Virus record (IMG/VR): IMGVR_UViG_3300046517_000468
Coordinates: 1 to 44,439 of that record
From: a virus
Strand: one strand, 5' to 3'
DNA length: 44,439 nucleotides
Part shown: positions 1 through 44,439 of the stretch, one piece after another
How positions within the stretch are numbered: the stretch's first letter is position 1
Layout of the letters: the number at the start of each line of letters is the position of its first letter
Made by a program: the position numbers and the translations under genes
The notes under the pieces: model-generated
The model's database searches: none
What the model was told of the DNA's origin: nothing
What the model saw: only the letters and a program-made list of their open reading frames with translations

Positions 1-120
1 CGCGTCACCCACATACGGCGGATTGACCTTCGTTTCTTCCGGCGTCAACGCAGTAACGTCAACACCAAGGTCGGAATTTTGGGCTGCGGCTATTGCGGGA
101 TCACGATTCTGTTTGTTCAC
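1..120 (-). CDS. Partial gene after the scaffold, probably major capsid protein (N-terminus only)
   Basis: An open frame begins with GTG at 120 and runs off the left edge after 40 codons without a stop. An AGGAG ribosome-binding site sits just upstream, inside the end of the scaffold-like gene, whose TAG stop lies three bases before the start. The visible residues are hydrophilic and resemble no motif I know. In P22-type and many other phage head operons the major capsid gene follows portal and scaffold, so that is the likeliest identity. This rests on gene order only; a small head protein is possible. Confidence 0.55.
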   Translation of the reverse strand, partial: MNKQNRDPAIAAAQNSDLGVDVTALTPEETKVNPPYVGDA

Positions 121-122
121 GT

Positions 123-1046
123 CTAGCTCCTGAAGTCGGACGGCTCGCACTGAGCCAGATATTCTTTGATGGTCAGCACGCCTTGCTCATTCCATTTCTT
201 CGCAAGCGCTTGGCGATCCGATTTCAAGTTGCTGAACGTCCGCATCACCCCGCCGTTGGATGCGTCGCCGTGCATGGTGTCGGTCTCGTTCATCTGTGCG
301 CGGCGCTGCGGGCGGAATTTATCGGGGTACATGCGCTTGACGCGATCAGCAACCGCATCGAGGAAGGCGCGGCCTGATTTCGTGGTGCCTGCGGCGCGCA
401 GATTGGTGCTCTCGATGGTCATCGCTTCCTGCAGATCCACGTCGGTCTTCACCCAGGGATTATCCTGCAGGAAATCGGCGAACACCCGCGCTGATTCGGT
501 GTCTTGCGGTTTCGCTGCGGGCGCCGCAGCGGTGCGCTCTTTGTCGCGCACGTCGGCCAACTGCATGTCGATCTCGTTGACGCGATCCATGTCGCCCGCT
601 TCGAGCGCTTCCTTGCGGTCGGAGATCAGCCCATTCTTTTCCCGCAGCGCGCGGGCAGCGGCTTGTTCACGCTGCCACTTGACGACTTCCTGCGTGCTGC
701 GCGTAAGCTCGGCCATCTGCGCTTTGAGGGCGCGCGTTTCTTCGCGTAGCTCGTCGCGTTCTTTCTTGACGATCGGCAGAACGAAATCGCCGCGCTTGGC
801 AAACTCGGCGGCGTCGATCCAGGCGTTAGGATCACCGCGCCATTTATCCTTCGGTGCCCACCCCATCTCCGTTGCGCGTTGGATGGTCTCGGCGGATGGG
901 CCTTCGCTGTCATCAACGATCGTGGTGCTGGTGTCGTCGGCACCGTTGCCGTTGACACGTTTGGGGGGATCGGCGTCGATGTCCGATAAATCGAGCACAC
1001 GGGGGTCGTGCGGCTCGGTTGGAGTAGCGTTCACTTCGGGGGGCAT
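123..1046 (-). CDS. Scaffold-like head assembly protein
   Basis: This 307-residue, highly charged protein has an acidic, disordered first ~55 residues. A short conserved-looking segment follows (MGWAPKDKWRGDPNAW, about 62-77), of a kind common in phage scaffold-region proteins. A long helical stretch rich in Glu, Arg, Lys and Ala (about 90-175) looks like coiled coil. The C-terminal third is basic, as expected for a scaffold domain that docks on capsid subunits. AAGGAG precedes the ATG. It lies between the portal/co-chaperonin genes and the probable capsid gene, the usual scaffold position. The function is inferred from composition and context; no protease motif was seen. Confidence 0.65.
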   Translation of the reverse strand: MPPEVNATPTEPHDPRVLDLSDIDADPPKRVNGNGADDTSTTIVDDSEGPSAETIQRATEMGWAPKDKWRGDPNAWIDAAEFAKRGDFVLPIVKKERDELREETRALKAQMAELTRSTQEVVKWQREQAAARALREKNGLISDRKEALEAGDMDRVNEIDMQLADVRDKERTAAAPAAKPQDTESARVFADFLQDNPWVKTDVDLQEAMTIESTNLRAAGTTKSGRAFLDAVADRVKRMYPDKFRPQRRAQMNETDTMHGDASNGGVMRTFSNLKSDRQALAKKWNEQGVLTIKEYLAQCEPSDFRS

Positions 1047-1081
1047 AGTGGTGCTCCTTCTATCTCAGAATCAAGGGGTTG

Positions 1082-1453
1082 TCAATCTATCGCAAACTCA
1101 GCCGCAGGATTCAAGGGCATGCGGATCTTCGGCAGATCGAGACTCGGGGCTTCGATTTTCGCCATCACATCCGCCGCGCGCATTAACCGATAGTCGCGCT
1201 CGTCCTTGCCTTTCTTCGGCTGGCCGCACCATTTAGCGAACATGATGAAGTCGCCGGGTACGATCCCTTCGAGGCGCGGTTCGAGCGATGCTTTGCCACC
1301 GATCGCCACCAAGCGGCCCTCGCACATCGCCATCTTTTCCTTGGCGATTTGTCCTTGTGCGATGACGATACCGAACTCCGTTTTTTCTTCTAACTCGAAC
1401 GGCTCCACCAGGATCATGTCGCCGGTTGGGGTAATACCCGAATTATTTTCCAT
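1082..1453 (-). CDS. GroES-like co-chaperonin (Cpn10)
   Basis: A 123-residue protein with the Cpn10 outline: an N-terminal strand (ITPTGDMILVEPFE), then a segment matching the GroES mobile loop (EEKTEFGIVIAQGQ), a G-R-L-V-A-I-G strand, and the late IVPGDFIMFAKW strand that matches the 'vGD.Vlf..y.g' signature. The family caps GroEL chambers. T4 gp31 is the classic phage version and is needed to fold the T4 capsid protein. The extra ~25 C-terminal residues are not typical of bacterial GroES. The gene overlaps the 81-aa gene upstream by 11 bp and precedes scaffold and capsid genes, which suggests a role in capsid folding. The fold call is confident; the partner (host GroEL) is inferred. Confidence 0.8.
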   Translation of the reverse strand: MENNSGITPTGDMILVEPFELEEKTEFGIVIAQGQIAKEKMAMCEGRLVAIGGKASLEPRLEGIVPGDFIMFAKWCGQPKKGKDERDYRLMRAADVMAKIEAPSLDLPKIRMPLNPAAEFAID

Positions 1454-1688
1454 CGTCGCCTTTCATTGCGATGCCGTCGATCCACGCTTCCATCTTCTGC
1501 AACGCATTGACACTGCCGATCGCGGCAGCATCGACGCTCGGCACTGAACCATAATTGCCGTTGGCCCACGCGCTCTTGGCATCCTCAATGGACAGGCGGA
1601 TTGCTTGCAGGAACGCTTGCGTCAGGCTTGCTCGCTTCCACGCTACCCACTCCGGCCCCTGCGGGGATTGGCTGAGATCCGTTTCCAC
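1443..1688 (-). CDS. Small conserved-position head-operon protein, function unknown
   Basis: An 81-residue protein read from GTG at 1688. I chose this start because AAGGAG lies six bases upstream; the in-frame ATG further out lacks a site and would extend deep into the portal gene. The first ~100 bp overlap the 3' end of the portal gene in another frame. The product is helical and acidic, with two Trp in its first 20 residues and no recognisable motif. It sits between portal and co-chaperonin. A head-completion or accessory role would fit but is not shown. Confidence 0.6.
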   Translation of the reverse strand: METDLSQSPQGPEWVAWKRASLTQAFLQAIRLSIEDAKSAWANGNYGSVPSVDAAAIGSVNALQKMEAWIDGIAMKGDDGK

Positions 1689-3774
1689 TACTTGCTCCTT
1701 TCTTCTTGAACAACGAAAGCATGCCAAGCATGTGATCCAACCCATGCTTGCGTGCGGCTATCTCGGTGTTGATAAGAGCGATGGCATGTCCGGTGTTGAC
1801 GCCCTCGGCTTCCGACAATTCTTTCTGCGCTTTGGCGTGTAGCTCGTCGATCTCCGCCATCTCTTTGAGGATACGGACCTGCATCTCGATCTCGTTATCC
1901 ATGCGCTCCGCTTGAAATTCTTTCTCTTTCAACTCCTGCAGCTTTTGCTTGACCTGTACCTCCAACATTTTCACGTTGGGCTGCGGCGGGAAGTCGGGTA
2001 GCTCGATCTGCTTCTGCGGATCTTTCGGGTCCGGTCCCTTGGGGGGCGGCATGATCTCGTCGATGTTGGGGATCTTCTGCAGCTTGTACGCGCGCAGGAT
2101 CGCCTTGTACTTGTTGTGGCCCGGTAGCGTCATCGCGTTCTTCACCAGCATCGAAGCCTGCTCCGCTGCCGCCGATTGACTCATCACCGTGGGATCGGCG
2201 GCGGGCACCACATAAATCTTGTCGCCGCGATAGTCCTGCACCGAGATCATCGCGCCTTTGCCGGTCGTCAGATTGGTGTAGTCGATATCCGCTTCGAGGA
2301 AAGAAGCGTTCAAGTCGTAGCGGATGCGGAAGCCATCGCGCATCGCCCGCCATGTGCGCTTGTAGATCGCGGTATACACCCGCGCGCCGTTCTCGTTGAG
2401 GATGCGCGTCGTCTCCGCCTTCTGGTTAGCACCGGGCGACTCGCCCACTTGAATTTCTGTCGCGCTGACGATGCGCTCGCCGTACTGAACGAGAAACCCG
2501 ATCAGTTGAAAAAGTACGTTTGAGGGTTCTCTAACAGGAAGCGGTAGAATATTTTTGCGCAGGTCATCCCCAGGCGCGTCGGTCGGATGCCACTCGTTAG
2601 GCCGGAAGGTAAACGGACCACCTTTGCTTTTGAATCCTCGGCCAACGAAACCACCACCCAAAGTAGACATGGTTCCGGCGTCGAAAATTTGATTGATGGC
2701 GGTGTTGACGGACTCGTTGAGTGGTCCTTCGAGCACGCCGAGACCGAGATCATAGAAGCCACCATCGGGAGAAGGGATGAACGGGATCTTGCTGAACACC
2801 TGCAGCGGCTCGATGTTGTAAACCTCGCCGCGCGGCGTCTTGCGGATGTTGGTTGAATTGAACCGGGCAACGATGCGCCAAACGCGGCTGCTCTCGATGT
2901 CGAAGGTGACGATGTACGGCTCTTGATAGCCGTCGCCGTCGAAGTCCCACCAGCAATACATCTCGCCGGTCAGGTACGGCGTCACCTTGGCTTCCTGCGC
3001 TGGCTCCTGCATGCCTTGGCGCTGATCCTGCGCCTCTTTGAGCGCCCCGGTGTCCTGCGACATCGACGGCTGCGGTGCCGCTTCCCCGTCATCCCACTTC
3101 TTGAACCGGCCATCGAGTTGCCGTTGCCGGATCTTGTTGTGGGTCAGCGGGAAAACGTGGGTGTAACGCGGCGACGTGCGGATGTCCTTGGTCCAATAAT
3201 TGATGACAAAATCTTTCGGCAGCACCAGCCGATCGGTGACGTACCCTTTCTCCTGGTCAAAAGCGTGTTTGATGAACGCACAACCGCAGATCGGTTGGAC
3301 CAGCAGTGCCTTGTCGTGTTCTTCCTCCCACGCTTCATCCTGTTCGAGACACTGCCAACTCATGTGCGTGCTGATGCGCTCGGCGCGTGCCGTCTTGCTG
3401 CCGTCAGGATCGAGGCCGATAACGCGAGCGTGCGCCACTTCTGTACCGGAGATCAGCGTGGGGAAGGCGCGAGCGTGGTACTGCAGCGCGGCGACGGTGA
3501 TAAGGGGGAACTTGACGTTGGCGCAACCGACCCACGGGTAAGTTTTTTCCTCCACCACCTGCAACGCGAGCTTGTTGGCCTCGGCCTGCTGACTCTCCCA
3601 CGCTTCGCGCGAGGCCAAGTCGATCATGTAGCCCTGTTGGGCGAAGTTACCCACTGCCTTGAGCGTGTCGTCGTCGAGCAAGTCGCACAGGTTGGGTGCC
3701 TTGACAATATCTTCGAGGCGCAATTTGACGCGCTGGTTCAACTCGCCGTCGTCGGTGCTATAACCATCGTCCAT
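1585..3774 (-). CDS. Portal protein (P22-like)
   Basis: At 729 residues it is almost the length of P22 gp1 (725). The central part has the long mixed alpha/beta wing and stem expected of portals, including a segment near residues 275-320 rich in aromatic strand residues (GEMYCWWDFDGDGYQEPYIV). The C-terminal ~130 residues are a charged helical barrel-like region (VKMLEVQVKQKLQELKEKE), ending in a Pro/Ser/Ala tail. Portals form the dodecameric ring at one capsid vertex, through which terminase pumps DNA and to which gp4-like tail factors bind. It starts two bases after the large terminase stop. Identification rests on length, order and these features; no search was possible. Confidence 0.85.
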   Translation of the reverse strand: MDDGYSTDDGELNQRVKLRLEDIVKAPNLCDLLDDDTLKAVGNFAQQGYMIDLASREAWESQQAEANKLALQVVEEKTYPWVGCANVKFPLITVAALQYHARAFPTLISGTEVAHARVIGLDPDGSKTARAERISTHMSWQCLEQDEAWEEEHDKALLVQPICGCAFIKHAFDQEKGYVTDRLVLPKDFVINYWTKDIRTSPRYTHVFPLTHNKIRQRQLDGRFKKWDDGEAAPQPSMSQDTGALKEAQDQRQGMQEPAQEAKVTPYLTGEMYCWWDFDGDGYQEPYIVTFDIESSRVWRIVARFNSTNIRKTPRGEVYNIEPLQVFSKIPFIPSPDGGFYDLGLGVLEGPLNESVNTAINQIFDAGTMSTLGGGFVGRGFKSKGGPFTFRPNEWHPTDAPGDDLRKNILPLPVREPSNVLFQLIGFLVQYGERIVSATEIQVGESPGANQKAETTRILNENGARVYTAIYKRTWRAMRDGFRIRYDLNASFLEADIDYTNLTTGKGAMISVQDYRGDKIYVVPAADPTVMSQSAAAEQASMLVKNAMTLPGHNKYKAILRAYKLQKIPNIDEIMPPPKGPDPKDPQKQIELPDFPPQPNVKMLEVQVKQKLQELKEKEFQAERMDNEIEMQVRILKEMAEIDELHAKAQKELSEAEGVNTGHAIALINTEIAARKHGLDHMLGMLSLFKKKGASSGNGSQPIPAGAGVGSVEASKPDASVPASNPPVH

Positions 3775-3775
3775 A

Positions 3776-5248
3776 TCAGTATCCCGTCACAGGTGAGATG
3801 CCCATCAATGAATAAGACTGTTGCTCGTCGCGCTTAAATTCTTCTTCCTCCGCGTCGTCAACCGTCAACGGCAAATTCTCGGTCGCCAAGCCTATGCCCA
3901 TCCACGCCAGGGCGTCAACTCGGTCGTTTACCTCGTCCGCATCGCGGAATTGCAGTAGCTCCTGCTGCAACTCGGGATACCAAGTGGTCTCGGCGTTGAA
4001 GCGCACGCCGCGCGCCCGCATCCTACGCTGTATGGCTCGCGCCCGCTCGGTCTTGTTGCCGATCGGCGTCATCGGTTTAAGGTGCAGGAACACCCCGCGC
4101 CGCCGCATCTCGGTCTCGATCATCGACTGCAGCGTTTTGAAGATCGATCCCGACTCGACAAACCAAATCTCGGGGTGCCACTGCTCTTCTATCGCAAACA
4201 TTTCATTGATGATCTCGTTGGCATCCCATCGCCCGCGCCGTTCATCGACGATATCGAGGAAGCCATCGGGGTCCAAGCCGCCGATCTCGAACACCGTATG
4301 GTCGCGCCGCGCTTTTTTGGAAATGGCGAAGTCGCCGCCGACATAAAAGGTGTGCGGCTTGTTGTGGTCATAGTCCTGCATCTGCAGGAAGTCGGACGGT
4401 TGGAAGTAACCACTGCTCATGTCCACCGCTTGATTCAAATACTCCATGTTGTAGCCGATCAAGTTCCCCTGCGCGATGTAACTGGTGCGGATCATCTCCA
4501 ACCGCTCGCGCGGAAACATCTCCGGCCACAAAATGTTTTCAAAGTGATCGTCGTGGGCGCGGTAGATTTGTCCGTGCCAGTTAGGATCGTCGAGCAGCGC
4601 CATCAATAGGCTCTGCAGATGCAGCACGGTGCCGAGCACGCGATATTTAGTGTGTCGGCCACCGATCGGCATGACTGTGTTCATCCACCAGCGCATCATC
4701 TTGTCGCGGCGCTCCGCGTTCATCACCTGCTCGTCGTTCTCCAAGTCGTCGCCGAGCACCAGCGACGGGCGGCGGGTGCCCCAGGTCGCCCCGCGCATCG
4801 CCTGCTCGCTGCCGAACGCCATCATCCGCATCTGGTAGCCGGACGTGAACTCGGCGATGAAGTCGTCCTCGGTGTCGCGCAACAGGTTCTTGAAGCCGAA
4901 CTGCGCCTTGATCTTGGGGTTGTCGGTGATCTCGTTCTTGGCCGAGCGCAGGTACTCCACCGCGATCGACCGGGTGTTGGATATTTTTAATTGGAACGGA
5001 TGCTGTTGGAACAACCCGGCGGCGAGACCGTAGCCGTGGTTGATGGTGGTCGATTTAGTATGGCCGCGCGGTGCCGCCAGCGCGCCGTAGGGGTCGTCGT
5101 TGCAGGCCCAGGCCCACCAGCGGCGCATGAACGGCGTGATGGGCATCGGGTCGTTGTAGCGATCCAGGAGAAAATTCTTGACAAACTGCGCGACGATGGG
5201 GGCTTTAAGCACCACGCCCGCAGTGGATGGGGCGAGCACGCTACTCAC
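3776..5248 (-). CDS. Terminase large subunit (packaging ATPase and nuclease)
   Basis: A 490-residue motor protein. The Walker A-like loop APRGHTKST is at about 59-67 and the Walker B strand LVLGDDLE at about 163-170. The C-terminal RNase H-fold nuclease shows GGDFA with Asp306, a second acidic site near VESG (Glu365), and NDRVDALAW with Asp445. It translocates DNA into the prohead by ATP hydrolysis and cuts concatemers, docking on the portal. Its ATG overlaps the end of the small terminase gene (ATGA), so the two are probably translationally coupled. Confidence 0.93.
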   Translation of the reverse strand: MSSVLAPSTAGVVLKAPIVAQFVKNFLLDRYNDPMPITPFMRRWWAWACNDDPYGALAAPRGHTKSTTINHGYGLAAGLFQQHPFQLKISNTRSIAVEYLRSAKNEITDNPKIKAQFGFKNLLRDTEDDFIAEFTSGYQMRMMAFGSEQAMRGATWGTRRPSLVLGDDLENDEQVMNAERRDKMMRWWMNTVMPIGGRHTKYRVLGTVLHLQSLLMALLDDPNWHGQIYRAHDDHFENILWPEMFPRERLEMIRTSYIAQGNLIGYNMEYLNQAVDMSSGYFQPSDFLQMQDYDHNKPHTFYVGGDFAISKKARRDHTVFEIGGLDPDGFLDIVDERRGRWDANEIINEMFAIEEQWHPEIWFVESGSIFKTLQSMIETEMRRRGVFLHLKPMTPIGNKTERARAIQRRMRARGVRFNAETTWYPELQQELLQFRDADEVNDRVDALAWMGIGLATENLPLTVDDAEEEEFKRDEQQSYSLMGISPVTGY

Positions 5249-5910
5249 TCCGGCACCACCGTCGTTTTAATTTCCTCGGCATCGATCGGGCTAGCAGGGT
5301 CCAGCGGATCTGCTTCCGTCGCCACTTCACCATTGATCTCGCGGGCGTCCATGTGCGCCAGTTTGTCGGCGAGCATGCGTACCGCCTCCATCTCCGGCGT
5401 GTCCTGCCCCTTGGCGACACGATCCAGGCGATCGGCGCGGTCGAACAGCGTGTTGGCGATCGTCGTCAACTCCGTCGCACTCAGCGGCACGCGGTACTCG
5501 ACTTCCTCGAACTCGGTAGCGCCGTCGTCATTCTTTTTCTTGTCGATGCGCCGCGCCTTGTTGCCATAGTCCAAGCGGTCATTAAGCTCACGCAGTGCTT
5601 TCATCGCCATGTCGTGAACCTGATGCGCCACCATCTCCTTGACCTGATCGGCAATGGTCGCGCGGAGACTTTTCCACTCTTTCGTCTTGGTCCAATACTC
5701 CAACGCCTGCAACGGCACGCCAAGCATCTGCGCAACGTGCTCGTCCCTGACCCCGAGGGCTGCCGCCTTCACCGCTTTCAACAGTTGCTCGTTGGATGTG
5801 GACCCCGGCAGGAACGGGGGCCGTTGGAACACTAGCGTAGCCTTGCCAACGTGCGGCGGGTTGTCCGGCTGCTCCAACTTCACCAGATGCGACGTTTGTG
5901 GTTTGCTCAT
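5245..5910 (-). CDS. Terminase small subunit-like DNA-recognition protein
   Basis: A 221-residue protein directly upstream of the large terminase. Residues ~43-75 form a helix-turn-helix (LGVRDEHVAQMLGVPLQALEYW), followed by a helical region (~80-130) suited to oligomerisation, then an acidic C-terminal half. Small terminases recognise the packaging site and regulate the large subunit. I chose ATG at 5910 over the TTG at 5946, because the TTG lies inside a good -35 hexamer and the ATG sits seven bases after the -10. No Shine-Dalgarno sequence precedes it, so it may be leaderless. The role is inferred from HTH plus position. Confidence 0.75.
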   Translation of the reverse strand: MSKPQTSHLVKLEQPDNPPHVGKATLVFQRPPFLPGSTSNEQLLKAVKAAALGVRDEHVAQMLGVPLQALEYWTKTKEWKSLRATIADQVKEMVAHQVHDMAMKALRELNDRLDYGNKARRIDKKKNDDGATEFEEVEYRVPLSATELTTIANTLFDRADRLDRVAKGQDTPEMEAVRMLADKLAHMDAREINGEVATEADPLDPASPIDAEEIKTTVVPE

Positions 5911-5917
5911 GCGGGCG

Positions 5918-5946
5918 GTTGTAGGACATTTGCCGAGGGTTGTCAA
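5918..5946 (-). promoter_or_regulatory. Sigma-70-type promoter of the packaging operon
   Basis: Read on the minus strand: -35 TTGACA (5946-5941), a 17-bp spacer, then -10 TACAAC (5923-5918). The predicted transcription start falls on or next to the ATG of the small terminase gene at 5910, giving a leaderless or near-leaderless mRNA. The -35 is a perfect consensus; the -10 matches four of six. Confidence 0.55.
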
Positions 5947-5973
5947 ATAGTTAGGGCGAGCGCAGGATGGGCA

Positions 5974-5992
5974 CGCGCCGGAATCGGGCGCG
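5974..5992. other. GC-rich hairpin between divergent transcripts
   Basis: CGCGCC and GGCGCG arms (six base pairs) enclose a seven-base loop, followed on the plus strand by ACTTTTCC. It lies between the divergent packaging operon and the membrane-protein gene at 6012. It could be a weak terminator or a leader structure; the T-run is too short to be sure. Confidence 0.3.
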
Positions 5993-6011
5993 ACTTTTCC
6001 AGGAGAGGCGT

Positions 6012-6308
6012 ATGAAAAACTTTTTACTGTCGCTGATTGCCGGGATCTGCGTGATGTTCCTGCTGCTTTTCAATGATCCAGCGCAGGCAGCCGTGGCCGC
6101 GATCAACACCAGCGAACTACTCCAGGCTGTTGTCTGGTTGGTGGTGATGGGCATTATCTTCGGGCTGCTGTGGTGGTTCATCGGTTACGCGGCGATCCCG
6201 GCACCGTTCGATAAAGTGGCGCGCGTAGTGGTCGCGCTGGCCGCGTTGCTGATCGTTATCAACGTGCTGCTGAGTCTGGTTGGGACGCCATTGTTCACGT
6301 TGCGCTAA
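6012..6308 (+). CDS. Small inner-membrane protein with signal-like N-terminus
   Basis: A 98-residue protein. The ATG at 6012 is preceded by AGGAGAGG; a longer in-frame start at 5967 has no such site. A hydrophobic N-terminus (residues 4-22) ends in a signal-peptidase-like AQA-A motif near 25-28. Two strong membrane segments follow at about 40-60 and 72-93, joined by an 'IPAPFDKVARVV' loop. Small two-helix proteins with a P-x-P-F-x-K-V-x-R-V loop occur in many bacteria and phages without known function. It is the first plus-strand gene and has its own terminator. A holin-like role is possible, but no lysis partner is adjacent. Confidence 0.75.
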   Translation: MKNFLLSLIAGICVMFLLLFNDPAQAAVAAINTSELLQAVVWLVVMGIIFGLLWWFIGYAAIPAPFDKVARVVVALAALLIVINVLLSLVGTPLFTLR

Positions 6309-6322
6309 AAAACTTTACAGTT

Positions 6323-6354
6323 AGGCTGCGAGAAACTTCGCGGCCTATTTTTTT
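6323..6354 (+). terminator. Rho-independent terminator
   Basis: A nine-base-pair stem (AGGCTGCGA pairing with TCGCGGCCT, one G-T wobble) with a six-base loop, followed by a run of seven T. It lies 14 bases after the stop of the membrane-protein gene, making that gene a single-gene transcription unit. Confidence 0.85.
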
Positions 6355-6804
6355 GGTGGGCGTGGCAAATTTTTTATAGTTGATTTCGGGATGTGCGGCA
6401 GTTAGGCATGCTGCGTTACGCGAATTTGTCTCTTGCCGAAAAACCCCCCGGCCTTGGGTGAATAATCAACTCAGAATCCTGGATTGCTTGGTCAACTAAG
6501 GGCGTGGTCTCCCCGCTGTTGCGCAGTCGGGCAGTTTAGCGGCACAGTCTATATAGATGTCATCCGCTCTAGTGTCTTACACTTCAGGCATAATAATTGC
6601 TAGGCTGCCGTACAGCGGCACTAGTTGACGCCGTAGATTGTCACTCTACCGCACGCTCTAGTGTCTTACGCTACTCGGACTATTGGAGAATCAATAGGTT
6701 AGGCTGTTTCGCAGTCCTGGCATGCTTGCTGCATCTATAGCGATAGGAAAGATCAGCAGTTAAACAGTCAGGCTAACGACGCCCGACAACAGAAAGGATA
6801 AGCA
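6355..6804 (+). promoter_or_regulatory. Long non-coding leader before the early gene block
   Basis: About 450 bases without a credible gene. It contains two copies of a 16-bp repeat, several short variants of T-T-A-G-G-C-T-G, and alternating CCGCT (6513, 6564) and AGCGG (6538, 6614) blocks that could form mutually exclusive short hairpins. I did not find a convincing sigma-70 promoter, nor a tRNA. It is probably the control region for the early block that begins at 6805, perhaps with a phage- or host-specific promoter type I cannot recognise. Confidence 0.45.
6565..6669. repeat. 16-bp direct repeat pair
   Basis: CGCTCTAGTGTCTTAC occurs exactly at 6565-6580 and 6654-6669 (89 bp apart). In the first copy AGTGT-CTT-ACACT is a perfect palindrome; in the second one arm carries a mismatch. 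A related 13-bp piece, TGTCTTACGCTAC, is shared between the second copy and the spacer/-10 of the promoter at 12388-12416, which suggests a common binding site. Confidence 0.7.
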
Positions 6805-6990
6805 ATGCGCCACTCGGAATATAACGCAAACGTTGCGCTTGCCACTATTCGGCAAATACCGCGTGCACCATTGGCGGACTATCGCACCGAACCAACTAGG
6901 CGCGCATTGATTGCATATGCCGTGCTCGCGTTTCCAATCGTTTACTTTTCAATAATTGCTTTCGTTTCTTGCTTCGCAAACTTAGGATAA
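6805..6990 (+). CDS. Small single-span membrane protein, unknown
   Basis: A 61-residue protein with a good AGAAAGGAT ribosome site before its ATG. The first ~30 residues are polar and basic; residues ~34-57 form one hydrophobic helix, then a short tail. By the positive-inside rule the N-terminus would be cytoplasmic. It opens the early block, three bases upstream of the ArdC-like gene, with which it is likely co-transcribed. No family was recognised. Confidence 0.6.
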   Translation: MRHSEYNANVALATIRQIPRAPLADYRTEPTRRALIAYAVLAFPIVYFSIIAFVSCFANLG

Positions 6991-6993
6991 ATC

Positions 6994-7857
6994 ATGGCAG
7001 ACTTATATCAAGAGGTAACAGACAAAATTGTCGCGGCATTAGAATCGGGCGTTGCGCCGTGGGTCCGTCCGTGGCGCGCTGGCAAATGTGGCGGTATGCC
7101 GCATAACGCAATCACTGGCAAAGCGTATCGCGGTATCAACGTGCCGCTGTTATGGGCTCCAGCTAGACCGAGCGCGGCATGGATGACATACAAGCAAGCG
7201 CAAGGCATCGGCGCGCAAGTCAGAAAGGGCGAGCGCGGTTCCATGATTGTCTTTTATAAACCTTTTACTGTTACCGATAAGGATAACTCGGACAAGGTAA
7301 AGACAATTCCGTTGTTGCGCTCGTTTACGGTTTTCAACGTTGACCAAATAGATAACGTTCCTGCAAAGTATTTACCGGCATTGGAACCTGTTGAGAGTGT
7401 ACGCCCCGACGCGAGCATTGCCGATACCATGATGGCATTAGCAACAGTCAGGCATGGCGGCGATCGTGCTTTCTATTCGCCTAGTCTTGACTATATCCAA
7501 TTGCCGGAATTTGCCCAATTCCATAAACAGGCAGGATACCGCGCCACATCATTGCACGAACTAACGCATTGGACGGGGCATGCTGATCGGTGCGCCCGTG
7601 AATATGGCAAGCGCTTTGGCGATCAAGCATACGCGCGCGAAGAATTGGTAGCAGAGATGGGCGCCGCGTTTCTTTGTGCCCATGCTGGTATCGATGCGCA
7701 GCTAGAGCATGCGAGTTACATAGAGTCCTGGCTGTCCGTGCTCAAGGCAGACAAGCGCGCCATATTGATTGCCGCGTCGCATGCGCAGAAAGCCGCTGAT
7801 TATGTCCTACTAAACGCTGGCATTGTTCAGCCGGAAACAACGGAGACGACAGAATGA
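6994..7857 (+). CDS. ArdC-like antirestriction protein with zincin domain
   Basis: A 287-residue protein of the ArdC family. Residues ~3-120 match the N-terminal ssDNA-binding ArdC domain (LYQEVTDKIVAALESGVAPWVRPW; G-K-x-Y-R-G-I-N-V; MTYKQAQGIGAQVRKGE). The C-terminal half is the zincin-like peptidase domain found in polyvalent proteins, with HELTH at 188-192 and the third-ligand helix AREELVAEMGAAF at 214-226. ArdC proteins were described as protecting incoming single-stranded DNA from host nucleases and restriction; the peptidase's role is uncertain. All metal-ligand residues are present. It heads a block of small genes with tight overlaps (ATGA with the next gene), suggesting one early counter-defence operon. 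Confidence 0.9.
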   Translation: MADLYQEVTDKIVAALESGVAPWVRPWRAGKCGGMPHNAITGKAYRGINVPLLWAPARPSAAWMTYKQAQGIGAQVRKGERGSMIVFYKPFTVTDKDNSDKVKTIPLLRSFTVFNVDQIDNVPAKYLPALEPVESVRPDASIADTMMALATVRHGGDRAFYSPSLDYIQLPEFAQFHKQAGYRATSLHELTHWTGHADRCAREYGKRFGDQAYAREELVAEMGAAFLCAHAGIDAQLEHASYIESWLSVLKADKRAILIAASHAQKAADYVLLNAGIVQPETTETTE

Positions 7858-8042
7858 AAACAGAATCGAAAGGCTATTACATTTTGCTCGCTGCATTACG
7901 CGAGTGTATTACCAGCGGAGACGCGACTTGTTACAACGGCACAAACGCGACACGATTGGCAAACATGCAAATACGTTTGCGCGCTATTAATGCCATTGCG
8001 CGCGTTGCAATCGAACAAGCTAAACGGGAGACGGTAGGATGA
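7854..8042 (+). CDS. Small early protein, unknown
   Basis: A 62-residue protein starting in an ATGA overlap with the ArdC-like gene and ending in an ATGA overlap with the next. It is mostly helical and basic towards the C-terminus (MQIRLRAINAIARVAIEQAK), with two Cys near 18 and 27. No family was recognised. Coupling to ArdC suggests joint early expression. Confidence 0.6.
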   Translation: MKTESKGYYILLAALRECITSGDATCYNGTNATRLANMQIRLRAINAIARVAIEQAKRETVG

Positions 8043-8344
8043 AAGCAATCCATACGCCGACAGGATTTAGCTGTGAGGTAATGATAAACGAGGGCGCGCG
8101 TTGTTTCTGTAACTTTGGCGCGCGTATAAACCCGTTCGCATGGGTCAACACAAACGAATTGCAGATTATGAATAATGATGCCTTTGTAAACGCGAAACCG
8201 CTGTCGGACGGTAGCAAAGTCTATGACGTTGTGGCCTATGACGGGCGGATTGTAATCGAGTGTGCAAGTCAATCGGACGCGGATTGTCTCGCGCTAAAAC
8301 TCAACAAGTATGCTCTCGGATTTACGATTACCAGCCAATTTTAG
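8039..8344 (+). CDS. Small early protein, unknown
   Basis: A 101-residue soluble protein, probably alpha/beta. Alternating hydrophobic strands (VYDVVAYDGRIVIECAS, about 62-78) precede a short helix (QSDADCLALKLNKYA). Several Cys (13, 22, 24) do not form a clear metal site. It starts within the stop of the previous gene. No homologue is recognised. Confidence 0.6.
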   Translation: MKAIHTPTGFSCEVMINEGARCFCNFGARINPFAWVNTNELQIMNNDAFVNAKPLSDGSKVYDVVAYDGRIVIECASQSDADCLALKLNKYALGFTITSQF

Positions 8345-8408
8345 AAAGGGGTTTCAATGGATAGGCCATGCGCCTATCTAATGCGACTCTCACTCGAAAG
8401 GAAACATA

Positions 8409-8795
8409 ATGCGAGCACTTGGAACCATCCGCGAATTTAAGACTAAAAACTTTACCGTTATCGTTGACGCTATTGAGGACGATTGCGGCATAGATGACCT
8501 ACACTCGGAACCCGAAGCGCAACAGGAAATAATAGACAATCTGAACAGCGGCAAATGGATTCAATTCACGGCGCGCGCGCGGGTTCTATATCACGGTAAC
8601 ACAATCGCAAGTGATTACCTGGGCGGATGCGTTTATACATCATTGGAAGAATTTGCTGACCACATCGAAAGCGCAAAATACAAACGTGAAACGGGGCGGA
8701 ATACTGGCAGCTATTTTGCTGACATGATCGCAACAGTATGCGCAGAGGCGCGCAAAGCAATACTCGAAACGCAAACTATTTACATTAGGGGCTAA
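8409..8795 (+). CDS. Early protein, unknown
   Basis: A 128-residue acidic protein with a GAAAGGAAA ribosome site. N-terminal strands are followed by an acidic stretch (DAIEDDCGIDDLHSEPEAQ), then a helical C-terminus. The segment GGCVYTSLEEFADHI plus the C-terminal helix resembles small proteins common on plasmids beside ArdC-type genes, but I cannot assign a family. The 64 bases upstream hold only the ribosome site. Confidence 0.6.
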   Translation: MRALGTIREFKTKNFTVIVDAIEDDCGIDDLHSEPEAQQEIIDNLNSGKWIQFTARARVLYHGNTIASDYLGGCVYTSLEEFADHIESAKYKRETGRNTGSYFADMIATVCAEARKAILETQTIYIRG

Positions 8796-8796
8796 C

Positions 8797-9066
8797 ATGA
8801 AACGCACCGACATCGAAGCAGAATATACGATAGAGAATGGCATCATTCGCAACCCTGGCAAGTTCGAGGGCGAGCCAATTTATGCGCCCTACTTTTGGGA
8901 TGCCTTGCTAAACGGTTTCGCTGATTCCGACGACGATGGCGTTGCAGTATTCGACATCGAAGCAAGCGACATCGAACAATTCCCCGAATTGGCAAACGTT
9001 GAACGAATTGCTTTATATGAATCCGATCAGGGTTTCGTTTATCTTGAGTCTACTTTCAAAGGATAG
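8797..9066 (+). CDS. Small acidic early protein, unknown
   Basis: An 89-residue, very acidic protein (estimated net charge about -17) starting one base after the previous stop. The run DSDDDG at 43-48 is followed by an Asp/Glu-rich segment to about 61. Small strongly acidic phage early proteins are often DNA mimics or inhibitors (Ocr and ArdA are acidic DNA mimics), and its position beside ArdC makes that worth testing. No sequence motif supports it directly. Confidence 0.6.
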   Translation: MKRTDIEAEYTIENGIIRNPGKFEGEPIYAPYFWDALLNGFADSDDDGVAVFDIEASDIEQFPELANVERIALYESDQGFVYLESTFKG

Positions 9067-9069
9067 AAA

Positions 9070-9441
9070 ATGCTTTTCACTCGTTGCAACATCGAAACGC
9101 TAAACGCAGCGCTGGCACAAGCTAACGCGAGCTATTCCAACAACCTGCGCTTAGATATCGGGCGACACGTCGGGACGGGTTTACGCGCAGTCCTACGCGC
9201 TAAAGACTCGCGCGCCTATGGTGCTAGAACGTCGGCCAACGGTAGGCATGGCCCATATGCGTCCTGGGAGGCCCACCGCGATTTCCTGCGCGCCTTGTTC
9301 GTTATTAGTCCGCAAACGAGAGTATCGACGGCAATGGCAAAATATACAGCGGAGAATTTCGAACACACTTTCCCCGAGACCGGACACAAAAACATTGGTT
9401 CTATGATAAACCCTGTCACCATGCCACAGCTAACAATATGA
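9070..9441 (+). CDS. Early protein, unknown
   Basis: A 123-residue protein with a basic middle (RLDIGRHVGTGLRAVLRAKDSRA) and a segment NGRHGPYASWEAHRDFLRALF with conserved-looking aromatic residues. Members of such plasmid and phage families occur near ArdC genes but have no known function. It overlaps the next gene by four bases (ATGA). Confidence 0.6.
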   Translation: MLFTRCNIETLNAALAQANASYSNNLRLDIGRHVGTGLRAVLRAKDSRAYGARTSANGRHGPYASWEAHRDFLRALFVISPQTRVSTAMAKYTAENFEHTFPETGHKNIGSMINPVTMPQLTI

Positions 9442-9650
9442 AAAAACTTTTACGTACGCTCGGACCTTGCCATTGTAAGCGCGGCATCCAACGCGATAAT
9501 TGCCCATCGTGCGAGGGTACGGGGCAAGCAATCGACTTTTCCCAATTCCACAAACCCACAAGAATTGACGACCCCCGTTTCATAGGGGAACCCACAAGAA
9601 TTGACGACCCTAACCCACAAGAATTGACGGCAAAGGAACACGATAAATGA
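9438..9650 (+). CDS. Small zinc-knuckle protein with internal repeats
   Basis: A 70-residue protein. The N-terminal half has CHCKRG (Cys11, Cys13) and CPSCEGTG (Cys22, Cys25), spacing like a half DnaJ zinc finger. The C-terminal half consists of repeats of PTRIDDP (about 40-46 and 52-58). These arise from a 16-bp DNA repeat whose third copy is in another frame. The start overlaps the previous gene (ATGA). The function is unknown; the metal-binding prediction is moderate. Confidence 0.6.
   Translation: MKKLLRTLGPCHCKRGIQRDNCPSCEGTGQAIDFSQFHKPTRIDDPRFIGEPTRIDDPNPQELTAKEHDK
9555..9629. repeat. Three copies of a 16-bp repeat inside a gene
   Basis: CCCACAAGAATTGACG occurs exactly at 9555-9570, 9591-9606 and 9614-9629. 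The first two are 36 bp apart and in the same reading frame; the third is 23 bp further and out of frame. Conservation at DNA level despite the frame change points to a DNA-binding site or recent duplication. Confidence 0.85.
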
Positions 9651-9850
9651 TTGCCATTAAAATTATCCACCGCAACAATCCGCACAGCGGCATGGAATAC
9701 GCCGTTTCAATATCGACGCATCCCGACAGCGAAGCAATTTATATCGACGCGCTATCGGATGGCGACGCACAGGCATTGGCGAAAAAGATTGCTGATGCTA
9801 TCAACGCGCATGCCATATGCGCGCAAGTTTTCCAACCATTGAAAGCCTAA
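9647..9850 (+). CDS. Small early protein, unknown
   Basis: A 67-residue protein, ATGA-overlapping the previous gene. The predicted layout is strand-loop-strand-helix: MIAIKIIHR, then YAVSISTH, then a C-terminal helix DGDAQALAKKIADAINAH. The compact beta-beta-alpha layout resembles small plasmid-borne domains of unknown function. Confidence 0.55.
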   Translation: MIAIKIIHRNNPHSGMEYAVSISTHPDSEAIYIDALSDGDAQALAKKIADAINAHAICAQVFQPLKA

Positions 9851-9852
9851 TA

Positions 9853-10374
9853 ATGGACGCTATTGAGCATCTAGAAACGACCGCATGGAAACATCCGCGC
9901 GACTATGGCGGATTCTCGCCCGATGGCGATTATTGCATCCTGTCAAAGCATCGAGAGTCCGACGCATTAACGCGAAGCAATTGGGACTGCATCAGCGCAG
10001 AGCTAAACGCAGAACCCTACGATGGCGGCGCGGATGACTTTTCCAATCGGCCCATAACCTACCATTGGCGCGCGGGCCATTGGGCTGTCGGTTGGGTCGA
10101 ATATCTAATGCTCCGCGCAGACGCGCCCGACGCTATCAAACAAACAGCGGGTGAAATTATTTGCGCCTTGTCTGATTATCCCGTTTACGACGAGGATCAT
10201 TATTCCGAATTGGAATATACAGAGACCGCCGAATATTGGGAGCATATGCGCGTCCGCGATCGTTTCGACGCGATCAAACAATCCGCTTCTACGGTCTCGA
10301 TATTCGCCGCGCGCCATGCAACCCTGCCAGCCGACGACAGCGGCGCATTGTTTGAATACCTGCGCCAGCCCTAA
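9853..10374 (+). CDS. Conserved plasmid/phage-type early protein, unknown function
   Basis: A 173-residue acidic protein. The ATG at 9853, just after the previous gene, is preferred to an upstream in-frame ATG at 9817 that lies inside that gene. Motifs I recognise from an uncharacterised plasmid-borne family are GGFSPDGDYCILSKHRESD (about 17-35) and an aromatic segment WRAGHWAVGWVEYLML (about 74-89). This family often accompanies ArdC-like genes. It closes the early block and is followed by a strong terminator. Confidence 0.65.
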   Translation: MDAIEHLETTAWKHPRDYGGFSPDGDYCILSKHRESDALTRSNWDCISAELNAEPYDGGADDFSNRPITYHWRAGHWAVGWVEYLMLRADAPDAIKQTAGEIICALSDYPVYDEDHYSELEYTETAEYWEHMRVRDRFDAIKQSASTVSIFAARHATLPADDSGALFEYLRQP

Positions 10375-10396
10375 CAACCCGCCCCGCTATCCCTAG

Positions 10397-10422
10397 AACC
10401 CGCCCCGCGCGGGTTTTCTTTT
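10397..10422 (+). terminator. Rho-independent terminator of the early block
   Basis: AACCCGC and GCGGGTT arms (seven base pairs) with a five-base loop, followed by TTCTTTT. It lies 22 bases after the last early gene. Confidence 0.8.
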
Positions 10423-10437
10423 GTCTGCCGCGCGCTA

Positions 10438-10574
10438 TACCCTGGCCCAACCCCACCCGCTATCACCCCGCAAAGCCCTTTAATCGCCCCGCCACGCCTT
10501 TCTACGGGACCGCAAGCTACCCTGGCCCCACCCGACTAGCGCCAGCGCCCCCAAAGCCGTTTAATCCACGCCCC
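10438..10574. repeat. 80-bp imperfect tandem duplication
   Basis: TACCCTGGCCC is followed by C/A-rich sequence, then CAAAGCC-x-TTTAATC, at 10438-10490. The same order recurs 80 bp later (10518-10574). The copies are diverged, so this is an old duplication. It lies just before the iteron array. Confidence 0.6.
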
Positions 10575-10594
10575 GCAATCGCGCCCCCATCCAG

Positions 10595-10814
10595 CCTTAT
10601 AACCAAAAGTTAGGTTTTCCCTTTTTCGCTATAACCGAGTACCCAAAATCCCCTATAGGGCCGCATCGAAAACCCGCTATAGGGCTGCACCCTTTTCCCC
10701 CATAGGGGCGCATCGAAAACCCCTATAGGGCCGCATCAAAATCCACTCTACCCGACCATCAAAATCCACTCTACCCGACCATCGAAAAACCGCCCTTATA
10801 ACCAAAAGTTTGGT
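10595..10814. repeat. 21-bp direct repeats framing the iteron array
   Basis: CCTTATAACCAAAAGTT followed by A or T and GGT occurs at 10595-10615 and 10794-10814, with one mismatch in 21 bases. A shortened third copy (CCTTATAACC) follows at about 10826. The two full copies bracket the 23-bp array almost exactly. Confidence 0.8.
10642..10780. repeat. Iteron array, six 23-24-bp units
   Basis: Units begin at 10642, 10665, 10689, 10712, 10735 and 10758, with a partial seventh at 10781. The first four contain a palindromic core around CCTATAGG followed by a G/C-rich end and GCATC; the last two are exact tandem copies around CCACTCTACCCGACC. The 23-24-bp period is close to two helical turns, so bound proteins would line up on one DNA face, as in iteron origins and multi-site operators. 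There are no spacers, so this is not a CRISPR. Confidence 0.75.
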
Positions 10815-11144
10815 AAAGTACCCTTCCTTATAACCCGTACCCCCTCAGGATATTTTTATGCCAACATACCACTTATAATTCCCAATAAAAACAGAGACCC
10901 CGAGCGATAGCACCCGTGAGTGGGTGAAACATACCAATATAATATAAACAACTCAACTTTCTCTATCTTACATTGCTACTGGATACTCGGCAGTATTTTT
11001 TGAACATACTCTGCCGTCGGTGATTCGCTGCTACAATTTGGAGTGAAGGGGCAGATTATCACTTTATGTGTACCGTATGCCATTCCGGGAAAACCTTACC
11101 GTCCTACCAACCGGCCTACCCGTGATAACCATTGGCAGTAAAAG

Positions 11145-11184
11145 AGTATACACATATAGTATAGGGTATGCATATACTTTTTTT
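11145..11184. repeat. AT-rich inverted repeat with T-tract
   Basis: AGTATACACATA and TATGCATATACT pair at 10 of 12 positions and are followed by a run of seven T on the plus strand. It could be a weak terminator of read-through from the left or part of an AT-rich unwinding element. Confidence 0.4.
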
Positions 11185-11309
11185 GCCCACACTTTGTTCA
11201 TTGCCCCCCGAGGAATCGGAGAATCTCGAAACCGCTTAACAGCTTACCCGGCTGCACGCGCGAAAACACAACTTACCGACCCCGGTTCACCCACCCCCGA
11301 TCATACCCC

Positions 11310-11338
11310 TTGACACCCTCTGATTTAATGGATATCTT
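11310..11338 (+). promoter_or_regulatory. Sigma-70-type promoter
   Basis: -35 TTGACA (11310-11315), 17-bp spacer, -10 TATCTT (11333-11338). It lies ~75 bp upstream of the triple-HTH protein gene at 11415, whose AAAAGGA ribosome site is adjacent to its ATG. Confidence 0.65.
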
Positions 11339-11414
11339 GCAATGGGAGATTAGGAATCCTATTTTTTCCCTGGGGTAGTGTGTAGATTTAACAACAACAT
11401 TCAAAAGGACCAAC

Positions 11415-12287
11415 ATGAGCAAAAGTGATCTTCCCCCGCGTGATCGTAAATACGGTTTCGAGGGTCAAAACCGCACCATATCCGAGTGGTGCAAAGTGCT
11501 ACACATATCCCTGGCGACTTGGTATCATCGTAGGTCAAAACTGCGTCGCGGGCACATCACGGTCGAAGCCCTGTTTGCCCCTGCCCATGCAAAACCGGGA
11601 CGAAAGCGGCGCGTTATCACCTTCATGGGCGAGTCGCATCACATGGCCGGGTGGGCGCAAAAACTCGGTATCACGCCGCAGACTTTTGCTAACCGCATGG
11701 CGCAGCATCGCAGCGATCCTGTTGCCCATCCAGTTATAAAGGTTTTCGCTCCGGCGCAAGACCCCCTGGAAAACTTGCGCAAGCGGCGCCGTCGTGGTCC
11801 TGGCAAGGTAGCAAAAAAATACCAGTACACCGCTGGTGGAAAAGTTTTTACACACACTGCCGACGAGTGGACGGACTTGCTTGGTATATCGCGCAACACC
11901 TTCTATAGCCGCATCAAGGCGTTTACGCACGACCCCCGCAGCTACCCGCTATCCTGGGTGTTCCGTTGCAAGCCTGATGCCCCGTTTGCCAATCCCACGA
12001 CGCGCCGGAGCACGGTGCCGCCGATGACTGCTGTGCAGCACGCCGAGCTAATGCAAGCGCTGGACGAGATCGACGCGGGGCGGGAGCCGACGCTGCTGAC
12101 CAAGCCGCGCATTGTGTTCGCCGACCCCATCCCGCTTGCTGTCCCGATCACCCCCGCTGGCAAAGTGCGGGACAAGGCGTTCGACCAGCCGCATCATGGG
12201 CACGCGGACGAGATCGAGGGCGAACCGGCCACGGAGCCAGTTAAGCCCAAGCTCGCCCCCGTGACCGTGCTCGACTTCGACGATTAA
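11415..12287 (+). CDS. DNA-binding protein with three tandem helix-turn-helix-like modules
   Basis: A 290-residue basic protein containing three related modules of about 42-48 residues: ~13-54, ~67-112 and ~136-183. Each has the order short strand, 'xxx-W-x-x-x-L-G-I', a recognition helix 'S/TxxTFYxRI/M', then a closing 'V-x-x-V/A-F'. Examples are DEWTDLLGISRNTFYSRI and AGWAQKLGITPQTFANRM. Such modules also occur singly in phage HNH and AP2 proteins as DNA-binding add-ons. The linker RKRRRRGPGK at ~122-131 is very basic. The C-terminal ~100 residues are acidic and low complexity. It is encoded next to the iteron array and has its own promoter. It may be an initiator, a repressor or an early-to-late switch; the exact role is unknown. 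Confidence 0.7.
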   Translation: MSKSDLPPRDRKYGFEGQNRTISEWCKVLHISLATWYHRRSKLRRGHITVEALFAPAHAKPGRKRRVITFMGESHHMAGWAQKLGITPQTFANRMAQHRSDPVAHPVIKVFAPAQDPLENLRKRRRRGPGKVAKKYQYTAGGKVFTHTADEWTDLLGISRNTFYSRIKAFTHDPRSYPLSWVFRCKPDAPFANPTTRRSTVPPMTAVQHAELMQALDEIDAGREPTLLTKPRIVFADPIPLAVPITPAGKVRDKAFDQPHHGHADEIEGEPATEPVKPKLAPVTVLDFDD

Positions 12288-12291
12288 TTGA

Positions 12292-12345
12292 TTGACCGTT
12301 CAATCAATAAACCGAGCGCTCAACTCAGTTTGATTGAACGGTCAA
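12292..12345. repeat. 16-bp perfect inverted repeat
   Basis: TTGACCGTTCAATCAA (12292-12307) and its exact complement TTGATTGAACGGTCAA (12330-12345) are separated by 22 bases. There is no T-run, so it is more likely an operator or loop-forming site than an intrinsic terminator. It lies between the triple-HTH gene and the promoter at 12388. Confidence 0.8.
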
Positions 12346-12387
12346 CTTAGCGCCGACGCCCTTGATTGCACACTCAATAAATAGTTG

Positions 12388-12416
12388 TTGACACGGGTAC
12401 TGTCTTACGCTACAAT
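12388..12416 (+). promoter_or_regulatory. Strong sigma-70-type promoter
   Basis: -35 TTGACA (12388-12393), 17-bp spacer, -10 TACAAT (12411-12416): a near-consensus promoter. The spacer and -10 contain TGTCTTACGCTAC, also found in the leader at 6662. It drives the gene run beginning at 12455. Confidence 0.8.
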
Positions 12417-12423
12417 GGATACT

Positions 12424-12439
12424 GTAGTGACTTCACTAC
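12424..12439 (+). promoter_or_regulatory. Palindrome at the predicted transcript start
   Basis: GTAGTG-ACTT-CACTAC lies at about +1 to +16 of the promoter at 12388. It would form a 5'-terminal hairpin in the RNA (which often stabilises mRNA) or serve as an operator. The AAGGAG ribosome site follows it unobstructed. Confidence 0.5.
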
Positions 12440-12454
12440 GACTAAGGAGCAAGA

Positions 12455-12832
12455 ATGAGCCTGCACAAAACCATCGAGCAAAGATTGATGCGCGACCCCG
12501 TGATTCGCGAACTGTTCAGCAGTTTCGCCAAGATGAACAACGAGCGCGAGCAGAAGGCGGCGCAAGCCGACCCACAGAAGCACAAGCTGTCGCGCGTGCT
12601 TACCAAGTCGGGCTATCTTTATTGGGACGGCGGGAAGAACGGCAAGGGGCAGACCATCCGCTTCTGCTACTCGACCCACCGCAACGTGGCGGGGTACTTC
12701 CTGGGCTGGCGCGAGATCATCAGTAAGCAGACCGTCAAGCGCGACCGCTGGTGTGCGCGCAAGACGCGCGCGGCAGTGACCGAGATCGCCCGCAAGCGGT
12801 ACAACAAGTTCATTGGCGCGGAGGAAGAATGA
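12455..12832 (+). CDS. Basic protein, function unknown
   Basis: A 125-residue, strongly basic protein with a good AAGGAG site, first in the operon behind the near-consensus promoter. Residues ~45-70 form strands (SRVLTKSGYLYWDGGKNGKG); residues ~85-118 are an Arg/Lys-rich helical region. The size and charge fit a nucleic-acid-binding protein. No family was recognised. Confidence 0.6.
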   Translation: MSLHKTIEQRLMRDPVIRELFSSFAKMNNEREQKAAQADPQKHKLSRVLTKSGYLYWDGGKNGKGQTIRFCYSTHRNVAGYFLGWREIISKQTVKRDRWCARKTRAAVTEIARKRYNKFIGAEEE

Positions 12833-13371
12833 GCGTCCGTCAAACGTGTTGCCGCCATTGCGGGCAGGACATCGAGGGCATGTTCCCCTATCGCCGGGGA
12901 GAATGGCGGGACCGTGGGAGCAACCCCACCTGCCCCCACCCCTTGCAAGGCTTCCCTGGCGGGCCGGAAGGCACCCTGCACGCGCCTGTGATCGAGGGCA
13001 AGCCCATCGCCCCACCCTGCGTGATCCCGACGCGCGTGCTGTTCCGCCGCTGGCCGGTGGTGGGGGGTACGGACGCCCTTGGTCCGCCACGCACGGGCGG
13101 CACCATCATTGCGATCTTCCCCGACATCCCCGGCAGCGGAGTCTACGACTGTATGAGTTACGAGCAGGTGGGGCAGCATGGGGCATGCGACCCCGCGATC
13201 ATCGCCAGCACGCACCCCGTGGACATGCGTAGCGACGATGTATGGGACTTGGTGCAGGAGCTACAGGGTCTCGGGTATGTGCTCAAGATCGTGAAGCGCA
13301 TCCCCGCCAGTGCGCAGCGCTTGCGCGAGCAGGCGATGAACAAGATGATGAACGCGGCAATGACCCTATGA
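12829..13371 (+). CDS. Cys-rich protein, function unknown
   Basis: A 180-residue protein starting in an ATGA overlap with the gene before (the longer frame from 12751 lies inside that gene). The N-terminus has CCRHCGQ (Cys7, Cys8, Cys11), a zinc-knuckle-like pair, then a Pro/Gly-rich region and a predicted alpha/beta C-terminal part (DDVWDLVQELQGLGYVLKIV). It ends in an ATGA overlap with the next frame. The function is not known. Confidence 0.6.
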   Translation: MSVRQTCCRHCGQDIEGMFPYRRGEWRDRGSNPTCPHPLQGFPGGPEGTLHAPVIEGKPIAPPCVIPTRVLFRRWPVVGGTDALGPPRTGGTIIAIFPDIPGSGVYDCMSYEQVGQHGACDPAIIASTHPVDMRSDDVWDLVQELQGLGYVLKIVKRIPASAQRLREQAMNKMMNAAMTL

Positions 13372-13643
13372 GCCGACTACGCACCCGAGAGTTGATACGT
13401 CTGTCGCCCGCGCACTGGCAAGCAAGGCGCGCCATCGACTATCAATGGCAACCGAGTACACCGCGCGCGAGTCGTTCCGCCGTGCTTACTTCAGCGATCG
13501 TTTGCCCGCGCTGGTGTTCCCCGCTTGGACCCATTACCGGCGCAAACCGCTGGCAGCCTGGGAGTTCAAGATACCCTACTTTTTCGCCGAGTTGCCATCG
13601 ACGCAGCGGTATGTCGCCGAGTTTGAACGCATTAACAAACTGA
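13368..13643 (+). CDS. Possible frameshifted gene, first part plausible
   Basis: The ATG at 13368 overlaps the previous stop (ATGA). The first ~27 codons (MSRLRTRELIRLSPAHWQAR) look coding. From about 13445 this frame becomes a Ser/Pro/Arg-rich string typical of a shadow, while the -1 frame (13445-13657) becomes protein-like. Either two short genes overlap or one ~97-residue gene is split by a frameshift or sequence error. Confidence 0.35.
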   Translation: MSRLRTRELIRLSPAHWQARRAIDYQWQPSTPRASRSAVLTSAIVCPRWCSPLGPITGANRWQPGSSRYPTFSPSCHRRSGMSPSLNALTN

Positions 13644-13657
13644 AACCGAGGGAGTAA
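13445..13657 (+). CDS. Small protein, possibly the C-terminal part of a shifted gene
   Basis: A 70-residue, aromatic- and Arg-rich frame (for example FSDRLPALVFPAWTHYR). It reads as real protein but has no ribosome site before its ATG. Joined to the first 26 codons of the frame at 13368 it would give a ~97-residue protein. No slippery heptamer is visible at the junction. Function unknown. Confidence 0.5.
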   Translation: MATEYTARESFRRAYFSDRLPALVFPAWTHYRRKPLAAWEFKIPYFFAELPSTQRYVAEFERINKLKPRE

Positions 13658-13662
13658 AAGCA

Positions 13663-13905
13663 ATGGAGACAGTGAAACTGGTGGTTGTAGTCGCCGATGG
13701 CGTGGTGCAACAGGTAATGAGCGCGGGCGTTGAGATTGATTGCATCGTGATTGACTATGATCTGCAATCCGATGTTGGTCCTTATGTGCGGCAGATACCG
13801 CAGGGCTATCCCAACCATGAAGGGGAGTATAAGCCCGCTAGTGTAGATAGGTGCGATGCCGGGATCGACACAGCTTTCGTTGAACATATTTTTACGATGT
13901 TATAA
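13663..13905 (+). CDS. Small acidic protein, unknown
   Basis: An 80-residue protein with a GAGGGAGT ribosome site. An initial hydrophobic strand (VKLVVVVADGVVQQVM) is followed by acidic alternating segments (IDCIVIDYDL). The two-strand start resembles a small alpha/beta domain of unknown function. It ends just before the promoter at 13911. Confidence 0.6.
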   Translation: METVKLVVVVADGVVQQVMSAGVEIDCIVIDYDLQSDVGPYVRQIPQGYPNHEGEYKPASVDRCDAGIDTAFVEHIFTML

Positions 13906-13910
13906 ACCGC

Positions 13911-13939
13911 TTGACACCTGAGTAAGACTTTGCTGTAAA
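13911..13939 (+). promoter_or_regulatory. Sigma-70-type promoter with shared element
   Basis: -35 TTGACA (13911-13916), 17-bp spacer, -10 TGTAAA (13934-13939). The sequence ACACCTGAGTAAGA just inside the spacer recurs as ACACCTGAGTTAGA at the promoter at 21800, which hints at co-regulation. It precedes the gene at 13976. Confidence 0.55.
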
Positions 13940-13975
13940 CTATTTTCTGAGCAAGTTAAACCGAGGGAGTAAGAC

Positions 13976-14302
13976 ATGAGAGTGCAACTGAGAGAGTTTT
14001 ACGCGGAGGTAACGGGCGAGCCTGCTAACCTGGGCGCAACATCCGCCAAGCGTGCGGCGATGACACGATGGGGCGTGCCGATGGAGCACCCCGTCACCAA
14101 GGGCAGCAAAGTGATGACCAAGGTGGATAGCAAATATCTGCCGATGGCGATTGCGGCTTACAAGCTGGAACAGGATGAAAAGGCGCGGGCCAAGGTCAAG
14201 GCCAAACCCGCCGCCATTGCCACCGAGCAGGATGGGGTGGATGTCTACACGGTCCTGGTGGAGATTCGGGACTTGATTAAAGCCCATATCGGAGCGCTAT
14301 GA
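13976..14302 (+). CDS. Basic protein, unknown
   Basis: A 108-residue protein with the same CCGAGGGAGTAA ribosome region as the gene at 13663. The N-terminal region is compact (REFYAEVTGEPANLGATSAKR), then a helical region rich in Lys and Ala (EKARAKVKAKPA), ending in a short helix. No known family. It overlaps the next gene (ATGA). Confidence 0.55.
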   Translation: MRVQLREFYAEVTGEPANLGATSAKRAAMTRWGVPMEHPVTKGSKVMTKVDSKYLPMAIAAYKLEQDEKARAKVKAKPAAIATEQDGVDVYTVLVEIRDLIKAHIGAL

Positions 14303-14469
14303 AATCAACGCATCGGAAACAGCAGGAAGCCGACGCCCGCCACGATCGTAAGATGTTTCTATGGAGCGCGGCGATTTTTCTGCTAACCTGCGCGGCAGTT
14401 GGCAGCGCCATGCTCTGCGCTTATTTTGTGATGCAGATGATCGGTCAACTGATGGGGGTGCCGTCGTGA
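14299..14469 (+). CDS. Small membrane protein, 56 residues
   Basis: The ATG overlaps the previous stop (ATGA) and the TGA overlaps the next ATG. The product begins with a basic, hydrophilic stretch (MKSTHRKQQEADARHDRK), then one hydrophobic helix at ~20-52, orienting the N-terminus inside. No family was recognised; holin- or superinfection-type roles are conceivable but unsupported. Confidence 0.6.
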   Translation: MKSTHRKQQEADARHDRKMFLWSAAIFLLTCAAVGSAMLCAYFVMQMIGQLMGVPS

Positions 14470-14684
14470 TGCTCTGGCTGCAACGCTGGTGGGTAATGCA
14501 CCTGATCCGCAACCAGCAATACCTGCAACGCTGGCACCGCAGCGGCTTGACCGTTGCCACGGGCAACTACATGGACTCGTCGGCCAAGCTCGAAGCAGCG
14601 CAACAGCGGGAGAACCTGTTGCAGCAACAGCTAACGGACTTGGAACATCCGATACGCACGCGGAGATTGTATGGAAGCCGATAA
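14469..14684 (+). CDS. Small helical protein, unknown
   Basis: A 71-residue protein starting in a TGATG overlap (ATG at 14469; a longer frame from 14361 has no ribosome site and lies in the previous gene). The Trp-rich N-terminus (MLWLQRWWVMHLIRNQQYLQRW) may be amphipathic or membrane-associated, followed by a Gln/Glu-rich coiled-coil-like tail. Function unknown. Confidence 0.5.
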   Translation: MLWLQRWWVMHLIRNQQYLQRWHRSGLTVATGNYMDSSAKLEAAQQRENLLQQQLTDLEHPIRTRRLYGSR

Positions 14685-14883
14685 CCTAGTCATCCTGGTG
14701 CAACCCCCGGCACCGCCCAAACGCGGCGCGCCAAGCGACGTAAAGCGCTGGCCCGGTACATTCACCTTCCGCGTCGCGCCCGACGCGCTGAAGGCGTTTA
14801 AGCACGCCTGCTGGAAGAAAAACCTGGAACCTGCCGGAGTGTTGCGCGACTTCATGGATGCCTTTGCGAGCCGTTACAAGTGA
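14671..14883 (+). CDS. Putative ribbon-helix-helix-type small protein
   Basis: A 70-residue protein. Residues ~30-66 follow the ribbon-helix-helix pattern: a strand FTFRV, a helix PDALKAFKHACWKK, a turn LEP, then a second helix AGVLRDFMDAFAS. RHH proteins are dimeric DNA-binding regulators. The Pro-rich N-terminus is atypical. It overlaps both neighbours. The fold is inferred from pattern only. Confidence 0.5.
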   Translation: MEADNLVILVQPPAPPKRGAPSDVKRWPGTFTFRVAPDALKAFKHACWKKNLEPAGVLRDFMDAFASRYK

Positions 14884-15062
14884 CATCCAAGGCCAACAGT
14901 GCGGGCGGGGTGGGGTTTTTCTCGATCCTGTTTTTCATCTTGCTTGAGATGAAGCTGACGCATGTGATCGAGTGGTCCTGGTGGTGGGTCACTGCGCCGC
15001 TGTGGGTACCCGTGGCAGTGTTTGCCGTGTATGTTGTTATCACCCTGGGACGCGAGTTATGA
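14880..15062 (+). CDS. Small two-helix membrane protein
   Basis: A 60-residue protein from a GTG that overlaps the previous stop (GTGA). Hydrophobic segments at ~10-25 and ~34-57, with a Trp cluster (EWSWWWV) at the interface. It ends in an ATGA overlap with the Lar-like gene. No family was recognised; size and layout would allow a holin, but nothing nearby supports it. Confidence 0.55.
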   Translation: MTSKANSAGGVGFFSILFFILLEMKLTHVIEWSWWWVTAPLWVPVAVFAVYVVITLGREL

Positions 15063-15499
15063 CCGATAACGCCAAGCTGATCGCCGAGTTGCTGCCTTGC
15101 CCGTTTTGCGGGAGCGCTGCACATTATGGCCCCAAACTTGGAGCCAGTTGCAGCAAGATCGAGTGCTTCTGTTTCCGTCATTGGGACGACGAGTTTGTAT
15201 CGCCCGAGGCATGGAACCGCCGCGCCGTGTCGTCCCCTGTTGCGTCGGCGCAGGATTGCCCGAACTGTGCATATCCGTTGGATGGCCCGCACAAGGGCGA
15301 GCGGCGTAGGAAATGGGAGCAGGCAACCCCTGTTGCGTCGGCGCAGGTGCCGAGGGAGCCGACTGAGGTAATGATTGAGGCCGCTCGCCCGATAATGATG
15401 GGCGTTCGCCTTGGCAACATTTCCTGCACTCGTGGCGCTTACGAAGCAGGGATCGCTATGTACGACGCCGCCCTAGCCGAAAGGAACGCGAATGGATAA
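15059..15499 (+). CDS. Lar-like restriction alleviation protein with extra C-terminal part
   Basis: A 146-residue protein, start chosen at the ATGA overlap with the gene before. The N-terminal ~55 residues match the Lar family: LLPCPFCG (Cys14, Cys17), further Cys at 31, 36 and 38, and the closing AWNRR at 51-55. Lar of the Rac prophage reduces EcoK-type I restriction by stimulating methylation. A second knuckle CPNC follows at about 67-70, then a C-terminal segment (EPTEVMIEAARPIMM...) common to phage proteins of unknown role. The two SPVASAQ/TPVASAQ linkers come from a 21-bp DNA repeat, as though modules were joined by duplication. Zinc binding is likely; the antirestriction role is inferred. 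Confidence 0.7.
   Translation: MTDNAKLIAELLPCPFCGSAAHYGPKLGASCSKIECFCFRHWDDEFVSPEAWNRRAVSSPVASAQDCPNCAYPLDGPHKGERRRKWEQATPVASAQVPREPTEVMIEAARPIMMGVRLGNISCTRGAYEAGIAMYDAALAERNANG
15234..15347. repeat. 21-bp direct repeat inside the Lar-like gene
   Basis: CCCCTGTTGCGTCGGCGCAG followed by G occurs at 15234-15254 and 15327-15347, 93 bp apart and in the same frame. It encodes the same PVASAQ linker twice, on each side of the second Cys pair. Confidence 0.85.
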
Positions 15500-15743
15500 G
15501 CCGACGCTGGAGCAGCTTGAGCGATGGCTGGAAGGAATCGCCACGACGGTATCGCCCAACGACGCCAAGGTCTGTCGCGCCGCCGCAGCCACTATCCGCC
15601 GCCACGCCGAGCTAGTGCGACTGGTTGGTTATTTACTGAGCGGCGGCCCCTACGCTGGGCGCAGCGGCGACTGGGACGCTCTGGTCGCAGCGTATCGCGC
15701 AGAGCCGAAAGCCGTCGCAGCTATAGGGAAGGAGCCGAAGTAA
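15492..15743 (+). CDS. Small helical protein, unknown
   Basis: An 83-residue protein overlapping the Lar-like gene by 8 bp. It is mostly helical (PTLEQLERWLEGIA; VCRAAAATIRRHAELVRLVG), ending in a short loop-rich tail. Proteins of this kind follow Lar-type genes in other phages, without known function. Confidence 0.55.
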   Translation: MDKPTLEQLERWLEGIATTVSPNDAKVCRAAAATIRRHAELVRLVGYLLSGGPYAGRSGDWDALVAAYRAEPKAVAAIGKEPK

Positions 15744-15784
15744 AGAGACGTTTTACCCCGTAGTACAACCAAGGAGCATGGATC

Positions 15785-16102
15785 ATGTCGAAAAATATGT
15801 ATGCGTACCAAAAGCAAAAGTTGCTCGATCACGTTATGCCGCTGTACGAGCAGTTGAACGACCCGCAGGATGAAGTCTCGTTCACGCTCGCCGTCACTGG
15901 CAAAGGTGGACCGGAGATCCCGACCAGCAATTCGCGTTTGTCGTGGTCCGACTTCATGGACGCCGCGCAGTTCAACCAGTACGCCACGCTGACCTATCAC
16001 CCCGAGACCAACACGTTCGGCGAGTATCCGCGCGGCGTGAACGCTATGCCGATCCCCGACTTCAACGCCCTGCTGCACGAAGTGCCGGTCAAGGGGTATT
16101 GA
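15785..16102 (+). CDS. Tandem-duplicated protein, copy 1
   Basis: A 105-residue protein with an AAGGAG site nine bases before its ATG. It shares SWSDFMDAAQFNQYATL and the layout '...LLxxVxxxYxQLxDPQDxVxFTLAxT...PIPDFNxLL' with the next gene, so the two are paralogues. Predicted alpha/beta, with a helical N-terminus. No family name is known. The copies could form a heteromer or divide a function. Confidence 0.75.
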   Translation: MSKNMYAYQKQKLLDHVMPLYEQLNDPQDEVSFTLAVTGKGGPEIPTSNSRLSWSDFMDAAQFNQYATLTYHPETNTFGEYPRGVNAMPIPDFNALLHEVPVKGY

Positions 16103-16103
16103 G

Positions 16104-16451
16104 ATGTCCGTCAGCGACTATCAGAAAGCGAAAAAGCAATTGCTCAATACGGTCAATCAGGCTTATGACCAGTTGAGCGATCCCCAGGATCAGGTTGCGT
16201 TTACGCTGGCGATCACCAGCAAAAACGGGCCGAGCATCCCCGGCTACGCTTCCAAGCTGTCATGGTCGGACTTCATGGACGCAGCGCAATTCAACCAGTA
16301 CGCCACGTTGATCTATTACCCGCTGACCAACACGTTCGGCACTTACTCGCGCGGCGCAACAGCGGTGCCGATCCCCGACTTCAATCGCTTGCTGGTGGAA
16401 GCCGGGTTCGTCGATAACGCCGCGCATGGCGGGCATGGCAGTCATCACTGA
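16104..16451 (+). CDS. Tandem-duplicated protein, copy 2
   Basis: A 115-residue paralogue of the preceding gene, starting one base after it. The shared block SWSDFMDAAQFNQYATL is identical in protein; flanking parts are diverged. The C-terminus gains a His/Gly-rich tail (AAHGGHGSHH) absent from copy 1, which may bind metal. A strong terminator follows. Function unknown. Confidence 0.75.
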   Translation: MSVSDYQKAKKQLLNTVNQAYDQLSDPQDQVAFTLAITSKNGPSIPGYASKLSWSDFMDAAQFNQYATLIYYPLTNTFGTYSRGATAVPIPDFNRLLVEAGFVDNAAHGGHGSHH

Positions 16452-16458
16452 GCAACTG

Positions 16459-16490
16459 CCGCGCTGCCTGTAACGGTGGCGCGGTTTTTT
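16459..16490 (+). terminator. Rho-independent terminator
   Basis: A ten-pair stem (CCGCGCTGCC with GGTGGCGCGG, two G-T wobbles), a six-base loop and six T. It separates the small-gene operon from the replication genes that begin at 16504. Confidence 0.9.
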
Positions 16491-16503
16491 CACCGAGGAA
16501 GCA

Positions 16504-16818
16504 ATGAAAGAAATTCAGCATACGAGCTATCAGTGCGAGACATGCAGGAAAGAGTACGAGACCGCCGAGGCAGCGCGACTGTGTGAGAACAAGGAAGTGA
16601 CGCACGATCGCTATGTCAAAGTCGGCGATGAAGTCACGGTCACGGTAGGCGACGGCGTGGGCAAGTGGTGCAAGGTCACGCTGGTTGGCGTGCTCGATCG
16701 GGAATGGGGGCACCATGCTTGGGAGCGCTACTGGCACACCGTATTCCTGGTGGGCAACGTGCAAGGCGGCGGCACCCGCATGTTACTGTGGGACCAGTAC
16801 GAGCCAAGGAAATGTTAA
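16504..16818 (+). CDS. Zinc-ribbon-like small protein
   Basis: A 104-residue protein with a CGAGGAAG site. The N-terminus has YQCETCRKEYET (Cys11, Cys14) and a later Cys27, resembling a partial C2H2-type ribbon used to find nucleic acids. The rest is beta-rich (VGDEVTVTVGDGV). It overlaps the polymerase start by 7 bp, suggesting coupling. Function unknown. Confidence 0.6.
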   Translation: MKEIQHTSYQCETCRKEYETAEAARLCENKEVTHDRYVKVGDEVTVTVGDGVGKWCKVTLVGVLDREWGHHAWERYWHTVFLVGNVQGGGTRMLLWDQYEPRKC

Positions 16819-18566
16819 TTTCAATCGACATCGAAACAGCGTTCGACAAAAACTACACGTTGAAAAAAATGACCACGACCGAGTACCTTCGGGACGAGCG
16901 TTTCCGCGTGCTCGGTTTCGCCATTAAGCGCGACGACCAACCCGCAATATGGGTGCCCGAGGATCGCGTAGAGCGCACGCTGGCGCTACTCAAGCCAACG
17001 ATCGAAGCCAATACCCTGATGGCTTTCCACGCTCACTTCGATATGGCGATACTGGCGTGGCACTACGGTATCCGGCCCAAATTCCGGCTTGATCCGATGC
17101 TGATGGCAAAAGCGTTGGGGCATAAGCATGTGGGGCTTGGGCAGCTTGCCAGCAAGTACGACCTGGGGTTCAAGACCGAGCTATCGGAAACTTCCAGTGA
17201 AGCGGAGTTGGCGACGCGCGGCACAACCGACGTGGAGTTGATGTATAAATTATTTGCTAAGCTGATGCCGGGGTTCCCGCGCAGCGAGTTGCGCTTGATC
17301 GACTTGACGATACGCTGGTACACCGACCCTGCCTTTGTCGCCAACCGCCCGCTGCTGCAAAAACTGATAAAGAAGATCGAGGCGCGCAACCAGAAGATGC
17401 TCGATGACCTGGGCATAGAGAAAGGGGATCTGGCGAGCGCGGCCAAATTCCAGGCGTTGCTCGAAGGCGAAGGTGTGGAGATTGAGTACAAGGCAGGCAA
17501 GAAAGGCAAGCAGCCCTGCTTTGCCAAGACCGATGAATTTATGAAAAGGTTGGTGGACCATGAAAACGAAACCGTCGCGGATCTCGCAGCCGCGCGATTG
17601 GGCATTAAGTCTACTGGAGAGCTTACGCGGGCGCAGCGGTTCCTGGAATACTCTGCGCGCGGACCAATACCTGTATATCTCTCCTACTACGGCGCGCATC
17701 CCGGCAGATGGTCTGGTGCGGATGGAGTTAACTTTCAAAACTTCAAACGCGGCGGCGAGATTCGAGAGGCTATTGGTGCTCCCAAAGGCCACAAGATCAT
17801 CGCCGGGGATCTCGCGCAAATCGAGTGCCGTGGCACTGCGTGGCTCGCGGGGCAAAGCGATCTGCTTGACGGCTTCCGAGAGCAACGCGATGTCTACAGC
17901 GAGTTTGCAACAGAAGTGTTCGGTATCCCCGTCAGCAAAGCGCAAGAGTTTGAGCGATTCTGCGGCAAGTTTGTCGTCCTTGGCAGCGGATACGGGATGG
18001 GTGAAGACAAGTGCTTTGCCCAAATCCGCGCCGAGATCCGCAAACGGGCACTCCCCTACGCGCCGCCGAGTGAAAAAGTCTGCGCGAAGCTGATCGACAC
18101 TTACCGGCAAAAATATACGCACATCGTTGCGCTATGGGGCGAGATCCGCCATAAGATGCTGATGAACCCCGGCTACACGTTGGGGCCGTTAGTGGCGGAA
18201 GCTGACGCCGTGCTGCTGCCCAATGGACTGCGCCTGCATTACCCCGATCTGCGCAGGACGAAAAAAGGTTTCGAGTATTGGGGGCGCGAGGGGATCACGA
18301 CGTTGTGGGGCGGCAAGGCGTTGCAGAATTTCATGGAAGCATTGTGCCGGTTGATTATCTCCGACCAGATGCTCGAATTGGATCGCATGGGCTGGCAAAC
18401 TATTTCCAGTACGCACGACGAAATTGTAATGATGGTCAAAGACGATGATGTGGACGAAGCTAGACAGGACATGGAAGACGTGATGACGGGGCTGCTGCCG
18501 AAATGGGCTGACGGTATCCCGCTCGCGGTCGAGATAGGTGTCGGACAAACGTATGGAGCATGTTGA
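16812..18566 (+). CDS. Family A DNA polymerase with 3'-5' exonuclease
   Basis: A 584-residue replicative polymerase. The ATG at 16812 is adopted because it directly precedes the exonuclease motif; the longer frame lies in the previous gene. Exonuclease: SIDIET (Asp6, Glu8), AFHAHFD (Asp77) and Asp140. Polymerase: GRWSG...NFQN (~298-310), motif A AGDLAQIECR (Asp333), motif B with Lys386 and YG at 394-395, and motif C THDE (His535, Asp536, Glu537). All catalytic residues are present. It is shorter than E. coli Pol I (928), lacking the 5' nuclease. It copies phage DNA, probably with the primase-helicase at 24480. Confidence 0.95.
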   Translation: MLISIDIETAFDKNYTLKKMTTTEYLRDERFRVLGFAIKRDDQPAIWVPEDRVERTLALLKPTIEANTLMAFHAHFDMAILAWHYGIRPKFRLDPMLMAKALGHKHVGLGQLASKYDLGFKTELSETSSEAELATRGTTDVELMYKLFAKLMPGFPRSELRLIDLTIRWYTDPAFVANRPLLQKLIKKIEARNQKMLDDLGIEKGDLASAAKFQALLEGEGVEIEYKAGKKGKQPCFAKTDEFMKRLVDHENETVADLAAARLGIKSTGELTRAQRFLEYSARGPIPVYLSYYGAHPGRWSGADGVNFQNFKRGGEIREAIGAPKGHKIIAGDLAQIECRGTAWLAGQSDLLDGFREQRDVYSEFATEVFGIPVSKAQEFERFCGKFVVLGSGYGMGEDKCFAQIRAEIRKRALPYAPPSEKVCAKLIDTYRQKYTHIVALWGEIRHKMLMNPGYTLGPLVAEADAVLLPNGLRLHYPDLRRTKKGFEYWGREGITTLWGGKALQNFMEALCRLIISDQMLELDRMGWQTISSTHDEIVMMVKDDDVDEARQDMEDVMTGLLPKWADGIPLAVEIGVGQTYGAC

Positions 18567-19230
18567 AGTGACAACCCCTTGGTCGTACTCGCACCTGTCC
18601 ACTTACGAGCACTGCGCGCGGCAATTCCAGTGGAAATACGTGCTGAAGAAAAAAGAGGAAAAGGTCAGTGACGAGATCCTATGGGGCAACAAGGTGGATA
18701 GTGCGCTGGCCGAGCGCGCCAAGGGTTACGCGCTGCCCGAGGCGATGAAGCCCTACGAGTACATCGGTCAGTTTCTCGATCACATGCGGACGGCGGGGGC
18801 CAAGCTGTTGCCGAAATATAAATTCGGTCTCACTGCCGACATGAAGCCAACCACGTTTTTCGGGCAGGGTGTCTGGTATCGCGGCGAGTTTGATCTGGTC
18901 ATCAAAGGCGATAAGAGTGCGTTTGTCGATGACTACAAAACCGGCAAACAGCGTGACGACAATTCGCAGTTGAAGCTCTACGCTGCAACCGGCTTTGTGT
19001 TGTGGCCGGAGACCGAGCGCATTGTCGCCCGCTACCGTTGGCTGGCATCCAAGCAGACGAGCGCGATGGAATTTAAGCGCGACGCCGTGCCGGTGATCTG
19101 GCAGGAGATGATGCCGCGCATCGCCAAGATGGAGCGCGAGCGCGATGCCGGGGGGCCGTTCAAACCGACGCCCTCGGGCTTGTGTTCGTGGTGCCCGGTG
19201 ACAACGTGCGAGCATTGGAGAGTGCGATGA
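18553..19230 (+). CDS. RecB/Cas4-like PD-(D/E)XK nuclease with Cys cluster
   Basis: A 225-residue protein from ATG 18553 (a GTG at 18538 would add five residues). It has the PD-(D/E)XK core: GEFDLVIKG (Asp114), FVDDYKTGK (Asp126/127, Lys129) and a downstream Gln139. Cys21 and the C-terminal Cys211, Cys214 and Cys219 match the four-Cys iron-sulfur cluster of Cas4/AddB-type nucleases. These act as 5'-3' exonucleases in recombination or end processing. It overlaps the polymerase gene by 14 bp and is coupled by ATGA to the next nuclease. Many phages carry such genes beside polymerase; no CRISPR association is implied. Confidence 0.88.
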   Translation: MEHVEVTTPWSYSHLSTYEHCARQFQWKYVLKKKEEKVSDEILWGNKVDSALAERAKGYALPEAMKPYEYIGQFLDHMRTAGAKLLPKYKFGLTADMKPTTFFGQGVWYRGEFDLVIKGDKSAFVDDYKTGKQRDDNSQLKLYAATGFVLWPETERIVARYRWLASKQTSAMEFKRDAVPVIWQEMMPRIAKMERERDAGGPFKPTPSGLCSWCPVTTCEHWRVR

Positions 19231-19559
19231 CTGAACGCATCCCCGAGAGTTGGACCAAGAAGGAAATCAAAAAGGTGTTCAAGGTGGTGACAGGTATCGA
19301 CAAACCGTACATGCCGCCAGCAACCGGCATGGGGCGCGGCGGTGCCGCCGACTTCATCGAGTGCATCAACGGTCACTATATCGCCGTCGAAGCCAAGGCA
19401 TCGGATGGCGAACAAACGGCGCTGCAGAAAGAGTTTGAGAAAAAGATTAAGGCGCAGGGTGGGGTTTACGTCCTGGTGTTCCCGCAGAGTTTCAAGCAAC
19501 TGCGCTCTGTGCTCGCCAGCTTGATCGACGCACCGCCAAAGAGAACGCCGTGGGGTTAA
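19227..19559 (+). CDS. VRR-NUC-type nuclease
   Basis: A 110-residue protein, start chosen at the ATGA overlap. Motifs of the minimal phage VRR-NUC domain are present: a glycine-rich entry (GMGRGGAADFIE, Asp42), the catalytic E-x-K in VEAKA (Glu55, Lys57), and a conserved Gln67 in the helix (LQKEF). Phage members cleave Holliday junctions or flaps as dimers. It lies between the Cas4-like nuclease and the helicase, fitting a recombination or replication-repair role. Confidence 0.85.
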   Translation: MTERIPESWTKKEIKKVFKVVTGIDKPYMPPATGMGRGGAADFIECINGHYIAVEAKASDGEQTALQKEFEKKIKAQGGVYVLVFPQSFKQLRSVLASLIDAPPKRTPWG

Positions 19560-19765
19560 TCAAGGTCAAGAAGTCGAAGTTGATCTGCCCGATGTCGATC
19601 ACGTTGAAGGATCAGGCGGGCAACGAGATCCGCACCATCGAGTGCATCCTGCCCCGGCTGCACCTTGGTAACTGCACTGATGGTGCATCCGTTTGGCGCA
19701 TGCCTAAGAAATTTTTGGATCAGCTAGAGGCAGAAATGATGGAAGAAGTGCGGAGAAAGAAATGA
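19550..19765 (+). CDS. Small protein between nuclease and HNH gene, unknown
   Basis: A 71-residue protein from GTG 19550, overlapping the VRR-NUC stop; ATG at 19592 is an alternative. Strands at the start (KKSKLICPMSITLKD, then EIRTIECILPRLHLG) and an acidic C-terminal helix. No family was recognised. It ends in an ATGA overlap with the HNH gene. Confidence 0.5.
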   Translation: MGLIKVKKSKLICPMSITLKDQAGNEIRTIECILPRLHLGNCTDGASVWRMPKKFLDQLEAEMMEEVRRKK

Positions 19766-20241
19766 CGCTAACGTGCAAAACATGCAAAGAAGAAAAACCC
19801 CCATCGGATTTCTGTCGGGATAACGCTTCACGGCGCGGATTTCGCTACACCTGTAAGGCTTGCGATGTAATCGCTAATAGGCGTTGGTGCCGCGCCAACC
19901 CCGAGCGCGCTAAAAAACACTCACAAGCCTATGCTAAAAAGCACCCCGAAATAAAACGGGCGCAGGAGAAAAGATGGCGGGATGCACACCCGCCGTTTTA
20001 TGCTGAAAAGCGTATGCGCGCTTATGCGAAATCGCTTAATGCCGTACCCACCTGGAGTGAACGAAATAAGATTCTGGTGGTTTATCAAAAAGCCGCTGAG
20101 TTAGGCTTATGGGTTGACCACATCGTTCCTCTCAGATCAAAACTAGTTTGTGGGTTGCATGTGTGGGCAAATGTACAGCTATTGTCATCGCACGAAAACA
20201 AAACCAAATATAATGTTCATTGGCCCGACATGCCATGTTAG
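19762..20241 (+). CDS. HNH endonuclease (free-standing, homing type)
   Basis: A 159-residue protein. N-terminal Cys5-x2-Cys8 and Cys31-x2-Cys34 form a zinc ribbon, followed by a basic helical linker (~40-90), then the HNH core: WVDHIVPL (Asp119-His120), GLHVWANVQLL (His133, Asn137) and SHENKTK (Asn146). Phage genes of this type are often mobile homing endonucleases that cut near their insertion point. It lies between two replication genes, and both junctions overlap (ATGA; ATGTTAG), so it fits the operon without disrupting it. Confidence 0.85.
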   Translation: MTLTCKTCKEEKPPSDFCRDNASRRGFRYTCKACDVIANRRWCRANPERAKKHSQAYAKKHPEIKRAQEKRWRDAHPPFYAEKRMRAYAKSLNAVPTWSERNKILVVYQKAAELGLWVDHIVPLRSKLVCGLHVWANVQLLSSHENKTKYNVHWPDMPC

Positions 20242-21803
20242 TTTCCGAGAGACACAAAGTTTTGCTGGTTGAGAAAAAACACGACAACTTAATTTTGCCG
20301 GTATTCCCGCACGCTGCGTCATACAGAGATTATCGTGTCATACCCCATAAGATTGATGAAACCATCGTCCTACGCAACCTTGGTCTTAACCCACCTTCGC
20401 CGATCGAGTATGACTACGATTTTCCTGGACCATTTACCCCCTTCGCCCATCAGCGCGCGACGAGTGCTTTCCTTACATCCCACACCCGAGCGTTTGTGCT
20501 TAACGATATTGGGACCGGAAAGACCCTATCGACGTATTGGGCGGCAGACTACCTTATGCTATGCGGTAAGCTCCGACGTGTTCTTGTGGTTAGCCCGCTC
20601 TCCACTCTGGACCGTGTACATGGCGACGCCCTGGTTAAACATTTTCCGCATCGCAGCTTTACCATCCTGCACGGTGCTGCGGCTAAACGACAACGCGCTT
20701 TCTCTTTTGACTTCGATTTCTACATCATCAACCACGACGGCATCCCCGCCATCACCGAGACGGTGAAGAAAGACGGCAAGCTGCAAACGCGGCTGCTGCG
20801 TGACGACATCGACTTAATCATCCTGGATGAATTTGCCGCGTACCGCAACGGGCAGACGCAGCGGTGGAAGACGATGAAGCGGATGATCGAGCCGAGGCAG
20901 TGGGTGTGGGGGATGTCGGGCAAGCCAACGCCGACTGAGCCAACGGATGCCTACGCCGAAGTGAAACTGATTAACCCGGCGAAGGTGTCCAACTACGGCT
21001 CGTTCCGTGGCTTCCAATCGGCGACGATGGATCAGTTGAGCCTGTACCGCTGGAAAGCCAAGCCGGACGCGATGCAGACCGTCTACAACATCCTGCAGCC
21101 CTCGGTGCGCTACACCCGAGACGAGTGCCTGGATCTGCCGGACTGCCTGTACGAGACCCGCGACTGTGCCCTTACGCCGACGCAAACGAAGGTGTATAAG
21201 GATCTGGCGAAAGACATGATCGCCAACGTGCGCGGCGGGAAGGTCACGGCGCTGAACGAGGGCGTGTTGCTGATGCGCTTGGTGCAAGTGGCATCGGGCG
21301 TGGTCTACGATGTGACGGGTGAACACATCGAGGTTGACTGTGCCTCACGGCTCGCCGCGCTGGAAGAAATTATCGAGGAAGCTGGAACCAAGGTTATCGT
21401 CTTTGTTCCGTTCATCGGTAACATTGAATTCCTTGAGCGCGCGTTGGGTGTCAATCACACGGTTGCTACGGTCTACGGCGGCACGCCTAAAGGGGAACGC
21501 TCCGAAATCTTCCGCCGTTTCCAGGACACCCCCGACCCCCGTATCCTGGTCGCACATCCGGCGTGCATGGCGCACGGTCTTAGCCTCACTGAAGCGTCCA
21601 CGATAGTCTGGTGGGCACCCACCACGTCGAACGAGATTTACGAGCAGGCCAATGGGCGTATCGAGCGCATCGGCCAATCGCACTCGATGCTGATTGTTCA
21701 CTTGTCAGGCACCCGAGTTGAGAACAAAATCTACGATCGGCTGAGACAGCAGCAGAAGTTGCAGGGCATCCTGTTGGATCTGATAAGTGAAGCAACGGCT
21801 TGA
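20235..21803 (+). CDS. SNF2/superfamily 2 helicase
   Basis: A 522-residue protein (ATG 20235, overlapping the HNH stop; the TTG at 20220 is less likely). Motif I is NDIGTGKT (~90-97), motif II LDEF (~197-200), then motif III-like WGMSGKPTPT. The C-terminal RecA domain has VVYD, KVIVFVPF, and motif VI QANGRIERIGQ, typical of SNF2-family proteins. Phage SNF2 helicases work in replication or recombination, remodelling forks or moving along DNA; the precise role is unknown. Confidence 0.9.
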   Translation: MLVSERHKVLLVEKKHDNLILPVFPHAASYRDYRVIPHKIDETIVLRNLGLNPPSPIEYDYDFPGPFTPFAHQRATSAFLTSHTRAFVLNDIGTGKTLSTYWAADYLMLCGKLRRVLVVSPLSTLDRVHGDALVKHFPHRSFTILHGAAAKRQRAFSFDFDFYIINHDGIPAITETVKKDGKLQTRLLRDDIDLIILDEFAAYRNGQTQRWKTMKRMIEPRQWVWGMSGKPTPTEPTDAYAEVKLINPAKVSNYGSFRGFQSATMDQLSLYRWKAKPDAMQTVYNILQPSVRYTRDECLDLPDCLYETRDCALTPTQTKVYKDLAKDMIANVRGGKVTALNEGVLLMRLVQVASGVVYDVTGEHIEVDCASRLAALEEIIEEAGTKVIVFVPFIGNIEFLERALGVNHTVATVYGGTPKGERSEIFRRFQDTPDPRILVAHPACMAHGLSLTEASTIVWWAPTTSNEIYEQANGRIERIGQSHSMLIVHLSGTRVENKIYDRLRQQQKLQGILLDLISEATA

Positions 21804-21829
21804 CAATTATTTTACACCTGAGTTAGAAT
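21800..21829 (+). promoter_or_regulatory. Sigma-70-type promoter overlapping the helicase stop
   Basis: -35 TTGACA (21800-21805) contains the helicase TGA. The -10 TAGAAT (21824-21829) follows after 18 bp. The element ACACCTGAGTTAGA is shared with the promoter at 13911. It drives the small-gene group at 21854-24247. Confidence 0.65.
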
Positions 21830-21853
21830 TAGTTTTACCGAGAAAGGACGACC

Positions 21854-22237
21854 ATGACTGCAGCAGAGTTAGCAACGCTGTTCCTGCGCGTGCGTGACCG
21901 GATCGAAGCGATCGAGGCGCGGCACAAAGAGGAATTGGCGGGACCGAAGGCAGCACTGGAAAAGCTGAAGGTGGGCGCGCTGGCCGCGCTCGACAAGGAA
22001 GGCGTGCAGAACATGAAGATCCCCGGTGTCGGGACCATGTTCAAAAAGAAAGTCACCAACGTCAAGGTGGCCGAGTGGGACAAAAGCCTGGAATGGCTGA
22101 TCGCTAACCAGCGGTGGGATGCGTTGGAGCGACGCATGAACAAAACGGTGGTGCTCGCCATCTTGGAAGACACGGGCGCGCCGCCACCGGGAGTCGAAGT
22201 GACATCGATGTATGACGCTACCGTTCAACGAGGCTAA
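21854..22237 (+). CDS. Conserved phage replication-module protein, unknown
   Basis: A 127-residue protein, AGAAAGGA site. It resembles a family found near polymerases of many phages: an N-terminal coiled-coil helix (DRIEAIEARHKEELAGPKAA), an MKIPGVGTMFKK strand pair, a WDKSLEWLI helix and a C-terminal PPPGVEV segment. The function is unknown. It overlaps the next gene by 26 bp. Confidence 0.65.
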   Translation: MTAAELATLFLRVRDRIEAIEARHKEELAGPKAALEKLKVGALAALDKEGVQNMKIPGVGTMFKKKVTNVKVAEWDKSLEWLIANQRWDALERRMNKTVVLAILEDTGAPPPGVEVTSMYDATVQRG

Positions 22238-22544
22238 CGTGGTTCTGAAGAACACACCGAAGACGGAAGAAGCTGCGGAGAAATACACGAAGCAGATTGC
22301 GGAACATATCGCAAGTGTTTTCCACAAGTACATTATTAAACAGCGTAAGATCCACGGCGATTACGTGTTTCCCGCGACGCTCAATGTCTGCGCCCGTATC
22401 GTGGTCAGTGTAGTCAAGATGATGCCTGCCAACGAGCAGATCGCAACGCTGAACGAATTTGCCGCACTGTTGGCCCATATCTATCGCGGTGGTGGGCCGC
22501 CCCCCGAGGAAAAGCGCATCATTACGCTCGATCAGTTGCACTAA
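22212..22544 (+). CDS. Small conserved-looking protein, unknown
   Basis: A 110-residue helical protein; long helices around TEEAAEKYTKQIAEHIASVFH and VCARIVVSVVKMMPANEQI. The last codons overlap an alternative upstream start of the following gene. It lies in the promoter-21800 operon between two other unassigned proteins. Confidence 0.55.
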   Translation: MTLPFNEANVVLKNTPKTEEAAEKYTKQIAEHIASVFHKYIIKQRKIHGDYVFPATLNVCARIVVSVVKMMPANEQIATLNEFAALLAHIYRGGGPPPEEKRIITLDQLH

Positions 22545-22573
22545 TGCTCTATCACCTGCCGAAAGGGATAACC

Positions 22574-23062
22574 ATGAATGGTATGAACGATCCGACCTAC
22601 ACCCGCGATCACCCCGAGCTTGGCGTCGCGGGCAAGGAATTTATTTATCGCTACGCCGACGAGTCGGGCGCGACGGTAAACTGGCGGTACGCAGTGCCCG
22701 GTTATCATGTCGCCCCTGTCCGCTTCACGGGCGTCGAGATCACATCGTTCGTCGTTGTCGGCGCGATCGTCACCTACGACACGGTGGAAGAAGTCAACGC
22801 CTATCTCGACAATCTGGCGTCGCTGGCAGGCGCGGGCAAGAAAATTGACGCCGCCAACGATGAAGATCCGCATCGCGGCGAGACGGCAGAAGAAAAGAAG
22901 CACCGGCTGGCAGCGGAGAAGAAAGCGAAGCACGACGCCGAAAAGAAAGTGGACGCGCAAATCGAAGCTGAAGTCAAAGCGATAATGGACGAGCAAGCCA
23001 AGGAAGACATGGTAGCTGACGCCGACGCCGTGCAGACGCATGAAGGCGGCGAAACGAAGTAA
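22574..23062 (+). CDS. Protein with charged C-terminal coiled coil, unknown
   Basis: A 162-residue protein. ATG 22574 is preferred over 22544 because GAAAGGGAT lies just upstream. The N-terminal ~85 residues are beta-rich (FIYRYADESGATVNWRYAV); residues ~90-155 are a Lys/Glu/Ala-rich helix (EEKKHRLAAEKKAKHDAEKK). The acidic tail lies just before the presumed ssDNA-binding gene. Function unknown. Confidence 0.55.
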   Translation: MNGMNDPTYTRDHPELGVAGKEFIYRYADESGATVNWRYAVPGYHVAPVRFTGVEITSFVVVGAIVTYDTVEEVNAYLDNLASLAGAGKKIDAANDEDPHRGETAEEKKHRLAAEKKAKHDAEKKVDAQIEAEVKAIMDEQAKEDMVADADAVQTHEGGETK

Positions 23063-23083
23063 CGACTAACGAGGAAGGAAGAC

Positions 23084-24247
23084 ATGGGCACGAATCTAAC
23101 AACCGCCATCGAAGGGATGCCCGCGATCCCCGATTTTATCAAGGCGCATGTAGCAAAAGCGGGCGCGATGAACGAGGAATTGAAGTCGGGTATCAATATC
23201 GGTGTGCCGCAACCGCCGCGACTCGGCATTAAAGGCAAGGTGTTCCGTATCAAGAAAGACGGCGAAGAAACGAAACTGGTGCGCAAGAACGAAGACGGCG
23301 ACGAGGAACCGATTAGCTCGCTCAACATCGTCATCCTTGCCGCCAACAAGGGACTGCACAAGCTCTACTACACCAAGGCGTATGACGATGACGCCGACGA
23401 AGCCGTAGCGCCGGACTGCTACAGTTACGACGGCATCACCCCGTCACCGATGGCGCAGCACAAGCAGTCGGCAACCTGTGCATCGTGCGAGAAAAACGTG
23501 TGGGGTTCCAAGGTCACGGACCAGGGCAAGAAAACGCGCGCCTGCAGCGACAACAAATTGCTGGCAGTGATGGCGCTCGGCGGGATCACCAAGAAGCTCG
23601 GTCCCGACAATATGTTCGGTCAGGTGTTCCAACTCAAGGTGACACCGGGCGCGTTGAACCGCAGCAAGGATGACAAGAAAGCCGATCCGCAACATCCGTA
23701 TTCGTGGATGGAATTTGTCAACCTGATTAACGAGTACCCGATGGGCAACGGCGTCGTGCAGCAGGTGCCGGTGCGCGCGGTGGCGGTCAAACTTTTCTTC
23801 GACACCAACGCCGCCTATCCGCAGTTGCGCTTCAAGATCCAGAAGTGGCTGACTGCCGACGAGTACGAGTATGCTAACGAGCGCGCAGGCGAGGGCGGCG
23901 AGCAGCCTGAGGATGTGCAGCAGTGCATCGCCGAGCAGGTCGAAGCCGTGGTCGCCACGCCGTCGCTACCGGCACCGGCCAAGGCTGCGACAAAGCCGCC
24001 GCCCAAGCCACCCGCTGATGACGAGTTACCCGAAGTGGGCGGCGGCGCAGCGGAGACGGTGAAGGCAACGCCAGCCAAACGCGGGCGCAAGGCAGCAGTG
24101 TCGGCGGATACCGGCGAAGATGAAGCTGTCGCTGCGGCACCCAAGACGGCGCGCGAAGCCAAGGCGGCGGGCAACGATGCCAAGGCCAAGCAAGTCACGA
24201 CCGAGATGGACGACGAGCTAGACGCTATCGCCAAGCAGTTTTCTTGA
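23084..24247 (+). CDS. Zinc-containing protein with acidic tip, possible ssDNA-binding protein
   Basis: A 387-residue protein. Residues ~1-265 form a folded part containing CASCEKNVW (Cys129, Cys132) and a later Cys150, a likely metal site. From ~270 on it is Ala/Pro/Lys/Glu-rich and disordered, ending in MDDELDAIAKQFS, an acidic-hydrophobic tip like those of SSBs and T7 gp2.5 that recruit replication proteins. Position within the replication module fits. The fold itself is not recognised, so the SSB role is inference. Confidence 0.5.
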   Translation: MGTNLTTAIEGMPAIPDFIKAHVAKAGAMNEELKSGINIGVPQPPRLGIKGKVFRIKKDGEETKLVRKNEDGDEEPISSLNIVILAANKGLHKLYYTKAYDDDADEAVAPDCYSYDGITPSPMAQHKQSATCASCEKNVWGSKVTDQGKKTRACSDNKLLAVMALGGITKKLGPDNMFGQVFQLKVTPGALNRSKDDKKADPQHPYSWMEFVNLINEYPMGNGVVQQVPVRAVAVKLFFDTNAAYPQLRFKIQKWLTADEYEYANERAGEGGEQPEDVQQCIAEQVEAVVATPSLPAPAKAATKPPPKPPADDELPEVGGGAAETVKATPAKRGRKAAVSADTGEDEAVAAAPKTAREAKAAGNDAKAKQVTTEMDDELDAIAKQFS

Positions 24248-24253
24248 GCTAAC

Positions 24254-24279
24254 GGGGGCGCACCTGCCCCCATCTTTTT
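24254..24279 (+). terminator. Rho-independent terminator
   Basis: GGGGGC and GCCCCC arms around a six-base loop, followed by ATCTTTTT. It lies directly after the possible ssDNA-binding gene and 12 bases before the next gene at 24291, whose ribosome site (CGAGGC) lies in the gap. Confidence 0.75.
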
Positions 24280-24290
24280 CCGAGGCAGAC

Positions 24291-24476
24291 ATGGTACTGA
24301 ATCGCCGGGGGATAACTGCCCTCTTGAAACACTATACGAAAACGGAATTGCTGAAACATTTTAATGTTTCGCGTCCGTCCCTCAACCTATGGCTCGAAAG
24401 CAAGACCGAGCCTAAACATGAGGCCGTCACTCGTCACATCAACGAAATCGTTGCGTCGCTGCTTAAAACGATCTAG
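24291..24476 (+). CDS. Small helix-turn-helix protein
   Basis: A 61-residue protein. The middle is an HTH: helix (ITALLKHYTKTELLKHF), turn and recognition helix (SRPSLNLWLES), then a C-terminal helix. It is short enough to act as a dimeric regulator, perhaps of the primase-helicase that starts three bases later. It sits just after a terminator, so it needs read-through or its own promoter, which I did not find. Confidence 0.65.
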   Translation: MVLNRRGITALLKHYTKTELLKHFNVSRPSLNLWLESKTEPKHEAVTRHINEIVASLLKTI

Positions 24477-24479
24477 TCG

Positions 24480-27269
24480 ATGGACACTGCGGATTTCCTG
24501 CGGCGTATCTGGCCGGACACGGGCAACTATTGCCTTGCGCTCAAGGAAAGAGAGGGATTCAAACATGCGTGGTTTTCAACCGTCGCCGATGTTGCCCGGT
24601 CAATCGCTGGTATGGATCACCTGCGGCAGACGATCTACATGGGATGCGCGAGCTACGATGACGCAAAAAGTCGTAAAGCGGCTAACGCCGTGGCAATGCG
24701 ATCGTTCTGGCTTGATCTCGATGTGGGTCCGCGCGGGACCAAATTCCGCACGCGCCCCGAAGCGCTCAATGCGCTCAAGTCGTTCCTGGCAGAAACAAAA
24801 CTTCCGCTCCCGCTATTGGTCAACTCGGGCACCGGCTTTCATTGTTACTGGACCCTTGAGGAAAGCATCCCTGCCGACGTTTGGAAACCTGCAGCGCAAT
24901 CTCTTAAACGCACCTGCGCGCTATTTCGCTTCGACGCCGATCCTGCACGCACTGCGGACGCAGCATCGATCCTACGTCCGGTGGGTACTCACAACTGGAA
25001 GTACGATCATGCGCCGCTGGTCCAAACCATCAACGACAACGCGCCTGTCATCGCGTTCGAGCATTTTCTGGCGCTCGTTGATGCGGTCGCGCCGGTCGCG
25101 GTTCGCGTGCGCGGCAACAGTGCGGAGTCGGTCAACGCGGATCTTTTAGTCCCTAAACATTATGAATCATCGAACGCTGACAAAGTTTTGGCGCACTGCC
25201 AACAACTCGCTCGCTTTAGAGATAGCGCGGCTACGCTATCGGAGCCTGAGTGGTACGCCGGAATACAATGCCTTCATTTCTGCACTGACGGCGACGCCAA
25301 GATTCACCAGTGGTCGTCGGTCTATCCTGGTTACTCAGTGCAGGAGACCAATGCCAAGATCGCGCAAATTGCGGGGTTGGGGCCAACAACCTGCGCCACG
25401 TTTGAGCAGCGCAACCCGAATGGCTGCGACAGGTGCCCGCACAAAGGGAAGATCACATCACCCATCATTCTCGGCGTCACCTACCCCGAGATCACCGAGC
25501 CACCCGAGCTAACCGAAGACGACACCATCGTTGGCAGTACCGGCATCAACGGCGTTGATTTCATTCCCCCACCCAAGCCGTTCAAACGCACCACGGGCGG
25601 GCTGTTCTATACCGACAAAGAGAACGTAGACATCCTCGTTCACGAATACGATATCGTCGTCACGGACATCGCCAATGATACCTTCGCCGGATACGAAGTC
25701 GCCAACGTCAAACACTACATGCCGAACGACGGATGGCATCGATTCCGCTTCCGTTCGTCTAATGTCTCAAGCGACTCGGATTTTGAAAAATCTTTCCGTG
25801 ACAACCACGTTAAGCCGCATCGGGCTGCACTACTACGGCAATACATATCGCACTATCTACAGGCGATCCAGAGAGCGCGCAAAATGGCGAAGCTGTATGG
25901 CTCGATGGGTTGGAAAGACGGAACGAACGAGTTTGTTCTCGGGACTGAGGTACTGCACATGGATGGAACAACTGAAGCTGCGGGGTTATCGGAAGGCGCA
26001 TCTGGCTCGATTCGCGGCTTCGGTGCCAAGGGGGATCTCGCCCCGTGGGTTGAGCAGACCACGATGTTCGATACGGAAGGGATGGAAGCGCATGCGTTCA
26101 GCGCATGTGTATGGACGGGCGCGCCACTGATGAAATTCACCGGCCTACAGGCAGCGTTGTTCGCGCTGGTGGGCCGCACCAATTCCGGCAAGTCGTCGAT
26201 GGCGGATTTTTGTTTGTCCGCATACGGCGACTATCGCAAGTTGCAGATGCGCGAGGATGACACCGAGACCGTCAAGGATACGCGCATGGGTGTGTTCGGC
26301 TCGCTGCCGATCTACATCGACGAAGCCACCAACAAAGACCCCAAGGCACTGTCCAATTTCGTCTACCAGATCACGCAGGGTCGCAGCAAAGGGCGCGGGC
26401 GCATCGACGGCAGCGAACGGCCAACGAACGAGTGGAACACGATCGTCATGGCAAGCTCTAACTCGTCGCTGTCGGCGCGGCTTGGCGCGGGCAAGGCCAA
26501 CCCCCATGCCGAGCGCGTGCGGATGTTCGAGTACAGCGTCGAACCCACCCCCGGTTTCAACCGCGCAGTATCGACCAAGCTGCATGAAGTCATCAGCGAA
26601 AACTATGGGCACGCAGGCAAGGTCTACATGCAGTATGTGGTGATGAACCAGGAAGAAGTTGCGGCAGGCGTAAAGCGAACGATCGCCACGTTGGATAAGG
26701 CAACCGGCGCGCCCGATGAAGAACGCTACATCTCAGCCAGCGTAGCGTGCGTACTGTATGGCGCGCGGTTAGCGCAGAAACTCGGGCTGCTTGATTTCAA
26801 CGTGAACCGTTTGTGGCCCTGGGCCGTTGAAATGGTCAAGGCAGGGCGCACCGTGCGCGTCGAGGAATTTACCGATGCAGTCGAGATCCTGGGTCGCTAC
26901 ATGAACGAGCACGCCAACGAGCGCATTGTTCTGCGCGACGCCAACATCACCCACGACGGCGTTATCCCCATCCATGTCGAACCGCGCGGCGAGCTACACC
27001 AACGCTACGAGATGAACGCGCAAATTCTTTACATCGAGCGCCGCCACTTCTGTAATTGGTTGATCGAGATCCACGAAGATTATGCGAGTATCCGCGCGCA
27101 GCTACAACAGAAAGGGATCTATCTCGGGATCGGGCGCAAGGCGTTGGCGGCTGGCACCGGGCTAGGCAGCGTCGCCGTCGAGTGCTTGAAGCTCGATCTG
27201 TCGGGGATCACCCGTGTCGGGGGTGTGCCCCGCGATCAGGAAAGTGACCACTCACTAGCCGCCGCTTAG
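24480..27269 (+). CDS. AEP-type primase fused to DUF927-type helicase
   Basis: A 929-residue replication protein. The N-terminal ~200 residues match archaeo-eukaryotic primases: SFWLDLDVG (Asp79, Asp81), SGTGFHCYW (His121) and DPARTADAASILRPVGTHN (~154-172). A Cys cluster (Cys305, Cys316, Cys319) in a PriCT-like region follows. The C-terminal part is a DUF927-type P-loop helicase: Walker A GRTNSGKS (565-572), Walker B LPIYIDEA (609-616) and sensor IVMASSNSS (~655-663). It would make primers and unwind DNA for the family A polymerase. Primase and helicase fused in one protein is common in phages and plasmids. It is the last plus-strand gene. Confidence 0.9.
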   Translation: MDTADFLRRIWPDTGNYCLALKEREGFKHAWFSTVADVARSIAGMDHLRQTIYMGCASYDDAKSRKAANAVAMRSFWLDLDVGPRGTKFRTRPEALNALKSFLAETKLPLPLLVNSGTGFHCYWTLEESIPADVWKPAAQSLKRTCALFRFDADPARTADAASILRPVGTHNWKYDHAPLVQTINDNAPVIAFEHFLALVDAVAPVAVRVRGNSAESVNADLLVPKHYESSNADKVLAHCQQLARFRDSAATLSEPEWYAGIQCLHFCTDGDAKIHQWSSVYPGYSVQETNAKIAQIAGLGPTTCATFEQRNPNGCDRCPHKGKITSPIILGVTYPEITEPPELTEDDTIVGSTGINGVDFIPPPKPFKRTTGGLFYTDKENVDILVHEYDIVVTDIANDTFAGYEVANVKHYMPNDGWHRFRFRSSNVSSDSDFEKSFRDNHVKPHRAALLRQYISHYLQAIQRARKMAKLYGSMGWKDGTNEFVLGTEVLHMDGTTEAAGLSEGASGSIRGFGAKGDLAPWVEQTTMFDTEGMEAHAFSACVWTGAPLMKFTGLQAALFALVGRTNSGKSSMADFCLSAYGDYRKLQMREDDTETVKDTRMGVFGSLPIYIDEATNKDPKALSNFVYQITQGRSKGRGRIDGSERPTNEWNTIVMASSNSSLSARLGAGKANPHAERVRMFEYSVEPTPGFNRAVSTKLHEVISENYGHAGKVYMQYVVMNQEEVAAGVKRTIATLDKATGAPDEERYISASVACVLYGARLAQKLGLLDFNVNRLWPWAVEMVKAGRTVRVEEFTDAVEILGRYMNEHANERIVLRDANITHDGVIPIHVEPRGELHQRYEMNAQILYIERRHFCNWLIEIHEDYASIRAQLQQKGIYLGIGRKALAAGTGLGSVAVECLKLDLSGITRVGGVPRDQESDHSLAAA

Positions 27270-27355
27270 AACGCGCCGGGGCCGTTTCAGGGGGTATCCA
27301 GGTAGCTCGAACCGCCGTAGCGCCTCGCCACGGCCCGCCTACGCAGTCTGCGGGG

Positions 27356-27745
27356 CTATTCGACGATGATCCAGACCTGATTTTTGAGATCCAGCAGCGC
27401 CTTGACCTTGGAGAACAGCAGGGCGAAGGCGGGGCGGGGATACTTGACCAGATCGGTGCCGTGGTTGGTGCCGACGACAATACTGCCGTCCGCGTCGCGG
27501 GGGGTCTCGCCGGGGTGAATGTCCACATAGGGGCGACCGGGCACGTCTTCCAGCACCAGCACATCGTAACCGCGCTGCGGCGACATGCAGATGGACAGCG
27601 GATAGGTGCCTACGGGGATCGCGGTATGCCTGCCGTCCTTGATCGGATCTTCCAGGGTGTAGCAGATCAACCTGTCGTCGATGAACAACCGGCCAATGGT
27701 GGAGACCGGCGTGCGTTGGAACCGACGCAGTAAAATATTTACCAT
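27356..27745 (-). CDS. DUF5675-family protein
   Basis: A 129-residue protein from ATG 27745, which overlaps the ATP-grasp stop (ATGGTAA). The motif order matches the DUF5675 family of phages and bacteria: an opening strand (ILLRRFQRTPVSTIGRLFI), CYTLEDPIKDG, AIPVGTYPL, then LVLEDVPGR and a DIHPGETPRDADGSIVVG segment. The family's activity is unknown to me; the His and Asp in IHPGETPRD could be catalytic. It ends the late operon. The 86 bp before the convergent primase-helicase hold no clear terminator. Confidence 0.8.
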   Translation of the reverse strand: MVNILLRRFQRTPVSTIGRLFIDDRLICYTLEDPIKDGRHTAIPVGTYPLSICMSPQRGYDVLVLEDVPGRPYVDIHPGETPRDADGSIVVGTNHGTDLVKYPRPAFALLFSKVKALLDLKNQVWIIVE

Positions 27746-29076
27746 ACCCAATCTTGAGCGAAGCCGTAGTCCTGCAGTTTGGGGATGCACTTCTTCATGC
27801 CGTCGCCGATGTCGGTGCGGTACATGACCGAGTTGGGGATGCTCAACGACTCCACCGCGCGATAGGCACGCATCTGCGCTTCCCGCACGCTGCTGCCGGT
27901 GCCGGTACAAACGGCAAGGTAGTTGCCCGCCGACACGATCGCAGGTGACGTGATGATCTTGCCGTCATGCTCGATCGGTGCGTGCCCGTGCATCACTTCG
28001 CACGGTGCGATGTCGGCAACGTAGGGGTTGTCTTTATCGAGCATCCCGTACAGCGGCACGCCCGCAAGCTCTTTTGCTGTTTGCGTATGGTTGTAGGGGA
28101 ACTGCGGGATGGCGAGCACCACGCCGATTGCGTGATCGAGCAGCGGCATAAAAGTGTCTTCGCCGTCGAGCAGATCCATCATCCACTGTACCGGATCGGG
28201 GTGCAACGACTGCACGATGTTGAACGCAGGCCAACCCAGGCGCGATGTGAACTCCAACGGGCGCGGCTCGCCATCCTCGTCGATGATGACCGACACATCG
28301 ATGCTGCCGGTATGACCCATGCGGATCAAATCTTTCTCCAGCGGCAGCAACACTTCTTTCGCCAGTTGCGAGTCTTCGACGTATTTGATCGCGGTGCCCA
28401 TCTCGCCGGTATTGGGACCGATGTTGCCGTTCATTAATTTCTTGTGCTCGAACGCTTCCTCGATGAAGCGCGAGAAACCTTTGGGTCCGAGCCAGCCGTT
28501 GACGGAGAACTCGATACCGGGCACGAACTCCTGCAGCATGAATTGGCCGGGTTTGGTTTTGATGGTGTCGCGCCAGCGCTGCAGCATATAGATCATGTCG
28601 GCGGGCGACTTCGAGACGTAGGACAGTGCCTTGTCTTTGTCGCCGTTCGGCTTGGCGACGTAGCGCTCCATCGTCTCCCGCACGTAACCCTCGGCAGCAG
28701 CGTAGTCGCTGAACGCCTTGAACGGGATAGTGCTGATGCCGTGATCCTTGAGGAACGCCTGCCCCTTGGCGCGATCCAATTCCAGTTGTGCCGAGTCGTA
28801 GGACGGAGCGAACACAGGCGCGCCACGCTTGCGTTGCAGATCCAATTCCTTCAGCCACTTCACGTTGTCGCTGGTCAGGATCAGATCGGCCCACTTGACA
28901 TGCGGCTGCCACGCCTCGCCCTCGATCTTTTCCACCAGACCATCGCCGACGATCGAGCGCTGCCCGGTGTGCTTGTCGTAGGCCATGCAGACGCGGACGT
29001 GATGCCCGACGCCCATGCAGCGGGTGGCGAAATCAACGAACGCCTGCGTCTGATCGAGCAAGAGTAAGTTGCTCAC
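27739..29076 (-). CDS. PurD-like ATP-grasp ligase (GAR synthetase homologue)
   Basis: A 445-residue protein. GTG at 29076 overlaps the metalloprotease stop (GTGA), so I prefer it to the longer frame. The whole length aligns in order with phosphoribosylamine-glycine ligase: an N-terminal Rossmann-like region, then an ATP-grasp with YVAKPNGDKDK, LQEFVPGIEFS, HKKLMNGNIGPNTGEMG (PurD: DGDxGPNTGGMG) and EPRPLEFTSRLG, then a C-terminal piece with SAGNYLAVCTGTG and VMYRTDIG. PurD joins glycine to phosphoribosylamine in purine synthesis; ATP-grasp relatives ligate other carboxylates and amines. Its place among virion genes, between a protease and DUF5675, argues against a simple purine role. Confidence 0.82.
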   Translation of the reverse strand: MSNLLLLDQTQAFVDFATRCMGVGHHVRVCMAYDKHTGQRSIVGDGLVEKIEGEAWQPHVKWADLILTSDNVKWLKELDLQRKRGAPVFAPSYDSAQLELDRAKGQAFLKDHGISTIPFKAFSDYAAAEGYVRETMERYVAKPNGDKDKALSYVSKSPADMIYMLQRWRDTIKTKPGQFMLQEFVPGIEFSVNGWLGPKGFSRFIEEAFEHKKLMNGNIGPNTGEMGTAIKYVEDSQLAKEVLLPLEKDLIRMGHTGSIDVSVIIDEDGEPRPLEFTSRLGWPAFNIVQSLHPDPVQWMMDLLDGEDTFMPLLDHAIGVVLAIPQFPYNHTQTAKELAGVPLYGMLDKDNPYVADIAPCEVMHGHAPIEHDGKIITSPAIVSAGNYLAVCTGTGSSVREAQMRAYRAVESLSIPNSVMYRTDIGDGMKKCIPKLQDYGFAQDWVW

Positions 29077-29690
29077 AGCAGGTTGCGCAACGCAGTGGCG
29101 TAGGGTACGAGATCCGCGATCGGCACGCCGGGGAACACTTTTTCCCACTCGGTCTCGTCGTCCGCTGCCAGATACGCATTGACTTCATCGTTGAGCAGTT
29201 TCGGATCGTTGGCGTAACGATCGCCGTTGCGTAGGCCGTGCCACAGCTTATGCGTTAGCGTCAACGGCATCGCGTTGAGGATCACCGACGCATCGGCGCG
29301 GTAGCGTTGGTCGCTGTACCAGCGGGCGTGCGCCAATTCATGCCGCAGCGCTGCTTCATCGCCATCGGTGGCGATCACGTAGGGCTGACCGGCAAGCTGC
29401 CATGCGGAGATGATGCGTAGCTCGCGCAGGCTAGTGTCCTTGAAGCCGTGCCGGAAAGCCTCAACCGCTTCGGGCGGCACGTTGAAGCCTTCCCAATAAC
29501 TGAAGTAATCGATACTGCCGTCCGGTTGCGCGTAGGCCGCGATCAGATCATCCAGGGTGAATACGTGCCCACGGATCTCGGGAAACGGCGACTCGTAAAA
29601 CTCCTGCAGGCGGCACATCGCCAGTGTCATAGCGATGCGCGTCTCGAACAGCAAGTGCATGACTCGGGGAGCGATCAGATTGATTTTCAT
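29073..29690 (-). CDS. HExxH metalloprotease-like protein
   Basis: A 205-residue protein whose ATG overlaps the stop of the large virion protein (TAATG). The middle carries RHELAHARWY, a zinc-protease HExxH (His117-Glu118-His121), and a likely third ligand Glu169 in LLNDEVNAYL. The preceding part (RLQEFYESPFPEIRG; YFSYWEGFNVPPEAV) matches a family of phage proteins of unknown role that I have seen in other tailed phages. No signal peptide is visible. Protein processing or cell-wall digestion are options; its substrate is unknown. It is coupled to the ATP-grasp gene. Confidence 0.72.
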   Translation of the reverse strand: MKINLIAPRVMHLLFETRIAMTLAMCRLQEFYESPFPEIRGHVFTLDDLIAAYAQPDGSIDYFSYWEGFNVPPEAVEAFRHGFKDTSLRELRIISAWQLAGQPYVIATDGDEAALRHELAHARWYSDQRYRADASVILNAMPLTLTHKLWHGLRNGDRYANDPKLLNDEVNAYLAADDETEWEKVFPGVPIADLVPYATALRNLL

Positions 29691-32600
29691 TATCTCGGCA
29701 GATCCAATACACGTTGGGGTTTCTTCGGTTTGTCTTTTTCTTTCTGGCCTTCAGTAACACCAACCATTGCACCGCGCGCCACATTATCCTTTATCAATCC
29801 GTGATCTGACAGATCCTTGATGAATTTTGCTGTGCCATCTGTCCCTTTGAGTATCGTGCGCCACACCGCGCCACTGAGGGGATGGTTCGACGGTGTTTGT
29901 GCCATTTCCAGAATTATCTTCGCCATCTCGGGATCGTAGGTCGCACGTTGCACCGCTTCCTCGGTTGCCTTGGCTACAGTGTTATTGATGAATCGGCCCG
30001 TTGCCACGACTGTTGCGTGCGGCACACCGATGCGGCCTGACTTCGACGCATAGTAGAGGGATAGCCACGACGCGCCCGACTGCCCTGACCCTGCCTCAAC
30101 CGGCCCTTTCCCGCCTTGATTCTGGAAGCGCATGTAGCTCGAATCAGTCATCTTTTCGCGCTTCATCAACTCGGCGATGGCTTTCAAATTCGCCATGTGC
30201 TCGGCACCGCCTTCTTCACCGAACGCTTTATTGAATAGCAACTGCATCGAACTCGGTTCGCCTACTCGATGCTCGCCGGTATCCAACAGTTTTTCCAACG
30301 TCGATGCGTCGTACTTGTCTCCCTTGAACGGGTGCGCGTGCATCATCAATTCTTTGACAAACGATTGCGCTTTTATCGGCGTATTGCCAATCGGCGACGC
30401 CAGTATTTTCCCCATTATCGATGCGTCTTTGAGGCCGTGGATAAGCATTTGCTCCATCTGTGCCGCGCCGATGGTGTCAGTGATCGCTCCACCCATCACG
30501 TCCTTGTAGTGCTGAACCAACGACTCCGAACTCTTGTTATTAGCGTCGAATTTTTGCGCATCACGCTCTAGCGCGGCGCGCGTCTTCGGCGATTGATCGA
30601 GCGCGGGACTCCACTTCTCCATAAACGCAGCGTGTTTCTCGGGCGTAAATCCTTTCGCCAACACCGCCTTGCTGTACTCGTTAGCGATACCGTCGCCGAG
30701 GATCTTGTACGCCTCCTGGTTCTTCGGCGCACCATGATTGCCACCGAACGTCGCCTCGAACTGCTCCATACTCTCGACGAGACCTTTGCCATGATGCAGG
30801 TATGCCGAGACCACATGCTCGTCGGGAATGTCCTCACGCCCGCGCCGTGACAGCGACGCAGCACGATCCAGCCTGTAAGCAACGTCGTGGCGGAAACGCG
30901 GCACCGTTTTGTCACGAAACTCTGTCTGCGCTTTGTTGTAGGCGGCGGCTGCGTCGGGATGCACTTGCTTATTAATTTCTGCTACCAGCGCATCGTGAAT
31001 CCGCTGCAAATTTTTAGCTTCCGTGTAATTTTCCGCGACGCGCGCATCATGGGCATCCTGGTTGAACAGCTTAACAACGTCATCGACCTGTTTCAGCGAA
31101 TGATTAACAACGGGCGCAACCGGATTGGCACCGGCTTTCAATTTGGGCGGTACTTTCCCTTCCCGCATCAGCAAATTGTTGAGCGCGCGGATCGACTCCG
31201 GCACCGTATCAGTGTGAATCCTTGAGATAAGCGGTTGCAAAATATCTTTAACTTCCTTGCTAACCGGCGCAAGAGTAACCCGCGTACCGTTGGCGTCAGC
31301 CAAGTTATACGCATCTTGATAATTTTTATCGTCTTCAACTTTGCGCGCGGCGTGTTCCTGATCGCGCAACTCACGCAACCGCTTCCCTTCCGTTGCCGAC
31401 TGTTTGGGATTCCAGTTGGGTATGCCCTCTTTCAACTCCCTGGTATTTTTGGCGATACCGCGCAACTGCGCATCAGTTGCAGCGCGATAAAATTCCGCCG
31501 ACGTTTGGACCGCAAGCGTGCCGGTGGGCAACGCTTTGTCAGTTATTTGCTCGTAACTGGTGATAATAGCTTTCTTCTGCGCTTTCTTCTGCGCGTCTGC
31601 CGCAGCCGCGCCTTCCTTGGTCAAGCGTTGCTGAATCTCAATCTGCGTCAGCGTTCGATTGCCTGCGCGTTGACCAATCGACCACAGATCCTCGGGTGCT
31701 TCGGTGCGCGTCAACGCATCGACAAATTTAGCAAGCTCGGGATCACGCTCGGGATCATGGCTGATGATGTCAGCGAATTTTCGGTTGGTCGATTCTTGCA
31801 TCATGCCCATGCTCTTAGCCCGCAAAGCGCTGTAGTGCGACATGAAAATTTGCGTCGCAGCGCGTTCGTCACCCAACCGCTTCGCCGCGATCACTTCTTT
31901 CACCGCAGGGAGCACTGAGCCGACCGTCGCCCTGGCTGCACCCATGCCCACTTCACCTACCTTTTTGGCAGCGACGCCGGTGCCCTTGACGCGCATCACA
32001 TTGAACTGCCCACCCACTGCACTTCCACCAATCTCGCCGATCGTTTCCCCTTTTTCACGTCCTGCCTGCCCATATTTTTGTTCTTCTTCCGGCCCACCAA
32101 CTATGCTGCCGAATATTCTGCCGCCCAAATCGCCGAGACCCCCCATGATCCAGCGACCGACTTTACCGACTTCTGCCGCGCCCGCGCCAACGACGCCTTT
32201 ACGCATCATCTCGTCGGCTGCTGCCCGTATCGGCGTAGCGGCTTTCTTAACCGCTTCCTCAACAACTTTCGTTCCCGGTTTAACAACTTTTTCTATGCCG
32301 CCACCGGGCATGATGATGTTACTGATCGCGCCCTCGGCGAAGACACCGAAGAAGCTGGTAATGAAATCGGCGTTATCAATTTTTTGTTGATCGACGACGT
32401 TGCTGCGGAACCGCTGCGGGTCCATGACTTCGGGAACCGTACCCGGTTTGGTTTGCTCGATATACTGCAGCGCCCCCTGGTAGAGCTTGCTGGCAACGGC
32501 AGGATAGAACAAGGGGCTTCCCGGCCCTTGGCTGATCCCCGCGTTCTGTATGCCCTGCGCAAGATCCACGGGTGACAACAACCCCGCCTTAACGAACTCG

Positions 32601-32782
32601 GTGACGCCCTCGACGAAACCTGTTTTTTGCCCACCGTGTTCTTGAATACCACCCGTGGGCTTTTGTTCTTGCGGCTTTGCTCCCGCCGCTGGTTCCTCCC
32701 CCGGTGCTTGCGGCTTCGGACGCGACGCATCATACGGCTGCGTCTTCTGCAAACGCGCAAATTGTTCTTCGGAGATAGGCAT
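29690..32782 (-). CDS. Large internal virion / DNA-ejection-type protein
   Basis: A 1030-residue protein. The N-terminus is Pro/Glu-rich; residues ~130-290 are Gly/Ala-rich helices that could insert in membranes (FFGVFAEGAISNIIMPGG; GGLGDLGGRIFGSIVGG). The rest is a long charged helical region. Large helical proteins late in podovirus virion operons usually form the ejection machinery (T7 gp14-16 and P22 gp7, gp16 and gp20 are the models). I saw no transglycosylase motif. The role is inferred from composition and order. Confidence 0.6.
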   Translation of the reverse strand: MPISEEQFARLQKTQPYDASRPKPQAPGEEPAAGAKPQEQKPTGGIQEHGGQKTGFVEGVTEFVKAGLLSPVDLAQGIQNAGISQGPGSPLFYPAVASKLYQGALQYIEQTKPGTVPEVMDPQRFRSNVVDQQKIDNADFITSFFGVFAEGAISNIIMPGGGIEKVVKPGTKVVEEAVKKAATPIRAAADEMMRKGVVGAGAAEVGKVGRWIMGGLGDLGGRIFGSIVGGPEEEQKYGQAGREKGETIGEIGGSAVGGQFNVMRVKGTGVAAKKVGEVGMGAARATVGSVLPAVKEVIAAKRLGDERAATQIFMSHYSALRAKSMGMMQESTNRKFADIISHDPERDPELAKFVDALTRTEAPEDLWSIGQRAGNRTLTQIEIQQRLTKEGAAAADAQKKAQKKAIITSYEQITDKALPTGTLAVQTSAEFYRAATDAQLRGIAKNTRELKEGIPNWNPKQSATEGKRLRELRDQEHAARKVEDDKNYQDAYNLADANGTRVTLAPVSKEVKDILQPLISRIHTDTVPESIRALNNLLMREGKVPPKLKAGANPVAPVVNHSLKQVDDVVKLFNQDAHDARVAENYTEAKNLQRIHDALVAEINKQVHPDAAAAYNKAQTEFRDKTVPRFRHDVAYRLDRAASLSRRGREDIPDEHVVSAYLHHGKGLVESMEQFEATFGGNHGAPKNQEAYKILGDGIANEYSKAVLAKGFTPEKHAAFMEKWSPALDQSPKTRAALERDAQKFDANNKSSESLVQHYKDVMGGAITDTIGAAQMEQMLIHGLKDASIMGKILASPIGNTPIKAQSFVKELMMHAHPFKGDKYDASTLEKLLDTGEHRVGEPSSMQLLFNKAFGEEGGAEHMANLKAIAELMKREKMTDSSYMRFQNQGGKGPVEAGSGQSGASWLSLYYASKSGRIGVPHATVVATGRFINNTVAKATEEAVQRATYDPEMAKIILEMAQTPSNHPLSGAVWRTILKGTDGTAKFIKDLSDHGLIKDNVARGAMVGVTEGQKEKDKPKKPQRVLDLPR

Positions 32783-32784
32783 GA

Positions 32785-34227
32785 CTATTGTTCCTCAACT
32801 TCGGGTTCAGCGCGATCGTAATAGGTTGGCAGTTTTTTCGGTTTATCACGCAGCACGTATTGGTCTTCCTTGTTAGGACCGAAACGCACGATCTTATCGC
32901 CGGTTTGTTCATCAATTATCATATCAACACCATGCACTTTTAAGGCATCGTTGAGACTGCCGGGGCTGTTGATAATGGTCGGATCACCTTGGCGACGCCA
33001 CACCTTATCTTTCGCCGTCAGCGACCGCTTCACCACTTCGATGTTGGTGTCGTCATAAACGCGCTTCATTTCCGCCGCCATATCGAGCAGCGTTTGTTCT
33101 GACGGCGGCGTACCTTTGCCCACCGTTTTCGCCCAATCGTACATGCGTTTAAGAGACGAGTCGTATTTCTTGATTTGCTCGCCGCTCCACTTGCCGCCGA
33201 CCATGCTGCGGTAGTTGTTCATCATCTGCACATATTGGTTTTTCAAGTCATCTGCTTCTGCCGTCGTTACGTTGCGATAGCCGTGGGCGTCGATCTGTGC
33301 CACGACGTTCTTCGCCCCGCTGTAGCCTTTCTTGACTTCAGCGAAGTGGTTGAGCGCCGGGTCTTTGGTAAATTCTTTTTGGGCGTTGTCTTCGATAGTG
33401 CGGATCTCCTTATCCGTCTTCCGACCGAGACCGGCGTTGAACTCGCGTTTCTTTTCTTCTAAGCCTTCACGCGCCTGATTTTCCGTCGCTATCTGATGAT
33501 TGCGGTTTTGCAGATCCCGTTTTTTGGACTGTTCCAGCGTCGCCACGCGATCTTCATGCGCCAGCTTCGATTCTTTGTCGCGCAGTTGCTCGCCCATCGT
33601 CGTGTAACGGTTGGCGATCGGCGCAATCGCCGCGCGGATTTGGGCAGGTGTAGCGTTCTCGATGCCCATCGGCAACGCTTTGACGATTTGCCGCGCGTTT
33701 TCTTCCGCCGCTTTCGGGCTGATCGTATCGTGCGCAAACGTCAGTGCATCTTTTAGCCCCTGTGGCGAGTCCACACCCGCAAACGTCTGCGCCACCTGCT
33801 TGCTGCGATCCTGCATGTCATCGTAAAAACCTTTCTGCGCCAGCCGGTACTCTTTCTGCTCAGAGAAAAGTCTCCCCTCGGACTCGCCGAGGAATTTGGG
33901 ATCTCCTATCTCCGCTGCCAACAACACATCATCTTTCGCCCGCTGCACATTATCGCTGGCGTTTTTGATCGTCATCAACAACGGATTCGCCATGTCGGTC
34001 GGAAGCATCTGTCCATTGCTCATGGACATGACATCGGGCGCATCAGGCTTGCCGTTTGCCGTCAGTTGTTTCGCCCGACTCGCCATTGCCGCGCGGACGC
34101 GAGCATCCTGCTCCATCTGCTTCTGGTTCATCTCGATCTTCTGCATGCGCTCCTGCGTTATCGCATGGGTGTCGTCGATGTTGGCCTGCGCCTGCAGGTT
34201 TTGCAGAAGAAACTCGGTTGTGCTCAT
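32785..34227 (-). CDS. Coiled-coil internal virion protein
   Basis: A 480-residue, almost entirely helical protein, starting with heptad-like stretches (QERMQKIEMNQKQMEQ) and continuing with charged helices (TLEQSKKRDLQNRNHQIATEN). The stop lies two bases before the next start; the ATG overlaps the previous gene (ATGA). Ejection-protein or tail-core roles fit the position. No motif identifies it. Confidence 0.55.
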   Translation of the reverse strand: MSTTEFLLQNLQAQANIDDTHAITQERMQKIEMNQKQMEQDARVRAAMASRAKQLTANGKPDAPDVMSMSNGQMLPTDMANPLLMTIKNASDNVQRAKDDVLLAAEIGDPKFLGESEGRLFSEQKEYRLAQKGFYDDMQDRSKQVAQTFAGVDSPQGLKDALTFAHDTISPKAAEENARQIVKALPMGIENATPAQIRAAIAPIANRYTTMGEQLRDKESKLAHEDRVATLEQSKKRDLQNRNHQIATENQAREGLEEKKREFNAGLGRKTDKEIRTIEDNAQKEFTKDPALNHFAEVKKGYSGAKNVVAQIDAHGYRNVTTAEADDLKNQYVQMMNNYRSMVGGKWSGEQIKKYDSSLKRMYDWAKTVGKGTPPSEQTLLDMAAEMKRVYDDTNIEVVKRSLTAKDKVWRRQGDPTIINSPGSLNDALKVHGVDMIIDEQTGDKIVRFGPNKEDQYVLRDKPKKLPTYYDRAEPEVEEQ

Positions 34228-35120
34228 GGGATGATTACATCTTCAGGTAGGTTAGAGAAGAAATCTTCCCAATTAAACGTGTCCCAATTTACGGAGTCCC
34301 AATCAAAGCCACTGGAAAACATATCCGTGGTGCTAGAACCGGGGCCAAACAGATTCTCCACGCCGCCTGTGCCACCGCCGCTATCAACTGCGCCACCGGG
34401 CACGCCGGTATCCACGGGATTCGGGTTATTGGGATCGAAGCCGGGACCACTGCCGCCGAACAACCCCTCGGTGCCGCCAGGAGTGTAACCACCGGGGCCG
34501 AAGTCACCGAGACCCGTGCTGTCGATGCCAAGCGTTTTGTAAATCTGTTCCAACGTGGCAGGGTCGATCGTTGAAGGGTCCGCACCGCCTAACAGATCCT
34601 TGAACGCTTTGACGGCAGCGGGGCCGTATTGGGCGAGTGCTTGAATTGCTTTACCGACAATCGGCGCACCTGCCGCGAGATCCTTTTGCTTATTGGTCGC
34701 GCCGGTCTCCAACGCTTTCGCCGCCGCTGCGGGCGAGCCACTGTTGACGCCCGCCAAGTCTTCGAGATTCTTGAGCTTGGTCTGAATCGCACTGTAACCT
34801 GCGCTCTGCCCGTACTTCTGCAGATCCGCGAGACGGTTGCCGGAGAGACCCATGCCCGCCGCGCCCGCCGCACGGCTAGTATTTTCCAACCCGAGATTGA
34901 GCGACGCCTGGAACGTCGGATCTTTCAAGATCGACGACGGATCTTTCATCAGGTCGATGATCGGCTGTTGCCACTGCGCACGTTGGCTGCGATACGGATC
35001 AGCCGCATCTGCCGCTTTGTTGGCGTCGCTGGCTGCACCCCCACCTGCGCCATGAATCAAATCGTATAGCGCCGTGAGATCCTGGGGCGTGAAACTAAAA
35101 CCGCCTGTCGTGTCAGCCAT
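34224..35120 (-). CDS. Virion protein, probable ejection component
   Basis: A 298-residue protein. Residues ~20-60 and ~85-190 are helical and Ala-rich with Gly spacing (LENTSRAAGAAGMGLSGNR); the C-terminal ~90 residues are Gly/Asp/Asn/Pro-rich and disordered. Such an Ala/Gly-rich helix with a low-complexity tail resembles P22 gp7/gp20-type proteins. It overlaps both neighbours. No family is certain. Confidence 0.55.
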   Translation of the reverse strand: MADTTGGFSFTPQDLTALYDLIHGAGGGAASDANKAADAADPYRSQRAQWQQPIIDLMKDPSSILKDPTFQASLNLGLENTSRAAGAAGMGLSGNRLADLQKYGQSAGYSAIQTKLKNLEDLAGVNSGSPAAAAKALETGATNKQKDLAAGAPIVGKAIQALAQYGPAAVKAFKDLLGGADPSTIDPATLEQIYKTLGIDSTGLGDFGPGGYTPGGTEGLFGGSGPGFDPNNPNPVDTGVPGGAVDSGGGTGGVENLFGPGSSTTDMFSSGFDWDSVNWDTFNWEDFFSNLPEDVIIP

Positions 35121-35824
35121 TATGTGCCCCCGTAGCCCATGTTCTTATACAACGAAACCAACTGTTGTAGCTCCGGCGGTAGTTTACCCCCCGCCGCCGT
35201 CGTTGCGCCTGCCGCCGCGATCGTGTTGCTGCCCTGCGGTCCCACTTGCTTGCCGCCTTGCGTGATGCCGGTAAAGTCCAACCCCGCTTGCCCGGTGTAG
35301 GGGTTTTTGCCGCTTTTCTGCATATCCTGCATCATCATCGAGTAGTTGACGCCCGCCTTTGCCATCGACTCCATCATCGACACCCACCACGGCGCAGCAG
35401 CACCGCCACTCGCCACCGTCGCTATCCCGCCAACGATCGCGGGGCCGTACTTCACCAGATTGCTAGTAAAGCCGTTTTCGTTGGGGATCACGTTAGCGAA
35501 CGGTGTGACATCGCCCCACAAATCGGAGTGGATGACTGCCTTGGAATCGCCGAGATTCTGATCGCCGGTAACGTGCGTAAATCCCTGCTTCGCCGAACTG
35601 ACGTTGTTCGAGCCATACCCCACCAGCGACGACGGCGCGTTGACACCGAAATCAAAAATCTTGTTACCGCCCTCGCTATCCCCGCGCGTCGCCTGCAACA
35701 AGCCGTTGTCGAGTAGATATTTCAGCACCGGATCAGTGTTGGGGTCCATGCCCTGCCCCTCGGCAGGCGCACCGACGTAGCGCCAAATCTGCGACGTGTA
35801 ATCAGCGTTCAGCGGTTCAGCCAC
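35120..35824 (-). CDS. Virion protein, unknown
   Basis: A 234-residue protein, TAATG-coupled to the next gene and overlapping the gp10-like stop by eight bases. An N-terminal globular region is followed by hydrophobic, Gly-rich stretches (YGPAIVGGIATVASGGAAAPWW) around 125-150, a possible membrane-active segment, and a Gly/Ala tail. It probably belongs to the ejection or tail apparatus. Confidence 0.5.
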   Translation of the reverse strand: MAEPLNADYTSQIWRYVGAPAEGQGMDPNTDPVLKYLLDNGLLQATRGDSEGGNKIFDFGVNAPSSLVGYGSNNVSSAKQGFTHVTGDQNLGDSKAVIHSDLWGDVTPFANVIPNENGFTSNLVKYGPAIVGGIATVASGGAAAPWWVSMMESMAKAGVNYSMMMQDMQKSGKNPYTGQAGLDFTGITQGGKQVGPQGSNTIAAAGATTAAGGKLPPELQQLVSLYKNMGYGGT

Positions 35825-38204
35825 TCTCGCCCCCGCTCGGTGTCAATTCCAACGCTTCAAAGCGCAACGGTCCCGTGGTATCCCCGCAGAGCACACGGAA
35901 CGCGCGGCGACGCGCCACACCAAGTCGGTTAGCGCGCGGACGCAGCGCATTGAGCAACACCGTCACACCGGGCGAAAACGTCTGATAATCGTCGTCGCTC
36001 CACTGGATCGTCACCGGCACCGGGATCGTCGTTTGATCGGCAACCAGATCCACTTCGCCGAAGAATTTATTTACCAGCGAGCCGAAATCGAGCTTCGATG
36101 TCTGCTGGCGGAAGTCGATGATCGCGCCGTCGTCACTGTATAACCCAAGCGATGCGACGAAGATGCAGGCGTTGCCGCCGAAACCGATGTTGCCCACCCA
36201 CAACGTCGCTGGCTGCGCTTCATCCACCGTGATATTGCCGTACCACTGGAAGCCGCCGAAATACGAGTTGAAGCCCGCCGACCCCCATATCGTCCAGTGC
36301 TTCGCTTCCAGACTGTAGACCAGCGCGTAGGCACTGTTAATCAGGTTGCAAACGATGAAGTTGTGGCCGGTGCCAATACTCGTTACCCATATCAACTCCG
36401 GCTGCGTCGGCGCGCCGTCTTTGATAAGGATCTTGTCAATGTAGGGCGTGCTCACTTTCTCCGGCGTGGTGCCGTTGATGATGTAGATCCCCTGGAAACC
36501 GGCGAGCGTCTGCCCGAGGAACGTAATGGTGTTGCCGACGTTGGCGAAGGTGGGGAAGCCGGGTTGACCGGATGTGTTCTGCCCCACCATGCCGATCTTT
36601 TGATTGGCGTTGATGTAGGGCGAGATCGGGATGCCCGGTGCCGGGTTGCCCGCATCATAAAAATATTGCGTGGTGTAGGTGCCGAACGCGACGAGATAGT
36701 TGAGCACCTTGCCGAGACCTGTGCCCTTATCATCCTCGAAGTTGGCGACGATGAATTGCAGCGACGGCCACAGCGCCGGGTTATCGATCGCGCAGGCGTG
36801 GATCTCGGCGTCCGGCGTCATCACATACGCGAAGTCGTTGAGCACCGGCAAACCGGGCACCGTCTGCGGCGGATAATTGGGGTCTGTTACCTTGGTCAGT
36901 GTGCCTGCGTCGAGCACCCAAAAATTCGATTGGTTCTTGAAGATAAGTTTGCTGCCGTTGGCAAACGTGTTGAATTGGTAAAACTGATTCGCTATCGTCG
37001 GGAACAAACTGTAGCTGTTCGACGTATTCTGATCGAGATTGAAGTAGTGACAGAATTGCAGTGGCAGTCCACCGAGACCTTGCCCGCCCGATGTCCATAC
37101 CGTGTCGTAGCGGAACTGGCTGACCGAGGGCGATGACTTGAACGCCACGGCTGCAGCGAACCCGAACGCCGCCGAATAGCCGGGGGGTGTTGAAACAAAG
37201 AACCACGTTACGCCGTCGAGCGAACGGTAAACATCTTTCACCGGGGCACCCGCCGAAATGCCGCCGATGATAACCATTGCGTTGCCGTAGACACACCCCG
37301 CCATGTGCGAACGGGGCGACCCGAACGCCGCCGTTGTCGTCTTGGTCCAGGTGATGCCATCGGGCGATGACCACACATCATTCAGATAGACGCCGAACGC
37401 GCTTTCGCCGCCGATGATCCACAGCAGGTTGTTGAAATACAACCCCACTGCCCCTGCGCGTGGCGTGAACGAGGCAGTGGAAACAGTGTTTACTTTGGTC
37501 CAGTTAGCACCGTCACTGCTGAACCACACGTCATTCTGCGCAACATTCGCGCCGTTGTATCCACCGTAAACATAGATGCCGTTATTGGCCGCGACGCAGC
37601 AGAAGTAATAGCGCGGACCCCACGGCGCGGGATTGACGGCGAGCGTCCATGTCACCCCATCGAGGCTACCCCACACGTCGGAGTACACCAGCGATCCCTG
37701 GAAACCGCCCATGATCCACATCAGGTTGTTGAACACGCAGCCGCCGAGACCTGTGCGCGATCCCACGCCCGCCGTCGATGTCTGCAGCGCCCAGGTAATG
37801 CCGTCCTGCGTGGACCATACATCGTTGCCAATCGTGCTCGATGTCGTCTGCCCGCAGATGACCCACATGCGATCCTGGAACACCAGCATGACGTGCCCGT
37901 AGCGCCCGCTCCATTGCGGTAGCTGCAGCGTGCAGTTGGTCAGACTCGACTTACTGAGTGTCCCACCAGATGTCCGCGTCAGCACATCGCCAACGATCAG
38001 GTACTCGAAGCCGTTGAAATAAAATTGGCCCTGCACGGTGCCGGGACCAAACGCCTGTACCTGCGCCGTGCCGGGACGACGCGACACATATACGCCGTCA
38101 CTGGTCTTATCAACGTAGCCGTTAAGGATGTAAGAGTCTTTCGTCAGAATGTCGCCATTCCGCGAATTGACATCCACCGCAAGCGGTACGCGCATCTTAC
38201 CCAT
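35817..38204 (-). CDS. gp10-like tail stabilisation protein with Kelch-type propeller
   Basis: A 795-residue protein. The N-terminal ~95 residues (VNSRNGDILTKDSYILNGYV; SRRPGTAQ) and the part after ~400 (LNYLVAFGTYTTQYFYDAGN; ALVYSLEAKHWTIWG) fit P22 gp10-type packaged-DNA stabilisation proteins. Between them, about 97-375, lie five units of ~50 residues with the Kelch-like pattern 'RxxxxxxxFNNLMWIxGG...DVWSSxDGxTW' (cores near 127, 176, 224, 276, 324). They should form a beta-propeller that may bind a partner or surface. P22 gp10 is 472 residues; the excess here matches the inserted propeller. It lies next to the gp4-like gene, as in P22. Confidence 0.75.
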   Translation of the reverse strand: MGKMRVPLAVDVNSRNGDILTKDSYILNGYVDKTSDGVYVSRRPGTAQVQAFGPGTVQGQFYFNGFEYLIVGDVLTRTSGGTLSKSSLTNCTLQLPQWSGRYGHVMLVFQDRMWVICGQTTSSTIGNDVWSTQDGITWALQTSTAGVGSRTGLGGCVFNNLMWIMGGFQGSLVYSDVWGSLDGVTWTLAVNPAPWGPRYYFCCVAANNGIYVYGGYNGANVAQNDVWFSSDGANWTKVNTVSTASFTPRAGAVGLYFNNLLWIIGGESAFGVYLNDVWSSPDGITWTKTTTAAFGSPRSHMAGCVYGNAMVIIGGISAGAPVKDVYRSLDGVTWFFVSTPPGYSAAFGFAAAVAFKSSPSVSQFRYDTVWTSGGQGLGGLPLQFCHYFNLDQNTSNSYSLFPTIANQFYQFNTFANGSKLIFKNQSNFWVLDAGTLTKVTDPNYPPQTVPGLPVLNDFAYVMTPDAEIHACAIDNPALWPSLQFIVANFEDDKGTGLGKVLNYLVAFGTYTTQYFYDAGNPAPGIPISPYINANQKIGMVGQNTSGQPGFPTFANVGNTITFLGQTLAGFQGIYIINGTTPEKVSTPYIDKILIKDGAPTQPELIWVTSIGTGHNFIVCNLINSAYALVYSLEAKHWTIWGSAGFNSYFGGFQWYGNITVDEAQPATLWVGNIGFGGNACIFVASLGLYSDDGAIIDFRQQTSKLDFGSLVNKFFGEVDLVADQTTIPVPVTIQWSDDDYQTFSPGVTVLLNALRPRANRLGVARRRAFRVLCGDTTGPLRFEALELTPSGGESG

Positions 38205-38970
38205 AGTGTTGTGCGTCCGGTGTGAAGAACATCGGTGCTTCCTCCGTCGCCGCCCAATCGGTAATTTCTTCGAGGGCTTCCGCCGCTTCCTTTTTAATCC
38301 GCGTAATGCGCTGTTCCGGCACTTCGTACTTATCCGCCATCTGCGCGCCGAGATTCTTGGTCAGGGCGTTGTACCACTCCAACGGCAAGTCGAACGTCTG
38401 CGTCGCCAGCGCGATCTCCTGGATCGGACGTTGCGTCTTCAGATGGATCGTGCGTGAAGCATCCAGCGGCGTCACGTAGACACTGAGCACGCCCATCGCA
38501 TTTGCCGGATCGTAGGCAAGACTCGGGTTGTTCAGCCCCGTCATCACCGGGTTGTAATAGACCGAGTTGACGACGCCGAGCGCTTGCTTGTTGCCGTACT
38601 GCTCGTATTCGAGGCGCGAGAGCACGATCAGCGACGTGTCGTAGTTTTGACCCGCAGTAACTTGGCGAATGAACGTGCCGTTGAAGATCCGCAGCGGACG
38701 ATACGAGATCACGTCGGCACCGACCGGCCCGATCGTGTACGTCGTCTTGCTGGCAACGCAGGGGATCAGGATCGTGTCGAGACACCAGAGCAGACGGCCT
38801 TTCGTCGCCCACAGCTTCAACATGAAGTTGAGCTTGCGCGTGGCGTCGGTCAGATCCCCGGCAGTCGGGTTCGCTCCATCCGACAACGCGCGGATGTCCT
38901 GCAACGCATCTTTAATGATCTCGTCGCGCGTTACGGTGATGGTGTTGATCGACCCTGCTGTTGTAGCCAT
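38197..38970 (-). CDS. gp4-like head-to-tail connector / tail accessory factor
   Basis: A 257-residue protein. The N-terminal helical part (TVTRDEIIKDALQDIRAL; ATRKLNFMLKLWATKG) and a middle beta part (YTIGPVGADVISYRPLRIF), then a C-terminal helix that starts with LPLEWYNALTKNLGAQMA, follow the P22 gp4 type. These proteins sit under the portal ring and extend the channel; some have muramidase activity, which I cannot see here. GAGAGGGA precedes its ATG. It overlaps the 55-residue gene by 40 bp. Confidence 0.8.
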   Translation of the reverse strand: MATTAGSINTITVTRDEIIKDALQDIRALSDGANPTAGDLTDATRKLNFMLKLWATKGRLLWCLDTILIPCVASKTTYTIGPVGADVISYRPLRIFNGTFIRQVTAGQNYDTSLIVLSRLEYEQYGNKQALGVVNSVYYNPVMTGLNNPSLAYDPANAMGVLSVYVTPLDASRTIHLKTQRPIQEIALATQTFDLPLEWYNALTKNLGAQMADKYEVPEQRITRIKKEAAEALEEITDWAATEEAPMFFTPDAQHYG

Positions 38971-39098
38971 TGTTCCCTCTCGCGGATCATCGCTTCGAGT
39001 TGCACACCTTTAAGGTTAGCGGCAACGATCGTTTGTTGGAGATACTGCACTTCCATTTTCCACAACGCCAACTCAACTTCCTCGTAAGACGGTTTCAT
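38931..39098 (-). CDS. Small helical protein, 55 residues
   Basis: Missed by size filters: ATG 39098 overlaps the stop of the tail gene before it (ATGA), and the TAA lies 40 bp inside the gp4-like gene. The product is one long charged helix (YEEVELALWKMEVQYLQQ; KGVQLEAMIREREQWLQQ). It fills the only gap in the operon. Its function is unknown; it might be a chaperone or assembly helper. Confidence 0.65.
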   Translation of the reverse strand: MKPSYEEVELALWKMEVQYLQQTIVAANLKGVQLEAMIREREQWLQQQGRSTPSP

Positions 39099-39835
39099 AG
39101 ATTGTACGCAGGCACCAAGAAGTTACCGTACCCGATAATATTCACTTGAAAATACCCTGCCGGGTTCGGCGGTAGCGGGTCGGAAACACCTGCCGACGCA
39201 GAGCCGGTTACGGGTGCCGCCAATTCAAATCCGCCACCACCGTCGAGCAAGGAGAACAAGTGAAGCCCATTGGTAAAAAATTGCAAGCCGCCACTGACAT
39301 GACGGATGAAACTATTGTTGGTGGGAAAGTTGAAAATGATCCCTTGCCCATCTTTCGCAGTGAAATTCCCATCGGTGTGAATGTCACCCGTTGCCGATGC
39401 CGCGCCGGACACACTCAACCCCCCATTGATGACGGCACCACCCGCCGCCACGAACAGTTGCCCGCCACAATTTACTGTGCTGTTTAGAAACGTCGCCCCC
39501 ACCACACCGAGCGTACCGGCAATCCCCACGTTGCCGGAAAACGTCGCCGCCTTAGTCAACACATTGATCGCCAGCAGATCCACTGCGCCGTTCGCCAGTG
39601 TCAACGATTTCGTCGCGCTGCGGTAAATCAATTCCGCTGAAGTCGTGTTCGACATCACCAGCGGCACATCATCGCTGAAGCTGATGGGCGGCGGATTGAC
39701 AATCTGAATCAGCGAGAAAGTACGCTTCATCTGATTGTTCATTTCCTCTGAGATGCGCGACGCCCACTCCCATCCGGCAACACTGTCGAATGGGTGCCCC
39801 GCAGGTGGGGGTTGGACATTGGTGAAAACGCCCAT
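39095..39835 (-). CDS. Tail-fibre-like protein
   Basis: A 246-residue protein with a short N-terminal helix, then beta-rich repeats (NVLTKAATFSGNVGIAGTLGV, then GGAVINGGLSVSGAASATG) typical of trimeric fibres, and a Gly-rich end. It is TGATG- or TAATG-type coupled to the tailspike gene. A tail attachment or a fibre partner of the tailspike is likely. Confidence 0.6.
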   Translation of the reverse strand: MGVFTNVQPPPAGHPFDSVAGWEWASRISEEMNNQMKRTFSLIQIVNPPPISFSDDVPLVMSNTTSAELIYRSATKSLTLANGAVDLLAINVLTKAATFSGNVGIAGTLGVVGATFLNSTVNCGGQLFVAAGGAVINGGLSVSGAASATGDIHTDGNFTAKDGQGIIFNFPTNNSFIRHVSGGLQFFTNGLHLFSLLDGGGGFELAAPVTGSASAGVSDPLPPNPAGYFQVNIIGYGNFLVPAYNL

Positions 39836-42800
39836 CAGCTACTTACTTTCATCCAGCGCGTGATCGAGGCGAAGTAGCGGTACGCCGCGGGTGCTGCCGC
39901 GGTCAGCGTCGCCACTGCGCCCGAGATTGTCTGTCCCGCGTTCGCGTTAAGCGTCAGCGCTGTCACCGTCTGCGAGGTGCAGATATTTACGTACTGCCCA
40001 TCAATCGGCGCGGCGGGCATGGTGATCGTTCCCGTCGCCAACACGCCCCCTGGGTTCAACGCCAATTGCGAACAGCCGTCAGGGATAACGATCGCAAATC
40101 CGGTCAGCGGCGTCTGCAGCGAGTAACCCTGATCGGAGATCGCTTTCCTGTGCGCCGTATTGCCGAGGATGTCGCACTCGACGGCGATGATCCCGTTGGG
40201 CACCAAGCGAACGGTAGGCACAGTGCCACCATTGACCTGTCCGCTGAAAATCTGCACCGCACCCGCGCCACAACGGATATCACCGAAACCGAACGGTCCC
40301 GCCAAATTCGCGTTGTTGATGACTTGTACCGAAGGCGTGCCCGCACCCGCGCCGCCCGGTATCACACTAAGCGTCGTATTCGGAGCCGCGTTGTTGGTCT
40401 GGAACACCGTGCGGCTAGTGATAGGGCCGCTGAAGTCCGCACGGAAAATATTGGGGCCGGTCTGAATGTTGATGCCGCCGTTGATCTGCAACGCGCTGAT
40501 GCCGTCATCCGTAGGCAGCGTTTGGCCGATCAAGGTCAGACCGGCAGCGGTAATTCTCAGATTTACACCGCTCACCGCCAACTGCAACGGAAGCGTCGTT
40601 CCGGCGTTCAACACTCCACTAGTGACTTGAATTGCTGTTGCGGTCGCCCGTATGTCTCCAAAAGAAAGAGCAGCCGTTAGGTCTGAATTGTTATAAACCT
40701 GAAAGAACGACTGTTGATTCGAGCCATTGGGCTTTACCCCTACCGCAGTAAGACTATTGACAGAATCGGTTTGGAATACGGTGCGCAAATTCGGCGTCGC
40801 ATTGGAGAAATCGGCACTGATAATGTTGCCGCGAAAACGCGGCTTGCCGGTGTCGCCGAGATTCTGTCCGCTGATCCAGTTGGTCTGCGTACTAACATTA
40901 GTGAACGCGCCGAGCGTATTACCGATCAAGTCATTGCACGTCACCAGGAAGCGATCACATGCTGCGCTGGCAACATTGACACCCCATCCAGTATTGGCAG
41001 TCACGGAACCTGTTGCGCCCGACTTCACGCCGATAACGCAGAAGTCGGTATTGTTAAAGCGCAGACCGTCGCCAATGTTCTGACCGAACTGACCACCGAT
41101 AAAGCGAATATTCTTTGCGCCGGGATCAACCTGCGCACCGTGCGAGCCGTTGAGATAGCACTGCGCGTCGATGAAATCGATGCCATCAACAGTGGAACCA
41201 CCGCTAGGACTGATGCGGATGCCTTCATTCGTGGAACTGGAGAACCAGCAACCGACGAAGTTGCAACGCTGCACACTGCCTGTCCCTGTGGGGTTTACTA
41301 CTAGCGCTGTACCACAGGTATCAAAGAAACATTCCGAGGCGTAGATCGACGAAGCACCTATTCCCGGCAAGGGGTTGACGAGCAAACCGGCAACGCCGTT
41401 TATCAGGTCACAGGCCATCAACTGCAGATCAAAGCAGCCCGTAACCATGATGCAGGCGCGCGGACGAGTAGCGGCTGACGCCGCGTTCATCAGGACATTA
41501 GTAATCACCAACGCCGCGCCCGTGGTGTTGATTGCAATGCCAACACCCGTTGCAGCGATGGTTAAAACCATCACGCAGTTGGTAATCATTACCTGCCCCG
41601 CCGTCCCGGTGATCGAGATCGGGTTGAAACAGGAATTGAAATAGCAATTCTCAATAACGACTTGCTGCGCGCCGCTAATGACGTTCAGTTCGATGCCCGC
41701 CGTGCGCGTGACGATTGGGAAGAAGCGGATATTGGTGACGCGCACTTGGCCGGTAATTGTCGCCGTATCAAGCGTTCCCGTAGCGTTACCAATGGTAGTG
41801 TTGAGCCACCCATCACCTAACACCGTGATTGGTTTTGCCCACGTTGTCAGCGTGGCAAAAGTTTTATAAATACCTGCGGGGAAGTACAGCACCCCACCAA
41901 TTGCGGGGATTGCGGCGTAGGCAGCATTGATTGCCGCCGTCGAGTCGCCGCCGCCCGAGGGGTCAGCACCGTAATCGACGACGTTGAAGGTGTAGATCGA
42001 GGGCAGTGCCCAGGTTGCGTCGTCGCGCAGATAACGGTTCAGCCCCGAAGTGGGGCCGGGATCGGGAACCAGACCTTTCGAGTGCGAAGCCCCGGCCCCA
42101 CCGAACGTGGGAATCAGGGCGAGCAGTTGCGCTTGCGTGATGTCCTGCGGATTAGCAAGCGAGCCAAGGGGGTTGCCCTTGATCGTACCCGCCGCCATTT
42201 GCGCGAGCTTGGCATTGGTCACAACATTGGGCGCAATCGTTGTTGCCACGGCACCGGCAACACTGGTGACATCGCCGGTCAGCGCCGGTTCGAGCAGGAA
42301 CCACACCGCACCCGTGTCGCGGGATATCTCGCCAGTGTCGGTTGCAAGCCATACGCGGCCCGCCACGCCCGCCGCAGGGCGCGAGGCTGCCGTACCCGCC
42401 GAGATGGAGACTACGCCGCCTGTGGACGTGATTGCACCGATCAGTGCAGCGGCTTGAGCAGCGGTAAGATCCGCCGCGTTTGCCAGAACGCCCGTGTTGT
42501 TGCCCTTGATCGTATTCGCGGGCATTTGAGCCAGTTGCGCGTTGGCAATGCCGTTGACCGGGACCGACAACGTGATCGGGTTCGCCGGTCCACCATCGAC
42601 CACACTAACCGAGCTACTGCCGGTCAGGATGCGGCGGTTGGGTAGCGAGGGGTCGGACGCGGCGAGCACATACGGCGATGTCGTCGGTGCGCCACCGGCC
42701 ACCAGATTTGCTACGTCAGTGAACGCCTGCGCGCACGGTCGCACTTCGATCAGCGAGCCTGCCGCCCATGCTTGCGGCGTACCATCGATGATGCCGCCAC

Positions 42801-43029
42801 GAACGACCGTCAGCGTGTCGCCCGCTTTGTTCGTTACCCTGACGACTTCGTGCTGATTGAGACCACCCGTTTCAACATCGGCGAGCGAGGCGTAGAAATA
42901 CAGACCCGCGCCCGCGACCGGGAACAACGCGCCGGTTCCCGCTTGTAGCTGAATGGTTGTTGTCGATGGCCCGAGTGCGCCGAGAATGACGGATGTTGCA
43001 TAATCGACGAACTGAATATTTGCAGCCAT
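39835..43029 (-). CDS. Tailspike with pectate-lyase-type beta-helix
   Basis: A 1064-residue protein. Residues ~1-340 hold an adapter, then fibre-like repeats (NAQLAQMPANTIKGN and NAKLAQMAAGTIKGN). The beta-helix begins near 347 with YTFNVVDYGADPSGG and GGVLYFPAGIY, the start of Pectate_lyase_3-type phage tailspikes, and runs to ~720. Two related ~100-residue domains follow (about 735-840 and 860-948), each with SAD/RADFS...RTVFQT and FGDIR motifs. The C-terminus ends in a beta-domain. Such proteins usually bind and often cleave surface polysaccharide. The active site is not identifiable by eye. Confidence 0.85.
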   Translation of the reverse strand: MAANIQFVDYATSVILGALGPSTTTIQLQAGTGALFPVAGAGLYFYASLADVETGGLNQHEVVRVTNKAGDTLTVVRGGIIDGTPQAWAAGSLIEVRPCAQAFTDVANLVAGGAPTTSPYVLAASDPSLPNRRILTGSSSVSVVDGGPANPITLSVPVNGIANAQLAQMPANTIKGNNTGVLANAADLTAAQAAALIGAITSTGGVVSISAGTAASRPAAGVAGRVWLATDTGEISRDTGAVWFLLEPALTGDVTSVAGAVATTIAPNVVTNAKLAQMAAGTIKGNPLGSLANPQDITQAQLLALIPTFGGAGASHSKGLVPDPGPTSGLNRYLRDDATWALPSIYTFNVVDYGADPSGGGDSTAAINAAYAAIPAIGGVLYFPAGIYKTFATLTTWAKPITVLGDGWLNTTIGNATGTLDTATITGQVRVTNIRFFPIVTRTAGIELNVISGAQQVVIENCYFNSCFNPISITGTAGQVMITNCVMVLTIAATGVGIAINTTGAALVITNVLMNAASAATRPRACIMVTGCFDLQLMACDLINGVAGLLVNPLPGIGASSIYASECFFDTCGTALVVNPTGTGSVQRCNFVGCWFSSSTNEGIRISPSGGSTVDGIDFIDAQCYLNGSHGAQVDPGAKNIRFIGGQFGQNIGDGLRFNNTDFCVIGVKSGATGSVTANTGWGVNVASAACDRFLVTCNDLIGNTLGAFTNVSTQTNWISGQNLGDTGKPRFRGNIISADFSNATPNLRTVFQTDSVNSLTAVGVKPNGSNQQSFFQVYNNSDLTAALSFGDIRATATAIQVTSGVLNAGTTLPLQLAVSGVNLRITAAGLTLIGQTLPTDDGISALQINGGINIQTGPNIFRADFSGPITSRTVFQTNNAAPNTTLSVIPGGAGAGTPSVQVINNANLAGPFGFGDIRCGAGAVQIFSGQVNGGTVPTVRLVPNGIIAVECDILGNTAHRKAISDQGYSLQTPLTGFAIVIPDGCSQLALNPGGVLATGTITMPAAPIDGQYVNICTSQTVTALTLNANAGQTISGAVATLTAAAPAAYRYFASITRWMKVSS

Positions 43030-43032
43030 CTA

Positions 43033-43326
43033 TCACCCCATCACGTAACGATTCCAAAAGTACGAACCCATCGTGCGGCTCGGTGTAATGGCGACGTTGC
43101 CGGTGTTGCCAACGTAGACCCACGGCGGGTTGCCGGTAGACCAGGGGATACCCTGGTTATCCGGTATCCCCCTGACAAAATCTTGCGGGTTGCGGATCTC
43201 GAAACACTCGGGGCCGACCCACAACCCATCCCATCGCTTCTTGCCCTCGTCGGCTTTTAATTTCCGGCCACACTGCTGACACCAGAAATTCCAAACGCCG
43301 GGTTTGAAGTAATCCTGCGACCCCAT
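43033..43326 (-). CDS. Small zinc-ribbon phage protein, virion-associated
   Basis: A 97-residue protein. FWCQQCGRKLKADEG (Cys17, Cys20) and a later ECFEIRNPQDFVRG form the recognisable N-terminal half seen in small tail-region proteins of many phages. The C-terminal half is Gly/Pro-rich. The function is unknown, probably virion assembly. Confidence 0.6.
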   Translation of the reverse strand: MGSQDYFKPGVWNFWCQQCGRKLKADEGKKRWDGLWVGPECFEIRNPQDFVRGIPDNQGIPWSTGNPPWVYVGNTGNVAITPSRTMGSYFWNRYVMG

Positions 43327-43327
43327 G

Positions 43328-43723
43328 CTATTGCTTCTTGCACCACAAGACGATGGTGAAGGTGTACGTGCCCGCAGCGGGCGTGTTGGTCAGCGCAATG
43401 ATCTTGCCGGTCTTGCCCGCGCCTGCGTTGTTGTTGAACCCGCTCTCAGTCTTGCCGGTCGAGATATTGCCTCGTCCGTAGAGATCGAGGAACGGCACGT
43501 CGGTTGTCGCATCCCACTGCAATGAAATGACGAGACCATCCTGCAACACATAGTCGATGGTATCGACGCGAAGCTGCGTCGTCGGCGGCTGCGTTTGCGA
43601 CAGCAACGCGGGATCGAGGATCGTAATCGGTCCCGCAGGAAACGTGTCGAGCGATCCGGTGAACGCAACAGTTACATTTTGCGGTCCATCGTTCGTAATC
43701 TGGACCGATGTGACGTTACTCAT
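43328..43723 (-). CDS. Beta-rich virion protein, unknown
   Basis: A 131-residue protein with alternating hydrophobic strands (SVQITNDGPQNVTVAFTGSL; TYTFTIVLWCKK) and Ig-like character, as in decoration or tail proteins. It overlaps the endonuclease gene by eight bases and precedes the zinc-ribbon gene by one base. Confidence 0.55.
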   Translation of the reverse strand: MSNVTSVQITNDGPQNVTVAFTGSLDTFPAGPITILDPALLSQTQPPTTQLRVDTIDYVLQDGLVISLQWDATTDVPFLDLYGRGNISTGKTESGFNNNAGAGKTGKIIALTNTPAAGTYTFTIVLWCKKQ

Positions 43724-44234
43724 TGCGGTTCCTTTCGAGATAAGCCTTCGCCGCCGAAATTATTTCAATGTCTTCCCTCAAAAGGCCGATCGCTTGATTG
43801 CATTTTGAGCAGAGCAAGCCACGGACTTTTTTCGTCCTGTGGCAATGGTCAACGTGAAATGAATCCGCCCCACCGACAGGACCGAATAGCTGTTTCTTGT
43901 CTCGGCAAATAGCACAAGCATACCCCTGCGCCTCAAGCATTGCCGTGAATTGATCTGGTGTTATCCCAAACAACTTCTTTCTGGAATACGCGCGGCGCGC
44001 TGGTTTGTGCCGTTGGTAATTTTTCTTTTGCATCCCCTTATATTTTTCGGGGTGCGCTTTTGTCCATGCAACGGCAGCAATAGATTCGCACACTCGGCAA
44101 ATCGCCTTGCGCTTCTGCTGCCAAGGAGATGAACCGCCTTTGTTGTAAAGACGGTAGTGTTCAACCGTATCCGGCCTAACTACGCCGCAACGATTACACC
44201 TTTTCCCCTCGCTTCTGACGAGAGCGAGTGCCAT
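43716..44234 (-). CDS. Endonuclease VII-type HNH nuclease
   Basis: A 172-residue protein. N-terminal Cys13-x2-Cys16 and Cys46-x2-Cys49 form a zinc ribbon, followed by a basic linker, then the recombination endonuclease VII-type core: YACAIC (Cys107, Cys110), FHVDHCH (His127-Asp129-His130) and GLLCSKCNQAIGLL (Cys142, Cys145, Asn146). T4 endo VII resolves junctions, but stand-alone copies between virion genes are commonly homing endonucleases. The ribbon-linker-HNH layout is the same as in the HNH protein at 19762, hinting at shared ancestry or frequent domain swapping. Confidence 0.85.
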   Translation of the reverse strand: MALALVRSEGKRCNRCGVVRPDTVEHYRLYNKGGSSPWQQKRKAICRVCESIAAVAWTKAHPEKYKGMQKKNYQRHKPARRAYSRKKLFGITPDQFTAMLEAQGYACAICRDKKQLFGPVGGADSFHVDHCHRTKKVRGLLCSKCNQAIGLLREDIEIISAAKAYLERNRNE

Positions 44235-44246
44235 GTCGGTCTCCGA

Positions 44247-44439
44247 TCAGAAACGCAGGACTTCATTTGCTGCCAGGAAGTAATCGATGGTCGCTACCTT
44301 CGGTGCCGCCGCGCCTGCCTTGAGCGCAAAACCGCAAGTCAGGTTGGTAGCGGGCAATGGCAGATTCGCCAAGCTGAACGCTGCTGCAGGGTCCGCGCTC
44401 GCCGTCGCCAGCGTTTGATTGCCACCGGGGTAGTAGGGC
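44247..44439 (-). CDS. C-terminal part of a virion-region gene (partial)
   Basis: An open frame enters from the right edge and ends at TGA (44247-44249), giving 63 visible residues. The product is Ala-rich with a beta-like C-terminus (VATIDYFLAANEVLRF) and one Cys; it resembles small head or decoration proteins. It would precede the endonuclease in the late operon. The beginning is outside the window. Confidence 0.5.
   Translation of the reverse strand, partial: PYYPGGNQTLATASADPAAAFSLANLPLPATNLTCGFALKAGAAAPKVATIDYFLAANEVLRF

Follow-up and report, generated by a model that had tools for sequence, protein, structure and literature searches.

The closest described relative of the ligase considered here is the purine enzyme PurD (TIGR00877; PF02844, PF01071 and PF02843; PDB 2yw2), with which it shares the four-domain ATP-grasp fold, a C-terminal RxDIG motif, most positions of the ATP site and the equivalent of Arg287. 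It differs from PurD in having lost the GGREH loop and Glu292, in having both signature motifs rewritten, and in lying within a late phage operon. Two further groups of phage genes invite comparison. ATP-grasp enzymes of the R2K clade, which occurs in phages and elsewhere and is predicted to consist of protein modifiers (PMC4431377), are likewise phage-borne, but represent another branch of the superfamily: the ligase is matched by GARS models and has its domains arranged as in PurD, and searching it against Pfam to an E value of 0.1 gave GARS_A, GARS_C and two matches below cut-off, with none to an R2K model. LUZ24-type phages carry amidoligase, glutamine amidotransferase and ATP-grasp genes (PMC3890496), and hence a comparable amide-forming set that includes an ATP-grasp enzyme; these genes, however, are early and on the strand opposite the virion genes, whereas the ligase ends the virion operon. 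A literature search, of incomplete coverage, found no paper on a late phage gene of the PurD type.

Organisation of the locus

The window, by which is meant the whole stretch of DNA that was analysed, is the entire virus record IMGVR_UViG_3300046517_000468, of 44,439 bases. The ligase and the genes on either side of it form the 3' end of a minus-strand late operon, of which the relevant part, in the direction of transcription, is as follows:

35817-38204, minus strand: head-closure Hc3 / P22-type stabilisation protein bearing a kelch region at its N-terminus; first gene of the conserved block
34224-35120, minus strand: 298-aa protein matching phrog_598 (DNA ejection)
32785-34227, minus strand: 480-aa protein, occupying the slot of the middle ejection protein
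29690-32782, minus strand: 1030-aa large protein, occupying the slot of the last ejection protein
29073-29690, minus strand: HExxH zincin gene, 205 aa (open reading frame)
27739-29076, minus strand: PurD-derived ATP-grasp ligase gene, 445 aa, with a GTG start at 29076 (open reading frame, models and structure)
27356-27745, minus strand: DUF5675 gene, 129 aa (open reading frame and PF18925)

The open reading frame coordinates agree with the initial annotation, which had described three genes with start-stop overlaps behind a large protein. The zincin ATG and the TAA stop of the 1030-aa gene have an A in common, the GTG start of the ligase overlaps the zincin stop (GTGA), and the start of DUF5675 overlaps the ligase stop (ATGGTAA). 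The genes for the terminase large subunit, the portal and replication are elsewhere in the window. The kelch repeats are joined directly to the N-terminal side of the Hc3 / P22-type protein.

A ligase of PurD descent with altered substrate sites

Chance can be excluded as the origin of the ligase open reading frame, because hundreds of homologues keep both its frame and its motifs. When the protein is compared with Pfam, GARS_A scores above its cut-off (42.1 against 27), GARS_C scores below it (28.8 against 34.8) and GARS_N is not found. The best named family is TIGR00877 (purD), at 89.7 bits against a cut-off of 288, or about one third of the required score, and purD is also the main family match of all 36 relatives tested. 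A model predicted from a 34-sequence alignment (pLDDT 91, pTM 0.90) was used to search the PDB; the top 15 matches were all PurD, showing that the whole four-domain PurD fold is kept, and PurK and L-amino-acid ligases were among the other structural neighbours.

The departures from PurD are evident when 50 phage proteins and 68 cellular relatives are aligned with 12 true PurDs. The GGREH loop (GGGGREH) is present in the true PurDs and absent from the consensus of the phage and cellular proteins; in PurD, this loop binds phosphoribosylamine. In both the phage and the cellular members, two signature motifs have been rewritten, QDHKR...GPNTGGMGA becoming FEHKK...GPNTGEMGT and EFNxRxGDPE becoming EFTxRxGWP. 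In the window, they are located by alignment at:

28393-28419, minus strand: GPNTGEMGT, residues 220-228 (PurD GPNTGGMGA); intein site in one relative
28228-28254, minus strand: EFTSRLGWP, residues 275-283 (PurD EFNxRxGDPE); intein site in another relative

A modelling study of PurD gives Asp212, Arg287 and Glu292 as the contacts of glycine, and Lys103, Lys143, Glu185, Glu192 and Lys214 as those of ATP (PMC8880213). This numbering fits the Aquifex enzyme and was checked against the alignment, by which, rather than by coordinates, the residues were mapped. The glycine contacts correspond to Glu210, Arg279 and Ala284 in the window ligase, meaning that one of the three ligands, the Glu, is lost. 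The ATP contacts correspond to Arg102, Lys142, Gln182, Glu189 and Lys212; hence the ATP-binding residues of a PurD-type ATP-grasp domain are in place, with two positions changed (Lys to Arg and Glu to Gln). Judged from these alignments, the ATP site is largely kept, the glycine site altered and the phosphoribosylamine loop lost.

Taking sequence and predicted structure together, the ligase is best regarded as a descendant of PurD that is not a GAR synthetase: it has the overall fold of that enzyme, and lacks its TIGR00877 score, its GARS_N domain and GGGGREH loop, and its full set of glycine contacts. The initial annotation, of a full-length PurD homologue with intact ATP-grasp motifs, stands as regards the fold and, GARS_A passing its cut-off, as regards part of the ATP site; it does not extend to GARS_C, which is below cut-off, to GARS_N, which is absent, or to the glycine and phosphoribosylamine motifs, which have changed. 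Of the two substrate pockets proposed for comparison at that stage, the alignment shows the Glu292 equivalent and the GGREH loop to be gone. Since the parts that bind purine substrates have been lost, the ligase probably forms a different bond late in infection.

In-frame inteins are found in two PurD-like phage genes (L312:622-2970 and L313:429-2669, in records G080 and G038). The first sits between GPNTGEMG and T, and the second in the EAT/CRPGIP motif, which is the counterpart of EFTxR. Essential active-site motifs are typical sites of intein persistence, and the occurrence of inteins in both signature motifs argues for the family being a working enzyme. The PurD-like matches in three other records (G053, G076 and G056) contain one in-frame TAG each, and perhaps come from phages in which TAG encodes an amino acid.

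Distribution and phylogeny of the family

A search with the window protein matched 56 viral loci, and a profile of the family detects a member in at least 588 viral stretches. None of the 36 members compared with PHROG gave a match, and only one of 50,697 GenBank phage records, itself metagenomic, encodes a close relative (41% identity), the remaining 28 hits in this set being at approximately 23-29% identity. Phage-type copies are also present in the genomes of Paraburkholderia and other, mostly proteobacterial, organisms (L063-L076), several of them adjoining genes common to these loci. The ligase thus belongs to a family of PurD-derived ATP-grasp ligases that is large, has no name and is common in environmental phages.

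In a phylogenetic tree, the phage family, a cellular family and true PurD form separate, well-supported branches, the split of the ligase clade from true PurD having a support of 100; one viral row groups beside the cellular family. This sister family, with the same rewritten motifs, is found in DPANN archaea, Planctomycetota, Patescibacteria, haloarchaea and others. Its members resemble the phage ligase in having EHKK...GPSTGEMGT and EFTxRFGYP and in lacking the GGREH loop, but they form a clade of their own and are not accompanied by ejection genes. Their commonest neighbours are GNAT and SET genes, beyond which no conserved operon was found around them. One Nanoarchaeota protein (L090:7959-9764) has a GNAT-like domain fused to its C-terminus, and is preceded by a second PurD-like gene. 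The fusion and the GNAT and SET neighbours fit a protein- or peptide-modifying role. As a partner of the phage ligase, GNAT was considered and rejected, being present in 7 of 43 records and absent from the window.

These data bear on whether the ligase might be an ordinary PurD, carried as an auxiliary metabolic gene to raise purine synthesis. The PurD fold, the rank of TIGR00877 as best named family and the listing of purD as an auxiliary metabolic gene in surveys of viral genes (e.g. PMC11097641) are what such a gene would show, yet the score is far under the purD cut-off, GARS_N, the GGREH loop and the glycine-site Glu are missing, the clade stands apart from PurD, and the position is late, not early. 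Furthermore, among 35 genomes with a PurD-like gene of phage or cellular type, 19, including three of Paraburkholderia, also hold a separate PurD of the GARS_N type; GARS_N was not found in the other 16, which are mostly small genomes of unreported completeness. This is consequently the least probable of the explanations considered. The early impression that this was no ordinary purine gene is upheld by the missing PurD substrate residues, by the separate clade and by the late placement with virion genes in many phages.

Association with ejection genes

A frequent gene order in the phage loci is Hc3, a phrog_598 ejection protein, one or two large proteins and then the ligase. An open reading frame lies upstream of the ligase in 108 of 111 distinct loci; it encodes at least 400 aa in 80 of these 108, and its stop is overlapped by the ligase start, by 1-8 nt, in 43. 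This placement behind the ejection genes is kept across phages that are only about 40% identical. Downstream of the ligase, relatives have tail-fibre proteins, lysozyme or other lysis-type genes, some of these names having been read from the sequences and not from a model match.

Because the ligase gene is late and follows the ejection genes, its product most likely acts on a virion or ejection protein. The large proteins adjoining it belong to several families, so any single protein target must tolerate much divergence, and no conservation was seen at the C-termini of the adjoining ejection proteins, so no recognisable acceptor is seen there. For the ejection proteins of the window itself, no relatives were found by searching, and the alignments of other ejection proteins were too diverse to serve as queries. 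Of 131 upstream large proteins, 40 end in Gln, a residue with a frequency of 3-8% at most other positions; the count covers ligase-bearing loci only. An acceptor sequence at these C-termini was nevertheless rejected, because the terminal Gln varies within families and also occurs in the product of the preceding gene (21 of 104).

The same placement could be explained if the ligase made a small molecule, such as an amino-acid amide, a modified nucleotide or a cell-wall precursor, and merely used the convenient slot at the end of a late operon. PurD and most of the structural neighbours, including PurK and the L-amino-acid ligases, act on small molecules, the downstream genes are of lysis or tail-fibre type, and the cellular relatives have no conserved operon. 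Against this explanation stands the retention, at about 40% identity, of a position behind the ejection genes that often involves overlap, and no other gene of a small-molecule pathway was seen to recur beside the ligase. A small-molecule product is a realistic if doubtful possibility, and a close rival to a modified virion protein.

Phage T4 injects a modifying enzyme, Alt, and by this precedent the ligase might itself be a virion or ejected enzyme, delivered along with the ejection proteins and modifying a target in the new host at the start of infection. Its co-expression with the ejection genes, to which it is often translationally coupled, would suit such a role; however, no packaging signal is known, and a compact, well-folded enzyme of 445 aa would have to be packaged and to pass the portal, making this an unlikely explanation.

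Putative metalloproteins beside the ligase

Two features of the zincin (29073-29690) were located by alignment:

29328-29342, minus strand: HELAH, residues 117-121
29184-29186, minus strand: Glu169, probable third ligand

Both had been picked out at first inspection and are confirmed: an alignment of four homologues, taken from unrelated phages, shows no variation at H117, E118, H121 or E169, giving the HExxH motif and conserved downstream Glu of a zincin. The window protein has no Pfam match and no significant match to a PDB sequence, and a peptidase role is putative. Homologues in other phages (L059-L062, L143 and L311) have the pattern HExxHAxxY...DExxAY, and the one in Xanthomonas phage XacN1 bears the annotation 'ABC transporter ATP-binding protein'. 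In the flanks examined, no PurD-like gene was found beside the homologues of XacN1 and L059-L062, and among 146 PurD-like phage loci the zincin adjoins the ligase in one, which is the window itself.

A second family, HELxE, consists of proteins of approximately 130 aa with an invariant HExxE, Asp, His and Glu (alignment A5). In five relatives its gene precedes that of the ligase, and in three Micrarchaeota genomes the two are neighbours. Searching for HELxE gave 80 viral loci, 34 of which have a PurD-like gene within 3 kb; the two genes mostly overlap by a few bases, in either order. The ligases of these 34 pairs divide equally into strong and weak profile matches (17 of each). Eleven of the 17 weak-matching ligases were aligned as a divergent family, A9 (e.g. 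L188:5372-6664), which is a full-length homologue of the PurD-like ligases (hhalign 99.7%), and in which no Pfam match was found for the seven members scanned. Among HELxE records of at least 30 kb, 30 of 37 contain a PurD-like match, or 26 of 37 if weak matches are left aside, and HELxE is present in 3 of 43 long records from the window ligase's own clade. One HELxE and one A9 query found no match in the GenBank phage set.

Despite a predicted structure of high quality (pLDDT 96.8), the HELxE fold had no significant match in the PDB. The best was the zincin PprI (E 0.14), a likeness to the PprI/IrrE-type zincins that falls short of significance, and HELxE differs from these in having HExxE instead of HExxH. 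Its invariant residues suggest that it is a metalloprotein. The idea that the window zincin and HELxE are one family was rejected, the hhalign probability being 0.2%. Hence, where a protease beside the ligase was first proposed, it is a metalloprotein-like gene beside the ligase that recurs, in the form of a family different from the zincin. The pairing of a small metalloprotein-like protein with the ligase does recur in phages. As HELxE is mostly absent from the clade of the window, and the zincin is adjacent in the window only, the partner hydrolase is not obligatory. The conserved unit is the ejection genes and the PurD-derived ligase, with the small metalloprotein as an optional component.

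DUF5675 and the three-gene arrangement

The identification of the last gene as DUF5675 is secure (PF18925, 94.8 bits against a cut-off of 26.7). Some relatives of this protein are annotated as L,D-transpeptidases, which would be expected to conserve a His and a Cys; in the window copy, the His is kept and the Cys is replaced by Ser. The motif around this putative catalytic residue reads DADGS in the window, compared with DTEGC in all other loci examined. DUF5675 adjoins the ligase in 11 of the 146 PurD-like phage loci and is widespread in other phages (159 records). In relatives, the slot it occupies holds lysozyme, another lysis-type gene or tail-fibre genes, and for this reason it looks like an independent lysis-type gene.

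It had originally been suggested that the zincin, the ligase and DUF5675 constitute one dedicated three-gene system. The start-stop overlaps do join all three, and in other phages the ligase is repeatedly accompanied by a different metalloprotein-like family. When co-occurring neighbours were sought across the 146 loci, however, the exact triad was not conserved, and on the neighbour counts of the zincin and DUF5675 it was rejected as a unit. The zincin homologues away from PurD-like genes, the abundance of DUF5675 elsewhere and the Ser in its window copy likewise make such a system very improbable.

Proposed function

The explanation tentatively preferred is that the ligase is a late, amide-forming enzyme, acting most likely on a virion or ejection protein, with the zincin or HELxE trimming and DUF5675 independent. 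By analogy with the superfamily, ATP would activate a carboxylate as an acyl phosphate, which would then be passed to an amine to form an amide bond. The acceptor or donor would be a virion protein, most plausibly the ejection protein encoded by the adjoining gene, this being the least certain step. That protein would receive an amino acid or a small peptide-like group before packaging, and the zincin in the window, or HELxE in other phages, would act on the added group or on the end of the substrate, trimming or removing it. DUF5675 would be a lysis-type gene lying next to the others by chance. The more specific proposition, that conjugation of a group to an ejection protein by the PurD-derived ligase, and its trimming or reversal by the small metalloprotein, amount to a post-translational modification system of the ejection machinery, is rather unlikely as it stands.

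Implications

Since the family is common in environmental phages and nearly absent from annotated records, best-hit pipelines may be assigning it to purD and so including it among purine genes. The phage-type copies in Paraburkholderia genomes may provide culturable material. If the ligase does modify ejection proteins, it would represent an undescribed chemical step in the building of the phage DNA-injection machine; if it does not, it would point to an unknown late metabolite.
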